Shown piece by piece: positions 1 through 64,000 of a stretch of 64,000 bases of DNA. Source of the stretch: Chryseolinea lacunae. GTDB taxonomy: Bacteria > Bacteroidota > Bacteroidia > Cytophagales > Cyclobacteriaceae. The notes below the pieces were generated by a model. That model was not told where the DNA came from. It worked only from the letters and a program-made list of their open reading frames with translations, and did not search any database. Location of the stretch: the NCBI RefSeq assembly GCF_016735595.1, contig NZ_JAERRB010000002.1, forward strand, positions 322,996-386,995. Direction: 5' to 3'. The position numbers and the translations under genes are program-made. Positions within the stretch are counted from its first letter, which is position 1. Every line of letters starts with the position of its first letter.

Positions 1-33
1 GCACCCGGCGATTCTAACAAACAACAAACCGAC

Positions 34-459
34 ATGGCAGACTCCAAAAACCAAACCGACAACACCACATCACCCGCCGACACCACACCCAAAGTGACCG
101 GCATTGGCGGCATTTTCTTTTTCTCGGACAACCCGCGCGAAGCAAGAGACTGGTATGCCAAAAACCTGGGCCTTGACGTGAACGACTGGGGCTCGACATT
201 CGAATCGAGAAACGTGAACAAGCCCGACGAGATAAACGCCCTTCAATGGACGCCTTTCAAAAAAGGAGATGAATATTTTGCGCCATCAAAGAAGGAGTTC
301 ATGATTAACTATCGCGTTCAGAATATTGAAGGGCTTGTAGAGAAATTAAAAGGAAACGGCGTGACGGTGTTGGATGAGATTGCGAGTTATGAGTATGGCA
401 AGTTTGTGCATATTTTGGATGCGGAGGGGAACAAGATTGAGTTGTGGGAGCCAGCTTAG
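34..459 (+). CDS. VOC (glyoxalase/bleomycin-resistance fold) family protein, copy 1
   Basis: A 141-residue single-domain vicinal-oxygen-chelate protein. After a polar, Thr/Pro-rich leader of about 20 residues comes the typical VOC opening (TGIGGIFFFSDNPREARDWYAK) in shortened form: TGIGGIFFFSD, then ARDWYAKNLGLD. The C-terminal half has the paired FVHILDAEGNKIELWEP strand, whose Glu is the usual metal ligand. The substrate cannot be told from sequence. The upstream region is cut by the window edge. The second copy has an in-frame ATG 21 codons further upstream, so this gene could also start earlier. A nearly identical second copy lies at 2779-3203. Assignment to the VOC family is firm; function is not. 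Confidence 0.85.
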   Translation: MADSKNQTDNTTSPADTTPKVTGIGGIFFFSDNPREARDWYAKNLGLDVNDWGSTFESRNVNKPDEINALQWTPFKKGDEYFAPSKKEFMINYRVQNIEGLVEKLKGNGVTVLDEIASYEYGKFVHILDAEGNKIELWEPA

Positions 460-479
460 TATTTTACATTCACTACTGC

Positions 480-1169
480 CTACCGGGTGATGCCGAACGT
501 TGCCGATAGCAGCAGCACGTTGTTTCGTTGCCAGTTGCTGTAGGCGTTGTCGAAGTCTTTCAGGCTTTTGTTGATGTGGAGCATTATGGTGAGATCGGTT
601 TTGCCGGAAAGACTAAAGACATAGCCGGTGTAGGCCGAAATTCCAAATTCGTTGTAGGGCGATTGATTGCTGGGTCGATTGTGGTTCGTGGTGGTGGTGA
701 TGTGCGTAATGTTGTCCGTCAGTTCTTCGCGGATGCGGAGTTTTTTCAGAAAGCTATAAAACCCACCGGCGCCGATGAGTATGTTTTTCTTGGCGGTGAT
801 GTGGAAGGTGGGCAACAGCGCAAGCGTGAGAAAATATTGATTGGTGTTGAGCGCCCGGCTGTAGTCTGTGAACACACCGTCTCTGATAATGGCCATGTGG
901 TTTGTTGTTTTGCTTCCTTTCAGTTCATAGAGCGCACGCGCTTTCAATTCAAAAGTTTTGGAGAAGGCGTGCGAAACGCCTGCTCCAAATGAAAATCCGA
1001 TTTTGTTTTCTCTGGTGTAGTAGCTGGGGCCTCTCAGCATGCCGATGCCTGTGGTGAATTCGAACTTGGAAAGCACTTTATTGCTAAAGAACTGATCAGA
1101 CTGACCGTGAGCAACGGAATGAAATGCCCCGATAAATAGAATAGATATGTAAATGCGAATTTTCTTCAT
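480..1169 (-). CDS. Outer-membrane beta-barrel protein (PorT-like), hypothetical
   Basis: A 229-residue protein with an N-terminal signal peptide (hydrophobic ISILFIGAF, cleavage likely after HGQ). The rest alternates polar and hydrophobic residues in short amphipathic strands rich in Gly, Phe and Tyr, ending in a strand closing with FGITR. This is the pattern of small Bacteroidota porin-like barrels (PorT/OmpA-type fold). It lies 20 nt downstream of the lipoprotein gene at 1190-2152 and is probably co-transcribed with it. The barrel call rests on composition and strand pattern; no catalytic motif is visible. Confidence 0.6.
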   Translation of the reverse strand: MKKIRIYISILFIGAFHSVAHGQSDQFFSNKVLSKFEFTTGIGMLRGPSYYTRENKIGFSFGAGVSHAFSKTFELKARALYELKGSKTTNHMAIIRDGVFTDYSRALNTNQYFLTLALLPTFHITAKKNILIGAGGFYSFLKKLRIREELTDNITHITTTTNHNRPSNQSPYNEFGISAYTGYVFSLSGKTDLTIMLHINKSLKDFDNAYSNWQRNNVLLLSATFGITR

Positions 1170-1189
1170 ACTGGAAATAATTTATTCGG

Positions 1190-2152
1190 TCACCACAATG
1201 GATAGCTGACGTTATCCCATCGGCTATTTGGATCGTCTACTATTTCTTGAAGGATTTCGCCACGAATGTCAATATCCCAATAGGCATAATTGGAGTAGGT
1301 CAGAAAATCTTGTGCTATAAATATATTGAGATTATCATGATAGACTGTGTTCACATGAATAGGTACGTAGGTTGCACCATAAATACCTTTGTCGCCAGCG
1401 GTCAGTTGCACGGTGCACGCGAGATTCATAATAATATACCGGTCTTCCCCGGCACCGTACCAACCACGGCGACCCCGCCATTCTAATTTTGCCACAAGAT
1501 AAAGCGTGTAGTACCAGTCGTCAACAACCATATAGAGTTCGTGAATATACTTGCGCCTGCTTCCGCAGTCGTTGTGATAACAAAACTCATGTTGCCATCT
1601 TGCTTCATGATCCTTATCGCCGGGGGTAACCCAAATGAATCTTCCTTCCGGATTTTCCTTTTTATTGAGAATGGAGGCCGTCTTGATAGTGAATGTTCCT
1701 TTGAGTTTACTTTCGACAGCGCCTGTCTTTATTTTGGTCAGCAATTCCTCATTAAGCTTAGGTATATAGTGCTTTGTTCCGGTTGCCGAATACCAGACGA
1801 TGGTATCGCCAAATATTGCCTCGCCATTTCTATTTAAAACTGCTCGATAGCCGATGGGCAATTGTTTAAGCGATTGGCTGGATGCTGCCGTGTCTACACT
1901 ATTCAACAGAGATGTGAATTTGAAATTTTGTTGCCATGCCGATAGCTCGGATGGGCTCATTTCATTGATTTTTGAAATGGTTTCAAAAAAGGATTGTTTG
2001 CTTTTGAAGCTCAGTTTGCCGTTAACCACGCTTATGTCTTTTTGAGCGATGGGCGCCATAGCGGGTTGTTCGATGTGATCCGTGCAGGATTGCATAAGGG
2101 CTGCTACTACTGCAAGTATTAATCTTAAGAATTTTGGAATATAGGTTTTCAT
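1190..2152 (-). CDS. Hypothetical lipoprotein
   Basis: A 320-residue protein starting with a lipoprotein signal peptide (LRLILAVVAALMQSC, so the lipidated Cys is near residue 23). I recognise no family. The middle contains a hydrophilic region (residues about 30-120) and the C-terminal half is rich in Trp and Tyr (VDDWYYTLYLVAKLEWRG) with two adjacent Cys-containing segments (HEFCYHNDCG), which could form a disulfide or a metal site. It is first gene of a likely two-gene envelope operon with the barrel protein at 480-1169. The two sit between the two VOC copies. Confidence 0.55.
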   Translation of the reverse strand: MKTYIPKFLRLILAVVAALMQSCTDHIEQPAMAPIAQKDISVVNGKLSFKSKQSFFETISKINEMSPSELSAWQQNFKFTSLLNSVDTAASSQSLKQLPIGYRAVLNRNGEAIFGDTIVWYSATGTKHYIPKLNEELLTKIKTGAVESKLKGTFTIKTASILNKKENPEGRFIWVTPGDKDHEARWQHEFCYHNDCGSRRKYIHELYMVVDDWYYTLYLVAKLEWRGRRGWYGAGEDRYIIMNLACTVQLTAGDKGIYGATYVPIHVNTVYHDNLNIFIAQDFLTYSNYAYWDIDIRGEILQEIVDDPNSRWDNVSYPLW

Positions 2153-2656
2153 GGGTAAGCCTTAAGGGATTGAATGAGACAATTGGAATTGTGTGCTGAT
2201 GCACTTTAGTCGTACTCGGGTTGAAAGACGAGAAATGCCTTTGTGACGCGGTCTTTTTATGGGCCGTTGGAAGGAAATAAGTGGATGGTCGTGCGTTGAA
2301 AGTCTACGGAACTTTTTGTGAATTTCTTCATAAGCGTTTGGGGGTTTAGGTTCTTACCCGCAAGCTTATGGCGCCACACTGCAATGGCTTTGCAGTTTGA
2401 AATGGCGTTCGAAATTTGCTTACATCGTCTTTTGAGAACATGCAACGTACCGCCTGCAGCAAAATCAATGTTCTTCACCACGCCAACGGCGATTGCCTTT
2501 TTTGAGATGATCCTAAAAAATTATGTTTTCATACATGCTCACAAGCATGCGCCCGGAAGTGGGCTCAATAGATTTCAGGGGAGGCGCGGTGACTTTTCTA
2601 TTTCTTTTCACGGCACGAATTCCGAAAAAACTTCTCCGAACTTCGGCCGGTGCAAA
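2153..2656. other. Intergenic, no supportable gene
   Basis: About 500 bases without a convincing gene. Short ORFs occur on both strands (for example a 125-codon one on + at 2318-2695), but they overlap one another in several frames, have no recognisable motif and no paired promoter. I see no repeat or hairpin strong enough to list. Confidence 0.5.
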
Positions 2657-2688
2657 GTTGAGAACACAATGCCAATCCCTTATTTTTG
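2657..2688 (+). promoter_or_regulatory. Bacteroidota-type promoter for the second VOC copy
   Basis: GTTG at 2657-2660 and a perfect TATTTTTG (TAnnTTTG) at 2681-2688, separated by 20 nt. This matches the Bacteroidota housekeeping promoter (-33 TTTG, -7 TAnnTTTG) with one mismatch in the upstream element. Transcription would begin near 2695, ahead of both possible starts (ATG 2716 and ATG 2779) of the VOC copy. The equivalent region of copy 1 lies outside the window. Confidence 0.55.
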
Positions 2689-2778
2689 TTTGTAGACCAA
2701 AAAGAAAACTTTCGAATGGCCCGCTGCACACACGCAACGTTGCAGGCACCCGGCGATTCTAACAAACAACAAACCGAC

Positions 2779-3203
2779 ATGGCAGACTCCAAAAACCAAA
2801 CCGACAACACCACATCACCCGCCGACACCACACCCAAAGTGACCGGCATTGGCGGCATTTTCTTTTTCTCAGACAACCCGCGCGAAGCCAGAGACTGGTA
2901 TGCCAAAACCTGGGCCTTGACGTGAACGACTGGGGCTCGACATTTGAATCCAGAAACGTGAACAAGCCCGACGAGATAAACGCGCTTCAATGGACGCCTT
3001 TCAAAAAAGGAGATGAATATTTTGCGCCATCAAAGAAGGAGTTCATGATTAATTATCGCGTTCAGAATATTGAAGGGCTTGTGGAGAAATTAAAAGGAAA
3101 CGGAGTGACAGTGTTGGATGAGATTGCGAGCTATGAGTATGGGAAGTTTGTGCATATTCTGGATGCGGAAGGGAATAAGATTGAGTTGTGGGAGCCGGCT
3201 TAG
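2779..3203 (+). pseudogene. VOC family protein, copy 2, frameshifted
   Basis: Nearly identical to 34-459. Homology starts at least at 2746, matching window base 1, and ends at the stop codon. An A5 run in copy 1 (160-164, coding for AKNLGLD) is A4 here (2905-2908), so translation goes out of frame at AKTWALT and stops near 2925. The remaining 93 codons stay open in the original frame from 2922. Most other differences between the copies are third-position changes. Both copies were therefore selected as proteins until recently, and the frameshift is young. It could also be a sequencing error in a homopolymer or a slippage switch. Confidence 0.8.
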
Positions 3204-3364
3204 GGGGCGGCACCTTAGTACGCCATTTTGGTACCGCCATATTATTCTATTGACAATGATAGGCGGAATATATACATTAGACTAACGGTTCCTTGCCCAC
3301 CTGATCCAATCTGATCGCATAGCCCACTTGGAATCATTTTTTTCTTTTAAAGAATTTATGTTTT

Positions 3365-5290
3365 ATGGTTATAGGCTTACTAGTTAGAAATTTTAAAACT
3401 TATTCAGGAATTAACTACATTCCCTTAACGCAGGGCCAAAATTTCTGCGGCTTGGTTGGTAACAATGGAATAGGTAAGAGCTCAGTCCTAGAAGCTCTTG
3501 ATTGTTTTTTCAATAATAAACAATGGAGCCACAATGTTATTACGAAAAAAAGTGGTATTCAAAAAACACGGCCTCATGTGGTTCCAATATTTCTTATAAA
3601 AACTGAAGAGATTTCTGCAGGCAATAGAGAGTTGGCTATAAAATTGAGTGAGTATATATGGGAATTGGATGAAAATGATATTAATATTTCACAAAATAAA
3701 CTCCACTTTAAAACATTTCAGGAACAGCTTGTTGCCCTGAAGCGCACGTTTGATAAGGATAATTATTTGCTTTTGCCATTAGGTCAGTCCTATGATGGAG
3801 TGTCAAATTTGAGCATATTCAATACAAAGAAACTTGGTGAATTATTCATCACTAACTTTGATAAGGCGCTTTTGCAAATGGCGGATACGGAACTGTCAAT
3901 ATTTGACCCACTAGTTATTGAGCTAAAGGAAAAATTTGAATACATATACATTCCCAAGGATATCGATCCAGAGAGTTTCACACAGTTGGAGACTAAGGAA
4001 ATTCAATCTTTAATGGGAGAAACCCTTATCGATATCGTTGAAAAATGCGTTCCTCAAAATAAGATACAGGAGATAAATGGTAGTTTAAACCAATTCATTG
4101 AAAGTCTGTCGAGCATCTTGGAAGAGTATTCATTTCGAACGGTCGGCGAAAGGCAAGTTAATCTAAGAAAACATGATGTGTATAAGTTGATTATCGAAGC
4201 CTATTTCAAAATTAGAAAACTCCATAAAAAAGAAGGTGATCACTGGTTGGAAATGGCTTCCCTGAGTTCGGGGGAAAAACAGAAGGCCATAATTGAAATT
4301 GCATATCAATTCCTGAAAAATCAAAAGAAAAATACTGACCGGATTATTTTGGCGATTGATGAGCCTGAATCATCGTTGCATATGTCGGCGTGCTACGATC
4401 AGTTTAATAAGCTTTTCGAGATAAGCTTGTTATGTAGGCAATTAATATTTACAACACATTGGTATGGATTTATTCCGACCGTTGAAGATGGATGCGTAAG
4501 TGTAATTTCGAAGCGAGGTGGGGAGCATGTTTTTGACTCTGTTGGCATAGGAAGCTACCGAGAAGCGATAAAGCAGTCTAATCGGACGTCGCAAGGAAAA
4601 TTGCCATATGATATTAGATTGAAAAGTATTAATGATTTTGTTCAATCTGTAATCACTAGCATTTTGACAGATGAACCATATAACTGGCTGATTTGCGAGG
4701 GCACGTCTGAAAAAATATATTTTGAAAAGTATTTAAAAGACATAAAGAAGGATAAGAAGCTAAGGATAATTCCAGTGGGTGGTGCAAGTGAAATTAAACG
4801 GATATATAACAACCTTCAAGTAGCCTATGAGGATTTTAGAAAAGAAATAAAGGGTAAAGTCATTCTGATATCAGATACGGATACAGAGATAGTGCAATAC
4901 GCTACACGTGATGAACTGAAAAATCTTATTTGCTTTAGAATGGTGAATACTGAAAAAAACAGAAGGACGGAGTTGGTGCGTATGGATTCTACGTTGGTTT
5001 CCCCAAAGACTGAGATAGAGGACGCTCTTAACGGAAAGCTATTTTATCAAACGCTTCTTGATTTCCAGAACGATCATCCGGACATTCAAAACGTATTAAG
5101 TGATGTGAATGATCCATTGGAAGAGGCTGCTTATTTTGCACTCGATCTATCGCCAAGTAAGAGAAAAATTCTTGAAAATTTCTTCGATAGTGGAAATATT
5201 AAATTTGAATTTGCGAATAGGTACGCTTCAAGGATTTCAGATGAGTTCTCGGTCCCGGGCTGGATAGATGATATTAAGAAGCTTTACTGA
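3365..5290 (+). CDS. OLD-family nuclease: ABC/AAA ATPase with C-terminal TOPRIM domain
   Basis: A 641-residue protein. The ATPase domain has Walker A GNNGIGKS (about residues 32-39), an ABC-type signature LSSGEKQK (300-307), Walker B IILAIDEPESSLH (about 327-339) and a switch histidine in TTHWYG (363-368). A TOPRIM domain follows: the catalytic Glu in ICEGTSEK (about 445) and the acidic cluster ISDTDTE (502-508). This is the architecture of OLD/GajA/retron-Eco8-type DNA nucleases, most of them phage-defence effectors. No UvrD-like helicase (Gabija) and no reverse transcriptase (retron) is adjacent. AriB-like (PARIS) fusion is an alternative. The gene is visibly more AT-rich than its neighbours, which suggests transfer. 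Domain call is firm; a defence role is inference. Confidence 0.85.
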   Translation: MVIGLLVRNFKTYSGINYIPLTQGQNFCGLVGNNGIGKSSVLEALDCFFNNKQWSHNVITKKSGIQKTRPHVVPIFLIKTEEISAGNRELAIKLSEYIWELDENDINISQNKLHFKTFQEQLVALKRTFDKDNYLLLPLGQSYDGVSNLSIFNTKKLGELFITNFDKALLQMADTELSIFDPLVIELKEKFEYIYIPKDIDPESFTQLETKEIQSLMGETLIDIVEKCVPQNKIQEINGSLNQFIESLSSILEEYSFRTVGERQVNLRKHDVYKLIIEAYFKIRKLHKKEGDHWLEMASLSSGEKQKAIIEIAYQFLKNQKKNTDRIILAIDEPESSLHMSACYDQFNKLFEISLLCRQLIFTTHWYGFIPTVEDGCVSVISKRGGEHVFDSVGIGSYREAIKQSNRTSQGKLPYDIRLKSINDFVQSVITSILTDEPYNWLICEGTSEKIYFEKYLKDIKKDKKLRIIPVGGASEIKRIYNNLQVAYEDFRKEIKGKVILISDTDTEIVQYATRDELKNLICFRMVNTEKNRRTELVRMDSTLVSPKTEIEDALNGKLFYQTLLDFQNDHPDIQNVLSDVNDPLEEAAYFALDLSPSKRKILENFFDSGNIKFEFANRYASRISDEFSVPGWIDDIKKLY

Positions 5291-5379
5291 TATAATAGTA
5301 TACAGTTGCGACTGCTTATCATTTCAATGCAATTTTTCGGTATACATCATTCGGGCTGTGCATTTAGCAATTGACATTG

Positions 5380-5925
5380 TCACGCCTCTCCATTCACCAT
5401 GAAGTCGAAAATTCTCCTGTTCTTTAAATCAACCTTAAAACTGAAAAAGCAGTTGCCGCCGTCGCTAACTTCAACCAATTCTGCGTGCCGGTAGTCAAAG
5501 GCACCGGGGTCACAGAAACAGTTTACATACACAAATTTTTCATTGTTTGAAGCGACCGCCATGTATTGCCTTCCATAGCTTTCCGGTCTGATGGTGAAAT
5601 GGTCTTTGTCGAATTTAAGTGTTGGGTGTTCTTTCGATATTTCGTCAAATCTTTTTTCTGCCTCTATATTATAGTCGGCAAGAAAGTGTTTTAACAAATC
5701 TTCGCATTCCTTGATTTCCCGTTCAGTCAATTCCGTTGCGCTAAATGTTATGGGGAAAATGTAATAGTGAGAAGAGTCGTATCGAATGACATGAAGGTCT
5801 AAGGCAGGTGTCGCGACGGAGTCGGCAGAAATCAAAGTATCGGCTTTCAAATGCTCGGCACTTGAGTTACCGATTCTGGTGCAACCTGAAATTGCCAGAA
5901 GGAGAAATAGCAATCTCGCGCTCAC
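5380..5925 (-). CDS. Hypothetical lipoprotein
   Basis: A 181-residue protein with a short lipoprotein signal (LLFLLLAISGC, Cys at about residue 15). The mature part begins with a Ser/Ala/Thr-rich linker and then a compact alpha/beta region with a His-rich patch (DLHVIRYDSSHYYIF) and a CFC pair (VNCFCDPGAFD). I do not recognise the family. It overlaps the upstream XRE regulator gene by 4 nt (ATGA), so the two are translationally coupled. It converges with the OLD-type gene, with about 90 nt between them. Confidence 0.6.
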   Translation of the reverse strand: MSARLLFLLLAISGCTRIGNSSAEHLKADTLISADSVATPALDLHVIRYDSSHYYIFPITFSATELTEREIKECEDLLKHFLADYNIEAEKRFDEISKEHPTLKFDKDHFTIRPESYGRQYMAVASNNEKFVYVNCFCDPGAFDYRHAELVEVSDGGNCFFSFKVDLKNRRIFDFMVNGEA

Positions 5926-6149
5926 TCTTTAATTAACGTCAAATGCCCACACACAAATTCCAACAACTCCCCCGGATTCACCTCAATTGCCAAGGCAATC
6001 AAATACAGCTCTTCCGCCGTTAGCCGTGCTGTTTCACTGGTTGTGATAGAAGTTAATCGATTCTTTCCCAACCCCGTCTTCCTTGCCACGCTGGCTTTAT
6101 TCACGGATTTTTTTTCAAAATACTCTCCCAAGCGGGTCAATTCAGGCAT
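5922..6149 (-). CDS. XRE-family helix-turn-helix regulator, small
   Basis: A 75-residue protein made of one helix-turn-helix domain: ...KASVARKTGLGKNRLTSI, then LTAEELYLIALAIEVNPGELLEF. The pattern (SVARKTGL.K..L) is that of Cro/C1-type DNA-binding proteins. It is first in a two-gene operon with the lipoprotein (4-nt overlap) and is divergent from the small gene pair at 6269-6822, about 120 nt away, so it may control that shared promoter region. That region is very AT-rich. Confidence 0.75.
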   Translation of the reverse strand: MPELTRLGEYFEKKSVNKASVARKTGLGKNRLTSITTSETARLTAEELYLIALAIEVNPGELLEFVCGHLTLIKE

Positions 6150-6268
6150 AATGTCATTTTTAGGTATTTAAATATAGTATTTTGGTATAATAGTCATATT
6201 AAGAGGGACTTTTCTTTGTAAAACGTACCGTAATGTGGTACATTGGTGTAATATTTTATTACTCTGAT

Positions 6269-6508
6269 ATGGAACGCGTTAACAAAAGAGGTTTTGATCC
6301 CAAGTCGCAATGCCCTCAAGAAATCATCATTCCTATCGCGAGTAAAGAAGAACTTCAACACTATCAACACAGCATACTTCATCTCTTAAGCAAGGTCGAA
6401 GTGAATGCCTGTGATGCCAAGATGAAAGAAAGTGTGAAGGGTGTTTATAAGCTACTCTCTTTTATAATAGATATAAAACCTTCCAACGCTAAAGACATTG
6501 AGTCATGA
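6269..6508 (+). CDS. Hypothetical small protein
   Basis: An ORF opening at 6233; I prefer the ATG at 6269 (MERVNKRGFDPKSQ), giving about 79 residues, because the earlier 12 codons lie in the AT-rich promoter region. Predominantly helical and polar, with no recognised domain. It overlaps the next gene by 4 nt (ATGA at 6505-6508) and so is probably translated with it. The divergent XRE gene is the nearest possible regulator. The function is unknown. Confidence 0.5.
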   Translation: MERVNKRGFDPKSQCPQEIIIPIASKEELQHYQHSILHLLSKVEVNACDAKMKESVKGVYKLLSFIIDIKPSNAKDIES

Positions 6509-6822
6509 ACCCGCCCCTTCTAAAACTCCCTACAAATACCGAGATCGTCCTTTATCTCCTCAAAGAAGAACTGAAAATGAATCGCTTCTTCACCGATCTC
6601 GATAATATGGGCGTTCAAAATCATTCGGACTATCAGCTTGAATTATCTCCCCTTGTGTTTGCCTGCATGGGGTTGGAGGGAAGTGACGAAACATTCGAGC
6701 GCTACGTGCTGCTGCTCATCAAACATACCGAAAATGTTGGCCCGGACAACGATACGCTTATGAAAGTGGCCTTGGCTTTCTATGCTGATCTGGTGCTATT
6801 GCATAGCTCGGTCGACAAATAG
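6505..6822 (+). CDS. Hypothetical small protein
   Basis: A 105-residue, Leu-rich, mostly alpha-helical soluble protein without signal peptide or recognised motif (…PTNTEIVLYLLKEELK…, …ERYVLLLIKHTENVG…). It is translationally coupled to the preceding small gene. A two-gene set of this size next to a divergent XRE regulator resembles toxin-antitoxin or accessory-module layouts, but no residue supports that, so the function is left open. Confidence 0.5.
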   Translation: MNPPLLKLPTNTEIVLYLLKEELKMNRFFTDLDNMGVQNHSDYQLELSPLVFACMGLEGSDETFERYVLLLIKHTENVGPDNDTLMKVALAFYADLVLLHSSVDK

Positions 6823-6857
6823 GGATACTTTTCCCTGCATCAAACGCCTTTCCCCTT

Positions 6858-6873
6858 ATGCCAAAGTTGGCAT
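6858..6873. repeat. Short palindrome ATGCCAA-AG-TTGGCAT
   Basis: Perfect 7-bp arms with a 2-base centre, 11 bases upstream of the large palindrome at 6885-6925. Both contain the GCCAA/TTGGC core, so they may be related binding sites or parts of one structured element. Confidence 0.6.
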
Positions 6874-6884
6874 GTCGACACGCT

Positions 6885-6925
6885 AGCCAACGATATTTCG
6901 TCGGCCCGACGAAATATCGTTGGCT
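6885..6925. repeat. Perfect 41-bp palindrome (20-bp arms, 1-nt centre)
   Basis: Left arm 6885-6904 begins AGCCAACGATATTTC; the right arm 6906-6925 is its exact reverse complement, with a single C between. There is no T-run after it on either strand, so it is not a standard intrinsic terminator. It lies between the small gene pair and the 21-nt array. A perfect cruciform of this length is unusual and could be a recombination, replication or protein-binding site, or the remains of a mobile element end. Confidence 0.85.
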
Positions 6926-6986
6926 GATGTGCTTGTTGAATGTTGCCACGCATTTTTTTAGGCTGTTTTCAGGGATGTCAGCATGT

Positions 6987-7490
6987 CAGTTGGTGAATAA
7001 AAAAATGACGATCGCGAAGAAAATATTTCACGCAAAACGATCGCCGATGCCATTGCCCATTGAAGTTTTTCAATTGAAACCATTCACGGTTCATGTAACA
7101 TTTTTTCAGTTTCAATTGACGCTCCACAATTTTCATATGAAGCAACTCCAGGTTCATATGCCGGATTGATTTTTTTGAGTGACGCAGAAACAATGAATAT
7201 TGAAATGCGCGCAGATGCTCTTGAAATATTTTCGGGTTGGGGGAGGGAAAAGATTTTTGCAGGAAGAAAAAAATGGGAAGCAGGTGGAAAACTTTTATTT
7301 CCTGCTGCGAAATTTTTTCTGTCTCCCGTAAAAGTCTTCCTGCCGAGAGGTAAAAGCATACTGTCATCTGTCGGCAAATGAAATTCAATTGAAACACACG
7401 CGGGTTCATAGAAGCCGCTGTTGGTTTCAATGAACAATCGTGGAGTAGCAGTTGCAACGGAATTTTTTTCAACTGAAAAACAAATTGCCC
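6987..7490 (-). repeat. Degenerate tandem array, 24 units of exactly 21 nt (heptapeptide register)
   Basis: Read on the minus strand, 24 consecutive 21-nt blocks align without an indel. Blocks typically begin AAA or AAC and end in a TTTCAATTG-like, CATATG or CTG ending. One frame stays open over the whole array (7520 to 6978, 180 codons, TTG start) and gives heptads such as NPRVFQL, NREWFQL, KIVERQL, NLELLHM, usually with Leu or Met last. The stop follows the last unit by two codons. Two other readings are possible: a diverged heptad-repeat protein gene, or non-coding DNA whose period equals two helical turns with phased A/T runs. The absence of an ATG start argues against simple coding. Confidence 0.75.
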
Positions 7491-7796
7491 GTCTTCAATT
7501 CCGGCTTTCTCTGCCTGCAAACAAAACTCTTTTAATAGAAAGGGAAATCATTTCAGAAGCCTCGGCGCGTTCATTCGCGCAATGGAACTTGCAAACGCCT
7601 AGTCCCTGAAAATGGGTTTCGCTGCAAGAAGAAGACGTGATGCAAAATGTGGTCATTTTCTTACATCCCGTTTTTCTGACGCAATGTCACTTTTGGGCGC
7701 GAGGGTTCGAAACGTTGAGGTGTGCCAAAAAAATGGTCCAAGGGTTGCCTAAGGGGTTGGCGCGGACAAAACAAAACCAAAATAATCCGCATCTTT
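7491..7796. other. Intergenic, 5' region of the FN3-domain gene
   Basis: About 300 bases between the 21-nt array and the FN3 gene. The first part (to about 7560) still holds CAATT/TTCAA fragments like those in the array but out of register. The rest shows no gene or clear signal. Confidence 0.45.
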
Positions 7797-8414
7797 ATGA
7801 TACAAGTAAAAATCACAACGGGTTTCACCCGCTTACGCGACGAAGAGTTGGACTCTCGCGCACAGGCGATTGTTGCGGCCATGACCGGCAACACAAATTT
7901 TGCAACGCCTTCGCCTACGTTGCAGGTTATTAGCGCTGCCCTAAAAGCATTTCAGGATGCAGCCGCCGAGGCTGCCAAAGGGAACCGAAGTGTCACCGCC
8001 TTGCGCGACGCGCTTCGCACAGATCTGATCCACAAACTGAACGACTTGTCGCTCTATGTTCAACTGAATTGCAAAAACGATCTCTCCATCCTGTTAAGCT
8101 CGGGCTACAAAGCCCGCAAAACGTCCGAACCATCAACGCCCATTCAAATGCCCCAAGGTTTGAAGGTGCAAGCCACCGATGTGAAAGGATCCGTTAAAGT
8201 ATTTGTGAACAAAGTTGAAAATGTTGTGACCTACATCTTCGAGTACCGGCCCCGCGCCGCACCCGACGCTGCATGGACAAGTTTGTTTGGCACCACCCGG
8301 GCACTCACCATTTCAGGTCTGCAAAGCGGCGCGGAATATATGTTCCGCGTGGGCGCTGTGGGCACTGGGCCAACGGTGAAATATAGCACCGAGGTGGCCA
8401 GCTTCGTGCTGTAG
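7797..8414 (+). CDS. Fibronectin type III domain protein
   Basis: About 205 residues from ATG 7797 (MIQVKITTGFTRL); the reading frame opens earlier but those 25 codons are Lys/Arg-rich and unlike coding sequence. The N-terminal half is helical (an Ala-rich segment around AAAEAAKGNRS). Residues about 125-205 form one FN3-like domain, with VTYIFEYRP, then TISGLQSGAEYMFRVGAVG and a closing strand. No signal peptide is present, so it is probably cytoplasmic or carried out by another route. The next gene, DUF5675, is 110 nt downstream beyond a stem-loop. Confidence 0.65.
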   Translation: MIQVKITTGFTRLRDEELDSRAQAIVAAMTGNTNFATPSPTLQVISAALKAFQDAAAEAAKGNRSVTALRDALRTDLIHKLNDLSLYVQLNCKNDLSILLSSGYKARKTSEPSTPIQMPQGLKVQATDVKGSVKVFVNKVENVVTYIFEYRPRAAPDAAWTSLFGTTRALTISGLQSGAEYMFRVGAVGTGPTVKYSTEVASFVL

Positions 8415-8419
8415 TCTCT

Positions 8420-8471
8420 CATCCGCTATGGGTTCCGCCAACAGGCGCCAGTCGGTGGAACCCGGCGGATG
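8420..8471 (+). other. Long stem-loop between FN3 and DUF5675 genes
   Basis: CATCCGC (8420-8426) pairs with GCGGATG (8465-8471), and GGGTTCC (8430-8436) pairs with GGAACCC (8457-8463), giving a two-step hairpin with a small internal bulge. No T-run follows, so it may be an mRNA-stabilising or processing hairpin rather than a terminator. Confidence 0.6.
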
Positions 8472-8524
8472 TGATCTAGTATCGTTTTCAAAATTTTCTA
8501 TCACCCTCTAAAAACAACATCATC

Positions 8525-8953
8525 ATGACAGCCATTATCGAACGTCACTACCTCGCCGTCGAAACATTGGGCGAGCTGGTTGTGCACAACAACGACCAGG
8601 AAATTTTTCGCTGCAAAACGCTGGAGCTTCCGTGGAAAGAAAATCGCCGCAACATCAGCTGCATTCCCGAAGGCACCTACACCGTGAAGAAACGCCGCGC
8701 CACCCGCACCCGAAAATACAACCACTTCCACGTGCTCAACGTGCCCAATCGCAATTCAATACTCATCCACATCGGCAACAAAGTCACCGACATCCTCGGC
8801 TGCATCCTTGTAGGGGCCCGCCTCGGCGACGTGAACCAGGACGGCGTGCCCGACGTGGTGCAAAGCACCGTCACGTTGAAGGCGATGTATGAGATTATGC
8901 CGGAAGAGTTTGAGTTGGTGATTCGGGAGAAGGAGATGAGCGGTGGTGAGTGA
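8525..8953 (+). CDS. DUF5675 family protein
   Basis: A 142-residue protein with the DUF5675 pattern: an N-terminal ..LGELVVHNNDQEIFRCKTLELPW, then CIPEGTYTVKKR and later NSILIHIGN and ..GCILVGARLGD. The family is common in Bacteroidota and in phages and is of unknown function; the IPEGTY and IHIGN motifs are its most constant features. The start at 8525 gives a full-length protein. A terminator follows at 8988-9018. Confidence 0.8.
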   Translation: MTAIIERHYLAVETLGELVVHNNDQEIFRCKTLELPWKENRRNISCIPEGTYTVKKRRATRTRKYNHFHVLNVPNRNSILIHIGNKVTDILGCILVGARLGDVNQDGVPDVVQSTVTLKAMYEIMPEEFELVIREKEMSGGE

Positions 8954-8987
8954 AGGTCATTGCAATTTGACATTTGATTTAAACATT

Positions 8988-9018
8988 CAACCCGCCAACG
9001 GATGGGTTGGTGTTTTTT
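8988..9018 (+). terminator. Intrinsic terminator after DUF5675 gene
   Basis: CAACCC (8988-8993) pairs with GGGTTG (9004-9009), followed by GTG and six T residues (9013-9018). Confidence 0.65.
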
Positions 9019-9099
9019 ACCAAACGTTGTTTTGCTATTGATGAAACCGCTGGTGTGATGTGAACGGGTTGAATGTTCCTGGCGCACGTGCTTTCAGGG

Positions 9100-9166
9100 G
9101 ACTCCTACGGAGTCAGAATGTTTCAATCATCATATCTTTCTATAGACAGTGCACTCCTATGGAGTG
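9100..9166. repeat. Pair of related 15-bp palindromes
   Basis: GACTCCTACGGAGTC at 9100-9114 and CACTCCTATGGAGTG at 9152-9166 share the core ACTCCTAYGGAGT and are spaced 52 bp apart, with TCTATAGA-type sequence between them. The layout suggests a dispersed intergenic palindromic repeat rather than an operator, but only a genome-wide count can tell. Confidence 0.65.
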
Positions 9167-9192
9167 GGATGCATCGCGCTTCACCGTTTTAA

Positions 9193-9654
9193 TTAATCTG
9201 CATATTGGCTGGGGGCGTGGCACTCTTGCCAGTATTCCACAATTTTTCTGATGGTGTTTTCGAGCGCGGTCATGCTGTTGGGTTTAATGAAAAAGCCCTG
9301 GGCCGACATGGCGTAGGCATCTTGCACGCCTTGTTTGTTTGTGCCCGTGGTGAAGAACAGATAGGGGATGCAACGCACGCTCAGTTCGGCGTTGTTATAG
9401 ATGAGCTTGCGGAGCTCAAAACCGTTGATGGTCGGCATGTTCACGTCCGACAAAATGAGGAAGGGTTTAATATCCGTTTTCTCGATAAAGGCCAGTGCCT
9501 CCAGTCCATCTTTAAAAAAGATTATCCGGTTTGGATAGTTCAGGTTCCTGAACGTTTCTTCCAAGATGTCCTGGTCGTCCTGATCGTCTTCAATCACGAT
9601 GATGGGGCCGGTTTTGGTGATGGGGAGCGACGAAGGTGGAACTGGGGTGGACAT
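9193..9654 (-). CDS. Single-domain response regulator (Rcp-like receiver)
   Basis: About 153 residues from the ATG at 9654 (MSTPVPPSSLP); an upstream in-frame start at 9711 would add 19 Ser/Pro-rich residues. A receiver domain fills the protein: the acidic pair in IVIEDDQDDQD, the phospho-acceptor Asp in LILSDVNMP, Thr in LFFTTGTN and the conserved Lys in GFFIKPNS. There is no output domain. It is divergent from the sensor kinase at 9909, about 250 nt away, and is its likely partner in a phosphorelay. Confidence 0.85.
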   Translation of the reverse strand: MSTPVPPSSLPITKTGPIIVIEDDQDDQDILEETFRNLNYPNRIIFFKDGLEALAFIEKTDIKPFLILSDVNMPTINGFELRKLIYNNAELSVRCIPYLFFTTGTNKQGVQDAYAMSAQGFFIKPNSMTALENTIRKIVEYWQECHAPSQYAD

Positions 9655-9908
9655 GGGTACGCGGGAGAATGAGGGTGAGGTGGATGGATGTGGTGAAAAG
9701 GGAATGAGCAACTATCGGCTATGCAACATCGTGGTGCTGTGTTTAATTCATCGGGTTGGCGTGTTGGCCGCATGTTTTGGCGGAAAGCTTCCGTGGGTGT
9801 CGGGAATGCATTAAATTTCTTGCTAATTTTTAGAATATTTTAGCCATCAAAATTCTCAACAGGCACGTTTTTTGGCAGCAGCACTTTCATAAAAAAAATA
9901 GAACAACC

Positions 9909-11567
9909 GTGAGTGAACCGACACACAACAACACTGAACATCTGTTTTTGCGCGACGGGGGAGAAATGGGCGAACTGATCCTGAACGTTGACTGGGCAAA
10001 CAGCGCGTTGGGGCCCATAGACCAATGGCCACAAAGCCTGAAAACAAACCTCGGCAACCTGCTGCATTCGGGGTTTCCCATGTTTCTTTTCTGGGGGCCC
10101 GACAACCTTTGTTTCTATAACGACGCCTACCGGCCCAGCCTCGGCCGCGAGGGCAAGCACCCTGCCATTGGCAAACCGGCAAAAGAGGTGTGGCCCGAAC
10201 TGTGGGACTTCATCGGGTCGCTAATCCACAGTGTGAACCTCAGCGGCAAACCACAGTGGTTCGAAAATCAGCTGTTGCCCATCTATCGAAACGGCCACCT
10301 CGAAGATGTGTACTGGACCTTCAGCTACAGTCCGGCCTATGGCGAGCACGACCGCATTGGCGGTGTGCTGGTCACGTGCATGGAAACAACACAGACCGTG
10401 TTGGCGCGAAAAAAAATAGAAGAAACGGTGGCCGAAAGAACCCGCGAACTGAAAATTGCAAACGAAGCGATCACCCTCTCCAATAGCTACCTGCAAGACA
10501 TCATCAATTCTTTCAAACAACCCTTGCAGGTGTTGGAGCCGGTCTATGAAAATGGAAAAATTATTGACTTCCGTTTCAAACTCACCAACAAGGCCTACGC
10601 CAGCTATGCGCACGAAAGTCCCGGGTCCATTCAGCACAGACGGGTGAGCGAAATTTTTCCCGGCTACCTCAAAACCACAAGCTTTTCTAATGTGGTGAAA
10701 ACATTCGAGACGGGCGAGCAAGACACGTGGATCATTCACTACGACCAGGATGGCCTGGACCTCTACAACGAAATGACCGCCATCAAAATGGGCGACGAAG
10801 TGATTCTGCACTTTGCCGATTTCACCAAACTGAAACACCTGGAACTTGAGCTGCTCAAAAAAATTGAAGAGCTCGAAATCTCCAACCAAAACCTGGAAGC
10901 TTTTGCCCACGCCGCATCGCACGACCTGAAAGAACCCGTGCGCAAAATTCAAATCTTTGCCGGCCGCCTGCGAAGTGCTTTAAAAAAATCGCAAACCCCG
11001 CTCAACCTCGAACCGCTCGACAAGATTGAAAACGCCGCCGAGCGCATGGGCCACCTGATAGACGACCTGTTGTTGTATTCCGAGTTTCACATCATCCCGT
11101 TGCAAAAAGAACCTGTAGACCTGAATGAACGACTGAACCAGGTCATCGACGATTTTGAAATCTACATCCAGGAAAAAAATGCATCGATCCAGATTGGTCC
11201 GCTTCCCATTGTGCCGGGCTATGCCAGACAACTTCAGCAAATGTTTCAGAACCTTATTGGCAATGCCCTGAAATATAACCGCCCCGACGAGCCCCCACAC
11301 ATTGTGATTTCGGCCCGCCCGCATCAGGAAAACGGAAAGCTGCACCACATTATTGAAGTGGCCGACAACGGCATTGGCTTCGACCAACAATATGCCGAAC
11401 GCATCTTCCAGATGTTTGCCCGCCTCCACGGCAACGGCACCTATACGGGAAGCGGCATAGGGTTGTCTATTGTGAAAAAGGTAGTAGACAATCATGAGGG
11501 CCACATAGAAGTTGCCAGCACGCTTGGCCAGGGCTCAACCTTCAAAGTATATCTTCCGGCAGAATAG
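9909..11567 (+). CDS. PAS-domain sensor histidine kinase (cytoplasmic)
   Basis: A 552-residue kinase without membrane segments. I chose the GTG at 9909 because the sequence after it (LFLRDGGEMGELI…LGPIDQWPQSLKT) is the conserved opening of this kinase class; the next ATG (9966) would cut it. Two PAS-like regions follow (about residues 50-160 and 195-300). The kinase core comes next: H-box HAASHDLKEPVRK, N-box FQNLIGNALKYN, G1 VADNGIGFD and G2 GSGIGLSIVKK. The GGEMG/WPQSL module is usual in stand-alone Bacteroidota and proteobacterial PAS kinases. The divergent receiver at 9193-9654 is a likely target. The signal is unknown. Confidence 0.9.
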   Translation: MSEPTHNNTEHLFLRDGGEMGELILNVDWANSALGPIDQWPQSLKTNLGNLLHSGFPMFLFWGPDNLCFYNDAYRPSLGREGKHPAIGKPAKEVWPELWDFIGSLIHSVNLSGKPQWFENQLLPIYRNGHLEDVYWTFSYSPAYGEHDRIGGVLVTCMETTQTVLARKKIEETVAERTRELKIANEAITLSNSYLQDIINSFKQPLQVLEPVYENGKIIDFRFKLTNKAYASYAHESPGSIQHRRVSEIFPGYLKTTSFSNVVKTFETGEQDTWIIHYDQDGLDLYNEMTAIKMGDEVILHFADFTKLKHLELELLKKIEELEISNQNLEAFAHAASHDLKEPVRKIQIFAGRLRSALKKSQTPLNLEPLDKIENAAERMGHLIDDLLLYSEFHIIPLQKEPVDLNERLNQVIDDFEIYIQEKNASIQIGPLPIVPGYARQLQQMFQNLIGNALKYNRPDEPPHIVISARPHQENGKLHHIIEVADNGIGFDQQYAERIFQMFARLHGNGTYTGSGIGLSIVKKVVDNHEGHIEVASTLGQGSTFKVYLPAE

Positions 11568-11660
11568 GATCTATGAGTCTGTTTGATTTCATTTTGTGAT
11601 CGCCCTGGCATGGCACGGTTTGGTTGCCTAGTTTTGCAGCTCCTTAAAAAAAACAGAATC

Positions 11661-12245
11661 ATGAGTCTTGAACAACAATTGCGCGAACGGAGCGAAGGTG
11701 TCTGCGAGCTTTGCGCAGCCGGTGGCGAACTTTCGGTCTATGCCGTGACACCCGCTTCGGCCGACGCCGACAAAAATATTCTGGTCTGTGCCACATGCGC
11801 CGCACAACTCACCAACGCCGAAACACTGGACGCCAACCACTGGCGCTGCCTCAACACCAGCATGTGGAGCACCGTGCCCGGCGTGCAGGTGGTAGCCTGG
11901 CGCACCCTGCAATCACTCCGCCACCTGGGCTGGCCCCAAGACCTGCTCGACATGCTCTACCTCGACGACGAAACCCTCGCCTGGGCCAAAGCCACCGAAC
12001 CAACCCAGGCCGACACCCCCGACGAAAAAGTGATCCACAAAGACAGCAACGGCACCGTGCTCCAAACCGGCGACACCGTAGTGCTCATCAAAGACCTCGA
12101 CGTGAAAGGCGGCGGCTTCACCGCCAAACGCGGCACCGCCGTGCGCGGCATCACCCTGGTAGAAGACAACGCAACCCAGATCGAAGGAAAAGTGAACGGC
12201 CAACAGATTGTTATTTTAACACAGTATGTGAAGAAGTCGGCGTGA
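11661..12245 (+). CDS. PhnA/YjdM family zinc-ribbon protein
   Basis: A 194-residue protein from ATG 11661 (MSLEQQLRER). Two CxxC pairs (CELCAAGG and CATCAAQ) make an N-terminal zinc ribbon. The C-terminal PhnA domain has the typical HKDSNGTVLQTGDTVVLIKDLDVKG…KRGTAVRGI stretch. PhnA-type proteins have been linked to phosphonate clusters, but the family is not essential for phosphonate use and its biochemical role is uncertain; no phosphonate genes are nearby. An in-frame upstream start at 11583 is less likely. Confidence 0.85.
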   Translation: MSLEQQLRERSEGVCELCAAGGELSVYAVTPASADADKNILVCATCAAQLTNAETLDANHWRCLNTSMWSTVPGVQVVAWRTLQSLRHLGWPQDLLDMLYLDDETLAWAKATEPTQADTPDEKVIHKDSNGTVLQTGDTVVLIKDLDVKGGGFTAKRGTAVRGITLVEDNATQIEGKVNGQQIVILTQYVKKSA

Positions 12246-12278
12246 TGAAAGGCGCCGGTTGTTGTGTGTCGTGTCGCA

Positions 12279-12365
12279 ACATAGTCTCCCGTTTCGGGGA
12301 CTATGTGTCTTAGGAACATTTCGCCTCCGAAGAAAACGCAAAGTCCCCGAGACGGGAGACTTTGC
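12279..12365. repeat. Two palindromes in inverted order (BIME-like element)
   Basis: A hairpin at 12279-12306 has arms ACATAGTC/GACTATGT, and another at 12338-12365 has GCAAAGTC/GACTTTGC. Their inner halves are inverted copies of each other: AGTCTCCCG..TCGGGGACT in the first, its reverse complement in the second. Two palindromes facing each other about 30 nt apart is the layout of bacterial interspersed mosaic elements built from REP sequences. Confidence 0.7.
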
Positions 12366-12443
12366 TGGGACTTCATTTATCCTCACCATCAAAATATTCC
12401 TGTATTTTTGTGATGACGATAGTTTCACGAAACGCCGGATGCA

Positions 12444-14750
12444 ATGAGTAGAAGAAAGGTTTCTATAGTAGGTCCCGATCATTTCACGGATATTAAACTT
12501 GGCGAACCGAAAGAGTTTGCGGCGGGGCTTCCGGCGGTGAAGGTGGCGTTGGATCATGCGTTGAAGGAAATGGGGTTGCTGCGGTCTATTGCTACGTTGT
12601 CGAAGCTAAATCAGAAAGATGGATTTGATTGTCCGGGGTGTGCGTGGCCCGATCCGGAAAAACGGTCGTCGTTGGGTGAATTTTGTGAGAATGGTGTGAA
12701 GGCCATTGCCGAAGAGGCCACAACAAAACGTGTCACAGCCGATTTCTTTAAACAACATTCTGTGAGCGAAATGTCTGCATGGACAGACTACGAAATTGGC
12801 AAAAGCGGTCGCCTCACCGACCCCATGATTCTGAAGCCGGGAAGCAATCACTACGAACCCATTTCGTGGAACGACGCCTTCGATCGGATTGCACAATCGC
12901 TTCGGAATCTAAAAAATCCCAACGAGGCGTTGTTCTATACGTCGGGCCGGTCCAGCAACGAGGCGGCGTTTTTATATGGCCTGTTTGTGCGGGCGTTTGG
13001 CACCAACAACATGCCCGACTGTTCTAACATGTGTCACGAATCGAGTGGTGTGGCGCTGGGCGAAACGCTGGGCATTGGCAAGGGCTCTGTCACACTCGAA
13101 GACTTTGGCGATGCCGAGGTGGTGATGGTGATCGGGCAAAACCCGGGAACAAATCATCCGCGCATGTTGTCGGCACTCGAAAAGTGCAAAGAGAATGGCG
13201 GCAAGATTGTGGCCATCAATCCCCTGAAAGAAGCGGGACTGCTCCGTTTCAAAAATCCCCAGCACGTGAACGGCGTGGTGGGCGGCGGCACCTCGCTGAC
13301 CGACCATTTCCTCCAGGTGAAAGTGAACCAGGATGTGGCCTTGCTCAAACTCATATTGAAAAAGTTGGCCCGGCTTGAAGCCGAACGCGGCAATGTGTTT
13401 GACCGCGACTTCATCAACACAAAAACACAAGGCCTCGAAGCACTGCTGGCCGATCTTGAAAACTATGACGACCAAACGCTGCTGCTGCAAAGCGGTGTAG
13501 ATGCCGTTGTGCTCGACGCCGTGGTGCAACTGTTGGCCGGGAAGAAACGAATAATCATTTGCTGGGCCATGGGCCTCACGCAACACAAGAACGGTGTCGA
13601 CAACATAAAAGAATGTGTGAACCTGCTGCTGCTCAAGGGAAGCATCGGCAAGAAAGGCGCGGGCACATGCCCGGTGCGTGGCCACAGCAATGTGCAGGGC
13701 GACCGCACGGTGGGCATCACACACCACGTGTCGCCCAAACTGAACGAAGCCTATCAGCGCGTGTTTGGTTTTGTGCCGCCAGCCCAGCAGGGACTGGATG
13801 TGGTGCACAGCATCAAGGCCATGCACGAAGGCAAAGCCAACGTGTTCATCGCGCTGGGCGGCAACTTTCTTTCGGCGGCGTCAGACACGGTCTATACTGG
13901 CGAGGCGTTGCAAAACTGCGAGCTCACGGTGAGCATCAGCACCAAGCTTAACCGCACACACCTGGTGCCGGGACAAACGTCGCTGATTTTGCCCACGCTT
14001 GGCAGAACGGAGCAAGACCTCCGCGATGGCAAGGAACGTTTTGTGACAGTAGAGAACAGCATGGGCAGAGTGCACCAGTCGCACGGAAGGTTAACGCCCT
14101 CGTCCACAAATTTGATGAGCGAGCCGGAGATTGTGGCGGGCATTGCCAAAGCATATTTTGGTGAGTCGTCGTCCATTGCGTGGGACGCGCTGGGCAAAGA
14201 CTATGATCTTGTGCGCGAAAAAATAGCGCAGGTGTTCACGGGCTTCAACGACTACACAAACCGCTCGAAAGACGGCGGCTTCGATCTTCCCAACCACACA
14301 CGCTTCGGCGACTTTTCGAAGTTGCCCGGCGGCCGCGCCAGCTTCAGCCTGTGCAAGCTCCCCAACCACTCGCTCACCGACGCCAGATTTTTGCTCACCA
14401 CCATCCGCTCGCACGACCAGTTCAACACCACCATCTACGGCCTCAACGATCGCTACCGCGGAATACACAACGAACGCCGCGTGGTGTTCATCAACCCCGA
14501 CGACGCCCGCGAACTGGGGTTCACAACATTAGACCGCGTTGACCTGGTGAGCCACTACGCCGGCAAAAAACGCCGCGCCACAAATTTCCTCATCGTGCCC
14601 TACGACATCCCGAAAGGAAACCTGGCCGCCTATTTCCCCGAAACCAACGTGCTCATCCCCAACGATCAGTTTGCCGACAAAAGCAACACCCCCATCAGCA
14701 AATCGGTAGAAGTGGACATCGAGCGGGTTTTGGTTGAGACAGCAACGTGA
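12444..14750 (+). CDS. FdhF/YdeP-family molybdopterin oxidoreductase
   Basis: A 768-residue molybdopterin enzyme of the YdeP type. An N-terminal CPGCAWPD segment and a third nearby Cys (EFCENG) can bind an Fe-S cluster. Then follow FYTSGRSSNEAAFLYGLFVRAFG in pieces, DCSNMCHESSGVAL, VVMVIGQNPGTNHPRM and, near the C-terminus, the molydopterin dinucleotide-binding domain (TTIRSHDQFNTTIYG…RGI.N.RRVVFIN). Family members have been linked to acid or oxidative stress in enterobacteria but the physiological substrate is not established. No dedicated electron-transfer subunit is encoded nearby; a small membrane protein follows 35 nt downstream. Confidence 0.88.
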   Translation: MSRRKVSIVGPDHFTDIKLGEPKEFAAGLPAVKVALDHALKEMGLLRSIATLSKLNQKDGFDCPGCAWPDPEKRSSLGEFCENGVKAIAEEATTKRVTADFFKQHSVSEMSAWTDYEIGKSGRLTDPMILKPGSNHYEPISWNDAFDRIAQSLRNLKNPNEALFYTSGRSSNEAAFLYGLFVRAFGTNNMPDCSNMCHESSGVALGETLGIGKGSVTLEDFGDAEVVMVIGQNPGTNHPRMLSALEKCKENGGKIVAINPLKEAGLLRFKNPQHVNGVVGGGTSLTDHFLQVKVNQDVALLKLILKKLARLEAERGNVFDRDFINTKTQGLEALLADLENYDDQTLLLQSGVDAVVLDAVVQLLAGKKRIIICWAMGLTQHKNGVDNIKECVNLLLLKGSIGKKGAGTCPVRGHSNVQGDRTVGITHHVSPKLNEAYQRVFGFVPPAQQGLDVVHSIKAMHEGKANVFIALGGNFLSAASDTVYTGEALQNCELTVSISTKLNRTHLVPGQTSLILPTLGRTEQDLRDGKERFVTVENSMGRVHQSHGRLTPSSTNLMSEPEIVAGIAKAYFGESSSIAWDALGKDYDLVREKIAQVFTGFNDYTNRSKDGGFDLPNHTRFGDFSKLPGGRASFSLCKLPNHSLTDARFLLTTIRSHDQFNTTIYGLNDRYRGIHNERRVVFINPDDARELGFTTLDRVDLVSHYAGKKRRATNFLIVPYDIPKGNLAAYFPETNVLIPNDQFADKSNTPISKSVEVDIERVLVETAT

Positions 14751-14785
14751 TGGTGGCAAGTAAGCCGTAAGGAATAAATTTAGCT

Positions 14786-15073
14786 ATGGAACAAGAACCG
14801 ATAGAGCCACGTGTTGACGTGGAGCGAAGCTGGTTTTATACATTGTCGCCCTGTGTGATGGGATCGGCGCTGTGTTTGGCCGGTGCGTTGTATCAGGTGT
14901 TTATATCACAACCCTATGGGCTGGTTCTCATATTTATGTTTATCGCCGCCCTGGTCATGTTGATGGCAACGGATTATGTGGTGAAGCTGTTTGTGAAAAG
15001 CAATGCGTATTATGTTTGGTGGTTGGAGCTTGGAGTTATTGTGGTGATGGGTGTGTGGTGGTGGTTTGGGTAG
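14786..15073 (+). CDS. Small membrane protein, three predicted helices
   Basis: A 95-residue protein with a short acidic N-terminus ([13 protein letters not shown]) and three hydrophobic stretches (about residues 20-40, 45-65 and 75-95), the last ending in [10 protein letters not shown]. No known family. It lies 35 nt behind the YdeP-type gene and may be its membrane partner, which is inference from position only. Its stop codon directly abuts the truncated gene at 15074-15187 on the other strand. Confidence 0.6.
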
Positions 15074-15187
15074 TTGATGAAACAGATCGCGCACGTGGTC
15101 TATGGCCATGATGATCATCACAAGGCCACGCAACAGATCGATCGACTCAATGCGGTTGGGGTGACGAATGTTTTGCAGCGTTGCCAT
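15074..15187 (-). pseudogene. 5' stub of a DUF1624/heparan-alpha-glucosaminide N-acetyltransferase-type gene
   Basis: Reading from 15187 on the minus strand gives [20 protein letters not shown], then [18 protein letters not shown]. The [20 protein letters not shown] segment is the N-terminal signature of the multi-pass acyltransferase family, normally about 350-400 residues. After about 38 residues the match stops exactly at the end of the neighbouring membrane-protein gene, and the frame continues only as its antisense. The rest of the gene has been lost by deletion or rearrangement. Confidence 0.7.
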
Positions 15188-15231
15188 TCAAAAATAATTT
15201 ATGAACGTGTGATGCGAACGTCTAAATGAAA

Positions 15232-15267
15232 CGGGCGTTGTTCTCGCCGAACAACGCCCGCTCTTTT
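15232..15267. terminator. Bidirectional intrinsic terminator
   Basis: Perfect 12-bp stem CGGGCGTTGTTC (15232-15243) with GAACAACGCCCG (15249-15260) and a 5-nt loop, followed on + by CTCTTTTTT. On the minus strand it sits just behind the stop of the lipoprotein gene at 15268, so it can serve both directions. Confidence 0.85.
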
Positions 15268-16422
15268 TTATTCGTAGAAGTATTCCACCTTGCCGTGATG
15301 CGAAGGGTCGGGAATGGAGCCGCCGATGGTTCCTTTTGCGTAGGTGGTGATCTTGGTTACGGGATAGCCGTCGGCATCGTAGGTATAGTCATGCTTCACC
15401 GGCAGCAGCGTGGGGAAGGAGCAGGCGATGTAGTGAACATCTTCCGTCAGTTTGTTGCTGGCCGACCAGTTCACCAGGTTGATGTCCTGGTAGCCCAGGT
15501 GGCGAAGGGGGTTTATGTTTTTGTCGTAGGTGTAGGTGCCGGTGTTGCAAAGTTTGTCTTTCGTGGTTTTGTCGCTGACAATGTTCTTGTACGCGAAATC
15601 AAACGCATACACAAAGGCGTTGCCATTCGAATAGTTATAGGTCACGTCGATGTGGTTGTTGGTGTCGTCGCGTTTGGTGGTTTGGGTGGCCACGAGGTTG
15701 GCGTAGAGCAGCGTTGCTTTTATTTTGGTTTCGGCACCGTAGGTATACACATAGTTGCTATACGGTTGTCCGTTCAGTGTTGTGATTATTTTAGACACCG
15801 CGTCGCCTTCAAAGAAAAAGGTATCGGTGGTGGTGTCTTCGAATTTTGAAGTTTTGTCGTTGTAGGCCTGAGCGACGATGTATGCCAGGTGACCGCTGGC
15901 ATCATAGGTGAACTGCACTTTGCTGACGGGTTGATAAACCACGCCGCCGTCGGGAAGATCAACCTCGCGCCACGTGACATAGCGCGCAAGTTTTTTCGCG
16001 GGCTTCGATCCGCCCAGCACATAGGTTACGGGCACCGAACCATCGGCGCGGCCATCCCACAACGTGCTGGCAGAAATGTCTGGCTGCACGTCGTTGATGC
16101 CCCACTTGTTCACCAGGGCGATGCTGTAGTGATGATATCCGTTTTTAACATCCAGCACGTTGTCGGTGGGGCCCACAAAGCTGAAGTCTTTTGTCCATTG
16201 TGCTTCACCGTTGGCATCATAGCCACGCACCTGCAGGGTGGCGTCCACATTTTCGTAGAGCACGCCGCCGATGTCGAGCTTCACGTTTGCCTTCACGTGC
16301 ACCGTGGTTTCGTCGCTGGGGTCTTCGGGTTTTTCGGGGTCCATAATTTCGTCTGTGTCGCAGGCATAGAGCACCGACAGCAGGGCGAACAGGAGGAGAG
16401 AGGGTTTTAGGATCTTTTTCAT
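15268..16422 (-). CDS. Hypothetical lipoprotein with YD-like repeats
   Basis: A 384-residue protein with a lipoprotein signal (LLLFALLSVLYAC). A short Asp/Pro/Glu-rich linker follows the Cys, typical of surface-exposed Bacteroidota lipoproteins. Repeated FTYDASGHLAYI, VYTYGAE, VTYNYSNGNA and DYTYDADGYPV segments resemble the YD/RHS-type repeat and DUF4595-like beta-rich lipoproteins. No catalytic residues stand out. It is a single gene with its own terminator. Confidence 0.65.
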   Translation of the reverse strand: MKKILKPSLLLFALLSVLYACDTDEIMDPEKPEDPSDETTVHVKANVKLDIGGVLYENVDATLQVRGYDANGEAQWTKDFSFVGPTDNVLDVKNGYHHYSIALVNKWGINDVQPDISASTLWDGRADGSVPVTYVLGGSKPAKKLARYVTWREVDLPDGGVVYQPVSKVQFTYDASGHLAYIVAQAYNDKTSKFEDTTTDTFFFEGDAVSKIITTLNGQPYSNYVYTYGAETKIKATLLYANLVATQTTKRDDTNNHIDVTYNYSNGNAFVYAFDFAYKNIVSDKTTKDKLCNTGTYTYDKNINPLRHLGYQDINLVNWSASNKLTEDVHYIACSFPTLLPVKHDYTYDADGYPVTKITTYAKGTIGGSIPDPSHHGKVEYFYE

Positions 16423-16787
16423 GAGAGGGGCAAGGGTAATTAACTTTTATTTCCCTGCTAAGGACGGAGAACTGGCGCGAAGGGTTGGCTACTCCTGTGG
16501 CATTCAGGGATACTTTTGTTGCAAAATGACTGGGTGAGGGGGAGAAAAGGCCTTCGGTGCCTGGTTTGGTGTGCACAACCGTGCAAAGGGCGACATCATC
16601 GCAATTCATGGCCTTTTGGCCGAAAGGGCCACAAATAGGGTCATTTTTCACTTTTTTTTGGGGATGTTTTTTTATGCTAACGTCCTATCAATGAATCACC
16701 TGGAGGGGCATTATGCCGGTGAAAGGGCGGGTTTCTTTTTTTAATTTCCCGGCATCTTTGCAGATTGCACCCTCTAAAACAACTAAA
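16423..16787. other. Intergenic with possible promoter for the Hc1-like gene
   Basis: About 365 bases with no gene. CATCTTTG at 16754-16761 fits TAnnTTTG with one mismatch and lies about 27 bases before the Hc1 start, so it may be the -7 element. The upstream element is unclear. The rest holds short GGCC/AAAGGGCC inverted repeats of no obvious role. Confidence 0.35.
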
Positions 16788-16967
16788 ATGAAGAAATTTG
16801 AAGAACTGAAAACATTGATCACTTCTTTGGAAGAAGATATCGACAAGTTTTACAACAAGCAAAACGGTGCGGCAGGTACCCGCGTGAGAAAAGCCATGCA
16901 AGATCTGAAAACGCTGGCACAAGAAATCAGAACAGAAGTTCAGGAAACAAAAAACAAAGAGGCTTAG
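16788..16967 (+). CDS. Histone H1-like protein Hc1, short form
   Basis: A 59-residue, highly charged helical protein (MKKFEELKTLITSLEEDIDK, then FYNKQNGAAGTRVRKAMQDL). This is the short Hc1-like family widespread in Bacteroidota, related to chlamydial histone H1-like proteins but lacking the long Lys/Ala tail. FYNK..GAAGTRVRK.MQ.LK is its most constant part. Nucleoid binding is assumed from the family; it has not been shown by the sequence. The start at 16788 is chosen over an earlier in-frame ATG at 16713. A strong terminator follows. Confidence 0.85.
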   Translation: MKKFEELKTLITSLEEDIDKFYNKQNGAAGTRVRKAMQDLKTLAQEIRTEVQETKNKEA

Positions 16968-16973
16968 TCCTTG

Positions 16974-17017
16974 AAATAAAGAGATAGCTCCACAGGGGTC
17001 TATCTCTTTATTTTTTT
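16974..17017 (+). terminator. Strong intrinsic terminator after Hc1 gene
   Basis: A 14-bp stem: AAATAAAGAGATAG (16974-16987) with CTATCTCTTTATTT (17000-17013), 12-nt loop, running into seven T residues (17011-17017). Confidence 0.9.
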
Positions 17018-17385
17018 GTTGCCCTCCCCAATACGCTCCACACCTGCTCCCGCGATTTTTGTTAACGTTGTCCGTCACCTGCATTCCTCGCGAAAAGATC
17101 CTTCAAACGCATTAGTCTTCCTGTTCAACAATCTCGTTACCGTTGCGAATCGTCTCTCTGAATCGTAAACCGGTTCATCGCATCCACGGCCATCAAGGCA
17201 TTCGGGGATATTCACTAACATTTCTCTCCGCATGGTCTTTGTTTCCCCGATGTTGTTCTCACAGAGGCAACCATTCGGCAGGAGTTACGTTCATGCCTCC
17301 ATTCGTTGTGGGACAATGGAACTGATCTGTGCTGATGGACTCCCGTAATGCAATCGGCACACGCAAAAAATAAACCCCCTCTCTC
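17018..17385. other. Intergenic, nothing recognised
   Basis: About 370 bases in front of the three-gene repeat-protein operon. No gene, hairpin or clear promoter could be supported here. Confidence 0.4.
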
Positions 17386-18414
17386 TTGATCACAAAACTT
17401 GTCTGGATTCTTGCCGGCCTCAACACGCTGGCCCTGTTGATTTTTACCATCTCTTTTCTGGGCAGCACCAGCGGCCGCAATGTCGACTCGATGGAGAAAG
17501 GCTGGATGACCATTCTCATCGTGTTGGGTGTGGTGGTCATTTTGCTGGGAGTGCTTCCCATTCGATTCAGTCAGTCGACGTTTAGCGTTTCGGTGTCTGT
17601 GTTCTTCTCTGCGCTTCCACTGGTGGTGGGCGTGTGGGTGCTGTTGGCAAACAAGCTGCCTTCGCTCAAAAAAGAAAAGACCATGGCAGAGCTTTACTAC
17701 GACGACAAGACGCAGCAAAGCATTGCCGCCGCCATCGAACAGAACGACACCGTGCGCCTGCGCGAACTAATAAAAGGACAGGACCTCAACATCCAGGGCA
17801 ACCGGGTGTGGGATTGGGATGGACTGAACTACCTGCAGTTTGCCATCCGTCTGCGGGGCAACACCAACTTTCCCGTGAACGAAGCGGCCAACCTCGCGGC
17901 AATCCGCATCCTCATTGAGGCTGGCTCGGCCACAACACCTGCGCTTTCGGAAGGCATGAAACGCCTCCCGCCCGAAGCGGTCTTGCAATTGCTGAAGGCC
18001 GGTGCCGACCCCAACACCCGCGGGTTTGTGAATCCGGGGCCGCTGGTGTTCGAAACCGTTGGTGCTTCGAAAGAAGAAATAGACATGACCTTTTTGCTGG
18101 TTCGAAACGGTGCCGATGTGAACCGGAAAAACGACAGCGACCAAACGCTGCTCATGGTGGCCGCGCTCAACGCGGGCACCAGCGCCCGCTGGAACGACAC
18201 GTGGCGACTGGTTCGCTACCTGCTGGAAGAAGCACATGCCGACTACACGCACACGCTTGCCGACGGCCGGAACTTTGGCAGCATCATCCGCACCATTCGC
18301 ACAAACGCCGCCACCGAAAACGTGACCATGTCGCCCGACTTCGATGCCGTGGTGCAATGGCTCGACAAACACCAGGTAGACACCACGCCACTGCCCGAAG
18401 CGGTAGCATCCTAG
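17386..18414 (+). CDS. Membrane-anchored ankyrin-repeat protein
   Basis: A 342-residue protein. TTG at 17386 is taken as start because the first membrane helix (LVWILAGLNTLALLIFTI) follows at once and an in-frame stop lies just upstream; the first ATG would remove that helix. Three hydrophobic segments fill residues 4-95. The soluble C-terminal part holds ankyrin-type repeats (…AAIRILIEAGS…, ..AVLQLLKAGADPNTRG, MTFLLVRNGADVNRKNDSDQTLLMVAA). First of three closely spaced genes, each a different solenoid or repeat protein. The partner is unknown. Confidence 0.75.
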   Translation: MITKLVWILAGLNTLALLIFTISFLGSTSGRNVDSMEKGWMTILIVLGVVVILLGVLPIRFSQSTFSVSVSVFFSALPLVVGVWVLLANKLPSLKKEKTMAELYYDDKTQQSIAAAIEQNDTVRLRELIKGQDLNIQGNRVWDWDGLNYLQFAIRLRGNTNFPVNEAANLAAIRILIEAGSATTPALSEGMKRLPPEAVLQLLKAGADPNTRGFVNPGPLVFETVGASKEEIDMTFLLVRNGADVNRKNDSDQTLLMVAALNAGTSARWNDTWRLVRYLLEEAHADYTHTLADGRNFGSIIRTIRTNAATENVTMSPDFDAVVQWLDKHQVDTTPLPEAVAS

Positions 18415-18432
18415 ATTCTCCACATACACATC

Positions 18433-19491
18433 ATGATTTTTAAAACCCTTCTTGCCGCCGCGCTCATCCTAAGCCTGAAGCTGGTATACAACGCCATGGC
18501 CAACCGTGCGCCCCAACCCGAAGCGCCCATCGACAAAGCGTGGTGGGACGGCCTGACCGATGAGTGGAAAAGAATCTTCATCATCAATCAAAACCTTTCC
18601 CGGCAAGGCATCGATATCTATGCGGTTCAAAAAGGACACGTGAACCGCCTGCGCAAAGAAGGCGACGAAGACCTCTCGCCCATGAACACCGCGCTGCACG
18701 AACTGCACAGCGCACAAGACTTTGGCTTGAGCTATGAAGATTTTTATGCGCGGGCCCAACGCAAGCATGGTGTGCAACACACCGACAGCATCGACCTCGC
18801 GACGCTGGCCGATCTGGAAACGGTGTATATGATCAACGGTCCTTCCGATCTTTCACCACTCCGGAAACTTCGGAGTCTGAAAGTGCTCATTCTCAATTTC
18901 AGCGGCATGCCCTATAATGTACCGATCAGGGAACAGTCGCTTGACCTGGAGCCGTTGCGAAATCTGACAACGCTAACCGTGTTGCATTGTGTTTCCACAC
19001 CGGTGAAAACATTGGCACCCATCGCGAACCTTGTCAATCTCGAAGAGCTGATGTGCGACAACACGGCGGTCACGTCGCTGTCGCCCCTGAAAAAACTGGT
19101 GAAGCTGAAACGGCTGGCTGTTGGTTCGAACATTAGCACGGCAGCAGACCTTTCGCATTTGGCGATGCTGGAAGAACTATACATTTCCGGTTGTCGCAAC
19201 GTGTCGGCGTTGTCAAAATTAAAGGCGTTGAAAAACCTGGTGGTTACCGAAAACGAAATGGCCATTGTGAACGCGCGCTATCGCATCGACAACCTCGACT
19301 TTCTGAACAACCTCAACGCACTGGCCTATGTGGACCTGCGCGGCACCAGCTATCACGGCAGTCTTGACGTGCTGAGTGGTCGGCCGAATCTGAAAGCCGT
19401 GGCCTTGCCCAGGGTGAGCCGCACAGACGTTGACGTCTTCAAGAAAAACAATGCGGGCTGCGTGATTCTGAATGCTTACGAGTTTGAATGA
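18433..19491 (+). CDS. Leucine-rich-repeat protein
   Basis: A 352-residue protein with an N-terminal hydrophobic segment (MIFKTLLAAALILSLKLVY), probably an uncleaved anchor or signal. From about residue 130 come roughly eight LRR units of the L..L..L..L.L type (LSPLRKLRSLKVLIL, LEPLRNLTTLTVLHC, LAPIANLVNLEELMC, LSPLKKLVKLKRLAV and others). It starts 18 nt after the ankyrin gene and ends 15 nt before the DKNYY gene, so the three form an operon. LRRs usually bind other proteins. Confidence 0.8.
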   Translation: MIFKTLLAAALILSLKLVYNAMANRAPQPEAPIDKAWWDGLTDEWKRIFIINQNLSRQGIDIYAVQKGHVNRLRKEGDEDLSPMNTALHELHSAQDFGLSYEDFYARAQRKHGVQHTDSIDLATLADLETVYMINGPSDLSPLRKLRSLKVLILNFSGMPYNVPIREQSLDLEPLRNLTTLTVLHCVSTPVKTLAPIANLVNLEELMCDNTAVTSLSPLKKLVKLKRLAVGSNISTAADLSHLAMLEELYISGCRNVSALSKLKALKNLVVTENEMAIVNARYRIDNLDFLNNLNALAYVDLRGTSYHGSLDVLSGRPNLKAVALPRVSRTDVDVFKKNNAGCVILNAYEFE

Positions 19492-19506
19492 TAAACACAC
19501 AAATTG

Positions 19507-20613
19507 ATGTTGAAATTTATGAAGTGGTATTTCAAAACTTTGCTGATCCTGACGGGCCTCGCACCCTTGTTCCGATGCGGCTCCGGCTATAAAGAAAAGA
19601 ACGGCAAAGTCTATTTTAACGGAAACGAAATCACCGACAAAAACTTTGTGGTGCTCAGCGACGAATTTGCAAAAGACTCCACCACGGCCTACTACAAAGA
19701 CCGCGCCTTCAGCTATGCCGATGTGCCCACCTTTGCCGCTGTGGACGAACACTATGCCAAAGACAAAAACAAAGTATACTACTGCGACGAATACCGCGAA
19801 GGCCAGAACTACTACCTCACCAAAAAACAAACCATTGTTGAACTGGAGAATGCCCACCCGGCCTCTTTTGTGACGCTGAACCATGGCTATGGCAAAGACG
19901 ATGCGAATGTATATTACCAGGGCGAATCGTTTGCCGTGAAAGACAAGGCAACGTTCACCACCCTCGACATGCATTTTGCAAAAGACGATGTGCAGGCCTA
20001 CCTCGATCGCCGCCCGATTGCAAAGAGCGACGGCAAGACCTTCGAAATCATGGACGGCAACTTCGCCAAAGACCAGCACCACATCTACTACTATGCCTAC
20101 ACGGCCGACGGAAAATATTCCATCGCCATTTTGCCGTGCGACCGCGAAACGTTCCAGATCATAGACTATCGCTATTCGCGCGACAAGCAGCACGTGTTCT
20201 TTCTGGGCTTCACCATTGCCGGAGCAGACGCCCCAACGTTTGCCATTCTTGACGAAGGCTATTCAAAAGACAACCATGCAGTTTATTTCGAGTCCCGAAA
20301 AGTGACCGGCGCCGATCCGGCAACCTTCGCCGTCTACAAAGAGAACGGAGAGTTTGGACACGACTTTGCATTTGCCCACGACAAGGCCTCTGTCTATATG
20401 GACGACAAAGCCATGAAGGATGCCGACGTGGCAACGTTCGCCGTGCTGGGCGAAAACTATGCCCGCGATGGCAAGCGTGTGTTCTATAAAACCACCATCG
20501 TGAAGAACGCCAACCCCGAAAGCTTCAAAGTATATCCCCACGATTTTGGCAACGCCGATGCCGAAGATGCCAGGCATAAGTTTCATGAAGGATTGTTGGT
20601 GAAGGACGAGTAG
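19507..20613 (+). CDS. DKNYY-repeat lipoprotein
   Basis: About 368 residues from ATG 19507. The signal ends in APLFRC, giving a likely lipidated Cys near residue 25. Then come about nine copies of a roughly 35-residue unit with the core FAKD..xVYY.G..I..AD..TF..L (for example HYAKDKNKVYYCDE, GYSKDNHAVYFESR, NYARDGKRVFYKTT), which is the DKNYY family repeat. The family has no established function. Last gene of the three-gene repeat operon. Confidence 0.85.
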   Translation: MLKFMKWYFKTLLILTGLAPLFRCGSGYKEKNGKVYFNGNEITDKNFVVLSDEFAKDSTTAYYKDRAFSYADVPTFAAVDEHYAKDKNKVYYCDEYREGQNYYLTKKQTIVELENAHPASFVTLNHGYGKDDANVYYQGESFAVKDKATFTTLDMHFAKDDVQAYLDRRPIAKSDGKTFEIMDGNFAKDQHHIYYYAYTADGKYSIAILPCDRETFQIIDYRYSRDKQHVFFLGFTIAGADAPTFAILDEGYSKDNHAVYFESRKVTGADPATFAVYKENGEFGHDFAFAHDKASVYMDDKAMKDADVATFAVLGENYARDGKRVFYKTTIVKNANPESFKVYPHDFGNADAEDARHKFHEGLLVKDE

Positions 20614-20831
20614 GGGAGTAGCGTCTGCGAAAGACATTGCTGGTCGGGTTGTACCTTTACCGTAGGCGGCGGGGTTGAAAACTATTTCACCACCAGTTCA
20701 CATTCGGCGGTGTTCAGTGAAGAACATTCCCGGAAAAATACGCAACTTCGGAATCAGAAGGAGTGGTCAACCCAAAGGGGCGAGTGATTGTTTGGAGTCG
20801 TTTCGCATGTCGCACATAACCCCGAAGGATC

Positions 20832-22289
20832 ATGAAAATTTCAGCAACGCTGTTCATCGTTTTTCTTTCGTTTGCTGTCTGCCAGTGTTCCCGGCCAGCC
20901 CCCGAGAGTGTGTTGTATCAGCGACTAAAACCCTGTGGTGCAGAAGGCCTGGATTCGACCGTGCTGTGTGGAACGCTGTCGGTGTTTGAAAACACAAAGA
21001 CAAAGTCGGGAAGGAAAATCGATCTGAAGATTGTTGTTGTTCCAGCCATTCACAGACATCCCACAAACGCACCCATTTTTTATTTTGAAGGCGGCCCGGG
21101 CGTTTCGGTCACTGGCGGCGCTTCGTTCTATGCCGACAGCATTAACTATTATAGGATAGATCATGATGTTGTGCTTGTTGATGTGCGGGGAACCGGTGGG
21201 TCCAATCCGCTGCATTGCAGGCAAACGCAATTCAAGAAAGATCTCGCGCAGCAATTCGATGAGATGTATCCCGTGTCGGCGGTGAAGGCGTGTTATGATT
21301 CGTTGTCGCAGCGGGCAGACCTTACGCAATACACCACCACAAACATGGCCATGGATATTGAGGAGGTGCGACAGTGGTTGGGCTACGGAAAGATCAAGTT
21401 GTTTGGAGTGTCGTTTGGAACGCGGTTGGCGCAAGTCTACATGAAAATGTATCCGGAGTCGGTGGCGAGTTGTGTGTTGTGGTCGCCCACCACAACCTAT
21501 TCAAAGTTGCCGCTCTATCATGCGCAGTTTGCCGAGGAAAGTTTGCACAAGATGTTTGCCGATTGCAAAAGCGATTCGTTATGCCATCTGAATTTCCCCC
21601 GCATCGACGAAGAGTTTGCAGACCTGATGAAGAAGGGACGTGAAAAACCATTTGCATATTCATTCAAGCGACCGAATGGAGAATCTCAGGATGTGACCAT
21701 TCCGTGGCATGCTTTTCAAACAAAGATCCGGTCGCTGATGTATGCACCGCTTGGACTGCGGCAACTTCCCTACATCATTCATCAATCGTATCTCAACAAC
21801 TGGCAACCTTTCCTGTCGCTCTTTCCCAACAAACCCTCGATGGACTATTTCATTGCCGATGGTCTTTATCTGTGCGTGACGTGTGCCGATGACGTGCCCT
21901 TTATTTCGAAACAGGAAGCCGATTCACTAACACGCAACACGTTTATGGGCGACTATCGCGTGCGGCAACAACAACAAGCCTGCAGCCAGTGGGCGAGGGG
22001 CAGCGTGCCCGACGGTTATTTTGATCCGCTCGTATCCACCACGCCAACGCTTGTCTTCTCCGGATACTTTGATCCGGTAACGCCGCCGTCTATGGCGCAG
22101 CAAATAATAAAAACCCTGCCCAACAGTTTCCTCGTCACCATCCCCACCATGTCGCACACCTTCGACGGCCTGAGCAAGCCCGAGTGTTTTGACAAGATGG
22201 TTGTTGACTTCTTTAACACACCCGGCACACAGCCGAATGGTGATTGCATTGCCGAAATGTTGCCCGAAGCCTACAAGACAAAAGAGTAA
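20832..22289 (+). CDS. Alpha/beta hydrolase, S33/TAP-like, lipoprotein
   Basis: A 485-residue protein with a lipoprotein signal (LSFAVCQC). Alpha/beta-hydrolase motifs are in order: the oxyanion segment FYFEGGPGVS, VDVRGTGGSNPL, the nucleophile elbow LFGVSFGTRLA (Ser), the acid in FSGYFDPVTPP and the histidine in TMSHTFDG. The GGPG motif, the inserted cap and the TAP-like C-terminal part match tripeptidyl/prolyl aminopeptidases of MEROPS S33. Several Cys in the cap fit disulfides in the periplasm. Peptidase activity is inferred from the family. Confidence 0.82.
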   Translation: MKISATLFIVFLSFAVCQCSRPAPESVLYQRLKPCGAEGLDSTVLCGTLSVFENTKTKSGRKIDLKIVVVPAIHRHPTNAPIFYFEGGPGVSVTGGASFYADSINYYRIDHDVVLVDVRGTGGSNPLHCRQTQFKKDLAQQFDEMYPVSAVKACYDSLSQRADLTQYTTTNMAMDIEEVRQWLGYGKIKLFGVSFGTRLAQVYMKMYPESVASCVLWSPTTTYSKLPLYHAQFAEESLHKMFADCKSDSLCHLNFPRIDEEFADLMKKGREKPFAYSFKRPNGESQDVTIPWHAFQTKIRSLMYAPLGLRQLPYIIHQSYLNNWQPFLSLFPNKPSMDYFIADGLYLCVTCADDVPFISKQEADSLTRNTFMGDYRVRQQQQACSQWARGSVPDGYFDPLVSTTPTLVFSGYFDPVTPPSMAQQIIKTLPNSFLVTIPTMSHTFDGLSKPECFDKMVVDFFNTPGTQPNGDCIAEMLPEAYKTKE

Positions 22290-22300
22290 AAAAACGCCAA

Positions 22301-22347
22301 CCAACGGCTCCTGACCAACCCCTCAGGATCAGAGACTTGCCCGTTGG
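22301..22347. other. Nested inverted repeats
   Basis: CCAACGG (22301-22307) pairs with CCGTTGG (22341-22347) and encloses CCTGA/TCAGG (22310-22314, 22323-22327). It may end transcription of the hydrolase gene but has no T-run. Confidence 0.4.
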
Positions 22348-22455
22348 GTTTGGAAATAAAATCCCATCGCGTCAAAAAATCCAGATACTTCGAGAACTTC
22401 GCAGGCCAAATCTTCCTTTAGAAGGTTAGGTTATAATTATAGACAGGGAACCACA

Positions 22456-23478
22456 ATGGAAATAGGTATTGATAGTTTCGCTTCGGCGATGTATGGCAGC
22501 AAATCGTTGAGCAGCCTGGACGCCATGGAGCAATTGCTGGACAGGATTGCGTTTGCAGACGAAGCCGGGCTCGATGTTTTCGGGATTGGCGAGCACCACA
22601 AAAAAGAATTTCTCGACTCGGCGCCGGCTGTGATTCTGGCCGCTGCGGCCGGTCGCACCAAGCGCATTCGTTTGACCAGCGCTGTAACGGTGTTGAGCGC
22701 TGCCGACCCCGTTCGTGTATATCAGAATTTTGCTACGCTCGACCTCGTGTCAAAAGGGCGCGCCGAGCTGGTGGTGGGTCGTGGTTCGGCCATTGAAGCA
22801 TATCCGTTGTTTGGGTTCAGCCTCAACGACTATGATGCGTTGTTCAAAGAGAAACTGGATTTGTTGCTGAAGATTCGCGACAATGAATTTGTGACCTGGT
22901 CGGGTCGCTTCCGGGCACCCATGCAGGACCTGCCGGTCTATCCGCGTGCCAGCCAGGAAAAACTACCGATATGGCTGGGCGTTGGCGGCACACCCGAATC
23001 GTTTGTTCGCGCTGGCACATTGGGGCTTCCGTTGATGGTGGCCATTATTGGAGGAGAGACCCATCGCTTCCGTCCGCTGATCGATGCCTACCGCGAGGCG
23101 GGCCGCAGGGCGGGCTTCACACCGGAGCAGTTGCAAGTAGGCCTGCACTCGCCGGGCTATGTGGCGCAGACCAACGAACAAGCCGAAGCAGACTACTATC
23201 CCGGCTACGCCGAACTGTGGACACGCCTTGGTCGCGAACGCGGCTGGCCTCCCGTGACGCGTCCACAATTCGAAGCCCTGATTGCACCGCGCGGTGTGCT
23301 GGTGGTTGGCGGACCACAACGTGTGGCCGAAAAACTTTTACGCCACAGCGAAGCCTTAGGCGGCGTGGACCGGTTCACGTTTCAAATGGACAATGCCGGG
23401 CTCACGCATGCGCAACTGATGTCGTCGATCGAACTGATCGGCAAGGAGGTTATGCCGTTGGTGAACGCGAAGAAATGA
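22456..23478 (+). CDS. LLM-class flavin-dependent oxidoreductase
   Basis: A 340-residue luciferase-like monooxygenase. It has the TIM-barrel opening MEIGIDSFA, the conserved FGIGEHHKKEF segment, IRLTSAVTVLSAADPVRVYQ, and LVVGRGSAIEAYPLFG with the flavin-phosphate loop. The C-terminal part carries WLGVGGTPESFVRAG. It probably uses reduced FMN (F420 is the alternative in this superfamily). The substrate is unknown. It is about 105 nt upstream of the pirin gene, same strand, so both may be co-expressed. Confidence 0.85.
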   Translation: MEIGIDSFASAMYGSKSLSSLDAMEQLLDRIAFADEAGLDVFGIGEHHKKEFLDSAPAVILAAAAGRTKRIRLTSAVTVLSAADPVRVYQNFATLDLVSKGRAELVVGRGSAIEAYPLFGFSLNDYDALFKEKLDLLLKIRDNEFVTWSGRFRAPMQDLPVYPRASQEKLPIWLGVGGTPESFVRAGTLGLPLMVAIIGGETHRFRPLIDAYREAGRRAGFTPEQLQVGLHSPGYVAQTNEQAEADYYPGYAELWTRLGRERGWPPVTRPQFEALIAPRGVLVVGGPQRVAEKLLRHSEALGGVDRFTFQMDNAGLTHAQLMSSIELIGKEVMPLVNAKK

Positions 23479-23585
23479 AAACAGCAACCTGAAAGTTTTT
23501 CTGTTTGAAAAACGCAAGGAAGATAAAACCATTTCCTAATTTGATTCCCGTCGAAAAATGTTTCTTCACCTAAACGAAAGTAGTC

Positions 23586-24500
23586 ATGTTAGACATTGTT
23601 ATTGAAGCACGGCAAGCGGCCATTGCACCGGGCATGGAAGTGCGCCGCATTCTTCCCTTCCGGTTGAGGCGCATGGTGGGGCCATTCATTTTTATGGACC
23701 ACGCAGGCCCGGTAGATGTTCAGCCAAGCCAGGCAAAGTCCATGGACGTGTTGCCCCATCCGCACATCGGGCTTTCTACGGTGAGTTATTTGTTTGGAGG
23801 AAACGTGATGCATCGCGACAGTCTGGGTGTGGAACAGATCATCCGCCCCGGCGAAGTGAACTGGATGACGGCGGGCCGGGGCATTGCACACTCCGAACGC
23901 TTCGAAGATCCGGCTGCGTTGGCAGGAGGCAATCTCGAAATGATTCAAACGTGGGTGGCCCTTCCCGAAAAAGATGAAGAAGCCATGCCCGCCTTCAACA
24001 ACTACAAGCCCGACGTGTTGCCGATCTTTACCGACACCGGAGTTTGGATGAGGCTTATTGCAGGCAACGCCTATGGACTGAACAGCAGTGTGAAAACACA
24101 TTCGCCATTGTTCTACCTGCACGTGGTGCTAGAAAAAGGCGCGCGCTTCGGGCTGCCCAAAGAACATTCCGAACGCGGCTTCTACATTGTGAAAGGAAAC
24201 ATCGAAGTAGCAGGACGCGCCTATGTGGCCGGGCAGATGCTCGTGTTCACCAAAGGTGTTGATCCGTTAATCATAGCCACCGAACCCACCACGCTCATGA
24301 TGCTGGGAGGAGAACCGCTGGGAGAGCGACACATCTGGTGGAACTTTGTGTCGTCGCGCAAAGAAAGAATTGAGGAGGCGAAGGCCGATTGGAAAGCCGG
24401 AAGGATTCTGTTGCCTCCATCAGACAATCATGAATTTGTGCCGCTTCCCGAAGACAAGTCAAGGCCTGCAAGCAGTCCGCCGCCGCAGGCGTTATCGTAG
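23586..24500 (+). CDS. Pirin family protein
   Basis: A 304-residue bicupin. The metal-binding motif of the N-terminal cupin is visible: VLPHPHIGLSTVSYLF (two His), then VMHRDSLGVEQIIRPGEVNWMTAGRGIAHSE in pieces, giving the third His and Glu. The C-terminal cupin (FYLHVVLEKGARFGLP, ERGFYIVKGNIEVAG) is complete. The last 35 residues are Pro/Ser-rich. Pirins are Fe-binding proteins with quercetinase activity in some cases; the role here is open. A terminator follows at 24581-24616. Confidence 0.9.
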   Translation: MLDIVIEARQAAIAPGMEVRRILPFRLRRMVGPFIFMDHAGPVDVQPSQAKSMDVLPHPHIGLSTVSYLFGGNVMHRDSLGVEQIIRPGEVNWMTAGRGIAHSERFEDPAALAGGNLEMIQTWVALPEKDEEAMPAFNNYKPDVLPIFTDTGVWMRLIAGNAYGLNSSVKTHSPLFYLHVVLEKGARFGLPKEHSERGFYIVKGNIEVAGRAYVAGQMLVFTKGVDPLIIATEPTTLMMLGGEPLGERHIWWNFVSSRKERIEEAKADWKAGRILLPPSDNHEFVPLPEDKSRPASSPPPQALS

Positions 24501-24580
24501 GTGAGCCTATCACCTGTAGCCACACCGCTATCGAAAGAACAAACATCAACAACCCAATAACCGTGATACATTTTGGGGTG

Positions 24581-24616
24581 AATGCCGGCGCTTTTACGAG
24601 CCCGGCATTTTTCTTT
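24581..24616 (+). terminator. Intrinsic terminator after pirin gene
   Basis: AATGCCGG (24581-24588) pairs with CCGGCATT (24602-24609), followed by a T-rich run to 24616. It separates the pirin gene from the cobalamin operon. Confidence 0.8.
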
Positions 24617-24654
24617 CGTATGTTAAATTCTTAAAAAATGTTATTATTGCGGCA

Positions 24655-24832
24655 TATTGGTTCTAGCCATGCATCGCGCATGGCAGATTAAAAGGGAATG
24701 CCGGTGCAAATCCGGAGCAGTTCCCGCTACTGTAAAGCGCTAAAACAAGCGTTGCTGAAATCAAAGTCACTATTCGCCAACCGGCGGATGGGAAGGCCAG
24801 CAACGGCGTAAGCCAGGAGACCTGCCAGTATA
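24655..24832 (+). promoter_or_regulatory. Cobalamin riboswitch
   Basis: Conserved core elements in order: the GGGAATGCCGGTGCAAATCC segment (from about 24695), GGAGCAGTTCCCGCTACTGTA, and the B12 box AGCCAGGAGACCTGCC at 24811-24826, preceded by GGGAAGGCCAGCAACGGCGTA. It lies directly upstream of the TonB receptor of a B12 operon. TATTATTG at 24642-24649 is a one-mismatch -7 element. B12 binding would switch off the downstream genes, as in the known family. Confidence 0.95.
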
Positions 24833-24954
24833 CATTTCAATTCAATGCTTCGGGTAAAAAGCAACGAGTGCGATTCTTATGCCTGGCTTCCGGAGTCAGC
24901 GCGATAATCACATTCCAGCATTTTACTCTTTTTTCACACTGTAAACTTTTCACT

Positions 24955-26871
24955 ATGAAAAAGGAGAAAAAGGTCTGGGCAATCTCTTTAATTGTCCTTT
25001 GGTATCTGGCGCCAAATCAAACACACGCCCAGGACTCTCTCAAAACATCGCGTCTCGACGAAGTGGTGGTCACGGCCACCAAGTTTCCCAAGAGCCAGGG
25101 CGAAACCGGAAAAGTATTGACGGTGATCGACGAAGAACAGCTTGCACACAGTGCGGGCAAAGATTTGTCGCAGCTGTTAAATGAACAAGTAGGCCTTGTG
25201 GTGACCGGCGCCAACAGCAACCCCGGCAAAGACAAATCGGTTTTTCTGCGCGGCGCAAAAAGCGACTACACCCTGGTGTTGCTGGACGGCGTGCCCGTGA
25301 ACGATCCCAGCGGCATTGGCGGCGCCTTCGATCTGCGCCTGCTTCCCATCGACCAGATTGAGCGCATCGAAATTCTGAAGGGCAGTCAGTCTACACTCTA
25401 TGGCAGCGATGCCATTGCGGGTGTCATCAACATCATCACCAAGAAAAAAGGATCAAAACCGTTTGGCGTGTTTGGATCGGTGAGCGCAGGTAGCTATGGC
25501 ACGTCCAAGCTTTCGGCCGGCGTGTCGGGCAGCACCAGCCTGCTGGACTACAACGTGGGCTACACACGTTTCAAGACCGACGGCATCAGCGAGGCCGAAG
25601 ACAAAGACAACACCGGCACGTTCGATAAAGACGGCTATGATCAAAACTCCGTGCAAGCCAACGTGGGCGTGCGCGCCACCGACAAACTCACGCTCCGTCC
25701 CTTTGTGCGCTACAGCAAATTTGAAGGGAAGTATGACGCCGGTTCATTCTCGGACGAGCCCCGCTCGACCTACGACGCCAAGCTTCTGAACTTTGGTCTG
25801 AACGGACAATATGCGTTTTCAAAAGGCACCCTCAACCTGCAATATGCCCACGACAAAGTGGAGCGCTCCTACACCTCGCCCGACTATGTAGATCCCACCA
25901 TGCTGGTCACCAGTGCCTACGATGGCGGCTTCGACAATGCCGAAGTTTTTTACCAGCACAACCTCACCGACCACCTGCAATTGCTGGCGGGCGTGAACTA
26001 TCAGCACAGCAAAATGACAAGCGGCGACGCGGTAGATTCGTCGCTTCACATCACCAGCCCCTATGCATCGTTCTTTGTGAAAGACCTCAACGGGTTTTCG
26101 CTGGAAGTGGGTGGACGTTATGTTGATCATTCTGTTTTTGGCAACACGTTCATCTACAGTTTCAACCCGTCGTATCTCATCAACCGCCAGGTGAAAGTGT
26201 TTGCCAACTACTCCACGGGCTTTAAGGCGCCCATGCTGGACCAGTTGTTCAATCCATTCTATGGCAACAAAGATCTGAAGCCCGAAGAAAGCAAGAATCT
26301 GGAAGGCGGTGTTCAGTTTGTTTCGTCCGACAATAAATTCGATGTGCGGGGCACGGTGTTCTCGCGCAAAATCGAAAACGTGATCATCTACAAATATCCC
26401 GGCTATATGAACCTCGATAAACAGGAAGACCTTGGCTTCGAGATCGAGTCGACGGTGAACGTGAACAGCAAACTGAAGATCGGCGCGTTCTATGCTTTTG
26501 TGGATGGTGAAGTGAATACCAAAACATCGGCCGAGCGCGACACCACCTATCACAACCTCATCCGTCGCCCCAAGCATTCGGTGGGTGTGAACGTGGGCTA
26601 CCAACTCTCGAGCCATTTGTTTGTGAGCGCCAACTTCAAAACCTTCAGCAACCGCAGCGACCTGTTCTTCAACAACAACACCTTCGCCACCGAGAGCGTG
26701 ACGTTGGATGCTTACCAATTGCTGGATCTGTATGCAGAATACAAATTTCTGCAGGGCAAGCTGAAACTTTTTGTGGAAGCCCGCAATGTGCTGGACAAGA
26801 AGTTCACCGAAGTGTATGGCTACAGCACCATGGGCTTTAATGCCTATAGCGGATTGTCTTTTAATTTTTGA
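24955..26871 (+). CDS. btuB: TonB-dependent vitamin B12 receptor
   Basis: About 638 residues from ATG 24955 (MKKEKKVWAISL), the first start after the riboswitch that gives a proper signal peptide (cleavage near QTHAQD). Next come a TonB box-like DEVVVTATK, the plug domain (VFLRGAKSDYTLVLLDGVPV, ILKGSQSTLYGSDAIAGVINI) and a 22-strand barrel ending in the expected terminal Phe (SGLSFNF). The riboswitch upstream and cob genes downstream support cobalamin as substrate. It would import B12 or corrinoid precursors across the outer membrane. Confidence 0.92.
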   Translation: MKKEKKVWAISLIVLWYLAPNQTHAQDSLKTSRLDEVVVTATKFPKSQGETGKVLTVIDEEQLAHSAGKDLSQLLNEQVGLVVTGANSNPGKDKSVFLRGAKSDYTLVLLDGVPVNDPSGIGGAFDLRLLPIDQIERIEILKGSQSTLYGSDAIAGVINIITKKKGSKPFGVFGSVSAGSYGTSKLSAGVSGSTSLLDYNVGYTRFKTDGISEAEDKDNTGTFDKDGYDQNSVQANVGVRATDKLTLRPFVRYSKFEGKYDAGSFSDEPRSTYDAKLLNFGLNGQYAFSKGTLNLQYAHDKVERSYTSPDYVDPTMLVTSAYDGGFDNAEVFYQHNLTDHLQLLAGVNYQHSKMTSGDAVDSSLHITSPYASFFVKDLNGFSLEVGGRYVDHSVFGNTFIYSFNPSYLINRQVKVFANYSTGFKAPMLDQLFNPFYGNKDLKPEESKNLEGGVQFVSSDNKFDVRGTVFSRKIENVIIYKYPGYMNLDKQEDLGFEIESTVNVNSKLKIGAFYAFVDGEVNTKTSAERDTTYHNLIRRPKHSVGVNVGYQLSSHLFVSANFKTFSNRSDLFFNNNTFATESVTLDAYQLLDLYAEYKFLQGKLKLFVEARNVLDKKFTEVYGYSTMGFNAYSGLSFNF

Positions 26872-26897
26872 GACGTAACCAAAATCCATTAACGCAT

Positions 26898-27479
26898 ATG
26901 AACAAACTAAACCCTCGTCCTTTAGTGCTGGCGGCCATCATTGTGGCGGTTGGCATTTTCCGGATCGCCACCTCCAGCATGCACTCGCCGCTCGCAGGCT
27001 TCACGCCGCTGGGTGCCATGGCACTGTTTGCCGGATTCTATTTTGAAGACAAATGGAAAGCCTACCTGTTGCCGCTGCTCACGCTGTGGCTGTCTGACAT
27101 TGTGTTGAACCGGTTCGTGTATCTGGGCGAGTGGATGTTGTTCTACGATAGCTTTGCCTGGGTCTATGGCAGCTTTGCGCTGATGGTCACCATAGGTCAA
27201 CTCTTCAAAGAAGCCACGGTTCGCAATGTGGCGTTGGCGGCAGTCATCACCACGGTTACGCATGCGTTGATTTCCAATTTCGGCGTCTGGCTTGTGGGAT
27301 GCACCGGAACCGCAGAAGACATTCAATACACACCCGACCTGAGCGGACTGTTTCAGTGCTACGCGATGGGTCTGCCCTACATGGGAAATTTCCTGATCGG
27401 CAACCTGGTGTTCAGCGCCATTTTGTTTGGCGGGTTTGAGTGGATGAAGCGCGCGTTTCCCAAGTTGCAGCACGCGTAG
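26898..27479 (+). CDS. DUF6580 membrane protein, putative corrinoid-pathway transporter
   Basis: A 193-residue polytopic membrane protein from ATG 26898. About five hydrophobic helices; the conserved opening LVLAAIIVAVGIFRI…FTPLGAMALFAG and LTLWLSDIVLNR are the DUF6580 signature, a family resembling ECF transporter S components. It lies 26 nt after btuB under the same riboswitch, so a role in moving cobalamin, a precursor or the lower ligand across the inner membrane is likely, but this is inference from context. A strong hairpin follows before the next gene. Confidence 0.8.
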   Translation: MNKLNPRPLVLAAIIVAVGIFRIATSSMHSPLAGFTPLGAMALFAGFYFEDKWKAYLLPLLTLWLSDIVLNRFVYLGEWMLFYDSFAWVYGSFALMVTIGQLFKEATVRNVALAAVITTVTHALISNFGVWLVGCTGTAEDIQYTPDLSGLFQCYAMGLPYMGNFLIGNLVFSAILFGGFEWMKRAFPKLQHA

Positions 27480-27516
27480 TTTGTTTGTTGATTTTTTTTG
27501 ATTCTTAAAAAATACG

Positions 27517-27549
27517 GGTGATGCGTCAGGAAATTCCTGGCGCATCACC
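27517..27549 (+). other. Intra-operon stem-loop
   Basis: GGTGATGCGTCAGG (27517-27530) pairs with CCTGGCGCATCACC (27536-27549), one mismatch, 5-nt loop AAATT. No T-run follows, so it may be an RNA-stabilising or processing hairpin that sets different levels for the transport and assembly genes of the B12 operon. Confidence 0.7.
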
Positions 27550-27566
27550 TTTAACCATTACACACA

Positions 27567-28517
27567 ATGAAAGCATGTTCTTTCCTGCCCGCAGCCACGC
27601 AAATGATATACGACATGGGATTGCAGCACTACCTGCACGGCATCACGTTTGAATGTCCGCCACAGGCGTTGAGCGAGAAACAGAAAGTGGTGCGTTGTGT
27701 GCTTGAAGGCAATACCTATTCCAGCCAGGAGATCGACCGCATTTTCAGCAACAGCAAAGCGCAGGGCAAGAGTTTGTATTATGTAGACGAAGATTTGCTT
27801 CAGGGCATTCAGCCCGACGTGATCTTCACACAGGATGTGTGCGAAGTATGCCAGATCGACACAGCCTGCACGGCGGCCGCCGTGGCCAAACTTGCGCACC
27901 CGCCCGCGCTGGTTCCCCTCACACCCGCCAGCCTCGACGATGTGTTCACCACGGTGATCACCATCGCCAGCGCGCTGGGACAAGAGGAGGTTGCCTACAC
28001 CTACCTGGCCGGTCTGCAAAACAGAATCGACGCCATCATAGACGGGCTTCGTTGCAACAAGGCCCGCCCCAAGCGCGTGATGCTGATGGAGTGGATCGAA
28101 CCGATCTACAACTGTGGCCACTGGATTCCCCAACAGATTGCCTACGCCGGCGGCATCGACATGCTGTCTAACCCGAATGGCGACAGCATTGTGACACCCT
28201 GGAGCAAAGTGGTGCGCTATGATCCGGAGATCCTGGTGATTGCGCCGTGTGGCTTTGAAGTGAAACGTTCGCGCGAAGAAATTCACCTGCTCTCCGAAAA
28301 ACCGGAGTGGCGTTCGCTGCAGGCGGTGCAAAATCAGAATGTGTTCATTGTAGACTATGACCTGTTCACACAACCGTCGGCGTCTACATTGGTAGACGGC
28401 ATCGAAGTGCTGGCGGGTCTGTTTCATCCCGAGATGTTTGGCATCCCGTCGCGCCTGAAACACAAGGTGTCGCCCTGGAATGCGCAGCAGCCGGAACTGT
28501 TGAAAACCATTCTGTGA
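27567..28517 (+). CDS. BtuF-like cobalamin-binding protein
   Basis: A 316-residue protein of the periplasmic-binding-protein class III (BtuF/FecB) fold: SFLPAATQMIYDMGL at the N-terminus, the SYYVDEDLLQGIQPDVIFTQDVCEVC segment in variant form, then VMLMEWIEPIYNCGHWIPQ and QIAYAGG. There is no signal peptide or lipobox, and btuC/btuD are absent from the window, so it may act in the cytoplasm or with the DUF6580 protein. The stop overlaps the cobU start by ATGA. Confidence 0.8.
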   Translation: MKACSFLPAATQMIYDMGLQHYLHGITFECPPQALSEKQKVVRCVLEGNTYSSQEIDRIFSNSKAQGKSLYYVDEDLLQGIQPDVIFTQDVCEVCQIDTACTAAAVAKLAHPPALVPLTPASLDDVFTTVITIASALGQEEVAYTYLAGLQNRIDAIIDGLRCNKARPKRVMLMEWIEPIYNCGHWIPQQIAYAGGIDMLSNPNGDSIVTPWSKVVRYDPEILVIAPCGFEVKRSREEIHLLSEKPEWRSLQAVQNQNVFIVDYDLFTQPSASTLVDGIEVLAGLFHPEMFGIPSRLKHKVSPWNAQQPELLKTIL

Positions 28518-29050
28518 TGCAGCCGCGTGTTATCTACATCAGCGGCGGCGAACGTTCGGGAAAGAGTCGCTATGCGCAAGACCTCGCGCTGCAACTATCG
28601 CCCAACCCCGTCTACCTGGCCACAGCGCGCAAATGGGACAGCGACTTTGAAAAACGCATTGCCCGCCACCAGGCCGAACGCGACGCGCGCTGGACAAACG
28701 TGGAGGAAGAAAAATTTATCAGCACACTGGCGTTGCAACACCGCGTGGTGGTGATGGATTGCGTGACCCTCTGGCTCACCAACATTTTTGCTGACACCAA
28801 AAGCAACGTAGACGACGCGCTGACCTTTGCCAAGGAAGAACTCACAAAGGCTTTTGCTGCACCCTGCACATGGATCATCATCTCGAACGAGATTGGGATG
28901 GGCGTTCATGCAGCGAGCGAGGTGGGCCGCAAGTTTGTGGAATTGCAGGGGTGGACAAATCAGTTTATTGCCCACCATGCCCACCAGGCATACTTCATGG
29001 TGTCGGGCATTCCCCTTCTTTTGAAAACCTCAACACCAGACGCGTCATGA
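28517..29050 (+). CDS. cobU: Bifunctional adenosylcobinamide kinase / guanylyltransferase
   Basis: A 177-residue enzyme from ATG 28517, in ATGA overlap with btuF-like. The P-loop is GGERSGKS, followed by YLATARKWDSDFEKRIARH, with the guanylylation histidine region RHQAERDARW, and VVVMDCVTLWLTN and ISNEIGMGVHA for nucleotide binding. It phosphorylates adenosylcobinamide and transfers GMP from GTP to make AdoCbi-GDP. In the operon it sits with cobT, cobS and cobC, the other nucleotide-loop assembly genes. Confidence 0.92.
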   Translation: MQPRVIYISGGERSGKSRYAQDLALQLSPNPVYLATARKWDSDFEKRIARHQAERDARWTNVEEEKFISTLALQHRVVVMDCVTLWLTNIFADTKSNVDDALTFAKEELTKAFAAPCTWIIISNEIGMGVHAASEVGRKFVELQGWTNQFIAHHAHQAYFMVSGIPLLLKTSTPDAS

Positions 29051-30090
29051 AATCGTTTCGCATCCAGCCACCCGATCAGTCGCTTCGCGCTGCGCTGCAA
29101 ACCAAGATCGACAACAAGACAAAGCCGCTGGGTGCCCTGGGGCGACTGGAAGCGCTGGCCTTGCAGATCGGATTGATACAGGGAACGTCAACACCAACGC
29201 TGCACGCACCACACATGCTTATTTTTGCCGGCGATCACGGCATTGCCGCCGAAGGGGTGAGCGCCTATCCGCAGGAAGTGACGTGGCAGATGGTGATGAA
29301 TTTTTTGCAGGGAGGCGCCGCCATTAACGTATTCAGCAAACAACACCAGCTTCAACTCTACGTGGTAGACGCTGGCGTGAACTACGATTTCCCGGAAAAC
29401 CTTCCGGGACTTCTGTCGCACAAAATAGCAAAGGGCACACAAAACTTTCTCCACGAGCAAGCCATGAAAATCGAAGCGGCCCAACGCTGCATTGACCAAG
29501 GCGCAGAAGTGGTGACCTCTATTTTCAATAAGGGCTGCAACGTGGTGGGCTTTGGCGAAATGGGAATCGGCAACACATCGTCGGCAAGTATGCTGATGAG
29601 TGGGCTGCTAAACATACCCATAGATCAATGCACCGGCCGCGGCACAGGTCTTGACGACGAACGCCTCCATCACAAAATAGACATACTCACAAAAGCGCAG
29701 CAACGACATGGCGCTCTGGCATCGCCGCTGGAGTTGCTTGCCACGTTTGGAGGTTTTGAAATTGCGCAGATGGTGGGAGCCATGCTTCAGGCTGCGGAAC
29801 ACAAAATGATCATTCTGGTGGATGGCTTCATTGTGTCGGCCGCGTTTTTGGTGGCACACGCCATCGACCCAAACCTAAAATCGTATGGTGTCTTTTGCCA
29901 TCGCTCGCAGGAGCAGGGCCACGCACACATGATGCGTGCACTGGATGTGCAACCGCTGCTGGACTTGGGTATGCGCCTGGGTGAAGGAACGGGTGCTGCC
30001 ATGGCTTATCCGTTGCTGGCGTCGGCCGTTGCGTTTCTGAACGAGATGGCAAGCTTTGAATCGGCACACGTATCTGAAAAAAATAGTTGA
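29047..30090 (+). CDS. cobT: Nicotinate-nucleotide-dimethylbenzimidazole phosphoribosyltransferase
   Basis: A 347-residue enzyme from ATG 29047 (ATGA overlap with cobU). It has KTKPLGALGRLE, FAGDHGIAAEGVSAYPQEVT, GEMGIGNTSSAS and RLGEGTGAAMA, which carries the catalytic Glu. It makes alpha-ribazole phosphate by activating the lower ligand (dimethylbenzimidazole). Length and motifs are complete, so it should be active. No bluB or other lower-ligand synthesis gene is in the window. Confidence 0.95.
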   Translation: MKSFRIQPPDQSLRAALQTKIDNKTKPLGALGRLEALALQIGLIQGTSTPTLHAPHMLIFAGDHGIAAEGVSAYPQEVTWQMVMNFLQGGAAINVFSKQHQLQLYVVDAGVNYDFPENLPGLLSHKIAKGTQNFLHEQAMKIEAAQRCIDQGAEVVTSIFNKGCNVVGFGEMGIGNTSSASMLMSGLLNIPIDQCTGRGTGLDDERLHHKIDILTKAQQRHGALASPLELLATFGGFEIAQMVGAMLQAAEHKMIILVDGFIVSAAFLVAHAIDPNLKSYGVFCHRSQEQGHAHMMRALDVQPLLDLGMRLGEGTGAAMAYPLLASAVAFLNEMASFESAHVSEKNS

Positions 30091-30093
30091 GTC

Positions 30094-30870
30094 ATGCTCC
30101 GCGAAACAAAAGTGTTTTTTACGGCCATCATGTTCTACACACGCATTCCGTGCCCGAAGTGGGTCACGCATGAAGCCGAATTTCTGAATCAATCCACACG
30201 CTACCTGCCCCTCATCGGCTGGATAGTCGGCGGACTGAGCGCAGCAATTTTCCTGTTGACACAGTATGTTTTTCCGACCGAGATCAGCCTCCTGTTGTCG
30301 ATGGTCACGAGCATACTCCTGACGGGAGCGTTTCACGAAGACGGCTTTGCCGACGTGTGTGATGGTTTTGGAGGAGGCTGGACCAAGGAAAAGATTCTGG
30401 AGATCATGAAAGACAGTCGCGTGGGCACCTATGGCGTGGTTGGCCTGCTGCTTTTGCTGTTGCTTAAATTTTTCACGCTTCAGAAAATTGCTGCTGCCGC
30501 TCCGCTCACCGTTGTTGTCCTGTTTGTGACGGCGCACGCCCTCAGCAGGCTTGCGGCCGTAACGGTCATCTTCACAACTACCTACAGTCGCGAAGATGCC
30601 AGCAGCAAGGTCAAGCCCGTGGCGCAGCAATTGAGCGCAGCGAATTTGACCATTGCCTTTTTCTGGGTGGTCATACCGATGCTCTACCTCGCAACAATCA
30701 ATCCGTTTTTTGTCCTCACCCTTGTGCCGGTGGCGCTAATCACAACCTACCTGCGCAATTATTTTAAACGCTGGATTGGCGGCTACACCGGCGACTGTCT
30801 CGGTGCCACACAGCAAGTAACGGAAGTGATGTTCTACCTTAGTGTGCTGCTCGTGTGGAAACTTTTCTGA
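30094..30870 (+). CDS. cobS: Adenosylcobinamide-GDP ribazoletransferase
   Basis: A 258-residue membrane enzyme with six or so hydrophobic helices. The conserved acidic motif is GAFHEDGFADVCDGFGGG, and IMKDSRVGTYGVVGL and the SRLAAV region follow. It condenses AdoCbi-GDP with alpha-ribazole (phosphate) at the inner membrane. It begins 3 nt after cobT and overlaps cobC by 16 nt at the end. Confidence 0.94.
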   Translation: MLRETKVFFTAIMFYTRIPCPKWVTHEAEFLNQSTRYLPLIGWIVGGLSAAIFLLTQYVFPTEISLLLSMVTSILLTGAFHEDGFADVCDGFGGGWTKEKILEIMKDSRVGTYGVVGLLLLLLLKFFTLQKIAAAAPLTVVVLFVTAHALSRLAAVTVIFTTTYSREDASSKVKPVAQQLSAANLTIAFFWVVIPMLYLATINPFFVLTLVPVALITTYLRNYFKRWIGGYTGDCLGATQQVTEVMFYLSVLLVWKLF

Positions 30871-31388
30871 TCCGACACACCACCCCGGCCGTTGACAAAG
30901 GAATTTGCTACGGCCAGACCGACCTTCTGCTCACCGCCGACTTTCAGGAGGAAGCAAGCGACGTGTTGGAAAACCTCCCCACAAAACCCGATGTGATCTA
31001 CTCAAGCCCCCTGCACCGTTGCCGCATACTGGCCGAATTTCTATCGCGCGCTTCCGGTGTCCCGGTGGAGGTGGACAAGCGTTTGATGGAACTGCATTTT
31101 GGAAATTGGGAAATGAAACGGTGGGACGATATCGACTCGACCGACCTAACCCAATGGATGAGCAACTATGAGCGCGCGCGCTGCCCCGGTGGCGAGTCCT
31201 ATCACGATCTGATGGCCCGCGTGGAGGACTTTATTGTCTCGTTGCAGGCTACCACACACAAGACCTCGTGGGTAGTGACGCACGGCGGGGTGTTGCGGGC
31301 TGTGAACGTGCTGGTGAACAAAATCTCGTTGAAGCAGTCGATGGACCTGAGGATTCCGTATGGGAATATTTTGCGTCTGAAACTCTGA
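30855..31388 (+). CDS. cobC: Alpha-ribazole phosphatase
   Basis: A 177-residue histidine-phosphatase-family enzyme. It starts with GTG at 30855, 16 nt inside cobS, because the catalytic LIRHTTPAVDKGICYGQTD segment follows at residue 5. The second histidine is in WVVTHGGVLRAVN, and the acidic residue is in LMELHFGNWE. It removes the phosphate left by CobT/CobS chemistry. Last gene of the riboswitch operon. Confidence 0.9.
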   Translation: METFLIRHTTPAVDKGICYGQTDLLLTADFQEEASDVLENLPTKPDVIYSSPLHRCRILAEFLSRASGVPVEVDKRLMELHFGNWEMKRWDDIDSTDLTQWMSNYERARCPGGESYHDLMARVEDFIVSLQATTHKTSWVVTHGGVLRAVNVLVNKISLKQSMDLRIPYGNILRLKL

Positions 31389-31445
31389 TTTCTATTTAAA
31401 GAACAAGTCCACGTATTCCCGTGGCCGATCTTCCGGCGTATGTTA

Positions 31446-31477
31446 TTTGACAAATACGAAACATATAACTAGCTTTA
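31446..31477 (+). promoter_or_regulatory. Promoter of the padR-ABC permease operon
   Basis: TTTG at 31446-31449 and TAGCTTTA (one mismatch to TAnnTTTG) at 31470-31477 with 20 nt between, in agreement with the Bacteroidota promoter. The ATG of the PadR gene is at 31497, about 20 nt downstream. Confidence 0.6.
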
Positions 31478-31496
31478 ACTAAAGAATTTGTAAAGC

Positions 31497-31826
31497 ATGA
31501 AAGGAAGCAATCTCGGCGAACTGGAAGAAATAGTCTTGCTGGTGGTCGGCATATTATACGACGAGGCCTACGGTGTTGCCATCCAGGAAGAGATGGACCA
31601 GCGCTGCGATCGCAAGGCAACGCTAAGCACCATTCACGTGGCCCTGCACAGGCTCGAAGAAAAAGGTTATCTGGAATCGCGTCTCGATGGCGCAACCAAC
31701 GAACGCGGTGGAAGAAGGAAGTTGCTGTTTCGCGTAACCAAATCAGGACAGAAAGCTTTGGCCGCGTCGCGCGAGCTGCGCAACGATCTGTGGCGCGCCA
31801 TTCCGAAAACCGCGTTTAGCATTTGA
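31497..31826 (+). CDS. PadR family transcriptional regulator
   Basis: A 109-residue winged-helix protein: LGELEEIVLLVVGILYDEAYGVAI, ATLSTIHVALHRLEEKGYLESR and RRKLLFRVTKSGQKAL are the PadR signature. It has no C-terminal effector extension beyond the short helix. It ends 2 nt before the permease gene, so it very probably controls the permease and itself. Confidence 0.9.
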   Translation: MKGSNLGELEEIVLLVVGILYDEAYGVAIQEEMDQRCDRKATLSTIHVALHRLEEKGYLESRLDGATNERGGRRKLLFRVTKSGQKALAASRELRNDLWRAIPKTAFSI

Positions 31827-31828
31827 CT

Positions 31829-34435
31829 ATGAAAAATTCACCGAAGCACACACCACCCGCCTGGATCCGGAAATTGCTTGAGGCGTTTCTCGATGCCCGG
31901 ACGTTGGAAGTGAGTTTGGGCGACCTGGAAGAAAAGTTTCAGCAGAATCTGAATAGAATGTCTCTTCGCAAAGCCAGGTTGCTGTATGCATTGGAGGGGT
32001 TGGGATTTATGAAAATGGCGGGGCAACGGAAGCGTCGTCCATCAAACCAAAATACGTTCGGCATGTATAAAAACTATTTCAAAATCGGGTGGCGAAATCT
32101 GGCGAAAGACAAAGGCTACGCCTTGCTGAACATCGGCGGTCTTGCCATCGGTGTGGCTGCGGCAATGCTCATTGGTCTGTGGATCTATGAGGAAGCGTCG
32201 TTCAATGCCGACAACCGTAACTATCATTCAGTCGCCATCGTCAACAAAAACAGAACCTACAACGGCAACATCTATACGGAGACCTCGCAGGCGTTGCCGC
32301 TGGCCCATGCGCTGCGAACGGTGTATGGAAACTATTTTGAAAACGTAGCCACCGGGTCTCACCCGTTCGAACATTCTATCAAGTACGGAGAAACAACCAT
32401 TCTGAAAAGAGGCCTCTATATGGAGGAAGGCGGCCAACAGATTCTGGACTTGAAAATAATTTCAGGCGCGTTAAACCAAACGCGCGATCCCTTTTCAATT
32501 TTGATTTCCGAATCGGTTGCCGCAAGCCTGTTCAAAGACGAAAGCCCCCTGAACAAAGTCGTTCGAATTGACGACAAGGTTGATGTGAAAATAGCCGGAG
32601 TCTACCGCGATTTTCCTCACGGCTCCACCTTTCGCGAGATCGGCATGTATGGATCGATGACGCTCTTTGAAACGACAGATGCCTGGGTGAAAAATTCGAA
32701 AGACCGATGGGATGTGAATTCTTTTCCGGTCTACGTGCGCATTGCTCCGAACACGACATTCGAAGACATTTCGTCGAAGATCAAAAATGTGGTGTTCAAT
32801 CAAACCAAAGACGACACAAAGCCCGAGCTGTTTCTCTATCCCATGAGCAAATGGCATTTGTATCAGGACTTCAAAGACGGCAAGAACATTGGCACAGGTA
32901 TGCGCTATCTCTGGTCGTTTGGCTGTGTGGGCATCTTTGTGTTGATGCTCGCCTGCATCAACTTCATGAATTTGAGTACGGCGCGTTATGAGAAAAGGGC
33001 AAAGGAAATTGGCATCAGAAAAGCCATGGGGTCGGCGCGGAGCCAGCTGATTGCGCAGTTCTATGTGGAGACTTTCCTGTATGTGCTGTCGGCCATTTTT
33101 CTTTCGGTGATCCTGGTTCACCTGGCGTTGCCGTGGCTGAATGAGATCGCGAATAAAAAAATCACAGCCTTGTTGTTTAACCCGTTGTTCTGGTTGGCTG
33201 CTGGTGCGTTTGGCATTGTGACCGGCATTCTGGCGGGAAGTTACCCGGCGTTCTTTTTGTCGTCGTTCAATGCCGTGAACGTGTTGAAGGGCAAACTGCT
33301 GACACGCTATTCTTCAACGCCCCGGAAAATATTGGTAGTCATTCAGTTTTGCATATCGTTAACGCTGATCATTGCCGCGGGTGTCATCTATGAACAGGTG
33401 CAGTTTGTGAAGAACCGTCCCATCGGCTATGAAAAAGACGGGCTGATTTATATTCAACGAAGATCGCCCTCCCTGAACGCGCACTATGAAGCGTTTAAAA
33501 AAGACTTGCTGGATTCGCGCCATGTGGTGGGCATAAGTCAATCTTCCAATCCGGTAACCGAGTCGTGGTTCAGCAGCAGTGACTTTGCGTGGCAGGGAAA
33601 AGACCCCGACTTCAAAGAAGATTTTGTTACGCTTGCCGTGTCGGCTGAGTTTGGGAACACCGTTTCGTGGGAGCTTTTGCACGGAAGGAATTTTTCGGGA
33701 CAATTGTCTACCGACTCCAGCGCCATGATCGTGAACGAATCGGCCATGAAAATAATAGGCAAACAAAATCTGCTGGACGAGACGATTACCTGGGAAGGAA
33801 AGAACTATCGCGTGGTGGGAGTCATTAAAGACCTCTTGCTCGATTCGCCCTATGAACACATAAAGCCCACCGTGTTTGTGATGCGGAAGATGAATCTGAA
33901 TTTTATAAACCTGCGGCTAAATCCGGACCTTTCCATCGCCGAGGCCGTGGCAGGTGTTGAAAAGGTTTTCAAAAAATACAGCGCAGGCGAGTTGTTTGAT
34001 TTTCGTTTCGCCAGCGCCCTGCACAATCTCAAATTCCGGAAGGAAGAACAGGTTGCAAAGTTATCGGTGGCGTTGTCGGGTCTGGCGATCGTGATCAGTT
34101 GCATGGGCATGTTCGGGCTCGCATCATTCATGGCCGAGCAACGAACCAAAGAGATCGGCGTGAGAAAAGTGCTGGGCGCCACACTGTTTAACCTCTGTCG
34201 CTTGCTGGCTGCTGATTTTGTGATGCTGGTGATGATCTCGTTCGCGATGGCCGTTCCCTTTGCCTACTATGCCATGAGCAACTGGTTGACGCACTATGAA
34301 TATCACACACAAATTTCGGTTTGGATATTTTTGGCGACCGGCATCGGTGCTTTTGTGATCACGCTGGCCACCGTGTGTTTTCAGGCCGTGAAAGCCGCGT
34401 TGGTGAACCCGGTGAGGAGTTTGAAGGCGGAGTGA
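31829..34435 (+). CDS. FtsX/MacB-type ABC permease with N-terminal prefix domain
   Basis: About 868 residues from ATG 31829. Residues 1-70 form the soluble 'permease prefix' domain (LEVSLGDLEEKFQQNL…RLLYALEGLGFM) that in Bacteroidota goes with PadR partners. Then two FtsX-like halves follow, each with a periplasmic MacB-PCD-type domain: FKIGWRNLAKDKGYALLNIGGLAIG, EIGIRKAMGSARSQLIAQF and EIGVRKVLGATLFNLCRLLA are the conserved permease loops. No ATPase is encoded next to it, so it must use one from elsewhere. The substrate is unknown. Confidence 0.88.
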   Translation: MKNSPKHTPPAWIRKLLEAFLDARTLEVSLGDLEEKFQQNLNRMSLRKARLLYALEGLGFMKMAGQRKRRPSNQNTFGMYKNYFKIGWRNLAKDKGYALLNIGGLAIGVAAAMLIGLWIYEEASFNADNRNYHSVAIVNKNRTYNGNIYTETSQALPLAHALRTVYGNYFENVATGSHPFEHSIKYGETTILKRGLYMEEGGQQILDLKIISGALNQTRDPFSILISESVAASLFKDESPLNKVVRIDDKVDVKIAGVYRDFPHGSTFREIGMYGSMTLFETTDAWVKNSKDRWDVNSFPVYVRIAPNTTFEDISSKIKNVVFNQTKDDTKPELFLYPMSKWHLYQDFKDGKNIGTGMRYLWSFGCVGIFVLMLACINFMNLSTARYEKRAKEIGIRKAMGSARSQLIAQFYVETFLYVLSAIFLSVILVHLALPWLNEIANKKITALLFNPLFWLAAGAFGIVTGILAGSYPAFFLSSFNAVNVLKGKLLTRYSSTPRKILVVIQFCISLTLIIAAGVIYEQVQFVKNRPIGYEKDGLIYIQRRSPSLNAHYEAFKKDLLDSRHVVGISQSSNPVTESWFSSSDFAWQGKDPDFKEDFVTLAVSAEFGNTVSWELLHGRNFSGQLSTDSSAMIVNESAMKIIGKQNLLDETITWEGKNYRVVGVIKDLLLDSPYEHIKPTVFVMRKMNLNFINLRLNPDLSIAEAVAGVEKVFKKYSAGELFDFRFASALHNLKFRKEEQVAKLSVALSGLAIVISCMGMFGLASFMAEQRTKEIGVRKVLGATLFNLCRLLAADFVMLVMISFAMAVPFAYYAMSNWLTHYEYHTQISVWIFLATGIGAFVITLATVCFQAVKAALVNPVRSLKAE

Positions 34436-34665
34436 TGTGCGTTCGTATATGATCTTGACAAACAACGGCAAATGCAACTGAACAAGGCGATTCAAATCAC
34501 GGATGTGACTTTAATGTGTTGAATGAACTATTAGGCTATTGAAGTGGGGAAATTTTTCCTCACTTAAAAAGAATTTGAGTTTTATTTTATTGGCAGTCGA
34601 CTGTGTTCGTGTTTTTCTGCGTGGCTTGAGTTAAATTCCGATGGATTTGTACTCATTTATTTTTT

Positions 34666-36354
34666 ATGGCCCGGCGACGCGGACTTCAGAACTCACTAAA
34701 GCTTTCTGTTCTAATTTTTGTTTTTTTCCTTTCATTCTCTTCGCGCGCGCAAGAGTGTGGTTGTCCTCCGGTTACGCAATGTAATTCGTGTTCAGGAGGA
34801 ATAAGCAGCTTAACCTTGAAGTATACCGGCTTTCTTCCTGCGCTGGTTTCGGTTTTCGACAACGCATCACAAGTTTTTGCAGGCACGGTTTTACCGGGTG
34901 CAACGTTCGCACTCAACGGTCAAAGCAATGGCAAGTTTGCCGGCAATGACATCAACCTGTTTGTGATCGGCATCTGGAATGCCAGCATCAAAACAAGTTG
35001 TGGTCTTGACTTCGATCCCGCCACGCGTTATGGACTCTTCATGATTGTGAGCGCTACAAGCAAAAATGGTGGTACGCTGTGTTGTTCTTCAAATGGCAGT
35101 GCGGGTGGTTCTCCAGACATTGCCGGGTGCCCCGCCAACATCGACGTGGCGCCCACGGCCAACTGTGGCGCAACCGTGACGTGGACCCCGCCCATAGCCA
35201 CGTCGTGCGATTTGCAATCGTTCACCTCTACGCATCAACCCGGATCTGTTTTTCCGATCGGTTCCACAAAAGTGATCTACACCGCGAAGGATGGAAATGG
35301 AAAAAGCAGCACCTGCAATTTTAACGTGACCGTGCGCGATCGAACGGGCCCAACACTCGTTAACGCGCTGGCCGACGTGACCGTTAGCACAGATGCAACG
35401 TGCAAGGCTGCGGCAACATGGCCCGCACCGGCGTTCGTAGATGAGTGCACCGTGTCGTCTGTCACCAGCTCTCATACTTCGGGAAGCATCTTTCCACTGG
35501 GCAACACCGTGGTCACCTACACAGCAAAAGACAATTCGGGCAACACATCCACATTCCGGTTTTCGGTTGTGGTGAAAGATCAGACCGCGCCTGTCGCCAG
35601 CCGCTGTCCCACCGAAGTGGTGGTGAAAGCAAAAGGCGGATGCAGAGCAAGAGTTTCGTGGGATGCGCCCCTGTTTGTTGACGACTGCAGTGCTGTGACG
35701 GTGACAGCCTCACACAATCCGGGCAGCGATTTTCCGGTGGGTGAAACGGAAGTGATCTATTCGGCCAAAGACAAATCAAACAACACAACGGTATGCAAAT
35801 TTAATGTGGTGGTGCAGAACGAAACGCCACCCGTCTTTTCGAGATGTCCCGAGGACATCACAAGGGTGACTTCCACCGGTACTGGCGAAACAGCCGTGGA
35901 GTGGAGACCGCCCTCGGTCAGAGCCGACTGTGGCATGCCTTCGGTGGTAGCATCGCATAAGCCCGGCGATTTGTTTCTGCCCGGCACCACCACGGTGCGC
36001 TACACAGCAACCGACATTTCCGGCAACGTGTCGACATGCAGTTTCCAGGTAACGGTGAAGTGGGAAGACTCAAGCCTCGACATCATTCAGCTCGTCACAC
36101 CCGATGGCAACGGCACGAACGACTGGTGGTTGATCGGCAATATTGAAAAGTATGCAACAAACAAAGTAGTGGTCGTGGACCAGTTTGGAAGTGTTGTCTA
36201 TTCCGCCACGGGCTACGACAACGACAAGCATGTTTGGAACGGCGAAAATAAAAAAGGCGAGTTGGTACCCACCGGCACTTACTTCTATACGATATCCCTT
36301 CAGGCAGGCCCAAGCGTGGTGGAGAAGACCGGTTTCATTGAAGTGGTGCGATAA
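34666..36354 (+). CDS. HYR-repeat secreted protein with gliding-type T9SS C-terminal domain
   Basis: A 562-residue exported protein. Signal peptide (LIFVFFLSFSSRAQE), a Cys-rich N-terminal region (CGCPPVTQCNSC), then four HYR (Ig-like) repeats from about residue 150 to 465, each with the TS/ASH.PGS.FP.G.T.V.YTAKD pattern. The last ~85 residues (LVTPDGNGTNDWW, VVVVDQFGSVVYS, WNGENKKGELVPTGTYFYTI) are the gliding-motility-associated C-terminal domain for type IX secretion. The PorP/SprF gene next to it is the expected export partner. Probably a surface adhesin. Confidence 0.9.
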   Translation: MARRRGLQNSLKLSVLIFVFFLSFSSRAQECGCPPVTQCNSCSGGISSLTLKYTGFLPALVSVFDNASQVFAGTVLPGATFALNGQSNGKFAGNDINLFVIGIWNASIKTSCGLDFDPATRYGLFMIVSATSKNGGTLCCSSNGSAGGSPDIAGCPANIDVAPTANCGATVTWTPPIATSCDLQSFTSTHQPGSVFPIGSTKVIYTAKDGNGKSSTCNFNVTVRDRTGPTLVNALADVTVSTDATCKAAATWPAPAFVDECTVSSVTSSHTSGSIFPLGNTVVTYTAKDNSGNTSTFRFSVVVKDQTAPVASRCPTEVVVKAKGGCRARVSWDAPLFVDDCSAVTVTASHNPGSDFPVGETEVIYSAKDKSNNTTVCKFNVVVQNETPPVFSRCPEDITRVTSTGTGETAVEWRPPSVRADCGMPSVVASHKPGDLFLPGTTTVRYTATDISGNVSTCSFQVTVKWEDSSLDIIQLVTPDGNGTNDWWLIGNIEKYATNKVVVVDQFGSVVYSATGYDNDKHVWNGENKKGELVPTGTYFYTISLQAGPSVVEKTGFIEVVR

Positions 36355-36388
36355 ACAAAGACAACGGCATGACAGGTGCCAATTTTTT

Positions 36389-37306
36389 ATGAGATTTTTT
36401 TTAATCGCCATTGTTTTGCTTTTTTCTTGCGCTGTTGTGACGCGGGCGCAACAACGTCCTCAATTCACACAGTATATGTTCAATGGACTGGTGCTTAATC
36501 CTGCCTATGCCGGAGCCGACGAGGCATTGAGCCTCACGTTCATGAACCGGGCACAATGGCGGGGCATTGAAGGTGCGCCGGTCACACAAACGCTCACGGC
36601 CCATACGTTGTTTGGTAAGCAACATATCGGCGTGGGACTTTCGATCATGAATGAGAAGATCGGCATTCATAAAAACCAGCGCTTCATGGCAAGCACGGCC
36701 TATCATTTGAAGGTGTCGGAAAAGAGTGTGGTGTCTGTGGGGCTGCAAGGTGGCGTGAACGTATTGAAGTCAAACTACGGAGCTTTGAACACCGGTGCCG
36801 CCGGCGCAACGGACCCACGGCTTGCCAACACGGGATACTCCAATGCCTACGCGAACCTTGGACTGGGTGTTTATTACCGGAGCCCCACATGGCGCGCAGG
36901 CCTTTCGGCGCCAAGCCTGCTGCCCGAGCGGTTTTCGGAAAGCGATTCTTCCACCATCAATTGGCAACGGGCAAACTATTTTCTGTTTGCAAGCTACCGC
37001 GTGGTGCTTACCAGCAGCCTCAGCCTGGAGCCCGGTGTGTTGGTGAAATACAACCAAGGGCTGCCCGTATCTTTCGATGTCAACGCCTTGTTGATCATTA
37101 AACAAGCGCTGACACTCGGGCTTTCCTATCGCAGATCTGAATCGCTCGACTTTCTTATGAAGGCGCAGGTAACACCACAACTTCAACTGGGCTATGCCTA
37201 CGACTTTGTGGTCGGCCAGGTGAGCAGCGTGAGTCGCGGCACCCACGAATTGATGGTGAACTACATTTTTAAATATACCCACGAAAACGTTTCGTCGCCC
37301 CGATGA
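36389..37306 (+). CDS. PorP/SprF family type IX secretion membrane protein
   Basis: A 305-residue outer-membrane protein from ATG 36389; the signal peptide ends near TRAQQ. The PorP/SprF opening RPQFTQYMFNGLVLNPAYAGA is followed by RAQWRGIEGAP and a beta-barrel with SYRRSESLDFL. It lies 34 nt after the HYR protein and overlaps the next gene by 4 nt (ATGA). In Flavobacterium such proteins are needed for export or attachment of the neighbouring gliding-type substrate. Confidence 0.92.
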   Translation: MRFFLIAIVLLFSCAVVTRAQQRPQFTQYMFNGLVLNPAYAGADEALSLTFMNRAQWRGIEGAPVTQTLTAHTLFGKQHIGVGLSIMNEKIGIHKNQRFMASTAYHLKVSEKSVVSVGLQGGVNVLKSNYGALNTGAAGATDPRLANTGYSNAYANLGLGVYYRSPTWRAGLSAPSLLPERFSESDSSTINWQRANYFLFASYRVVLTSSLSLEPGVLVKYNQGLPVSFDVNALLIIKQALTLGLSYRRSESLDFLMKAQVTPQLQLGYAYDFVVGQVSSVSRGTHELMVNYIFKYTHENVSSPR

Positions 37307-38934
37307 AGAACAGGTCCCGCCGATATCTCGATTGTTCTCGCCGACGTTGGTCGACGGTGTTTGTCATGATGTTTTTGATGAGCACCGCGATCCGTGCGCA
37401 GGAAACTGTTTTCTCGTTTCTGAAATCGGATGCCGCCAAGGCCGATGACTATTATGCAGCCAAAAACTACAGACAGGCCGTTAGGTTGTATGAAACCGCC
37501 ACGGCCAATAACAACACGGATCGTTATTTTTTGCCCATAGCGCGTTCCTATTATTTTCTTCACCACTATCACGAAGCCGTTACTTGGTATGCGCGTGCCC
37601 TTGACGCAAAGACGGTGCTTCCGGCAGACGACCTTTACCGCTATGCCGAATCGCTCAGTGCCATGAAACACTACGATGCGGCGATACAATACTATACCCA
37701 ATATCAAAACCTGACAGGCAACGACGCGCTGGTGCTCCGTAAAATCTGGCGGCTTCGAAACCGCGAGTTTTTATTTGAAGACTCTATTCACTACACGGTG
37801 AAACGTCTGTCGACAAATTCGGAGGCATCCGACATTTGCCCGGTGGGCTTTGCCAATGGGTTTGTGTTTCTGTCGAACCGCCCGCGGGCCGAGGTGGTGC
37901 AGCAACTCGACGGCACCACTCCTTTTTTTCGCCTCTATCGTTCGGACCAACGTGCCGACACCGTGGCTGAAAATGTTGTGCTGCACTACGGCACCCCGGG
38001 GCTTTTTGCCGGCAATCTTGCTGCGAAATTTCAAAGCGGTCCCGTATCGTTTTTCAACAACCAGAAACGCATGGCCTATGTAACCAGCGGAGCACTGTCG
38101 CCGAAAGACAAAACCCGACGCACGTTGCAACTTTTTTTTGCCGATCGCGAGGGTGACGGATGGAAGGCCGGCAGTCCGTTTCTGTATAACAGCACCGAAT
38201 ATTCCATCCATGCTACGGCTGTGCGCGAGGATGGTTTGTTACTTTATTTTTCGTCGGACATGCCCGGTGGTTTTGGCGGCAAAGATTTGTATAGCTGTGC
38301 GTTTGTGAATGGACAGTGGAGCAAACCTGTGAACCTGGGAGATCAGATAAACACCTCGGGCGATGAGTCGTATCCGGCGCTGGTGTCGGGCACGTTATAT
38401 TTCTGTTCGAACGGACATGCAGGTTTGGGAGGGTTGGATGTGTTTAGCGTGCCCCTCCGGCCGAATGGATTTGGGGAGGTGCAGAACGCAGGTTATCCCA
38501 TCAATACAAATTTTGATGACTTCGGGTTGTGGTTGAACGAGGGTGGATCAAACGGTTTCCTCACCTCTAACCGCGAAGGCAGCGACGATGTGTTTGAGGT
38601 GACCGTCGATCTTCAAACGTATCCCTTCCTGATGACGGGAATTTTGAAATTCAAAGAGCAGAGCTGGAGCGATTCTGACGACCTGAAAATATTTGCGGGC
38701 GCTAAATTGCAGCTCATCGACAACCTGAAGAACGCGGTGGTGCAAAGCGCAACGGCCGATCAGTCGGGGATGTTCAAGCTCACCATTCCCTACTTCACAC
38801 AATACCGCATCAAAGTGATTGCGGAAGGTGGGGCAGAAGAGGTCTATGTGAGCCTGGACCTTTCGAAACGGCGAACGGCCGATAACACCTATGAAATTGT
38901 GGTGGTGAAAAACTCATTTAAGAAAGCAAATTAA
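37303..38934 (+). CDS. TPR/PD40-repeat envelope protein of the PorP/SprF cluster
   Basis: A 543-residue exported protein (hydrophobic segment around TVFVMMFLMSTAIRAQE). Residues about 40-140 hold two to three TPR-like helix pairs (ADDYYAAKNYRQAVRLYE, YAESLSAMKHYDAAIQYY). The middle is a PD40/WD40-like propeller (…GKDLYSCAFVNGQWSKPVNLG, GGLDVFSVPLR, SDDVFEVTVD). The C-terminal part is a carboxypeptidase-regulatory-like segment. There is no OmpA peptidoglycan-binding domain, so it differs from SprE/PorE-type anchors. Translationally coupled to the PorP/SprF gene. Confidence 0.78.
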   Translation: MKNRSRRYLDCSRRRWSTVFVMMFLMSTAIRAQETVFSFLKSDAAKADDYYAAKNYRQAVRLYETATANNNTDRYFLPIARSYYFLHHYHEAVTWYARALDAKTVLPADDLYRYAESLSAMKHYDAAIQYYTQYQNLTGNDALVLRKIWRLRNREFLFEDSIHYTVKRLSTNSEASDICPVGFANGFVFLSNRPRAEVVQQLDGTTPFFRLYRSDQRADTVAENVVLHYGTPGLFAGNLAAKFQSGPVSFFNNQKRMAYVTSGALSPKDKTRRTLQLFFADREGDGWKAGSPFLYNSTEYSIHATAVREDGLLLYFSSDMPGGFGGKDLYSCAFVNGQWSKPVNLGDQINTSGDESYPALVSGTLYFCSNGHAGLGGLDVFSVPLRPNGFGEVQNAGYPINTNFDDFGLWLNEGGSNGFLTSNREGSDDVFEVTVDLQTYPFLMTGILKFKEQSWSDSDDLKIFAGAKLQLIDNLKNAVVQSATADQSGMFKLTIPYFTQYRIKVIAEGGAEEVYVSLDLSKRRTADNTYEIVVVKNSFKKAN

Positions 38935-38939
38935 TAAAC

Positions 38940-40994
38940 ATGCGTATGGCTGTCGCCAGATATTTTTTTCGAATCTATTTTGTGCTCATCGTTTGTCTGA
39001 GCGTTGGCGACGTGCGGGCCCAGGAAAAAAGCATGGTGCAAATCAAGGCCTTCGATCAGCAGATGAATGCCATGAGCAACATCAGTGTGTCGATAAATGG
39101 AAAGGAATTTTTTTCTATCGAAGGAAAGAAACCCGTGTTTCACGATGTGCCAAAGGACGACCTTCCGCCGAAGTTTATTCGCATCACACCGGCAGAATGG
39201 GAAGCAGAGTCGTGGAACTACAGCCGGGGCGTGTTGGAGATAATGATCCGAAAGAAATTGTATGTGGTGGTGCATGTGAAAGTGGAAACCGGCGACCGCA
39301 AGCCGCTGACAAACCTGGCTGTGAGTTTCAAAGGAAAGAAGTCGCTCGCGGCACAAACCAACGGACGCGGCGAACTTGAATTGCCACTGGCACTGGATGA
39401 GCAGATAACGTCGGCCGACCAGTTCTTGGTGACGGGCCATCGCGTGGTAGCGCTGCAATCGACGGAGAACGGAAAGGTGCTCGTGCTAGAGACTCTGCAA
39501 AAAAAGGAAAAGCACGCCGAGCCCACAACGTTCAAAGACTTTGACCTGGCGCGACTTGACTCCATCCGTTCCCTCACCGTGTTTTATGCCGTGTTTAAAA
39601 ACTATGACTTCGACAAACTGGACGAGATTACCAGAAGAAAGATCGACGAAAAGTTTTATACACTGGTCAACCAACTTCAGCAGCCCGCGAAACCCAAAGC
39701 GTTTATCGGTAAAATCTCGGATTCATCGTTTGTGAAAAACGACGTGGCCAACCTGCTGGCACAAGCACGACTCGAAAACACTATGCTCGATGACTTCCGG
39801 AATGATTTTGATAAAAAAATACTCATCATCAATCAAAAACTGGCGGGCGGCACGGCCAACCTCCGCGGCGCAGACCGGGAACGACTGGTGGGTGACCTGT
39901 TGTCGCTGGAAAAAGTGCTTGAACAAAACGAGGATAAGTTCTATAAAAACATATCCGACTACCGGATCATACTCTCGTCCCTAAAAGCATCTTTCTCCGA
40001 TATTCAGGTGTTGGAAGACAAGCTCAGCGCCAGCGAAAGGAAGCTGGTCGAAGAACAGCGTGTGTTTCGCACCAAGATTGTGCTGGCCGTTTCGGTAGCG
40101 CTCATTTTTGCCACACTGGTCATATACCTGATCATGCTTCGCGACCGCGTGGAAAAACAAAAGAGAAGCCTGGAGAAGGCAAACGATGAAGTGAAGAACA
40201 TCAACGAGAATCTGGCAGGCATTGTATACGAGCGTTCGAAGCTGTTGCTGGAGGCCTATAGGGAACTGGACATCTTCCTCTACCGCGCATCGCACGACCT
40301 GCGTTCACCAATCTGCACGGTGATTGGTCTTTGTAATATTGCCGAGCACGGTGAAGAAGATCGCCTGGACATGATTCGCAAGATTTCGGATACGGCCGTG
40401 AAAATGGATGGCATGCTGAAGAAGCTGCGGATGATGAGCGAAGTCAACCACCCCGACAACTATTCGGATGTTCATCTGGCGCGGAAGATACAGCATGTGA
40501 TCGGGAACTTCAGCACATTCATTTCCAGAAACAACATCGAGGTGCTGATTGATTGTCCGGACGACATGCGGTTCCATTCCTATCCCGGTTTGATCGAGAT
40601 CATACTCCACAACCTGGTGGAGAACGCGCTATTCTTTAGCGCCGTTCGCAGGGACCATGACGCAAAGATCTCTGTGAAGGCCACGCTGGAAAATAATCAG
40701 CTGGTGTTGATGGTGCATGACAATGGCATTGGCATCGACGACGATGTTCGCCTGAGACTGGGCGATATGTTTTTTGTGGGCCATGAATATTCAAAGGGAA
40801 ATGGCCTGGGGCTATACATCGTGCGAAAGTCTGTGCAGTCGCTCAATGGCAAGATTGAGGTGCAAACAAAGTCCAACGTCTTCACGCTGTTTTCGGTAAC
40901 CATCCCGGTGAACGCCAGCACAACTTCCATGATCGGCCGCCTGGGCGAGACCACCCAGGTTCATCTCGAAGCTTTTGAACATGCTGTGTCTTGA
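38940..40994 (+). CDS. Exported-sensor histidine kinase of the type IX cluster
   Basis: A 684-residue protein with a signal peptide (IYFVLIVCLSVGDVRAQE), a long extracytoplasmic region (about residues 28-380, partly coiled coil) containing a small Ig-like module (LTNLAVSFKGKKSLAAQTN), and one membrane helix (IVLAVSVALIFATLVIYLIM). The cytoplasmic kinase has H-box LYRASHDLRSPICTV, N-box LHNLVENALFFS, G1 MVHDNGIGID and G2 GNGLGLYIVRK. It follows the TPR/PD40 gene by 5 nt, so it may sense the state of the secreted adhesin. No response regulator is adjacent. Confidence 0.85.
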   Translation: MRMAVARYFFRIYFVLIVCLSVGDVRAQEKSMVQIKAFDQQMNAMSNISVSINGKEFFSIEGKKPVFHDVPKDDLPPKFIRITPAEWEAESWNYSRGVLEIMIRKKLYVVVHVKVETGDRKPLTNLAVSFKGKKSLAAQTNGRGELELPLALDEQITSADQFLVTGHRVVALQSTENGKVLVLETLQKKEKHAEPTTFKDFDLARLDSIRSLTVFYAVFKNYDFDKLDEITRRKIDEKFYTLVNQLQQPAKPKAFIGKISDSSFVKNDVANLLAQARLENTMLDDFRNDFDKKILIINQKLAGGTANLRGADRERLVGDLLSLEKVLEQNEDKFYKNISDYRIILSSLKASFSDIQVLEDKLSASERKLVEEQRVFRTKIVLAVSVALIFATLVIYLIMLRDRVEKQKRSLEKANDEVKNINENLAGIVYERSKLLLEAYRELDIFLYRASHDLRSPICTVIGLCNIAEHGEEDRLDMIRKISDTAVKMDGMLKKLRMMSEVNHPDNYSDVHLARKIQHVIGNFSTFISRNNIEVLIDCPDDMRFHSYPGLIEIILHNLVENALFFSAVRRDHDAKISVKATLENNQLVLMVHDNGIGIDDDVRLRLGDMFFVGHEYSKGNGLGLYIVRKSVQSLNGKIEVQTKSNVFTLFSVTIPVNASTTSMIGRLGETTQVHLEAFEHAVS

Positions 40995-41071
40995 GTGATT
41001 ATGCTTAGGAGAAAGTCACCATCAAATAGCGGGATCATGAATGGCGTCAGTAAATGCTTTCAATCAAAATG

Positions 41072-41114
41072 AAGCAGTTCCGAATTAATCTTCCAGACTA
41101 AGTCGGAACTGCTT
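41072..41114. terminator. Hairpin between convergent genes
   Basis: Perfect 12-bp arms AAGCAGTTCCGA (41072-41083) and TCGGAACTGCTT (41103-41114) with a 19-nt loop. Poor T-runs on both sides, but its place between the convergent kinase and peptidase genes fits a two-way terminator. Confidence 0.6.
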
Positions 41115-41169
41115 TAATAATGATGAATGACGGCTCCTGTTAACTACAGTGAACCTAAATGAACAATCC

Positions 41170-43188
41170 TTACCAAACCGTTATCCTTTCGTTCTCCGGC
41201 TTAAACATTTTGTCGCCTTGCTGCACATTGAAGGCTTTGTAGAACGGCGTGAAGTTCATGAGCGGACCGTTCACACGCCATTTGGCCGGTGAGTGTGGAT
41301 TGGTGTTCACATACATGCGCAAAAATTCGTCTCTTGTTTTCACGCGCCATATTCTTGCCACCGAAATGAAGAAACGTTGATCGGGTGTGAAGCCATCCAG
41401 TTTTGTGGTGTCTTTTCCTTGCTCTGTCAATTTAAAGGCATCGTAGGCAATGGCAACGCCGGCTATGTCTGCGGTGTTTTCGCCAACGGTTAATGCGCCT
41501 TTCACATGCACAGAGTCGAGCACCGTGAACGAATTGTATTGGTCAATTACCTGTTGCGTTTTTGCTTTGAATTTTTCGTAGTCACCTTTTGTCCACCAGT
41601 TTGTCACATTGCCCTGTTTGTCATACTGTGCTCCCTGGTCGTCGAACGAGTGTGTTATTTCGTGGCCGATCACCATGCCAATGCCGCCATAGTTGAGGGC
41701 ATCGTCGGCATACAAATCGAAGTAAGGCGATTGCAGAATTCCGGCGGGGAAAACAATTTCATTTAGCGGGGGATTGTTATAGGCGGTTACGGTTGGCGGT
41801 GTGGTGAGCCATTCCGTTCTGTCTACGGGTTGTCCTATTTTCGTGAGACTGTAGAGGTAGTCGTTTTTGTTGGCCGATAAATGATTCTCAAAATACGCGT
41901 CTCTCTTCACGTCCACATTGGAGTAGTCTCTCCATTTGTCGGGATAGCCGATTTTCTCGGTGAAGGCATACAGTTTTTCTTTCGCCTTTGCTTTGGTTGA
42001 ATCGCTCATCCAGTCCAGGTTGTTGATGCGTGCTTCAAAAGCTTTTTCAAGATTGTCTACCAGCACACCCATGCGTTTTTTGGCGTCTTCCGGAAAATAT
42101 TTCTTCACATACAGTTGTGCCAGCGCATGTCCCAGCGAGGCGTCAACAGCCTGGGTCATTTCTTCGCCACGTGTTTTTTTAACAGCCTGGCCGGTCAGCA
42201 CTTTTGTGTATTCGAACGACGCATCGGCAAAGGGTTGGCTCAGGAAGTTTGCATAGGTGGTGAGGGCGTTGGCTTTCAAGTAGAGTTTCCAGTCGTTGAT
42301 GGAAACCGATTTCAACATCTTGTTCAGGTTGTCATAATAGCCGGGCTGTCCCACGTTGATGGAATCGACCTTTACACCCAGGTCGTTTAACAACGCCGTC
42401 CATCCCAGGTTGGCGTGTTTCTTTGAAAGCGCGGCCACGGCCAGCTTGTTGTAGTTAGCCTTCACATCGCGGAGTTCGATATTGGTTCGGTGTGCGGCGG
42501 CCAATTGTTTTTCGATGCCATAGGCAACGGTTGTGTTTTTCTCAGCGGTAGCGGCGTCGGTCCCTGTCAATTCAAACAAAGTGGTGAGGTATTTTTTGTA
42601 AGCCTTTTGGATGGCAAGCGTCGAAGAGTCGGTCTTGAAATAATAGTCCCGTTCAGGCAAACCAATTCCGGTTTGGTAGAACTGTGCAATGTTCACCGTG
42701 CTGTGTTTGTCGTCGGGGCCAACATAAAAACCGATGATGGAACCCGTGCCCACTTTTTGTTCTTCGGCCACCAACTTCAACAACGAAGGCACATCGGTCA
42801 CGGCGTCAATGCGTGCGAGCGCAGGTTTGATGGGGTCATAGCCACGTTTGTTGATGGCGGTGGTGTCCATTCCGGAAGCATAAAAATCGCCCACCTTTTG
42901 TTCGATGCTGCCGGGCTGATTTTGACTTCCCGAAACGCTGTCGAGAATTGCCCGGAGACGAATACGCTGGGGAAAATTCAGAAATGAATAAGAGCCTACG
43001 CCTGTCTGGCTGGCCGGTATCCGGGCGGTGTCATACCAGATGCCGTTGGCATAGGTAAAAAAATCATCGCCCGGTTTTTTGGAAGTGTCAACTCCTGTGA
43101 TGACCACGCGCTTCGTGTCGGTGTCAGCAGCTTTCTTACAGGCTCCTGCCAGCAGCAGTGCGAGCGCGAAGTATACTAGTTTTTTCAT
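41170..43188 (-). CDS. pepO: M13 (neprilysin/PepO) family metallopeptidase, lipoprotein
   Basis: About 672 residues from ATG 43188 (MKKLVYFALALLLAGACKK), with lipobox LAGAC; an upstream in-frame ATG would put a non-signal leader in front. The zinc site is VIGHEITHSFDDQG (HExxH) and the third ligand Glu is in GENTADIAG. The M13 C-terminal end (…FKPENERITVW) closes with VW. The PepO-type N-terminal domain (FFTYANGIWYDTA) is complete. It should cleave short peptides in the periplasm. A single gene. Confidence 0.93.
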   Translation of the reverse strand: MKKLVYFALALLLAGACKKAADTDTKRVVITGVDTSKKPGDDFFTYANGIWYDTARIPASQTGVGSYSFLNFPQRIRLRAILDSVSGSQNQPGSIEQKVGDFYASGMDTTAINKRGYDPIKPALARIDAVTDVPSLLKLVAEEQKVGTGSIIGFYVGPDDKHSTVNIAQFYQTGIGLPERDYYFKTDSSTLAIQKAYKKYLTTLFELTGTDAATAEKNTTVAYGIEKQLAAAHRTNIELRDVKANYNKLAVAALSKKHANLGWTALLNDLGVKVDSINVGQPGYYDNLNKMLKSVSINDWKLYLKANALTTYANFLSQPFADASFEYTKVLTGQAVKKTRGEEMTQAVDASLGHALAQLYVKKYFPEDAKKRMGVLVDNLEKAFEARINNLDWMSDSTKAKAKEKLYAFTEKIGYPDKWRDYSNVDVKRDAYFENHLSANKNDYLYSLTKIGQPVDRTEWLTTPPTVTAYNNPPLNEIVFPAGILQSPYFDLYADDALNYGGIGMVIGHEITHSFDDQGAQYDKQGNVTNWWTKGDYEKFKAKTQQVIDQYNSFTVLDSVHVKGALTVGENTADIAGVAIAYDAFKLTEQGKDTTKLDGFTPDQRFFISVARIWRVKTRDEFLRMYVNTNPHSPAKWRVNGPLMNFTPFYKAFNVQQGDKMFKPENERITVW

Positions 43189-43417
43189 GGTTGGGTATTT
43201 AGTAAATATGGGTCCATGCGCACACCTGCGCATGGATTTCGAAATTAAAAAAAATGGGTCAATCTCAAGCGGTGTAGAGTGGTTGAGCGGTAAAAAACAG
43301 GGGCTGGAGATGGGTAGAGAAGACCTTTCGTTAGGGTTGATCGATCCGCACAGCAGGGATATGAACGATTTCCCTCAACCCAACTCGGCCCACTTTGAAC
43401 GTTGTTGATTTTTGTAT

Positions 43418-43739
43418 TCAGCAAAACGAAAGAGTACTGCCTTTGACTGATGCCATAATGTCTGTGTTAGCGTTTGGGTTGAATAAATTTACGTGATGTG
43501 GTTGTGACTGTTGCCAAGTAGACCGAAATGACATTGGATCAATGATTACGTTTTCATAGGCGATTCTCATCTCGAAAACACAGATAGCAAAGTTTGCTAA
43601 CCCCACACCCATACCTGGTCCGGGTAGGTAATAGATTTGGTTCTATCGGCATAGCAAGTGCACAGGATAAAGTTGCTTTCATAGCCAGATATGGATCGAT
43701 TGCAGTTTGCAATGCTACCAGAGCAAGTTTAAGCCACAC
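43418..43739 (-). pseudogene. Frameshifted remnant of an unidentified gene
   Basis: Two overlapping minus-strand frames read as one protein when joined: from 43739, VWLKLALVALQTAIDPYLAM…ALAMPIEPNLLP, and, after a one-base shift near 43620-43635, GPGMGVGLANFAICVFEMRI…SFRSTWQQSQPHHVNLFNP to the stop at 43418. The join is natural in composition and both parts are unlike random sequence. There is no start codon with a good context, and an in-frame stop lies just upstream. I do not recognise the family. Confidence 0.5.
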
Positions 43740-43999
43740 GGGGCTTACCCTCGCTGTATGAGGATTTCAACGAATTGATTGTAGTTATTATTTGGCCGAT
43801 AAGGATCATTCCCCTCACGTGATGAAGGTCATTGTTGTTGCGCAGGTCAGGCTGCTACATTTCTAAAGTTGGCGGGTAGTGCATAGGGATATATAGAATC
43901 CTAGCCGGACAGCCGTGGTCGGTGAATAAATATGTTGGGCTGAACGTGAGTACAGGGACAATAAGTACCATCCTAAATAAATCCAAACTTCTAACAAAA
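43740..43999. other. Intergenic, 5' region of the Kelch gene
   Basis: About 260 bases. An in-frame start at 43922 precedes the chosen Kelch-gene start. No hairpin or clear promoter seen. Confidence 0.35.
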
Positions 44000-45949
44000 A
44001 TGAAAACGAAAATTCACCTGATTCTTCTGGTCCTGACGGTGGGTGTCAGAAGTGTGTGGTCCCAGGATTCCTGGACATCGAAAACTGCGTTTGCCGGCGG
44101 TGTGCGATATGGCGCTGTCGGGATTTGTATTGGTGATAAGTGCTACGCTGGGTTAGGCAACGACGACGCGGGGAATCACTACAATGATTTTTGGGAGTTT
44201 GATGCCATCAACAACACATGGACCCGGAAGGCAGATTTTCCCGGGGGGGCGAGAACCACTGCGGCAGGGTTCGCCATTGGAAACAAGGGTTACATCGGCA
44301 CGGGCTCTTATACACCTGGCGACATTAACTGGACCTGGTATAACGACCTTTGGGAGTATGACCCCGCGAGCGACACATGGACGCAGAAGGCAAGCTTTGG
44401 AGAGCGAGGCCGCGGGCTTGCCGTAGGATTTAGCATCGGGGGCAAGGGGTATATGGGAACAGGAACCTACCGGTTCAATAGATTTGTGGACGCCGTGTAT
44501 CTCGATGATTTTTGGGAGTACGACCCGGCAACCGATCATTGGACGCAAAAGAAATCAATACCGACGGAAGGAAGGACGGGTGCTATTGGTATGGCCATTG
44601 GAGATAAAGCCTACGTGGGATTGGGTTTCTTCTATTATGACACGCGCAAGGATGACCTATGGGAATATGATCCAACGACAGATGCCTGGACGCAAAAGGC
44701 GAGCTTTGGCGGCGGCCCATGTGTTAATGCCTCGGCCTTTAGCATAAACGACCGCGGCTACGTGGGAAATGGTTTTAACTATGGCTACCTGACCGAATTC
44801 TGGGAGTATTTTCCGGGGGCTGACCTTTGGACAAAAAAAACTGACTTCCCCGGTGTGGTGCGCGAATCGGCAACAACGTTCAGTACCGCCACCAAAGGCT
44901 ACATCTTTACGGGAGGTAACAACACCGGGAGTTTAAATGATGTATGGGAGTATACACCATGTGGTGATCCGGTTCTCTTCTCGCCGCAGCAGTTGTTTTG
45001 CTACAGTCCGACGAATCGCTATGGTGTGATTCCGCTGGTGGTGTATGATCCCTGCGGCACGCCGCAAGTATCGTACACTATCTCCGGACCCACCACGCGC
45101 TCGGGCACGGGCATAGATGCCAGCGGATTTTTTAATCCGGGCATCAACAAGATTACCTGGCGAGTGATTTCCGCGACGGGAAAGGTGGTCACGCTGGAAA
45201 CCACTATCGTAGTTCAGGCAAAAATGACAGTGCGTATTCCCGATAGCTATGCTGTTCAGCGGGGAGGGATGCCCAACACGTTGTATGTGGGATATGGGCC
45301 TTCCTCGCTCACCCTCACGGCGAAAGTAACAGGAGGAGAGCCCTACGCCGGAAATACGTTTCTCTATACATGGTCGACGGGGGAACATACGAAGTCGATT
45401 ACCGTGAATCCCACTGTGGCCGGAACCTATTCGTATTCCGTCGTGGTGCGTGATATGATCGGATGTGAGAAGACAGACAGCCTATCCGTTAGGGTAGTTG
45501 ATGTGCGGTGTGGTAGCCGTCTGCAAAAAATTGAAGTATGTCTGGATTCGCACCGTCGCCATGGCAAGTCGGTTTGTGTGGATGGCCATGCGGTGGCAAG
45601 TTTGCTGCGTCATGGGGCTATGTTAGATAACTGTTCGTGCCGGGTGGATGGTGAGGAGCATCATGCAGACGCCATTGCTGCGCGAGACGAGGACGAGGAA
45701 GATATCTATGTGTATCCGAATCCAAGCGGAGGCTCGTTCGTTCTTCAGTGGATCAATTGGGGCGCTACACCCGTTAGAATTCAGATCGTGGACCGCTACG
45801 GTAATGAAGCGTTGTCGCAACAGGTCAACACTCTTGACGATGTTCAGCGGGTGCCTATTGAAATGCCCGCGTCTGCTAATGGGGTGTACGTTATTAAGAT
45901 TGTGAGTGATACAGGCATAAAAACGAAGAAGATTATAATACAGAAATAA
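44000..45949 (+). CDS. Kelch-repeat secreted protein with Por-type T9SS sorting domain
   Basis: About 649 residues from ATG 44000; the signal peptide ends near RSVWSQD. Six Kelch repeats fill residues 20-320, each with the W.RK..F..G and GDKAYVG.G….NDFWEYDP.T..W pattern. Next come one or two Ig-like beta regions, a Cys-containing segment with LHRRH-like sequence (CLDSHRRHGKSVCVDGHAV) and a C-terminal type A sorting domain (IYVYPNPSGGSFVLQW…RIQIVDRYGNE, ending KTKKIIIQK). It is likely exported by the type IX system and anchored or released outside. A terminator follows. Confidence 0.9.
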   Translation: MKTKIHLILLVLTVGVRSVWSQDSWTSKTAFAGGVRYGAVGICIGDKCYAGLGNDDAGNHYNDFWEFDAINNTWTRKADFPGGARTTAAGFAIGNKGYIGTGSYTPGDINWTWYNDLWEYDPASDTWTQKASFGERGRGLAVGFSIGGKGYMGTGTYRFNRFVDAVYLDDFWEYDPATDHWTQKKSIPTEGRTGAIGMAIGDKAYVGLGFFYYDTRKDDLWEYDPTTDAWTQKASFGGGPCVNASAFSINDRGYVGNGFNYGYLTEFWEYFPGADLWTKKTDFPGVVRESATTFSTATKGYIFTGGNNTGSLNDVWEYTPCGDPVLFSPQQLFCYSPTNRYGVIPLVVYDPCGTPQVSYTISGPTTRSGTGIDASGFFNPGINKITWRVISATGKVVTLETTIVVQAKMTVRIPDSYAVQRGGMPNTLYVGYGPSSLTLTAKVTGGEPYAGNTFLYTWSTGEHTKSITVNPTVAGTYSYSVVVRDMIGCEKTDSLSVRVVDVRCGSRLQKIEVCLDSHRRHGKSVCVDGHAVASLLRHGAMLDNCSCRVDGEEHHADAIAARDEDEEDIYVYPNPSGGSFVLQWINWGATPVRIQIVDRYGNEALSQQVNTLDDVQRVPIEMPASANGVYVIKIVSDTGIKTKKIIIQK

Positions 45950-45960
45950 TAGAAATGGGG

Positions 45961-46001
45961 AAACAAGGAATCGCTGCGCCGACCGTAGCCATTCCTTGTT
46001 T
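45961..46001 (+). terminator. Intrinsic terminator after Kelch gene
   Basis: AAACAAGGAAT (45961-45971) pairs with ATTCCTTGTTT (45991-46001), followed by TGTTGTTTC. Confidence 0.75.
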
Positions 46002-46179
46002 TGTTGTTTCCATCGAACCAATACAATCCCTACGCTTGAGCAGCAGGCCGATTTCCACACCCGAAAAAGGTGTTTCATATCAAACATCTGACGACTTGCT
46101 GAGCAATATCATTTCCTTCCCGATAAAAAACAGGCACCTTTCGTGTGTTAGCTATTTCTCAACATAAACACTATACTGT

Positions 46180-46701
46180 ATGAAAACCTCAACCATTATT
46201 CGGACAAACCTCGTTATCGGGGTGTTGATGATGACAAGCAACGTTTACCTGTTGGCACAGGAAACCCTTCCTGAAATTACGGTCACAGAAGCAAGGTACA
46301 AATATCTCAACGCGGTGAACCCGGAAGACGCGGCCCAGCCGGTGAATATGCTTGAGCACTATGCGGCAGCCTATGATCTGAAGGGCGCCGAATTCTATGA
46401 AGATGAGTATGACAATTATATCGTGAGCTTCTTCATTCCAAACGGGAAAATCCTGGCGTTCTATGATAAAGATGGTAAACTGCTGCGTACTGCCGAACGA
46501 TTTAAAAACACAGCCGTGCCGCTCCAAATCAGCAAAGCCGTGGCTAAAAAATTCCCCAATTGGACAATTTCGCGCGACGTGTATGTTGTGACGTATCATG
46601 CGAATAGCGGCTCTGCCAATAAGCAGATTTATAAGCTCATGCTTGAAAACAGTGGAAAGCGAATGCGCGTGAAACTTAACAGCGAGGCGGAATTTCTATA
46701 G
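46180..46701 (+). CDS. Exported PepSY-like hypothetical protein
   Basis: A 173-residue protein with a signal peptide (LVIGVLMMTSNVYLLAQE). The mature part has the pattern of small periplasmic PepSY-like/DUF2874-like proteins: YEDEYDNYIVSFFIPNGKILAFYDKDGKLLRTAERF in pieces, followed by VPLQISKAVAKKFPNWTI, then a tyrosine strand (DVYVVTYHA) and K.YKLMLEN. These small domains bind or inhibit partners in the envelope; the function is unknown. An FNR-type near match (TGAGCAATATCA, 46100-46111) lies upstream. Confidence 0.6.
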   Translation: MKTSTIIRTNLVIGVLMMTSNVYLLAQETLPEITVTEARYKYLNAVNPEDAAQPVNMLEHYAAAYDLKGAEFYEDEYDNYIVSFFIPNGKILAFYDKDGKLLRTAERFKNTAVPLQISKAVAKKFPNWTISRDVYVVTYHANSGSANKQIYKLMLENSGKRMRVKLNSEAEFL

Positions 46702-46841
46702 ACCTATTTCCGTTGTTGTTAACGGGCTGCTGGAATATGAAACTCCGTCTATCAGGTGGCGGCCTGTGCACTTCATATTTCAGCAGTTTTGTTTTTGCCC
46801 GTTCGCAATTTTTTCTCAGGGCATATTGTGCTTCTTGGTGC
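46702..46841. other. Intergenic, nothing recognised before FNR-type site
   Basis: Together with 46854-47080 this is a gap of about 380 bases. A 34-codon ORF (46864-46968) begins just behind the FNR-type site but has no recognisable features. No hairpin seen. Confidence 0.35.
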
Positions 46842-46853
46842 TGATAAAGATCA
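46842..46853. promoter_or_regulatory. FNR-type palindrome TGAT-AAAG-ATCA
   Basis: A perfect match to the TGAT-N4-ATCA core of FNR boxes. It lies 228 nt before the nitroreductase pseudogene. Confidence 0.6.
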
Positions 46854-47080
46854 TAGACATCGAATGATTAAATTCCTTTCAATTTCTTTCTTGTCGGCGC
46901 TTCGTGAACGGGTGTCAAAGGTTCCGGAAGAAAGCGGTTATGAACTTGGTCGGAGGCAGGTATTTTGAAGTGATGATATCGGTTATTGATCCCGTGACGC
47001 CGTGTGGCTAACTTTAATCGGCTGCGATGGCTTTGAAGCGAGAACGTGGACCATGCTGAAGCAACGGCCTATGTAAGGCA

Positions 47081-47610
47081 ATGCAAGACGTAGTGACGAT
47101 AATTTACGAGCGCCGGGCAGTGCGGAAATATGATGACCGGGCAGTGGAGCGTCGGGTAATTGACGAACTCATTGATGCCAGCCGTATGGCACCTTCGGAC
47201 ATGAATCTACAACCTTGGAAGTTCTATGTGTTGGCCGAGCATGATTTGATCAATGCAATGGATGCGCAGATCCGACTCGTGGCAAATGATATTTACACGA
47301 TGCCAAACATGACCGCGTTTCTGTAGTGATCCTCATAGCGGCTCCAAAGGAGAATGAATGGGCCGCATTGGATATTGGTATGTGCGCGCAAAATATTATG
47401 CTATCGGCAAGTGCTGCGGGGCTTTGTACCTGCCCGGTTGGTCTGGGGAAATTTATAGAACGAACCAACCTCTATTCGCTGCTTGACATTGCCGACGCAG
47501 ACCAGGTGTTGATCGGTATTGCACTAGGCTACGGCGCTGAAAAACCGAAGGTGCCAGAACGAAAAAAGGAAAATGTGTTTTATGTGCGGCATGGCGTTCG
47601 CGGCCGTTGA
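47081..47610 (+). pseudogene. Nitroreductase family protein, inactivated by internal deletion
   Basis: The first part (47081-47326) reads MQDVVTIIYERRAVRKYDDR…PSDMNLQPWKFYVLAEH, the FMN-binding N-terminal half of a nitroreductase. It stops with TAG at 47324. The second part continues in another frame from 47326: VILIAAPKENEWAALDIGMC, LGKFIERTNLYS, IGIALGYGAEKPKVPERKK. Between them about 15-20 residues of the family are missing (the region ending in a GAP.V strand). A deletion of a few dozen bases broke the frame. Both halves are otherwise well preserved, so the loss is recent. Confidence 0.82.
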
Positions 47611-47895
47611 TGTCTGAAGGCGAAATTTTACGTCACCCGCGCGACTTTTGGTTAACGCTTTTGATATTCTCTACGAACGTTTCCAACTGTTGGAGAGGGG
47701 CGTGAAGACCAGAAAAAAGATGGAGGTTCAAAAGGCGATGACACATGGCAGCCCTTGGCGGGTGCCCTGTGTTTTCACAGAGTAGGGTTGAACGCAATAC
47801 GGAACCATCCGACAATGTGTCGTGAGGCGTTGCCCGCGTGGCGATTTGCGTGGCCAGCCACTGCAGTGTGGTGTAAGTAGTGTGGCCGATGCCCT
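47611..47895. other. Intergenic, nothing supportable
   Basis: About 285 bases. A minus-strand frame is open across most of it without a start codon or known motif. Nothing else seen. Confidence 0.35.
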
Positions 47896-48195
47896 TCAGG
47901 ATTCATAAGCTTTAATACGGTTGGTTAGCCTGGTGATTTGGTCTTGCATATCGTCCATCCGGTCCAGCAAATGGATGATGGTCTCGATGCCTTCCAGATT
48001 AATATCAAGGTCAAAATGAAAGCGAACTATTTTCTCCAGCCGATTCAATTCCGATAGCGGTAGATAGATGTCATCCTCGATTTTCTCGGTAACAATGATG
48101 CCGCTGTTGGAAAGCGAATGGATGAACGACACCGCTATGTTGTGGTGAGCGCAAAATAGACGTGCCGAAATTTTGTCTTCGCGTTCCATAATCAT
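47896..48195 (-). CDS. cbpM: Chaperone modulator CbpM
   Basis: A 99-residue MerR-like/CbpM protein: [51 protein letters not shown] and a C-terminal coiled-coil ([18 protein letters not shown]). In E. coli CbpM binds the J-domain of CbpA and inhibits it. It overlaps the preceding cbpA gene by 4 nt (ATGA at 48192-48195), and the pair is the usual operon. Confidence 0.88.
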
Positions 48196-49067
48196 TTGGT
48201 TAGTTGTGCTAATTCAGTAAACAAAGCTTTTTGTTTTTCGCTTAGGCGGGTGGGAAGCCTCACGTCGAAGGTTACATACAAATCGCCTGTTTGGTTTTCC
48301 TGTTTGTAGACCGGAAAACCCTTTCCTTTTAAGCGAACCCTGGTGCCCGGTTGAGTTTCGGGATTGATTTTCATTTTCACTTTGCCGCTCAGCGTGTCTA
48401 TGGTGGTTTCGCCACCGAGCAAGGCCGTATACAAGTCAATGGTAGTCGACGTGAAAAGGTCGTTTCCAATCCGTTTGAAGTGGGGGTGGTCGGAAATCTG
48501 AAAGGTGATATACAAGTCTCCGGAAGGGCCGCCATTTGCTCCCGGTGTGCCGTAGCCTTTCAATTTGATGGTCTGACCATTTTCAACACCGGCGGGAATG
48601 GTGATGCGGATATTTTTCCCGTTCACCGAAAGGGTTTGCTGATGTGTTTGCGCGGCATCGGCAAGTTCGAGGTGAAGTTCTGCTTGGATGTCCTGTCCCC
48701 TGAACTTTGCCTGGCTGCGTCCTGCCTGTCGGCCAAACATCGATTCGAAGAAGCTCGAGAAGTCGCCTTCGCCGGCGAAGTCCTGATCCGAGAAGGTTTC
48801 ACGTCGGCTGTTGTGTTGTTGCCGTTGTTGGAACTCGGGGGCATGCTGCCAGTCTTTGCCATGTTGATCGTATTTCTTGCGCTTTTCAGGGTCGCTCAAC
48901 ACTTCATTGGCTTCATTTATTTGCTGAAATTTTTTGTGTGCGTCCTTGTCGTTCGGATTTAAATCCGGATGAAGTTTCCGGGCCAGTTTGCGATAGGCTT
49001 TTTTAACCTCATCGGCAGAGGCGTTTCTGTCGATGCCCAGTACGTTGTAGTAGTCAATAAATTCCAT
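48192..49067 (-). CDS. cbpA: DnaJ-type co-chaperone CbpA
   Basis: About 291 residues from ATG 49067 ([13 protein letters not shown]). A J-domain with the HPD motif ([10 protein letters not shown]), a Gln/Phe/Gly-rich linker with [12 protein letters not shown], and two C-terminal substrate-binding beta domains ([36 protein letters not shown]). No zinc-finger domain, as is normal for CbpA. It helps DnaK and, in E. coli, binds curved DNA. Translated together with cbpM. Confidence 0.92.
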
Positions 49068-49256
49068 GGACAAAGCGTGGTTTGAATATCTTAGCTGCGG
49101 TTCTGCTGGCTGCTGCCTGAAGATAAAAAATATTCCGGACGCTGGAAAAATGCATTAGGTGGATTTCTAACGGGTAACCGGCAGCGCGCACGGAACTGTT
49201 GAATACTCACTCCGCGTGGGCGAGGATCGTGTTGATAGCCACAGAAGAGTCCCACA

Positions 49257-49412
49257 TTAATCCGCGGGGTAGGCAAGTCGGAAGTATATGTAGGTTATCG
49301 TCGCCAGTATCAGCGCAACCAGAAATGTGATGGTCAGGGTCAGCACAAAATAGCGCAAGTGAGGTCCCCGCACATGCTGTTGGCGAAAATCCTCGATAGG
49401 TTGAAGTTTCAT
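49257..49412 (-). CDS. Small single-pass membrane protein
   Basis: A 51-residue ORF. N-terminal polar part MKLQPIEDFRQQHVRGPHLR, then a hydrophobic helix (VLTLTITFLVALILATITYIY) and a short end. It lies upstream of cbpA on the same strand (190 nt) and downstream of the FNR-type site at 49572. The charge bias before the helix (His/Arg on the inside) supports real coding. Confidence 0.5.
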   Translation of the reverse strand: MKLQPIEDFRQQHVRGPHLRYFVLTLTITFLVALILATITYIYFRLAYPAD

Positions 49413-49797
49413 ATTACGGTGGTGCTTGATATTTACCCTAAGGTACCGTGGTGTGATGGTGTTGAAAACGATGGCTGTTGGTGTTGGCGATGAGAGAAAT
49501 CATCGGGGCCTGAGACTACAGGAGAGTTGATAGGCCAGGGACACGGCGTGTTCTTTTTTGCACTCGATTTCTGATTAAAATCACTTTGACCACTGACGAT
49601 ACTCATCGGGCAGATCCTGCGGTGACATTAATTTAGCATGCCTATCAGGCAGATCTTTTGCAGACTACAACCTCATATTGGTTTTACGCGCATTCCGTTT
49701 TTATGCAGGGAACTACTTTTGAGCGATGTGTTTGTGCGTGCATAAGGATGCCTCATCTGGATGTTAGGTCGTGTTAGTCTGTTAAACTACCTATGCT
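49413..49797. other. Shared upstream region of the CbpA side and the receiver-CRP gene
   Basis: About 385 bases without gene. Contains CGATGAGAGAAATCATCG (6-bp arms) near 49490-49507, a one-mismatch FNR-type core, and the perfect FNR-type site at 49572-49583. Confidence 0.5.
49572..49583. promoter_or_regulatory. FNR-type palindrome TGAT-TAAA-ATCA
   Basis: Perfect TGAT-N4-ATCA core, between the divergent small membrane protein/cbpA side and the receiver-CRP regulator gene (215 nt upstream of it). Suggests autoregulation, control of the chaperone side, or both. Confidence 0.65.
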
Positions 49798-50856
49798 ATG
49801 AGCTACCGTATTTTGCTTATTGAAGACAATCCGGAAATGGCTGAAAACATTTCCAGCATTCTCCACCTGGCGCGGTATGATGTTACCCATGCGCCGAATG
49901 GGAAGATTGGCGTTGATCTTGCACAGCGGACTCAACCCGATTTGATATTGTGCGATATCATGATGCCCGAACTGGATGGGTATGGAGTGTTGCATATTTT
50001 GAACAAAGACGCTGATACGGCCAGCATCCCGTTTATTTTTTTGACGGCCAAGGCTGATAAATCAGATTTTCGTGCAGGCATGAATCTGGGCGCCGACGAC
50101 TACATCACCAAACCTTTCGATGGGCATGATTTGTTGAAAGTTGTTGAAACAAGGCTGAAGAAGAGTGAATTCCTGAAGACGTCGCTTGGCAACACTGCTG
50201 GCGACGTAAGCGCCTTCTTCAACAAGGCCCGTGAATTAAAAGATTTTCAAAAGTTGTCTGAGAACCGGCCCGTGAGGTCGTTCAAACGCAAAGACCTGAT
50301 CTTTATGGAGGGGCAAAGCCCCAACGATCTCTATTTTATTGAGAAGGGAAAGGTGAAGACCTATAAGGTCAACTGCAACGGCAAGGAATTAATTACCGGC
50401 ATCCATGGCGAAGGAGAATTTCTCGGATTTGTGCCCCTCCTGGAAGACAAGGTCTACAATGAGAATGCCGAGGTGCTGGAGGAAGCACGGCTTACGATCA
50501 TTCCAAAAAGTGATTTCATTACGCTGATCTATTCGAGTAAGGACGTGGCCCGGAAGTTCATCAAAATGCTTTCCAATAACCTTGAGGAGATGGAAGACCG
50601 TTTGCTCGAGGTTGCCTATCAATCTGTTCGGCAGCGCGTGGCCAGCGCATTGTTGAAAATCAATTCCAGGTTTGCCGAAGAAAATAAGCCCACCCTTATC
50701 ACGATTGCGCGGAGAGACATTTCCAATATCGTAGGTACGGCAACGGAATCGCTTAATCGGACTTTAGCGGATTTTAAAGATGAGGGACTGATCGATATTT
50801 ATGGAGAAGGCATAAAGGTGTTAAATTATTCCAAGCTGGAGAAGTTGTCGCACTGA
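49798..50856 (+). CDS. Hybrid regulator: receiver domain fused to CRP/FNR-type cNMP and HTH domains
   Basis: A 352-residue protein. Residues 1-125 are a receiver: IEDNPEM acidic pair, phospho-acceptor Asp in LILCDIMMPELDG, Thr in FLTAKA, Lys in YITKPFD. Residues about 140-270 are a cyclic-nucleotide-binding fold (DLIFMEGQSPNDLYFIEKGKVK). Residues about 280-345 are a Crp-type winged helix with recognition helix TESLNRTL, whose Glu and Arg correspond to the two conserved base-contacting residues of the CRP/FNR family. There are no FNR-type iron-sulfur cysteines. The hybrid is common in Bacteroidota; the cognate kinase is not in the window. Convergent with the exporter operon. Confidence 0.9.
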   Translation: MSYRILLIEDNPEMAENISSILHLARYDVTHAPNGKIGVDLAQRTQPDLILCDIMMPELDGYGVLHILNKDADTASIPFIFLTAKADKSDFRAGMNLGADDYITKPFDGHDLLKVVETRLKKSEFLKTSLGNTAGDVSAFFNKARELKDFQKLSENRPVRSFKRKDLIFMEGQSPNDLYFIEKGKVKTYKVNCNGKELITGIHGEGEFLGFVPLLEDKVYNENAEVLEEARLTIIPKSDFITLIYSSKDVARKFIKMLSNNLEEMEDRLLEVAYQSVRQRVASALLKINSRFAEENKPTLITIARRDISNIVGTATESLNRTLADFKDEGLIDIYGEGIKVLNYSKLEKLSH

Positions 50857-50936
50857 AACCATGCGATGGTTCTAACGGCTTTGCATGGGTGGTGATGCTC
50901 TTGTGTGACAGGCAGGCTTGCAACTTGGGTGTGTGT

Positions 50937-51662
50937 TTAGAGATGGGCAGTATCGAGCGATTTCTTTTCCGGCGGTGTCGCGGATGATACGATTCGGCCG
51001 TCTTCCATTTCGATGATGCGGTGGGTTCTTTTTGCAAACTCTTGGTCGTGCGTTACCACCAGCAAGGCCTGGTGATGTTCGGTGGTGAGTTGATTGAAAA
51101 TGTTGAATACCGATTCACTGTTTGTTTTGTCGAGATTGCCGGTTGGCTCGTCGCACAAAATTATGGCGGGCCTGTTGATAAGGGCCCGGGCAATGGCGAC
51201 ACGCTGTTTTTCACCCCCGGACAATTGTCGGGCTTTCTTTGAAGACGTCGCGTGAATATCGAGCAGCCGCAGCAGTTCCATGGCCCGGGCACGAATATGT
51301 TCTTCGGAAGAACTGGCTAGTTTGAGCCCGGGAAGCATTACGTTTTCGAGTACCGTGAATTCATTGAGGAGGTAGTGGAACTGAAAGACAAACCCAATTT
51401 TTTCGTTTCGAACGCGGGCGAGTTCCCGTTCGGTTTTTCCTTTCATGACGCTTCCGTCAATGACCAGCTCTCCTTCGTAGTCGGTGTCCATGGTGGAGAG
51501 AATGTAGAGCAAGGTTGATTTGCCGCAGCCTGACTTGCCTGTGATCGATACAAATTCGCCTTGGTCTATCGTTAACGATATGTTTTTGAGCACAGGAATG
51601 TTTATAGGGTCGTGAAAACTCTTACTGATGTGTGTGGCCCGTAGAACGTTTCGTGCTGCCAT
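50937..51662 (-). CDS. ABC transporter ATP-binding protein (LolD/MacB type)
   Basis: A 241-residue ATPase: Walker [18 protein letters not shown], signature [19 protein letters not shown], Walker [13 protein letters not shown] and switch His in VVTHDQEFA. Third and last gene of an exporter operon: adaptor (54028-52928), permease (52931-51672), ATPase. It most resembles MacB/LolD-type systems for export or lipoprotein release. Confidence 0.92.
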
Positions 51663-51671
51663 GATGATTGC

Positions 51672-52931
51672 TTATTTGCCTCTGATGATCACCACCGGGT
51701 CGATCTTACTGGCTTTGCGTGCGGGAGCCCATCCTGAAAGATAGGTTGTGATTAATGAAAACGAGGCACCGATGCAGTAGAACGCGGGGTTGTAGCTTAC
51801 CGGATAGGTTTTGAGCGTGGGCAATGAAGCCGTGTTGAACGGGATGTGGTCGATGCCATAGGAGAGCAGAAAGCCAAAGATCAGGCCAAGCGATCCGCCG
51901 ACCAAGCCGATGGAGAGGGCGATGGTCATGAAAATTCGGTTCACGTCGCGGCCCGCAAACCCCGTGGCTTTTAGAATGGCAATAGAATCCATTTTTTCAT
52001 AGATTAACATATTAAGGATGTTATAGATGCCAAATCCCGCCACCACAAGCAGTGTTACGCCCACCGCGTAGGAAATGAGCGAGCGAATAAAAGAGCCTGT
52101 TTCAAACTGACTGTTTGACGTTAGAATGTCTTCGGCATCGGTGTTGAACAGGGCACTGAATTCGGTTGACAGCTGCGCAGACTTTTTCAGATCGTGCAGG
52201 CGAATGTGGATGTCGGTGATATAATCGCCCGGCTGGTTCCAGATTTTCTGTGCGGTGGCCAGTGAGGTATAGCTCTGCACTTTGTCGAGTTCTTCGATGC
52301 CTGACTGATATATGCCAACAATCTTCAAGGAGAAAGCGTGGCGTTGGGCTGTGGTTACATACACCACGTCGCCCACCTGGGCGAGTAATTTATGGGCGAG
52401 TGATTTTCCCAGAATAATGCTGTTGGAAACGTCGTTGAGATCACTCGGCTTTCCCTCGACAATGTATTCGTTGAACCGGAAAACTTTGTCTTCTTCGGCT
52501 ACGTCAATGCCCGTGATCACGCCGGTGATATCGACGGGCCCGTCGTTGAAAAAAACCTGTGCCGTGATTTTTGGAGCAACGCCCTTGATACGCGGGTCGC
52601 GGCGCAATGTCTGCAGCACGGCACGGCTGTTATAAATCTCCTGCCGACTGGAACCGGGCTTTACAGAACGGATGAAATTGTAGCTCTTACTAAAGGACTT
52701 ACTGGAATTGATGGGCTGGTGCGCATTGGGCCTGACTTCGTTGTAGAGTCGGATGTGCGGTGTCCTGCTGAGAATCATATCGTCGAGCATTTCGTTAAGT
52801 CCCATCATAAAGCTGAGCAACGCAATGAACATGGTGATGCCAAAGGTGACACCCGCTGCGGCTACAGAAGTTTGCCGCCAGCGGGCCAGCAAAAGCGATC
52901 GGGCAATGCGCATGATGAGCTTGAAATTCAC
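51672..52931 (-). CDS. FtsX/MacB-type ABC permease
   Basis: A 419-residue inner-membrane permease: one N-terminal helix (AAGVTFGITMFIALLSFMMG), a large periplasmic domain (about residues 45-265) and three C-terminal helices, with the conserved YEKMDSIAILKATGFAGRDV loop and APARKASKIDPVVIIRGK end. It overlaps the adaptor gene by 4 nt and precedes the ATPase by 9 nt. Confidence 0.9.
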   Translation of the reverse strand: MNFKLIMRIARSLLLARWRQTSVAAAGVTFGITMFIALLSFMMGLNEMLDDMILSRTPHIRLYNEVRPNAHQPINSSKSFSKSYNFIRSVKPGSSRQEIYNSRAVLQTLRRDPRIKGVAPKITAQVFFNDGPVDITGVITGIDVAEEDKVFRFNEYIVEGKPSDLNDVSNSIILGKSLAHKLLAQVGDVVYVTTAQRHAFSLKIVGIYQSGIEELDKVQSYTSLATAQKIWNQPGDYITDIHIRLHDLKKSAQLSTEFSALFNTDAEDILTSNSQFETGSFIRSLISYAVGVTLLVVAGFGIYNILNMLIYEKMDSIAILKATGFAGRDVNRIFMTIALSIGLVGGSLGLIFGFLLSYGIDHIPFNTASLPTLKTYPVSYNPAFYCIGASFSLITTYLSGWAPARKASKIDPVVIIRGK

Positions 52932-54028
52932 GGTGACGGTTTTTTGATGACATCGCTCCCGGACAGGCCGTCTAGGATTTCTGCATACGCGTAGTCACGC
53001 GCTCCTACAGTTACTTTTCTTTTCTGGCCGTTAGCCAGCACAACCAGCGAATCGGAAAGCAGGTAGGTGCGGGGAATGGTTAGTGCGTTTTCTTTTGCAC
53101 GGATAACGATGTTTGCTTCGGCAGACAGGTTTGGATATAGCGTGGCTGGCCTGGTAGCAAAGCTGGCCTTGACGGTGAATGAGCGAGATGTCGGGTCCAT
53201 CAAGGGCTCAATCTCTTGGATTCTTGCTTCGAAGATTTCTCCCCGATAACTATCCAGCGACAGAATGACACGTTGTCCCACCTGCAACCGTGGAATATCA
53301 TATTCGTCGATGGTAAGTTCCAGTAAAAAATCGTTTGCATCGCCCACGATCGCAATGGGTTGTTGTGGATTTGCGAACTCGCCCTTTTCCTTGAGGACCT
53401 TGTAGACCCGGCCGTCTACACGCGATCGGATGATGTAGTCGTCGTCAAGTGCTGAGCTGATCCGCCAGTTGGTTTTAGCCTGCGCATCGGCAAACTGGAG
53501 CTGCTTCCACAGGTCGGCGTAATTGAGTTTAGCGACACGATAGGCGGTTGATGTATTGAGAAAGTTCACTTCGCGTTGTTCCACTTCGATACGACTTCCC
53601 ACGCCCTGGCTCCAGAGGTTACGTTGGCGTGTCAATAGCAGTGAGTCATTCACCATCTTTGCTTTGGCCAGTGCAACGGTTGCCCTGGCTGCATTGAGCT
53701 TTGTCTGATTGACTTGAAAATCTTCGTATTCGGACGCCAGCCTGGCGTTTTGGGTGTTGAGTGTGGATACGTTGTGATGAAGTTGCACCAGAATATCTCC
53801 CTGCTTCACCAGAGCACCCTCGTTTGCCAAGATGTCGTGAATTGTGCCGGCAACGGTGGTGCATACCTCGTATTGATTTTTGGCTCTCACCGTACCGGAA
53901 GCATAGACGGATTCGGTGATGTTGCGAACCACAGGACTTGCTTTTTCGATTTTGCCAATGCAGCAAATCATCGTTATCGCGATCCAGGCATACAGCAAAA
54001 GGAATATTCGTTGATGGCCAATCTCCAT
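52928..54028 (-). CDS. HlyD/RND-type membrane-fusion adaptor of the ABC exporter
   Basis: About 366 residues from ATG 54028 (MEIGHQRIFLLLYAWIAI). N-terminal membrane helix or lipoprotein-like segment (ITMICCIGK), two half-lipoyl segments (TVAGTIHDILANEGALVKQGDILVQL and SRVDGRVYKVLKEKGEFANPQQPIAIVG, quoted in part), a coiled-coil hairpin between them and beta-barrel region. First gene of the three-gene exporter operon. An FNR-like near match (TGATATTTGTCA) lies 56 nt upstream. Confidence 0.88.
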   Translation of the reverse strand: MEIGHQRIFLLLYAWIAITMICCIGKIEKASPVVRNITESVYASGTVRAKNQYEVCTTVAGTIHDILANEGALVKQGDILVQLHHNVSTLNTQNARLASEYEDFQVNQTKLNAARATVALAKAKMVNDSLLLTRQRNLWSQGVGSRIEVEQREVNFLNTSTAYRVAKLNYADLWKQLQFADAQAKTNWRISSALDDDYIIRSRVDGRVYKVLKEKGEFANPQQPIAIVGDANDFLLELTIDEYDIPRLQVGQRVILSLDSYRGEIFEARIQEIEPLMDPTSRSFTVKASFATRPATLYPNLSAEANIVIRAKENALTIPRTYLLSDSLVVLANGQKRKVTVGARDYAYAEILDGLSGSDVIKKPSP

Positions 54029-54338
54029 GATGCGGTGTTGTTTTTGACTGACTAAAATTATTGTTGGCACAGAGAATGGTTGATGATATTTGTCAGGTGT
54101 TTCCGGAACTTATGTCAGGGATCGGTTGCCGGTGAGCCCAGAGAATTCAACCTCATTTCTTCATCCTGGCACGCTGCTGATACCCATGAAAAATGAAATG
54201 ATAATGTATTGTTGTCGTGAAGAAAAAACGACAGCGGCGCCGAACTGACGGGCAATCTGGTGATCGGACTTTTTGGATGGCTAGGCGTTTCTGGGAGCTT
54301 GGTTGCTTTGAAGGGAAGCCTTAGCGTAGGCGAGATGG
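54029..54338. other. Intergenic before baeRF gene end
   Basis: About 310 bases with no gene. Holds the near-match FNR core TGATATTTGTCA (54084-54095) next to the exporter operon start. The rest shows nothing distinct. Confidence 0.4.
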
Positions 54339-55472
54339 CTATATCTCCACCGTTTCTTCATAGCGCAGTAGGATGGCGATGTGTTTGTAGTGCTGAAGCA
54401 TGTCATTATCGACGATCACCACCTGTCCACCTTTTTCTTTGACCATTCGCACTACCTCGCTGGCCGCGTTGGGCACGATATGGTGTTGGGCCAGGGGTGG
54501 AGTGATGTAAAGCTGCCTGGCATTTTGGGCATCCGAGTAGGCCGTGACGTGATAGTCCTTTTCCAGAAGCAAGACAAAGACGTTGCCTTCGGAGGCCGCT
54601 CGCCAGACGTTTCGGATTCCGGCCGTGCCCATGTGTGAGCCCATGCTTTCGTCAAGTTTGCGCAGCCAATCATGGTGCCGGGTCTTCACCGACGTAAGTA
54701 TGGTGTTCCAGACGCTGTCGGCGAGCGGGTGAACGGCATCATGGTCATAGTTACCTTTGATCACCCCGGTAAGCTGCTGCTTGTGGTGGCTGAGGTTTTC
54801 GAAGCTGCTCACTTCTTCGCTCACCCCGGCAATAAACAGGGGCGTATCTTTCTTGAGATACTTACCCAAAGCGGCGTCAGATTTTCGGACGAATGCTTCC
54901 AGCCGGATGGACTGCAACTCCGATTTGTCTTTCTCGAATGCTTTGAGGGTGTTGCCGAAGGATGTGCCGATGCTGGGATGTTCGTATTCAAACTCCTCTT
55001 GATAGTGTTTTGGGAAATCGGCGTTTTCGACTTCCTGCAATTCCTGACCGCTGCCTTTCAAAAGACGAATCTTCTTCTTGCTTAGCGCCAGCAGATAATA
55101 TGGTTCAAGAAACTGCGCATAGTATATCATTTCCTGAAGCTCAAAGCTTTTGCCAAGCATGATTTTTTCCTTTACCGAAAAGGGAAGAAGATATATTTTG
55201 AAGACCGCAGGGGAAATAAAGATAGCCAGTCCTTTTTGCAGACCTATGGTGTCGATTTTTGAAGCCACGACGTCCAACCGTATCTCCAAACGGTTGATCT
55301 TGTCGCGCGGCCAGGCACTGTGGGTCAGTAGCAAACGTGCTTTCTGCAGCGCCTTGCTGACGACTACCGCGTTGCTGGTTCTTGGATTTGTGAATCGTGG
55401 CGTAGAAATTACGATTGACACACAAGGCGTGTCTTTTTCGGCAAGCAGATCATCGATGTCGGTGGTGTCCAT
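54339..55472 (-). CDS. baeRF-type (bacterial archaeo-eukaryotic release-factor-like) protein
   Basis: A 377-residue protein with the baeRF family 3 pattern: N-terminal VSIVISTPRFTNPRTSNAVV segment, LAIFISPAVFKIYLLPFSVKEKI, the YYLLALSKKKIRLLKG strand, DTPLFIAGVSEEVSSFENLS and C-terminal GGQVVIVDNDMLQHYKHIAILLRY. The release-factor GGQ tripeptide itself appears in a different place from the catalytic loop of true eRF1, so translation-release activity cannot be claimed. Such genes are often in stress clusters. It is divergent from the BON gene, with two FNR-type sites between. Confidence 0.82.
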   Translation of the reverse strand: MDTTDIDDLLAEKDTPCVSIVISTPRFTNPRTSNAVVVSKALQKARLLLTHSAWPRDKINRLEIRLDVVASKIDTIGLQKGLAIFISPAVFKIYLLPFSVKEKIMLGKSFELQEMIYYAQFLEPYYLLALSKKKIRLLKGSGQELQEVENADFPKHYQEEFEYEHPSIGTSFGNTLKAFEKDKSELQSIRLEAFVRKSDAALGKYLKKDTPLFIAGVSEEVSSFENLSHHKQQLTGVIKGNYDHDAVHPLADSVWNTILTSVKTRHHDWLRKLDESMGSHMGTAGIRNVWRAASEGNVFVLLLEKDYHVTAYSDAQNARQLYITPPLAQHHIVPNAASEVVRMVKEKGGQVVIVDNDMLQHYKHIAILLRYEETVEI

Positions 55473-55646
55473 AAGAATTTCTGTTATAGGTTGACAACCA
55501 TTTTTAAATCATTCAGCGATCCGGCGTCGTGCATGGGGGATACTTCTTTGCCGGGAATTTACTAAGTGTTTGTATGCGTGCTGAAAATGTTATCAATACT
55601 ATACGAATCGTTTCGTTACCACCATGATATCGGTTGGGGATATGTC
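55473..55646. other. Upstream region of divergent baeRF and BON genes
   Basis: With the bases after the FNR-type sites this makes a gap of about 340 nt. No further gene. Confidence 0.4.
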
Positions 55647-55701
55647 TGATAAAAATCACAAAGCCCGAGATTGGTTGATCTACGCTGGATGATTCAAATC
55701 A
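55647..55701. promoter_or_regulatory. Two FNR-type palindromes, 43 bp apart
   Basis: TGAT-AAAA-ATCA at 55647-55658 and TGAT-TCAA-ATCA at 55690-55701, both perfect matches to the FNR core. Centres are 43 bp apart, about four helical turns, so two dimers could sit on the same DNA face. They lie between the divergent baeRF (55472) and BON (55814) genes. Confidence 0.72.
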
Positions 55702-55813
55702 TAGAAAGTGCGTGACCGTTTTCATGGCACGGTCTGCGCTGTGAGAAATAGTTTTGTGTGTCTGGAAAACCTGTTGTGGGTGGTTCGTATGTTCAATCCT
55801 AAAAAAAAATAGT

Positions 55814-56491
55814 ATGAAAACAAACACAGAACTTCAAAACGATGTTATGGCCGAATTCCAATGGGATTCGAATTTGCGTAGTGTTGCCAGCCAGATTGGC
55901 GTGGCGGCTAAAGACGGCGTGATCACGCTGTCGGGCCTGGTGGACACTTATAGTAAGAAGATAGCTGCCGAAAGGGCCGCGCAGCGTGTGCAAGGTGTGA
56001 GGGTTGTTGCTTCGGATATCGAAGTGAAGATTCCGTCGTCTCTCAAAAAAACAGACACAGAAATTGCAGGAGCTATTCGCGACGCACTGCGGTGGAACAC
56101 GCTGGTGGACGAGGGCAAAATGGCGATCAAGGTTGAAGACGGTTGGGTGACGATGAGCGGCGAGGTGGAGTGGGCATTCCAACGGTTGTCGGCCGAGGAG
56201 AGCATCGAAAATCTGATGGGCGTAAAAGGTGTCACCAACCTCATCGGACTCAAAACAAAACGGATCGATACACAGGAAATCAAACGCGAGATCGCTGCCG
56301 CATTTCACCGCAGCGCCACGGTCGATTCGTCGGCGGTAAAACTTGACGCTCAGGGCTCGCGGCTCACGCTGACCGGAACGGTGAGGTCGTATGCCGAGAA
56401 GAAGGAGGCCGAACGCATTGCGTGGTCATCGCCCGGAGTGTTGACCGTTGACAACCGCATCGGAATTGATTCGGAAGTGTTCGCCGATTGA
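55814..56491 (+). CDS. Triple BON-domain protein
   Basis: About 225 residues from ATG 55814 (MKTNTELQNDVMAEF). Three BON domains in line, each with the D..I...V......L.V...G..V.LSG.V pattern: GVITLSGLVDTY, GWVTMSGEVEWAF and SRLTLTGTVRSY. No signal peptide is visible, so it may be cytoplasmic (as with E. coli Kbp) or exported in another way. Members are commonly induced by osmotic or other stress. Downstream of two FNR-type sites. Confidence 0.88.
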   Translation: MKTNTELQNDVMAEFQWDSNLRSVASQIGVAAKDGVITLSGLVDTYSKKIAAERAAQRVQGVRVVASDIEVKIPSSLKKTDTEIAGAIRDALRWNTLVDEGKMAIKVEDGWVTMSGEVEWAFQRLSAEESIENLMGVKGVTNLIGLKTKRIDTQEIKREIAAAFHRSATVDSSAVKLDAQGSRLTLTGTVRSYAEKKEAERIAWSSPGVLTVDNRIGIDSEVFAD

Positions 56492-56860
56492 TGTCCCGTT
56501 GCGCATGGCCGTTCACGCTATGTACAGTTTCACGGGAACATTTCGGATGATGTGCCATGACATATGTTGTGGTAATTTTTGAGCTGTGGCGCGTAAGCGC
56601 CACAGCTTCCTTGCTGAGACCCGAGGCGTCCGGCACTGAAAATCGAGATTGGTTTTCAACGCGTCTATGTAAGAGTATGCGTGTGTTGCGTGGCACAAGT
56701 CTGTGCCGAATCTTCACCCTTCTGCACGTGATTCACATGGAACGCTGAATGCGTACCGGCAAAAAAGTGATTTTATTGGTTTGAGAATTATAGTGAATTC
56801 CAGAGAACGGCCTGTTCTGATTGTATTGTCGTGCAGCTGATCAAAACGAGGTTGAACCGA
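56492..56860. other. Intergenic between BON and flavodoxin genes
   Basis: About 370 bases. A short hairpin near 56580-56605 (GAGCTGTGGCGC…GCGCCACAGCTTC) could end the BON transcript: GAGCTGTGGCGC pairs with GCGCCACAGCTTC over 11 bp. The rest leads to the FNR-type site. Confidence 0.5.
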
Positions 56861-56872
56861 TGATTTTTATCA
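56861..56872. promoter_or_regulatory. FNR-type palindrome TGAT-TTTT-ATCA
   Basis: Perfect TGAT-N4-ATCA core 105 nt upstream of the flavodoxin gene start (56977). Confidence 0.65.
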
Positions 56873-56976
56873 GCGAACGATGAACAGATGGAGGTTATCT
56901 TCGGATGAAGTTTAATGCCAGGCAGCGCACCGATTGCGGCCTGTCTTTGGTTTTTAATAACTTAAAATGTGTGCTT

Positions 56977-57513
56977 ATGAAAACGATCATTGTCTATTAT
57001 TCTTTTTCGGGCAATAATGAGCAGCTGGCAAAGCACCTTCACGAAAAGCTGAACTGCGACATCCTTCAACTGGAAACTGTTCGGAAACGTGGGCCATTGT
57101 CTATTTTTTTGGATATTCTGTTCAGTCGAAGCCCGGCAATCCAACCCCGGAACTGGTCGATGGCGCGCTATGACCGGTTTATCTTTGTGGCCCCCGTATG
57201 GGCCGGTAAAATGGCTTCGCCATTGAGGACCTTTCTACGGGAAGAAAGCAAATTTATTTTGCACTACTCCTTTATTACTGTGTGTGGCGGCGGGCAAAAC
57301 AATCAGCGCGAAGCGTTGGAAAAAGAGCTTGCGTCGATTCTGGAAACGCCACCCGAACGGGTAGCCGAGTTGTGGGTGAAGGAAATGTTGGAGGTGAAAA
57401 AAATGGATGCGGACAAGTTCACTTCCGCCTACCGGATCACCCCCAAAGACTTGATGTATTTTTCTCGTAAGATTGATGATTTTGTCAAGCCTCACACAGC
57501 CGTGGCGTTGTGA
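56977..57513 (+). CDS. Flavodoxin family protein
   Basis: About 178 residues from ATG 56977. FMN phosphate-loop motif YYSFSGNNEQLAKHL, then RFIFVAPVWAGKMASPLRTFLREE, the second FMN-binding loop, and VCGGGQNNQREALEKEL. It would carry one or two electrons by FMN. The reading frame could open at 56905 but that leader has no support. The 3' end overlaps the convergent CHAD gene by 22 nt. FNR-type site upstream fits control under low oxygen. Confidence 0.85.
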   Translation: MKTIIVYYSFSGNNEQLAKHLHEKLNCDILQLETVRKRGPLSIFLDILFSRSPAIQPRNWSMARYDRFIFVAPVWAGKMASPLRTFLREESKFILHYSFITVCGGGQNNQREALEKELASILETPPERVAELWVKEMLEVKKMDADKFTSAYRITPKDLMYFSRKIDDFVKPHTAVAL

Positions 57514-58241
57514 TGGACATTGTTTGGATTCGGGCGATAAAACCGGACTGTCATGGCTTTGATCTTACGAATTCCATGGGTGATCGCGACCTTTGCCGCG
57601 TGGCGGTCGGCTGCGTGCGTCGAGGTGGCAAGCAACAATTGATTGTCGTGCAGCATGCCGATAGATTCTTGCAGAGCGTTGAAGAAATGTATTTTTTCTT
57701 TTTTCAAACTGTGGGTGGCTTGTGCGATGTATAAGACGGTTTTGACAGATTTTCGTGTCTTATGGATGTCGGTTATGGAAAGGTGAGGATAGAGTTTGCA
57801 ACGGATTTGTTTTTGAAGACGTTTCAGGAACCGGCGTAGCGGCTTTTTGTGAACGCCTCGCAGCCACGGTTCGATTTTTCTTTTCCGTTTTTTGATTTTC
57901 TTCGCGAAACGGTCTACGACGATTGAAAAATCGGAGCAGGGTCCATCTTCTGCCGCAGTTGATGTTGGTATTGCAGCCTCGGTCTCTGACGCCAGCGTGT
58001 GGAACAAATCCAACCTACGGATGATATCGGCGCTTCGAAACACTGTACGGAAAGGCACGTACTGGCGGTGCATCTTAAAAGATTTTCGGCATGCACCTAT
58101 GGTTTCTAACACCGCTTTTATTTTTTTTATGTCGACGCGTATTTGATGCACTCCCTCAGCATCGGGATTTTCACGATAGGCCTCAAGGTGGGTTTTGAGG
58201 ATCTTAAACTGATTGTGCGCAAAATGATTGAAACGTTTCAT
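57492..58241 (-). CDS. CHAD-domain protein
   Basis: A 249-residue helical protein with the conserved histidines and basic residues of CHAD: VHQIRVDIKKIKAVLE, FRSADIIRRLDLFHTL, LSITDIHKTRKSVKTVLYIA and IGMLHDNQLLLATST. CHAD domains bind polyphosphate and often go with polyP kinases; none is in the window. Very Lys/Arg-rich. Second of two genes behind 58262-58675 (20-nt gap). Confidence 0.88.
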   Translation of the reverse strand: MKRFNHFAHNQFKILKTHLEAYRENPDAEGVHQIRVDIKKIKAVLETIGACRKSFKMHRQYVPFRTVFRSADIIRRLDLFHTLASETEAAIPTSTAAEDGPCSDFSIVVDRFAKKIKKRKRKIEPWLRGVHKKPLRRFLKRLQKQIRCKLYPHLSITDIHKTRKSVKTVLYIAQATHSLKKEKIHFFNALQESIGMLHDNQLLLATSTHAADRHAAKVAITHGIRKIKAMTVRFYRPNPNNVHHNATAV

Positions 58242-58261
58242 GCCAAGGTTCTTCGGCTACA

Positions 58262-58675
58262 TCACATCGCGGTTTCGATAAACGTGAATAGCGTGGATTT
58301 ATATTCCTGAAACTGGGTGTTAAACGATTCCATTTGCGCCATCACGAGGTCATGTTCCTTAAAATATCCGGTTTTTGTTTCGTCCTGTGTCGATAGGATT
58401 TCGGCAAGTTGTTTTTCGTGTTGACGAAGGGTGTCTGCCAGGGTGTCGACCACTTCCGTTCTGTAATAGAGCAGCAAATTTTGGAAGTGGTCGAGTTGTT
58501 GTTTGTCGGCAAGCGATGAAAAATCGGGTGCGTACTGATCCAATAGTTTTTGAAAGAATGCGAGTTCCCTTTTCCAAAGCACAGAGGCCGACAACCATTC
58601 GAGTGTTTTCTTGTGTTTCTCAAGGAGGCCAGGCTGCAGAATATAGTGTCCGGTGATGGCGAGTGGAGCGATCAT
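58262..58675 (-). CDS. Hypothetical helical protein
   Basis: A 137-residue, soluble, almost wholly alpha-helical protein (LEKHKKTLEWLSASVLWKRE, LQHEKQLAEILSTQDETKT in shortened form). No recognised domain. Located 20 nt upstream of the CHAD gene on the same strand, so they are likely one operon; it may form a coiled-coil partner. Near-match FNR cores (TGACGATGATCA, TGATCTGAGTCA) lie in the sequence upstream. Confidence 0.6.
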   Translation of the reverse strand: MIAPLAITGHYILQPGLLEKHKKTLEWLSASVLWKRELAFFQKLLDQYAPDFSSLADKQQLDHFQNLLLYYRTEVVDTLADTLRQHEKQLAEILSTQDETKTGYFKEHDLVMAQMESFNTQFQEYKSTLFTFIETAM

Positions 58676-58890
58676 GCTTCAAAGTGTTGTTTAAGCAAAG
58701 TTGGAAAAATGTCACAAGCAAAGCGATGACGATGATCATGGCTCGGGACTGATCTGAGTCAGCATGTTGCGGATGGTGGGTTGCCCGGTCACCAGCACAA
58801 ACGCGGGTGCGATGTGAAGACTGTCATCATCCTTTTCTGTCTACAACGAATCCCAGCCGCCAACTTAAAAAAGAAACATCGCGTTCAGGA
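58676..58890. other. Intergenic, possible remnant
   Basis: About 215 bases between the CHAD operon and the proline-rich gene. A minus-strand frame reads LHIAPAFVLVTGQPTIRNML without a start, perhaps a degraded end of a gene. TGATCTGAGTCA at 58750-58761 is a one-mismatch FNR-type core. Confidence 0.35.
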
Positions 58891-59118
58891 TCACCAGGGC
58901 GTTCCCGGGGAGCTTGCGTTACGGGAGGGAGCCGGAACCTCGCGCGGCGCGGTAGGGGGAATCGTCAGCGGTTCTTCTGCTGGCTTGATTTCCGGCGTGG
59001 GCTGTGGCCATACAACCGGTGTGGGTTCTTTGGGCGGGGTGGTTTCTGGAAGTTTGCCAGGTTGCGGAATTTCGACAGGACCTGGGCTTTCTGCAGAGGA
59101 GGCAATGCGTGTTTTCAT
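58891..59118 (-). CDS. Small proline-rich protein
   Basis: A 75-residue protein rich in Pro and Glu (PGPVEIPQPGKLPETTPPKE, EIKPAEEPLTIPPTAPRE). Bacteroidota encode many such short PPE-rich acidic proteins next to stress genes; the family has no function. Its ATG overlaps the OsmC stop (ATGA), so it is the second gene of that operon and probably translated after it. Confidence 0.6.
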   Translation of the reverse strand: MKTRIASSAESPGPVEIPQPGKLPETTPPKEPTPVVWPQPTPEIKPAEEPLTIPPTAPREVPAPSRNASSPGTPW

Positions 59119-59585
59119 GTTAGTTCAAGTTTTGCCGGCACTTCAACGTGAGGTCGCATAGTAACTTTCGTGGTGATCGAGTTCGTGATCAGACAGGCCG
59201 ATTCAGTTTTCTGCAGCACGCGTAAGGCGCGGTCGCGATCTTTTTCTTGCACGATGACCAGATGAGGTTCCAGCAGGATTTCCGTCATTCTATATTTGTT
59301 GTTAAGCTGCTCCAACGTTCCGCGTGCATCGCAACGAAACGTTTTAAAATCAAGTTTAGAATTCTCGGCAATGGATAAAAACGTGGTCATGAAGCAACTG
59401 CTCACAGCTGCAGTGAACAGATGTTCGGGCGACCAGATGCCGGGAATTCCGTTTGGAAATTCTGGCGGTGTAGCCACCTCGATACAGGTACGTTCGGCTG
59501 TGCTGTTGTGAATTTCAGGTGAACACATCACGCCCCTGCGATCTTTGTTCCAGGTCACGTTCACGTGATAGAAGTGCGGTGCCAT
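59115..59585 (-). CDS. OsmC family protein
   Basis: A 156-residue protein with both conserved cysteines of the OsmC/Ohr class: AAVSSCFMTTFLSIAE and KTESACLITNSI. The surrounding GIWSPEHLFTAAVSSC and RMTEILLEPHLVI are typical. Family members reduce organic hydroperoxides using the two Cys; that is the likely role. First gene of a two-gene operon. Confidence 0.88.
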   Translation of the reverse strand: MAPHFYHVNVTWNKDRRGVMCSPEIHNSTAERTCIEVATPPEFPNGIPGIWSPEHLFTAAVSSCFMTTFLSIAENSKLDFKTFRCDARGTLEQLNNKYRMTEILLEPHLVIVQEKDRDRALRVLQKTESACLITNSITTKVTMRPHVEVPAKLELT

Positions 59586-59943
59586 ACTACAATTATTTCA
59601 TTGATAAAGGTACCTGCTCGCAGGGTCGCCGCCGCTGACAGATGTCAAGCCTGTCTGTGAGATATATCATGGCAAGGCCGCAAGACTAACACGTTGTGGT
59701 GGATTGTTCGCCAGGGTTGGCTACACGGATTGCATGCTACAGACGATCACCGTGACGAACAGTTCGCCCGAGGGGGTGAATCGACGGTAAAAAATCTCCC
59801 GTGGCAAGATGCTATGATGGGCAACGACACCACTCTTGACGACGTTCGCGTTGGCGACCTTGACGCAAATCATCTTTTTGTTAAAGGTTGGTCATTTGCC
59901 AGATACCTGGAGGTTTGTACTTTCAAAAAAAAACAGAAAGCGT
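59586..59943. other. Intergenic with several FNR-like near matches
   Basis: About 360 bases between OsmC and PfkB genes. TGAC-AGAT-GTCA (59636-59647) and TGAG-ATAT-ATCA (59658-59669) lie on the OsmC side, TGAC-GCAA-ATCA (59861-59872) 72 nt before the PfkB start. All differ from the perfect core by one or two bases. No gene. Confidence 0.45.
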
Positions 59944-61149
59944 ATGGCGGCGAATTATTCAGCGTTATTGGAAGAATTGCGGGAACAGATTGAAAAAATG
60001 TCGACCTGCCCGATGAAGAAAAGTGTATTTGTGGGGTTCGATGGCTTCATCGACACAGTGAAGAAGGCGGTAAAACAGCGGCAGGATCGCGACGCGATTT
60101 GCTTCGAGACGTTAGGTGAATTTTCGGATCGTATCCGTGCCGCCGCAGGCCGCAGCGGACAGATTGAAATGTTGACCGAACGGATTAAGCCCGGTGGCAA
60201 CGCCCCAATTCTAGGCCATGCACTCGGGCGCCTGGGCATAAAAAGCAGGTGTCTTGGCAGCATGGGGTATCCGGAGAAACATGCCTTGTTTTCAAAACTC
60301 AGCGATCGGTGTGAGGTGATTAGCGTGATCGACCCTGGCCACAGTGAGGCAGTTGAGTTTACCGATGGCAAAATGATTTTTTCAGACCTGGATGTTTTTG
60401 ATCGCTATGACTGGGCCTACATTGTGAAAACAATAGGTTTGGAACGGGTGGAGAAGGCTGTCGCGGGCAGCGACGTTATCGCGTTTGTGGATTGGGCTAA
60501 TCTGCCGCATGCCGGCAACATTTGGCAGGGCGTTCTACAGGACGTTATAAAACCATCGCGGAGGAAAGACTATCTTTTCTTTTTCGATCTGTGTGACCCC
60601 TCCAAAAAGAGCACGCAGGAAATTGATGAGGTGTTGGATCTCATGAGCTGTTTCTCGCACTATGGAAAAGTAACACTGGGCCTCAACGAAAACGAAGCGC
60701 TTCGGATATGGTGTGCCCTCCAGGGTGCCGACTATGCCCGCCACGCCAGGGATAAAACGCTACCTACCGTGACACAGGCTGGCGAGGTCTTGTTTAAGGC
60801 GATGCGCATTGATTGTCTGTTGGTACACCCCATTGATCGGACTATTGCCTATCACAAAAACGGAGTAACCGAGGTTCTGGGGCGGGTGGTGCTGCATCCG
60901 AAAGTGCAAACTGGCGGGGGCGATAATCTCAATGCGGGCTATTGCCTGGGACAACTTTGTGGACTTTCTCTGGTGCATTGCCTGCTATTGGGCATGGCCG
61001 CCTCCGGCGCTTACATTGAAAACGGAGAGAGCGCCGATTTGGCAGCCATTGATCGGTATCTGCGTTTGTGGCTGGCCGAATTGCCGACACACGATGAAAG
61101 ATGCCCGGTTGTCCGTGCGATGGGACACGGCATGAACAATCTGAAATAA
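59944..61149 (+). CDS. PfkB-family carbohydrate kinase
   Basis: About 401 residues from ATG 59944 (MAANYSALLEEL); the frame opens earlier without support. PfkB/ribokinase fold: VFVGFDGFIDTVKKAV, PGGNAPILGHALGRLG near the substrate-binding side, and the C-terminal catalytic QTGGGDNLNAGY with the catalytic Asp. The C-terminal RHDER-like end is unlike common ribokinases. The substrate cannot be told. In other organisms such kinases are part of stress clusters with universal-stress and PRTase genes. Confidence 0.85.
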   Translation: MAANYSALLEELREQIEKMSTCPMKKSVFVGFDGFIDTVKKAVKQRQDRDAICFETLGEFSDRIRAAAGRSGQIEMLTERIKPGGNAPILGHALGRLGIKSRCLGSMGYPEKHALFSKLSDRCEVISVIDPGHSEAVEFTDGKMIFSDLDVFDRYDWAYIVKTIGLERVEKAVAGSDVIAFVDWANLPHAGNIWQGVLQDVIKPSRRKDYLFFFDLCDPSKKSTQEIDEVLDLMSCFSHYGKVTLGLNENEALRIWCALQGADYARHARDKTLPTVTQAGEVLFKAMRIDCLLVHPIDRTIAYHKNGVTEVLGRVVLHPKVQTGGGDNLNAGYCLGQLCGLSLVHCLLLGMAASGAYIENGESADLAAIDRYLRLWLAELPTHDERCPVVRAMGHGMNNLK

Positions 61150-61353
61150 CCCCCGGAAAAAAACACGAACCACCACTGCGAACCTTCGATAAATGTGTTG
61201 CCGGAAAGAGACACGAAAAGCATGACATGGCAGTCTGCTTTTCGTTCGGGCAGGTAATCATATATTCACAGGCCTGTTTATTGTGGTTAGCGGACAGTAT
61301 GAGTCTGTAACGGTGAGCACCATACAGTTTCTGCATCGCTATCGGTGCGCGAC

Positions 61354-61716
61354 ATGATCATGCTTGAAATTCCTTCGCTTGATCGGCTGCAGTCCATGAA
61401 GGACGCCGCGCAAAGAATTCTCGATACACAAAACCGGAACTTCGTCGTCACGGATCAGGGTAGGCCGATCGGTACCATTATTCGTGACGGCATATTTTCG
61501 GTAATGAAAGAATGCGGTGGCGAAACGCTTGTGGAGCCTGTAGACGATCCACATTGTGCATATGTTTCGGAAGACATGCCCCTGGACGAAGCGTGGACCC
61601 TGATGCAACGTGATAAAAAACAATTGATCCTCGTGGGCACCGGCCAGCAATCGGAGGGCATTCTCGATGAAGAGAACATTGCCGAGTGTATTCAGCTTCA
61701 CGCACGCGATAACTAA
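61354..61716 (+). CDS. CBS-domain-like protein
   Basis: About 120 residues from ATG 61354 (MIMLEIPSLDRLQSM; GTG 61345 is an alternative). A CBS-pair pattern is visible, with NRNFVVTDQGRPIGTIIRDG as first and MPLDEAWTLMQRDKKQLILV…EGILDEENIAECI as second unit. Such stand-alone CBS pairs bind adenine nucleotides. Its stop overlaps a small antisense ORF end. Confidence 0.75.
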   Translation: MIMLEIPSLDRLQSMKDAAQRILDTQNRNFVVTDQGRPIGTIIRDGIFSVMKECGGETLVEPVDDPHCAYVSEDMPLDEAWTLMQRDKKQLILVGTGQQSEGILDEENIAECIQLHARDN

Positions 61717-61799
61717 ACACCCCAGACTTTTATCGCCAGCGAGATCAGGGCAATAACCAAGGCGATGATGAGCAGAATATGCTTATTGTGGACTTTCAT
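61713..61799 (-). CDS. Very small membrane peptide, 28 residues
   Basis: ORF of 28 codons with a short basic start MKVHNKH followed by a hydrophobic helix (ILLIIALVIALISLAIKVWGV). Convergent with the CBS gene, with which it overlaps at the stop codons. Small helix-only proteins of this sort are frequent in Bacteroidota, but coding cannot be proved at this length. Confidence 0.4.
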   Translation of the reverse strand: MKVHNKHILLIIALVIALISLAIKVWGV

Positions 61800-61982
61800 T
61801 TGGTTTTTGGATTCCATTCTTGCCATACTTGATTTATGTGGCATGAAGTACAACATTAAAGACGAAAGATTTGGTGACGTTTCTCGCGGTCGCTACAGAT
61901 TGTTATCATCGGATAGTTCGGGGACTCGTGATGCTGCTCATAGCACCTGCATTCGAAACTGTGGTATTTTTGAAAAAAAAAT

Positions 61983-62639
61983 ATGCAGACGTGGCGCAAT
62001 ACCCTCATTCAAAGGTGTGATCATGCTGGCAGAATGCTTGGTGCCAGGTTACGAGCCTACAAGGACTCCGATGCCGTGGTTGTGGGAGTTCCTCCGGGTG
62101 GCGCGTTGACGGCCGCAGCCCTGGCGGAGACGTTGCATCTCGCGTTTGATGTGATGCCGTGCAGAAGGATTGCCCATCCGGCCGACCCCACGCAAAGCAT
62201 TGCGTCGGTGAGCACCCATGAGATCGTGCTCAGCCCACTCACGCACGGCATCCCACAAGACTATGTGGGGCACCAAATTGCCATGATCCGCCATGGCTTG
62301 GATGCCGAAGATCGCTATTATCACGACGCAGTGCCACGCCTGCCGCTCAAGGATAAAACGGTGATCGTGGCAGAAGAATCTCTTCAATCAGCAAGCAGTG
62401 TGATGGCCTGCCTGGTGGGCATCAAAAAAGAAAACCCAAGGAAGGTTGTGCTGGCGTTGTCTGTTGCGGCTCCCCATGCCACCGCAGCAATGGGCAGAGA
62501 GGTTGATGAAGTTGTTTTTCTTCGCGTAGAACCAAATCAATATGATGCATTCTCTCGCGAATCGACAGGTGCTGAATCCTGCGCCGTAAAGGAGCGACTG
62601 TTGAGGCTGCGTGGTCTCGTGCCGTCCGAACGGACATGA
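61983..62639 (+). CDS. Phosphoribosyltransferase-fold protein with degenerate PRPP loop
   Basis: A 218-residue protein. N-terminal VVVGVPPGGALTAAALAETL and VMPCRRIAHPADPTQSIASV are typical for the stress-associated type I PRTase family. In the position of the PRPP-binding loop (usual pattern DDG.ATG) it has VIVAEESLQSASSVMA, so both acidic residues are changed to Glu and the small TG pair to Ser residues. Either the protein lost phosphoribosyl transfer or it uses another ligand. It sits between CBS and DUF2267 genes of the island. Confidence 0.7.
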   Translation: MQTWRNTLIQRCDHAGRMLGARLRAYKDSDAVVVGVPPGGALTAAALAETLHLAFDVMPCRRIAHPADPTQSIASVSTHEIVLSPLTHGIPQDYVGHQIAMIRHGLDAEDRYYHDAVPRLPLKDKTVIVAEESLQSASSVMACLVGIKKENPRKVVLALSVAAPHATAAMGREVDEVVFLRVEPNQYDAFSRESTGAESCAVKERLLRLRGLVPSERT

Positions 62640-62668
62640 ATGGTGTGCGAAATTTCCGGGCGGGAATT

Positions 62669-63112
62669 TTATGGCCGGTGTGCCAGGGTGAGGATTTCAC
62701 GGACTTGCTTTGGCAGTGTGTTCAGTGCCTGGTCTATTTCTGCGGTACTAACATATAGGTTCATGGTCTGAATAACCGCATTCACAGCATGTTGCATGTC
62801 TTCCAGGCTGGCAAAGTCTGTCCACACCGACATACCGTCTGCTTCGGCGATCTCCTGGATGAAGTCTATAGAGTTTTTTATCCTGAAATGATCCTTTTTT
62901 TGCCACCCGTCAACGTAGACTGCCTTTATCGCCATGGGGAGTTGCGCCAGTAATTGTAAAGACTCCTCAAAGGTCAGGTGATTCCGAAGCACGCGAAAAG
63001 TGGCCTTCAGAATTCTCGCCGCACGATCACGGTCGGCGGTGTGAAGATTTTCTTCCAGTTGGTGAAGAAATTCATTTCCCTTCATCGCGTACTTTTCAAA
63101 ATCGAGTTGCAT
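62669..63112 (-). CDS. DUF2267 family protein
   Basis: A 147-residue helical protein with DUF2267 motifs: KGNEFLHQLEENL, AARILKATFRVLRNHLTFEESLQLLAQLPMAIKAVYVDGW in pieces, and C-terminal LNTLPKQVREIL. Function unknown; the family is often next to stress or BON/CBS genes, as here. Confidence 0.85.
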   Translation of the reverse strand: MQLDFEKYAMKGNEFLHQLEENLHTADRDRAARILKATFRVLRNHLTFEESLQLLAQLPMAIKAVYVDGWQKKDHFRIKNSIDFIQEIAEADGMSVWTDFASLEDMQHAVNAVIQTMNLYVSTAEIDQALNTLPKQVREILTLAHRP

Positions 63113-63313
63113 AGCTGTGAATTTAGGAGATCAAAACCATCGCATTTTTTTATGACCGAGGTAAATGCGTCGCCGCGCTGGCGGGTTGGCGCGCACGGTC
63201 CTGGTGAATGGGAAAACGTGTCAACAGGGCTATGAACGTAGCGATCCGATTTGACTTGTTTTTTTTCATGCAATGAATATACAGCCAAGCAGCCACCATG
63301 GCGATGATGTTGG

Positions 63314-64000
63314 TCACGCCGGGGCCTGAAATTCGTCACCACGCAATGCACCGGAAAGACCGGCTGAATTTTGATTGGTTAAGATCACAAACTGACCCGG
63401 GTTGAGCTTCACCTTCACAAAATGGTGACTGCCGTCTTCGTTTTTCAACACATGTATTTTTCCCTTGCCGCCATAGCAAAACCTGAACACAGAACCTTCT
63501 GCATTCAAATGCTTGTCGACCACGATGTATTCTTCATCCGATTTTGTCAGCGAATGATTGTAGACCACCAGAATTTCCTCGTCATACAATATGCGTGAGA
63601 ACGCCAACATGCAGTCGGCATAAACGGGCAGATAGAAGTTTTTGCCGGAGCGAGAGGATTCACGCATATACATTCTTCCGAATTTTAGGACAGCATTTTT
63701 TTTGCGCAAATTCGCGATGGTGGCGATCTCGCGATAAATCGGGTTTTGTTGATTGAGAACATTCTGGGTGTCGTTGTCGAGGCTGAACATGGCTTCACGT
63801 ATGTTCCAATCGCAGGCGCCAGCGCCCTGAAAGCCCTGTTCGGTGCCATAGTAGATGCACGGTGTGCCCAGGGCACACAACAAGAAACCCATGCCGGCAA
63901 TGATCTGTTCTTCGGTCGCGTCGTGTCCGAAGCGTGTCTTGATAGCCTGGCCAACCTGATCGTGATTGTCGATAAAAGTGACCAGGAATTCGCCGAACTC
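63314..64000 (-). CDS. Glycoside hydrolase family 13 (alpha-amylase) enzyme, 3' part
   Basis: The open frame runs from the window edge at 64000 down to 63314; the N-terminal part lies outside. It has the fourth conserved GH13 region FLVTFIDNHDQVG, the following CALGTPCIYYGTEQGFQG segment and the C-terminal beta domain (…EDGSHHFVKVKLNPGQFVIL). An ATG at 63892 is internal, not a start. The substrate cannot be told without the catalytic region. Truncation is by the window only. Confidence 0.85.
   Translation of the reverse strand, partial: EFGEFLVTFIDNHDQVGQAIKTRFGHDATEEQIIAGMGFLLCALGTPCIYYGTEQGFQGAGACDWNIREAMFSLDNDTQNVLNQQNPIYREIATIANLRKKNAVLKFGRMYMRESSRSGKNFYLPVYADCMLAFSRILYDEEILVVYNHSLTKSDEEYIVVDKHLNAEGSVFRFCYGGKGKIHVLKNEDGSHHFVKVKLNPGQFVILTNQNSAGLSGALRGDEFQAPA

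Follow-up and report, generated by a model that had tools for sequence, protein, structure and literature searches.

The window, a stretch of 64,000 nucleotides from Chryseolinea lacunae, contains an array of diverged, dyad-symmetric 21-bp units upstream of a small gene, and arrays of this kind stand in fixed linkage with no fewer than three protein families across several phyla. Periodicity, dyads, length change by whole units, slower half-sites and non-coding status were all observed. We regard the array, with high confidence, as a gene-linked, non-coding element at the level of DNA. The best overall explanation of its role is a gene-array module, in which dyads phased by two helical turns accompany a gene for a small helical protein, a reading that we hold with moderate confidence. 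The features of the region are the following.

6886..6924, no strand: REP-like palindrome of 39 bp, GCCAACGATATTTCGTCGGgCCGACGAAATATCGTTGGC, bordering the array on its distal side
6975..7478, minus strand (nominal): array of 24 diverged 21-bp units, from autocorrelation, register test and dyad test
6978..7520, minus strand: 180-codon open frame through the array, from the frame listing and judged spurious
7479..7796, plus strand: spacer from the array to the start codon, defined by position only
7797..8414, plus strand: gene for a 205-aa protein of the fn3 family (family 1), from profile searches, a structure model and paralogue comparison

The array and its surroundings

Autocorrelation of positions 6978-7520 revealed identities of 0.385, 0.375 and 0.375 at lags of 21, 42 and 63 (z = 6.4, 5.9 and 5.7), and no other lag rose above z = 2.1 against dinucleotide shuffles. 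The 21-nt peak exceeds every control, as the top value in any of 300 shuffles at any tested lag was 0.34. The array fits a 21-bp register without any indel. In a leave-one-out test, 15 of 25 blocks scored best in phase among the 21 possible shifts (about one expected), and the remaining blocks were too diverged for placement. The original prediction of a 21-nt periodic array in an indel-free register is thereby borne out. The consensus reads TTTCA-nn-TGAAA and then a linker of 9 bp, so that a 12-bp palindrome recurs every 21 bp. With the score lowered to 30, Tandem Repeats Finder still missed the array; its homologues are in many cases far more regular.

The adjacent protein is predicted to combine an N-terminal four-helix bundle, which carries the motif MTGNxNFxTPxP, with a C-terminal fn3-like sandwich domain (AlphaFold2 model, mean pLDDT 90.5). 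Searches of Pfam and NCBIfam gave no family above cut-off and weak fn3 similarity only. The structural matches listed for the model were to fn3 domains, and the N-terminal helical domain alone gave no Foldseek match below E = 1 and a middling Z for a helical bundle. We rejected the idea that the gene stems from a phage, a plasmid or a defence system: tblastn against phages and plasmids found no match, PHROGs matches were to phage tail proteins and, for the protein of the window, fell in its fn3 part, and PADLOC matches were single and weak.

The spacer is presumed to contain the gene's promoter. It gains and loses bases freely in relatives, whereas the array does not. Each of the five fn3-family arrays of this genome has the REP-like palindrome (GCCAACGATATTTCGTCGG...) at its distal edge. 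The palindrome has more than 10 copies in the genome and others in the genus, many of them away from any array; it was therefore rejected as an array-specific mark and is more likely to be a general repeat or terminator. A small XRE-type helix-turn-helix-like protein is encoded 0.8 kb from the array (5922-6149) and is not conserved at other array loci. A VOC/glyoxalase-like gene also occurs twice in the window (34-459 and 2746-3203), at 97% identity, and its second copy is split into two frames and resembles a pseudogene duplicate.

Gene linkage and evolution of the arrays

All five members of the fn3 family in this genome have an upstream 21-bp array, each with a different unit. Another genome of the same genus encodes six members, five with clear arrays and a sixth with a weak one in which 21 is the best period. 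A search of 84,980 species genomes found 56 relatives, which belong to Bacteroidota, Verrucomicrobia, Planctomycetes and single MAGs of other groups and are not phylogenetically independent (eight are Sphingobacterium). An upstream array (period 21, 22 or 41-44, within 1.4 kb) was found in 42 of the 52 relatives with enough sequence; the other 10 had no clear array. A downstream array was found in 1 of 51. A separate phylum-wide draw of 296 genomes yielded, besides the members in this genome, six relatives (L240-L245), one of which lies in a longer frame of 464 codons. All six have an upstream array of period 21 or 42; this count excludes a second full-length copy in one genome, and species may overlap between the two samples. 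Homologous arrays, which the original prediction proposed to seek in related genomes, are thus present. As a background, 2.05 Mb (26%) of this genome contained three intergenic 21-bp arrays, and the other period-21 or period-42 hits in this portion lay inside long open frames and looked coding.

Two further families of small helical proteins adjoin such arrays. Family 2 (about 160 aa, first met at locus L014) looks unrelated to family 1 and occurs in 19 of 296 Bacteroidota genomes. Its array lies downstream in 22 of 27 relatives, a median of about 110 nt past the end of the match, and upstream in 1 of 27. The three members in this genome deviate, with one array upstream, one downstream and none within 1.5 kb of the third. 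Shared ancestry of families 1 and 2 was rejected, as their profile comparison was not significant (P = 0.05). Family 3, met at L010, has upstream arrays in 3 of 3 cases.

A few arrays in this genome adjoin none of the three families, such as that of L089, between tilS-like and malate-dehydrogenase-like genes. The motif TGCGACGTCGCATCTTTTAGA is common to the arrays of L013 (8230-8720), L085 (2250-2630) and L089 (8360-8830), whereas the fn3-linked arrays each have a motif of their own; these three may have a binder in common. No neighbouring gene was co-conserved at array loci across phyla, and no gene for a binding protein was consistently encoded near the arrays at the loci compared. In Sphingobacterium (L034-L045, around 2900-3420), a gene for a coiled-coil-like protein of 121-128 aa borders the far side of the array, and most of these proteins end, in the stretch shown, in DRDLLSLLD. 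The locus L068 (2603-4644) has an fn3-family gene with no array upstream; after this gene come first a 42-bp array of high regularity and then a HigB-HigA-like toxin-antitoxin pair.

The original prediction also proposed selection on length in steps of 21, and the closer pairs agree with this; the register can be judged in these pairs only, because the aligner places small compensating gaps at lower identity. Between two Sphingobacterium species (L043 and L045), the arrays are 83% identical with no gap in 339 bp, and the adjacent spacer is 77% identical with four gaps. The arrays of L036 and L043 differ by a single gap of exactly 21. Array length is near-constant, with a median of 308 bp. Substitutions fell less often on informative than on other columns: 23% versus 55% for L036/L043 (p = 5e-9), 19% versus 54% for L036/L045 (p = 6e-11) and 12% versus 23% for L043/L045 (p = 0.006), in comparisons that share species and are not independent, with column information taken from one species only. 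The slower change of half-site columns is significant only in this related Sphingobacterium group, and three other close pairs show the same trend non-significantly. Homogenisation of a shared motif could add to the contrast between columns.

The motif itself turns over rapidly. Its similarity follows protein identity only above about 90%, and tracking of protein similarity was rejected below that level: L034 and L040 share a motif despite 74% protein identity, and unrelated motifs lie beside proteins that are 84% (L034/L036) and 86% (L072/L074) identical. In the arrays of L056 (3408-3725) and L050 (3375-3747), units flip orientation inside the array and the 21-bp phase is kept.

Proposed role and alternatives

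Unit profiles were dyad-symmetric in 40 of 53 arrays (p < 0.05 by column permutation, mean z 3.1) and in 18 of 22 family 2 arrays (p < 0.05, mean z 3.1). Because the spacing is the same and the letters differ beside relatives of the gene in several phyla and beside two further gene families, the array is probably a protein-binding scaffold and not a coding repeat. Of the two DNA-level options first raised, multi-site protein binding over two helical turns gains support from the dyads, the slow half-site columns and the whole-unit indels. The module would comprise about 14 dyad-symmetric sites (24 here), exactly two helical turns apart, paired with the gene for a small helical protein. A dimeric DNA-binding protein may fill successive units side by side on one helical face, and the occupied units would form a cooperative nucleoprotein stretch of about 300 bp; we give this cooperative-binding mechanism an even chance. 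Such a stretch might control the adjacent gene or anchor its product, and control of the neighbouring gene by the array is proposed tentatively.

The element is not simply a promoter operator, because arrays lie upstream in families 1 and 3 and downstream in family 2. Either side would be compatible with an array that silences, insulates or anchors the locus. The step that involves the binder is the weakest of the mechanism. Different motifs in one genome, if binding is sequence-specific, would call for several dedicated binders, which counts against the gene-array module. The putative binder may be unlinked to the locus and evolve fast, or it may respond to spacing and symmetry more than to the letters. 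It is conceivable, though rather doubtful, that these loci represent a new kind of module, in which several families of small helical proteins are each co-inherited with an array of their own, selection acts on spacing and symmetry and not on letters, and a general filament-forming protein that assembles on the array silences, insulates or anchors the locus.

An RNA element is unlikely. The array would be transcribed with its gene as a multivalent RNA (5' UTR in family 1, 3' UTR in family 2), by analogy with RNA-repeat antitoxins or small RNAs; the gene-adjoining position on either side fits a UTR, and dyad units could pair. If the units formed RNA hairpins, G-U would be in excess on one strand and the two arms of a unit would compensate for each other. 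We saw neither: dyad-paired columns contained 168 G-T and 156 A-C mismatches, and Watson-Crick pairs numbered 1700 against 1693.5 expected if the arms vary independently. The absence of a G-U excess and of compensation within units places the signal in DNA and not in RNA hairpins, which were rejected on these grounds and because no Rfam family came near its threshold. Many dyads are also loopless (GAAGGCCTTC, TGCGACGTCGCA, TTTCAnnTGAAA). In favour of an RNA element, PMC8161180 reports that tandem repeats are transcribed in Bacillus coagulans.

It is quite improbable that the adjacent small protein binds its own array, as a replication initiator binds iterons or a centromere-binding protein its site. 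Such auto-recognition would suit the tight linkage in three families and the fact that paralogues of one genome have separate motifs, which orthogonal pairs would be expected to show. However, a DNA-binding protein as conserved as those beside unrelated motifs (L034/L036 and L072/L074, above) would usually keep its specificity, so the adjacent protein is probably not a sequence-reading binder. Structural comparisons found no DNA-binding fold, and the N-terminal domain of the adjacent protein lacks a consistent basic character (net charges from -7 to +8, with a median of 0).

There is little likelihood that the arrays are neutral satellites, made and homogenised by replication slippage and template switching and devoid of function. 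Rapid motif turnover and the in-phase orientation flips of L056 and L050 agree with this origin, but the arrays keep a fixed side beside unrelated gene families across phyla, their period and length are near-constant, and their half-sites evolve more slowly.

Intrinsic curvature from phased A-tracts, the other DNA-level option raised at the outset, is very improbable: two-turn phasing and the A/T-rich units of the window favour it, but the bend predicted with wedge angles after the Bolshoy-Trifonov model was not above column-shuffled controls (z = -1.5 for the window array, mean 0.22 over 49 arrays), and many arrays are G+C-rich (L047, L055, L064).

We all but discount a heptad-repeat protein encoded on the minus strand, which is already refuted as a general explanation. 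The 180-codon frame is indeed open through the array, as first described, and the period in the window is a multiple of three. However, homologous arrays also have periods of 22, 41, 43 and 44 bp, which are not multiples of three, and 24 of 53 arrays lack an open frame. Beside the closest paralogue (protein 75% identical), the array has stops in all six frames, substitutions between L043 and L045 are spread evenly over the three codon positions, and the frame has no Pfam match. Because homologous arrays have a period of 21, 22 or 41-44, the period of 21 reflects two helical turns and not seven codons.

Comparison with known systems

CRISPR arrays, which come with cas genes, alternate constant repeats with unique spacers, and the units of the window are direct, 21 bp long and without spacers. 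A heptad-repeat (coiled-coil) gene would have a conserved frame and a period that is a multiple of three, and the arrays have neither in common.

Plasmid iterons and partition centromeres (F sopC, ParR/parC) are helically phased tandem cis sites for a dimeric protein, and they often adjoin the gene of their binder. The arrays resemble them as tandem sites in helical phase next to a gene. They differ in being chromosomal and present several times per genome with unrelated motifs; the adjacent protein has no recognised DNA-binding fold, and no replication or partition genes were seen nearby. The arrays have small-protein genes beside them, and their motifs do not change in step with protein identity.

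Type III toxin-antitoxin loci (ToxIN and relatives) have locus-specific tandem repeats, with units of about 35-50, upstream of a small gene. Family 1 shares the locus-specific tandem repeats upstream of a small gene. In contrast, the units here are 21-22 bp, the array is downstream in family 2, and there is neither RNA-type covariation nor a G-U bias, the mark of conserved RNA pairing. No ToxN-like fold was seen among the structural matches listed, which were to fn3 domains, and the adjacent protein is modelled as a four-helix bundle with an fn3 domain.

The closest precedent is that of Subirana and Messeguer 2021 (PMC8161180), the only work that our literature search for gene-linked 21-bp arrays returned; it also cites the authors' 2020 paper in J. 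Bacteriol. The bacterial tandem repeats described there have a constant size of 52 or 20-21 nt and a variable sequence, are mostly non-coding, and are noted at 20-21 nt to span two helical turns; as explanations, small RNAs or a polymerising nucleoid protein were proposed. The present arrays are likewise mostly of period 21, with a few of 22, non-coding, and variable in unit sequence within one genome, as in the five fn3-family arrays. They differ from the repeats as described there in being tied to small-protein families on a fixed side and in having dyad-symmetric units, some strongly diverged and missed by repeat finders. The original prediction that no described family fits therefore stands in part: gene linkage, fixed side and dyad symmetry are unreported in the portion of PMC8161180 covered here, and constant-size, variable-sequence repeats of 20-21 nt had already been described.

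Constant-size, variable-sequence bacterial repeats previously had no known partner or function. Gene linkage and dyads can help to trace diverged arrays which escape repeat finders, and the combination of fixed-side linkage with two-turn dyad units makes the function of these repeats experimentally answerable.
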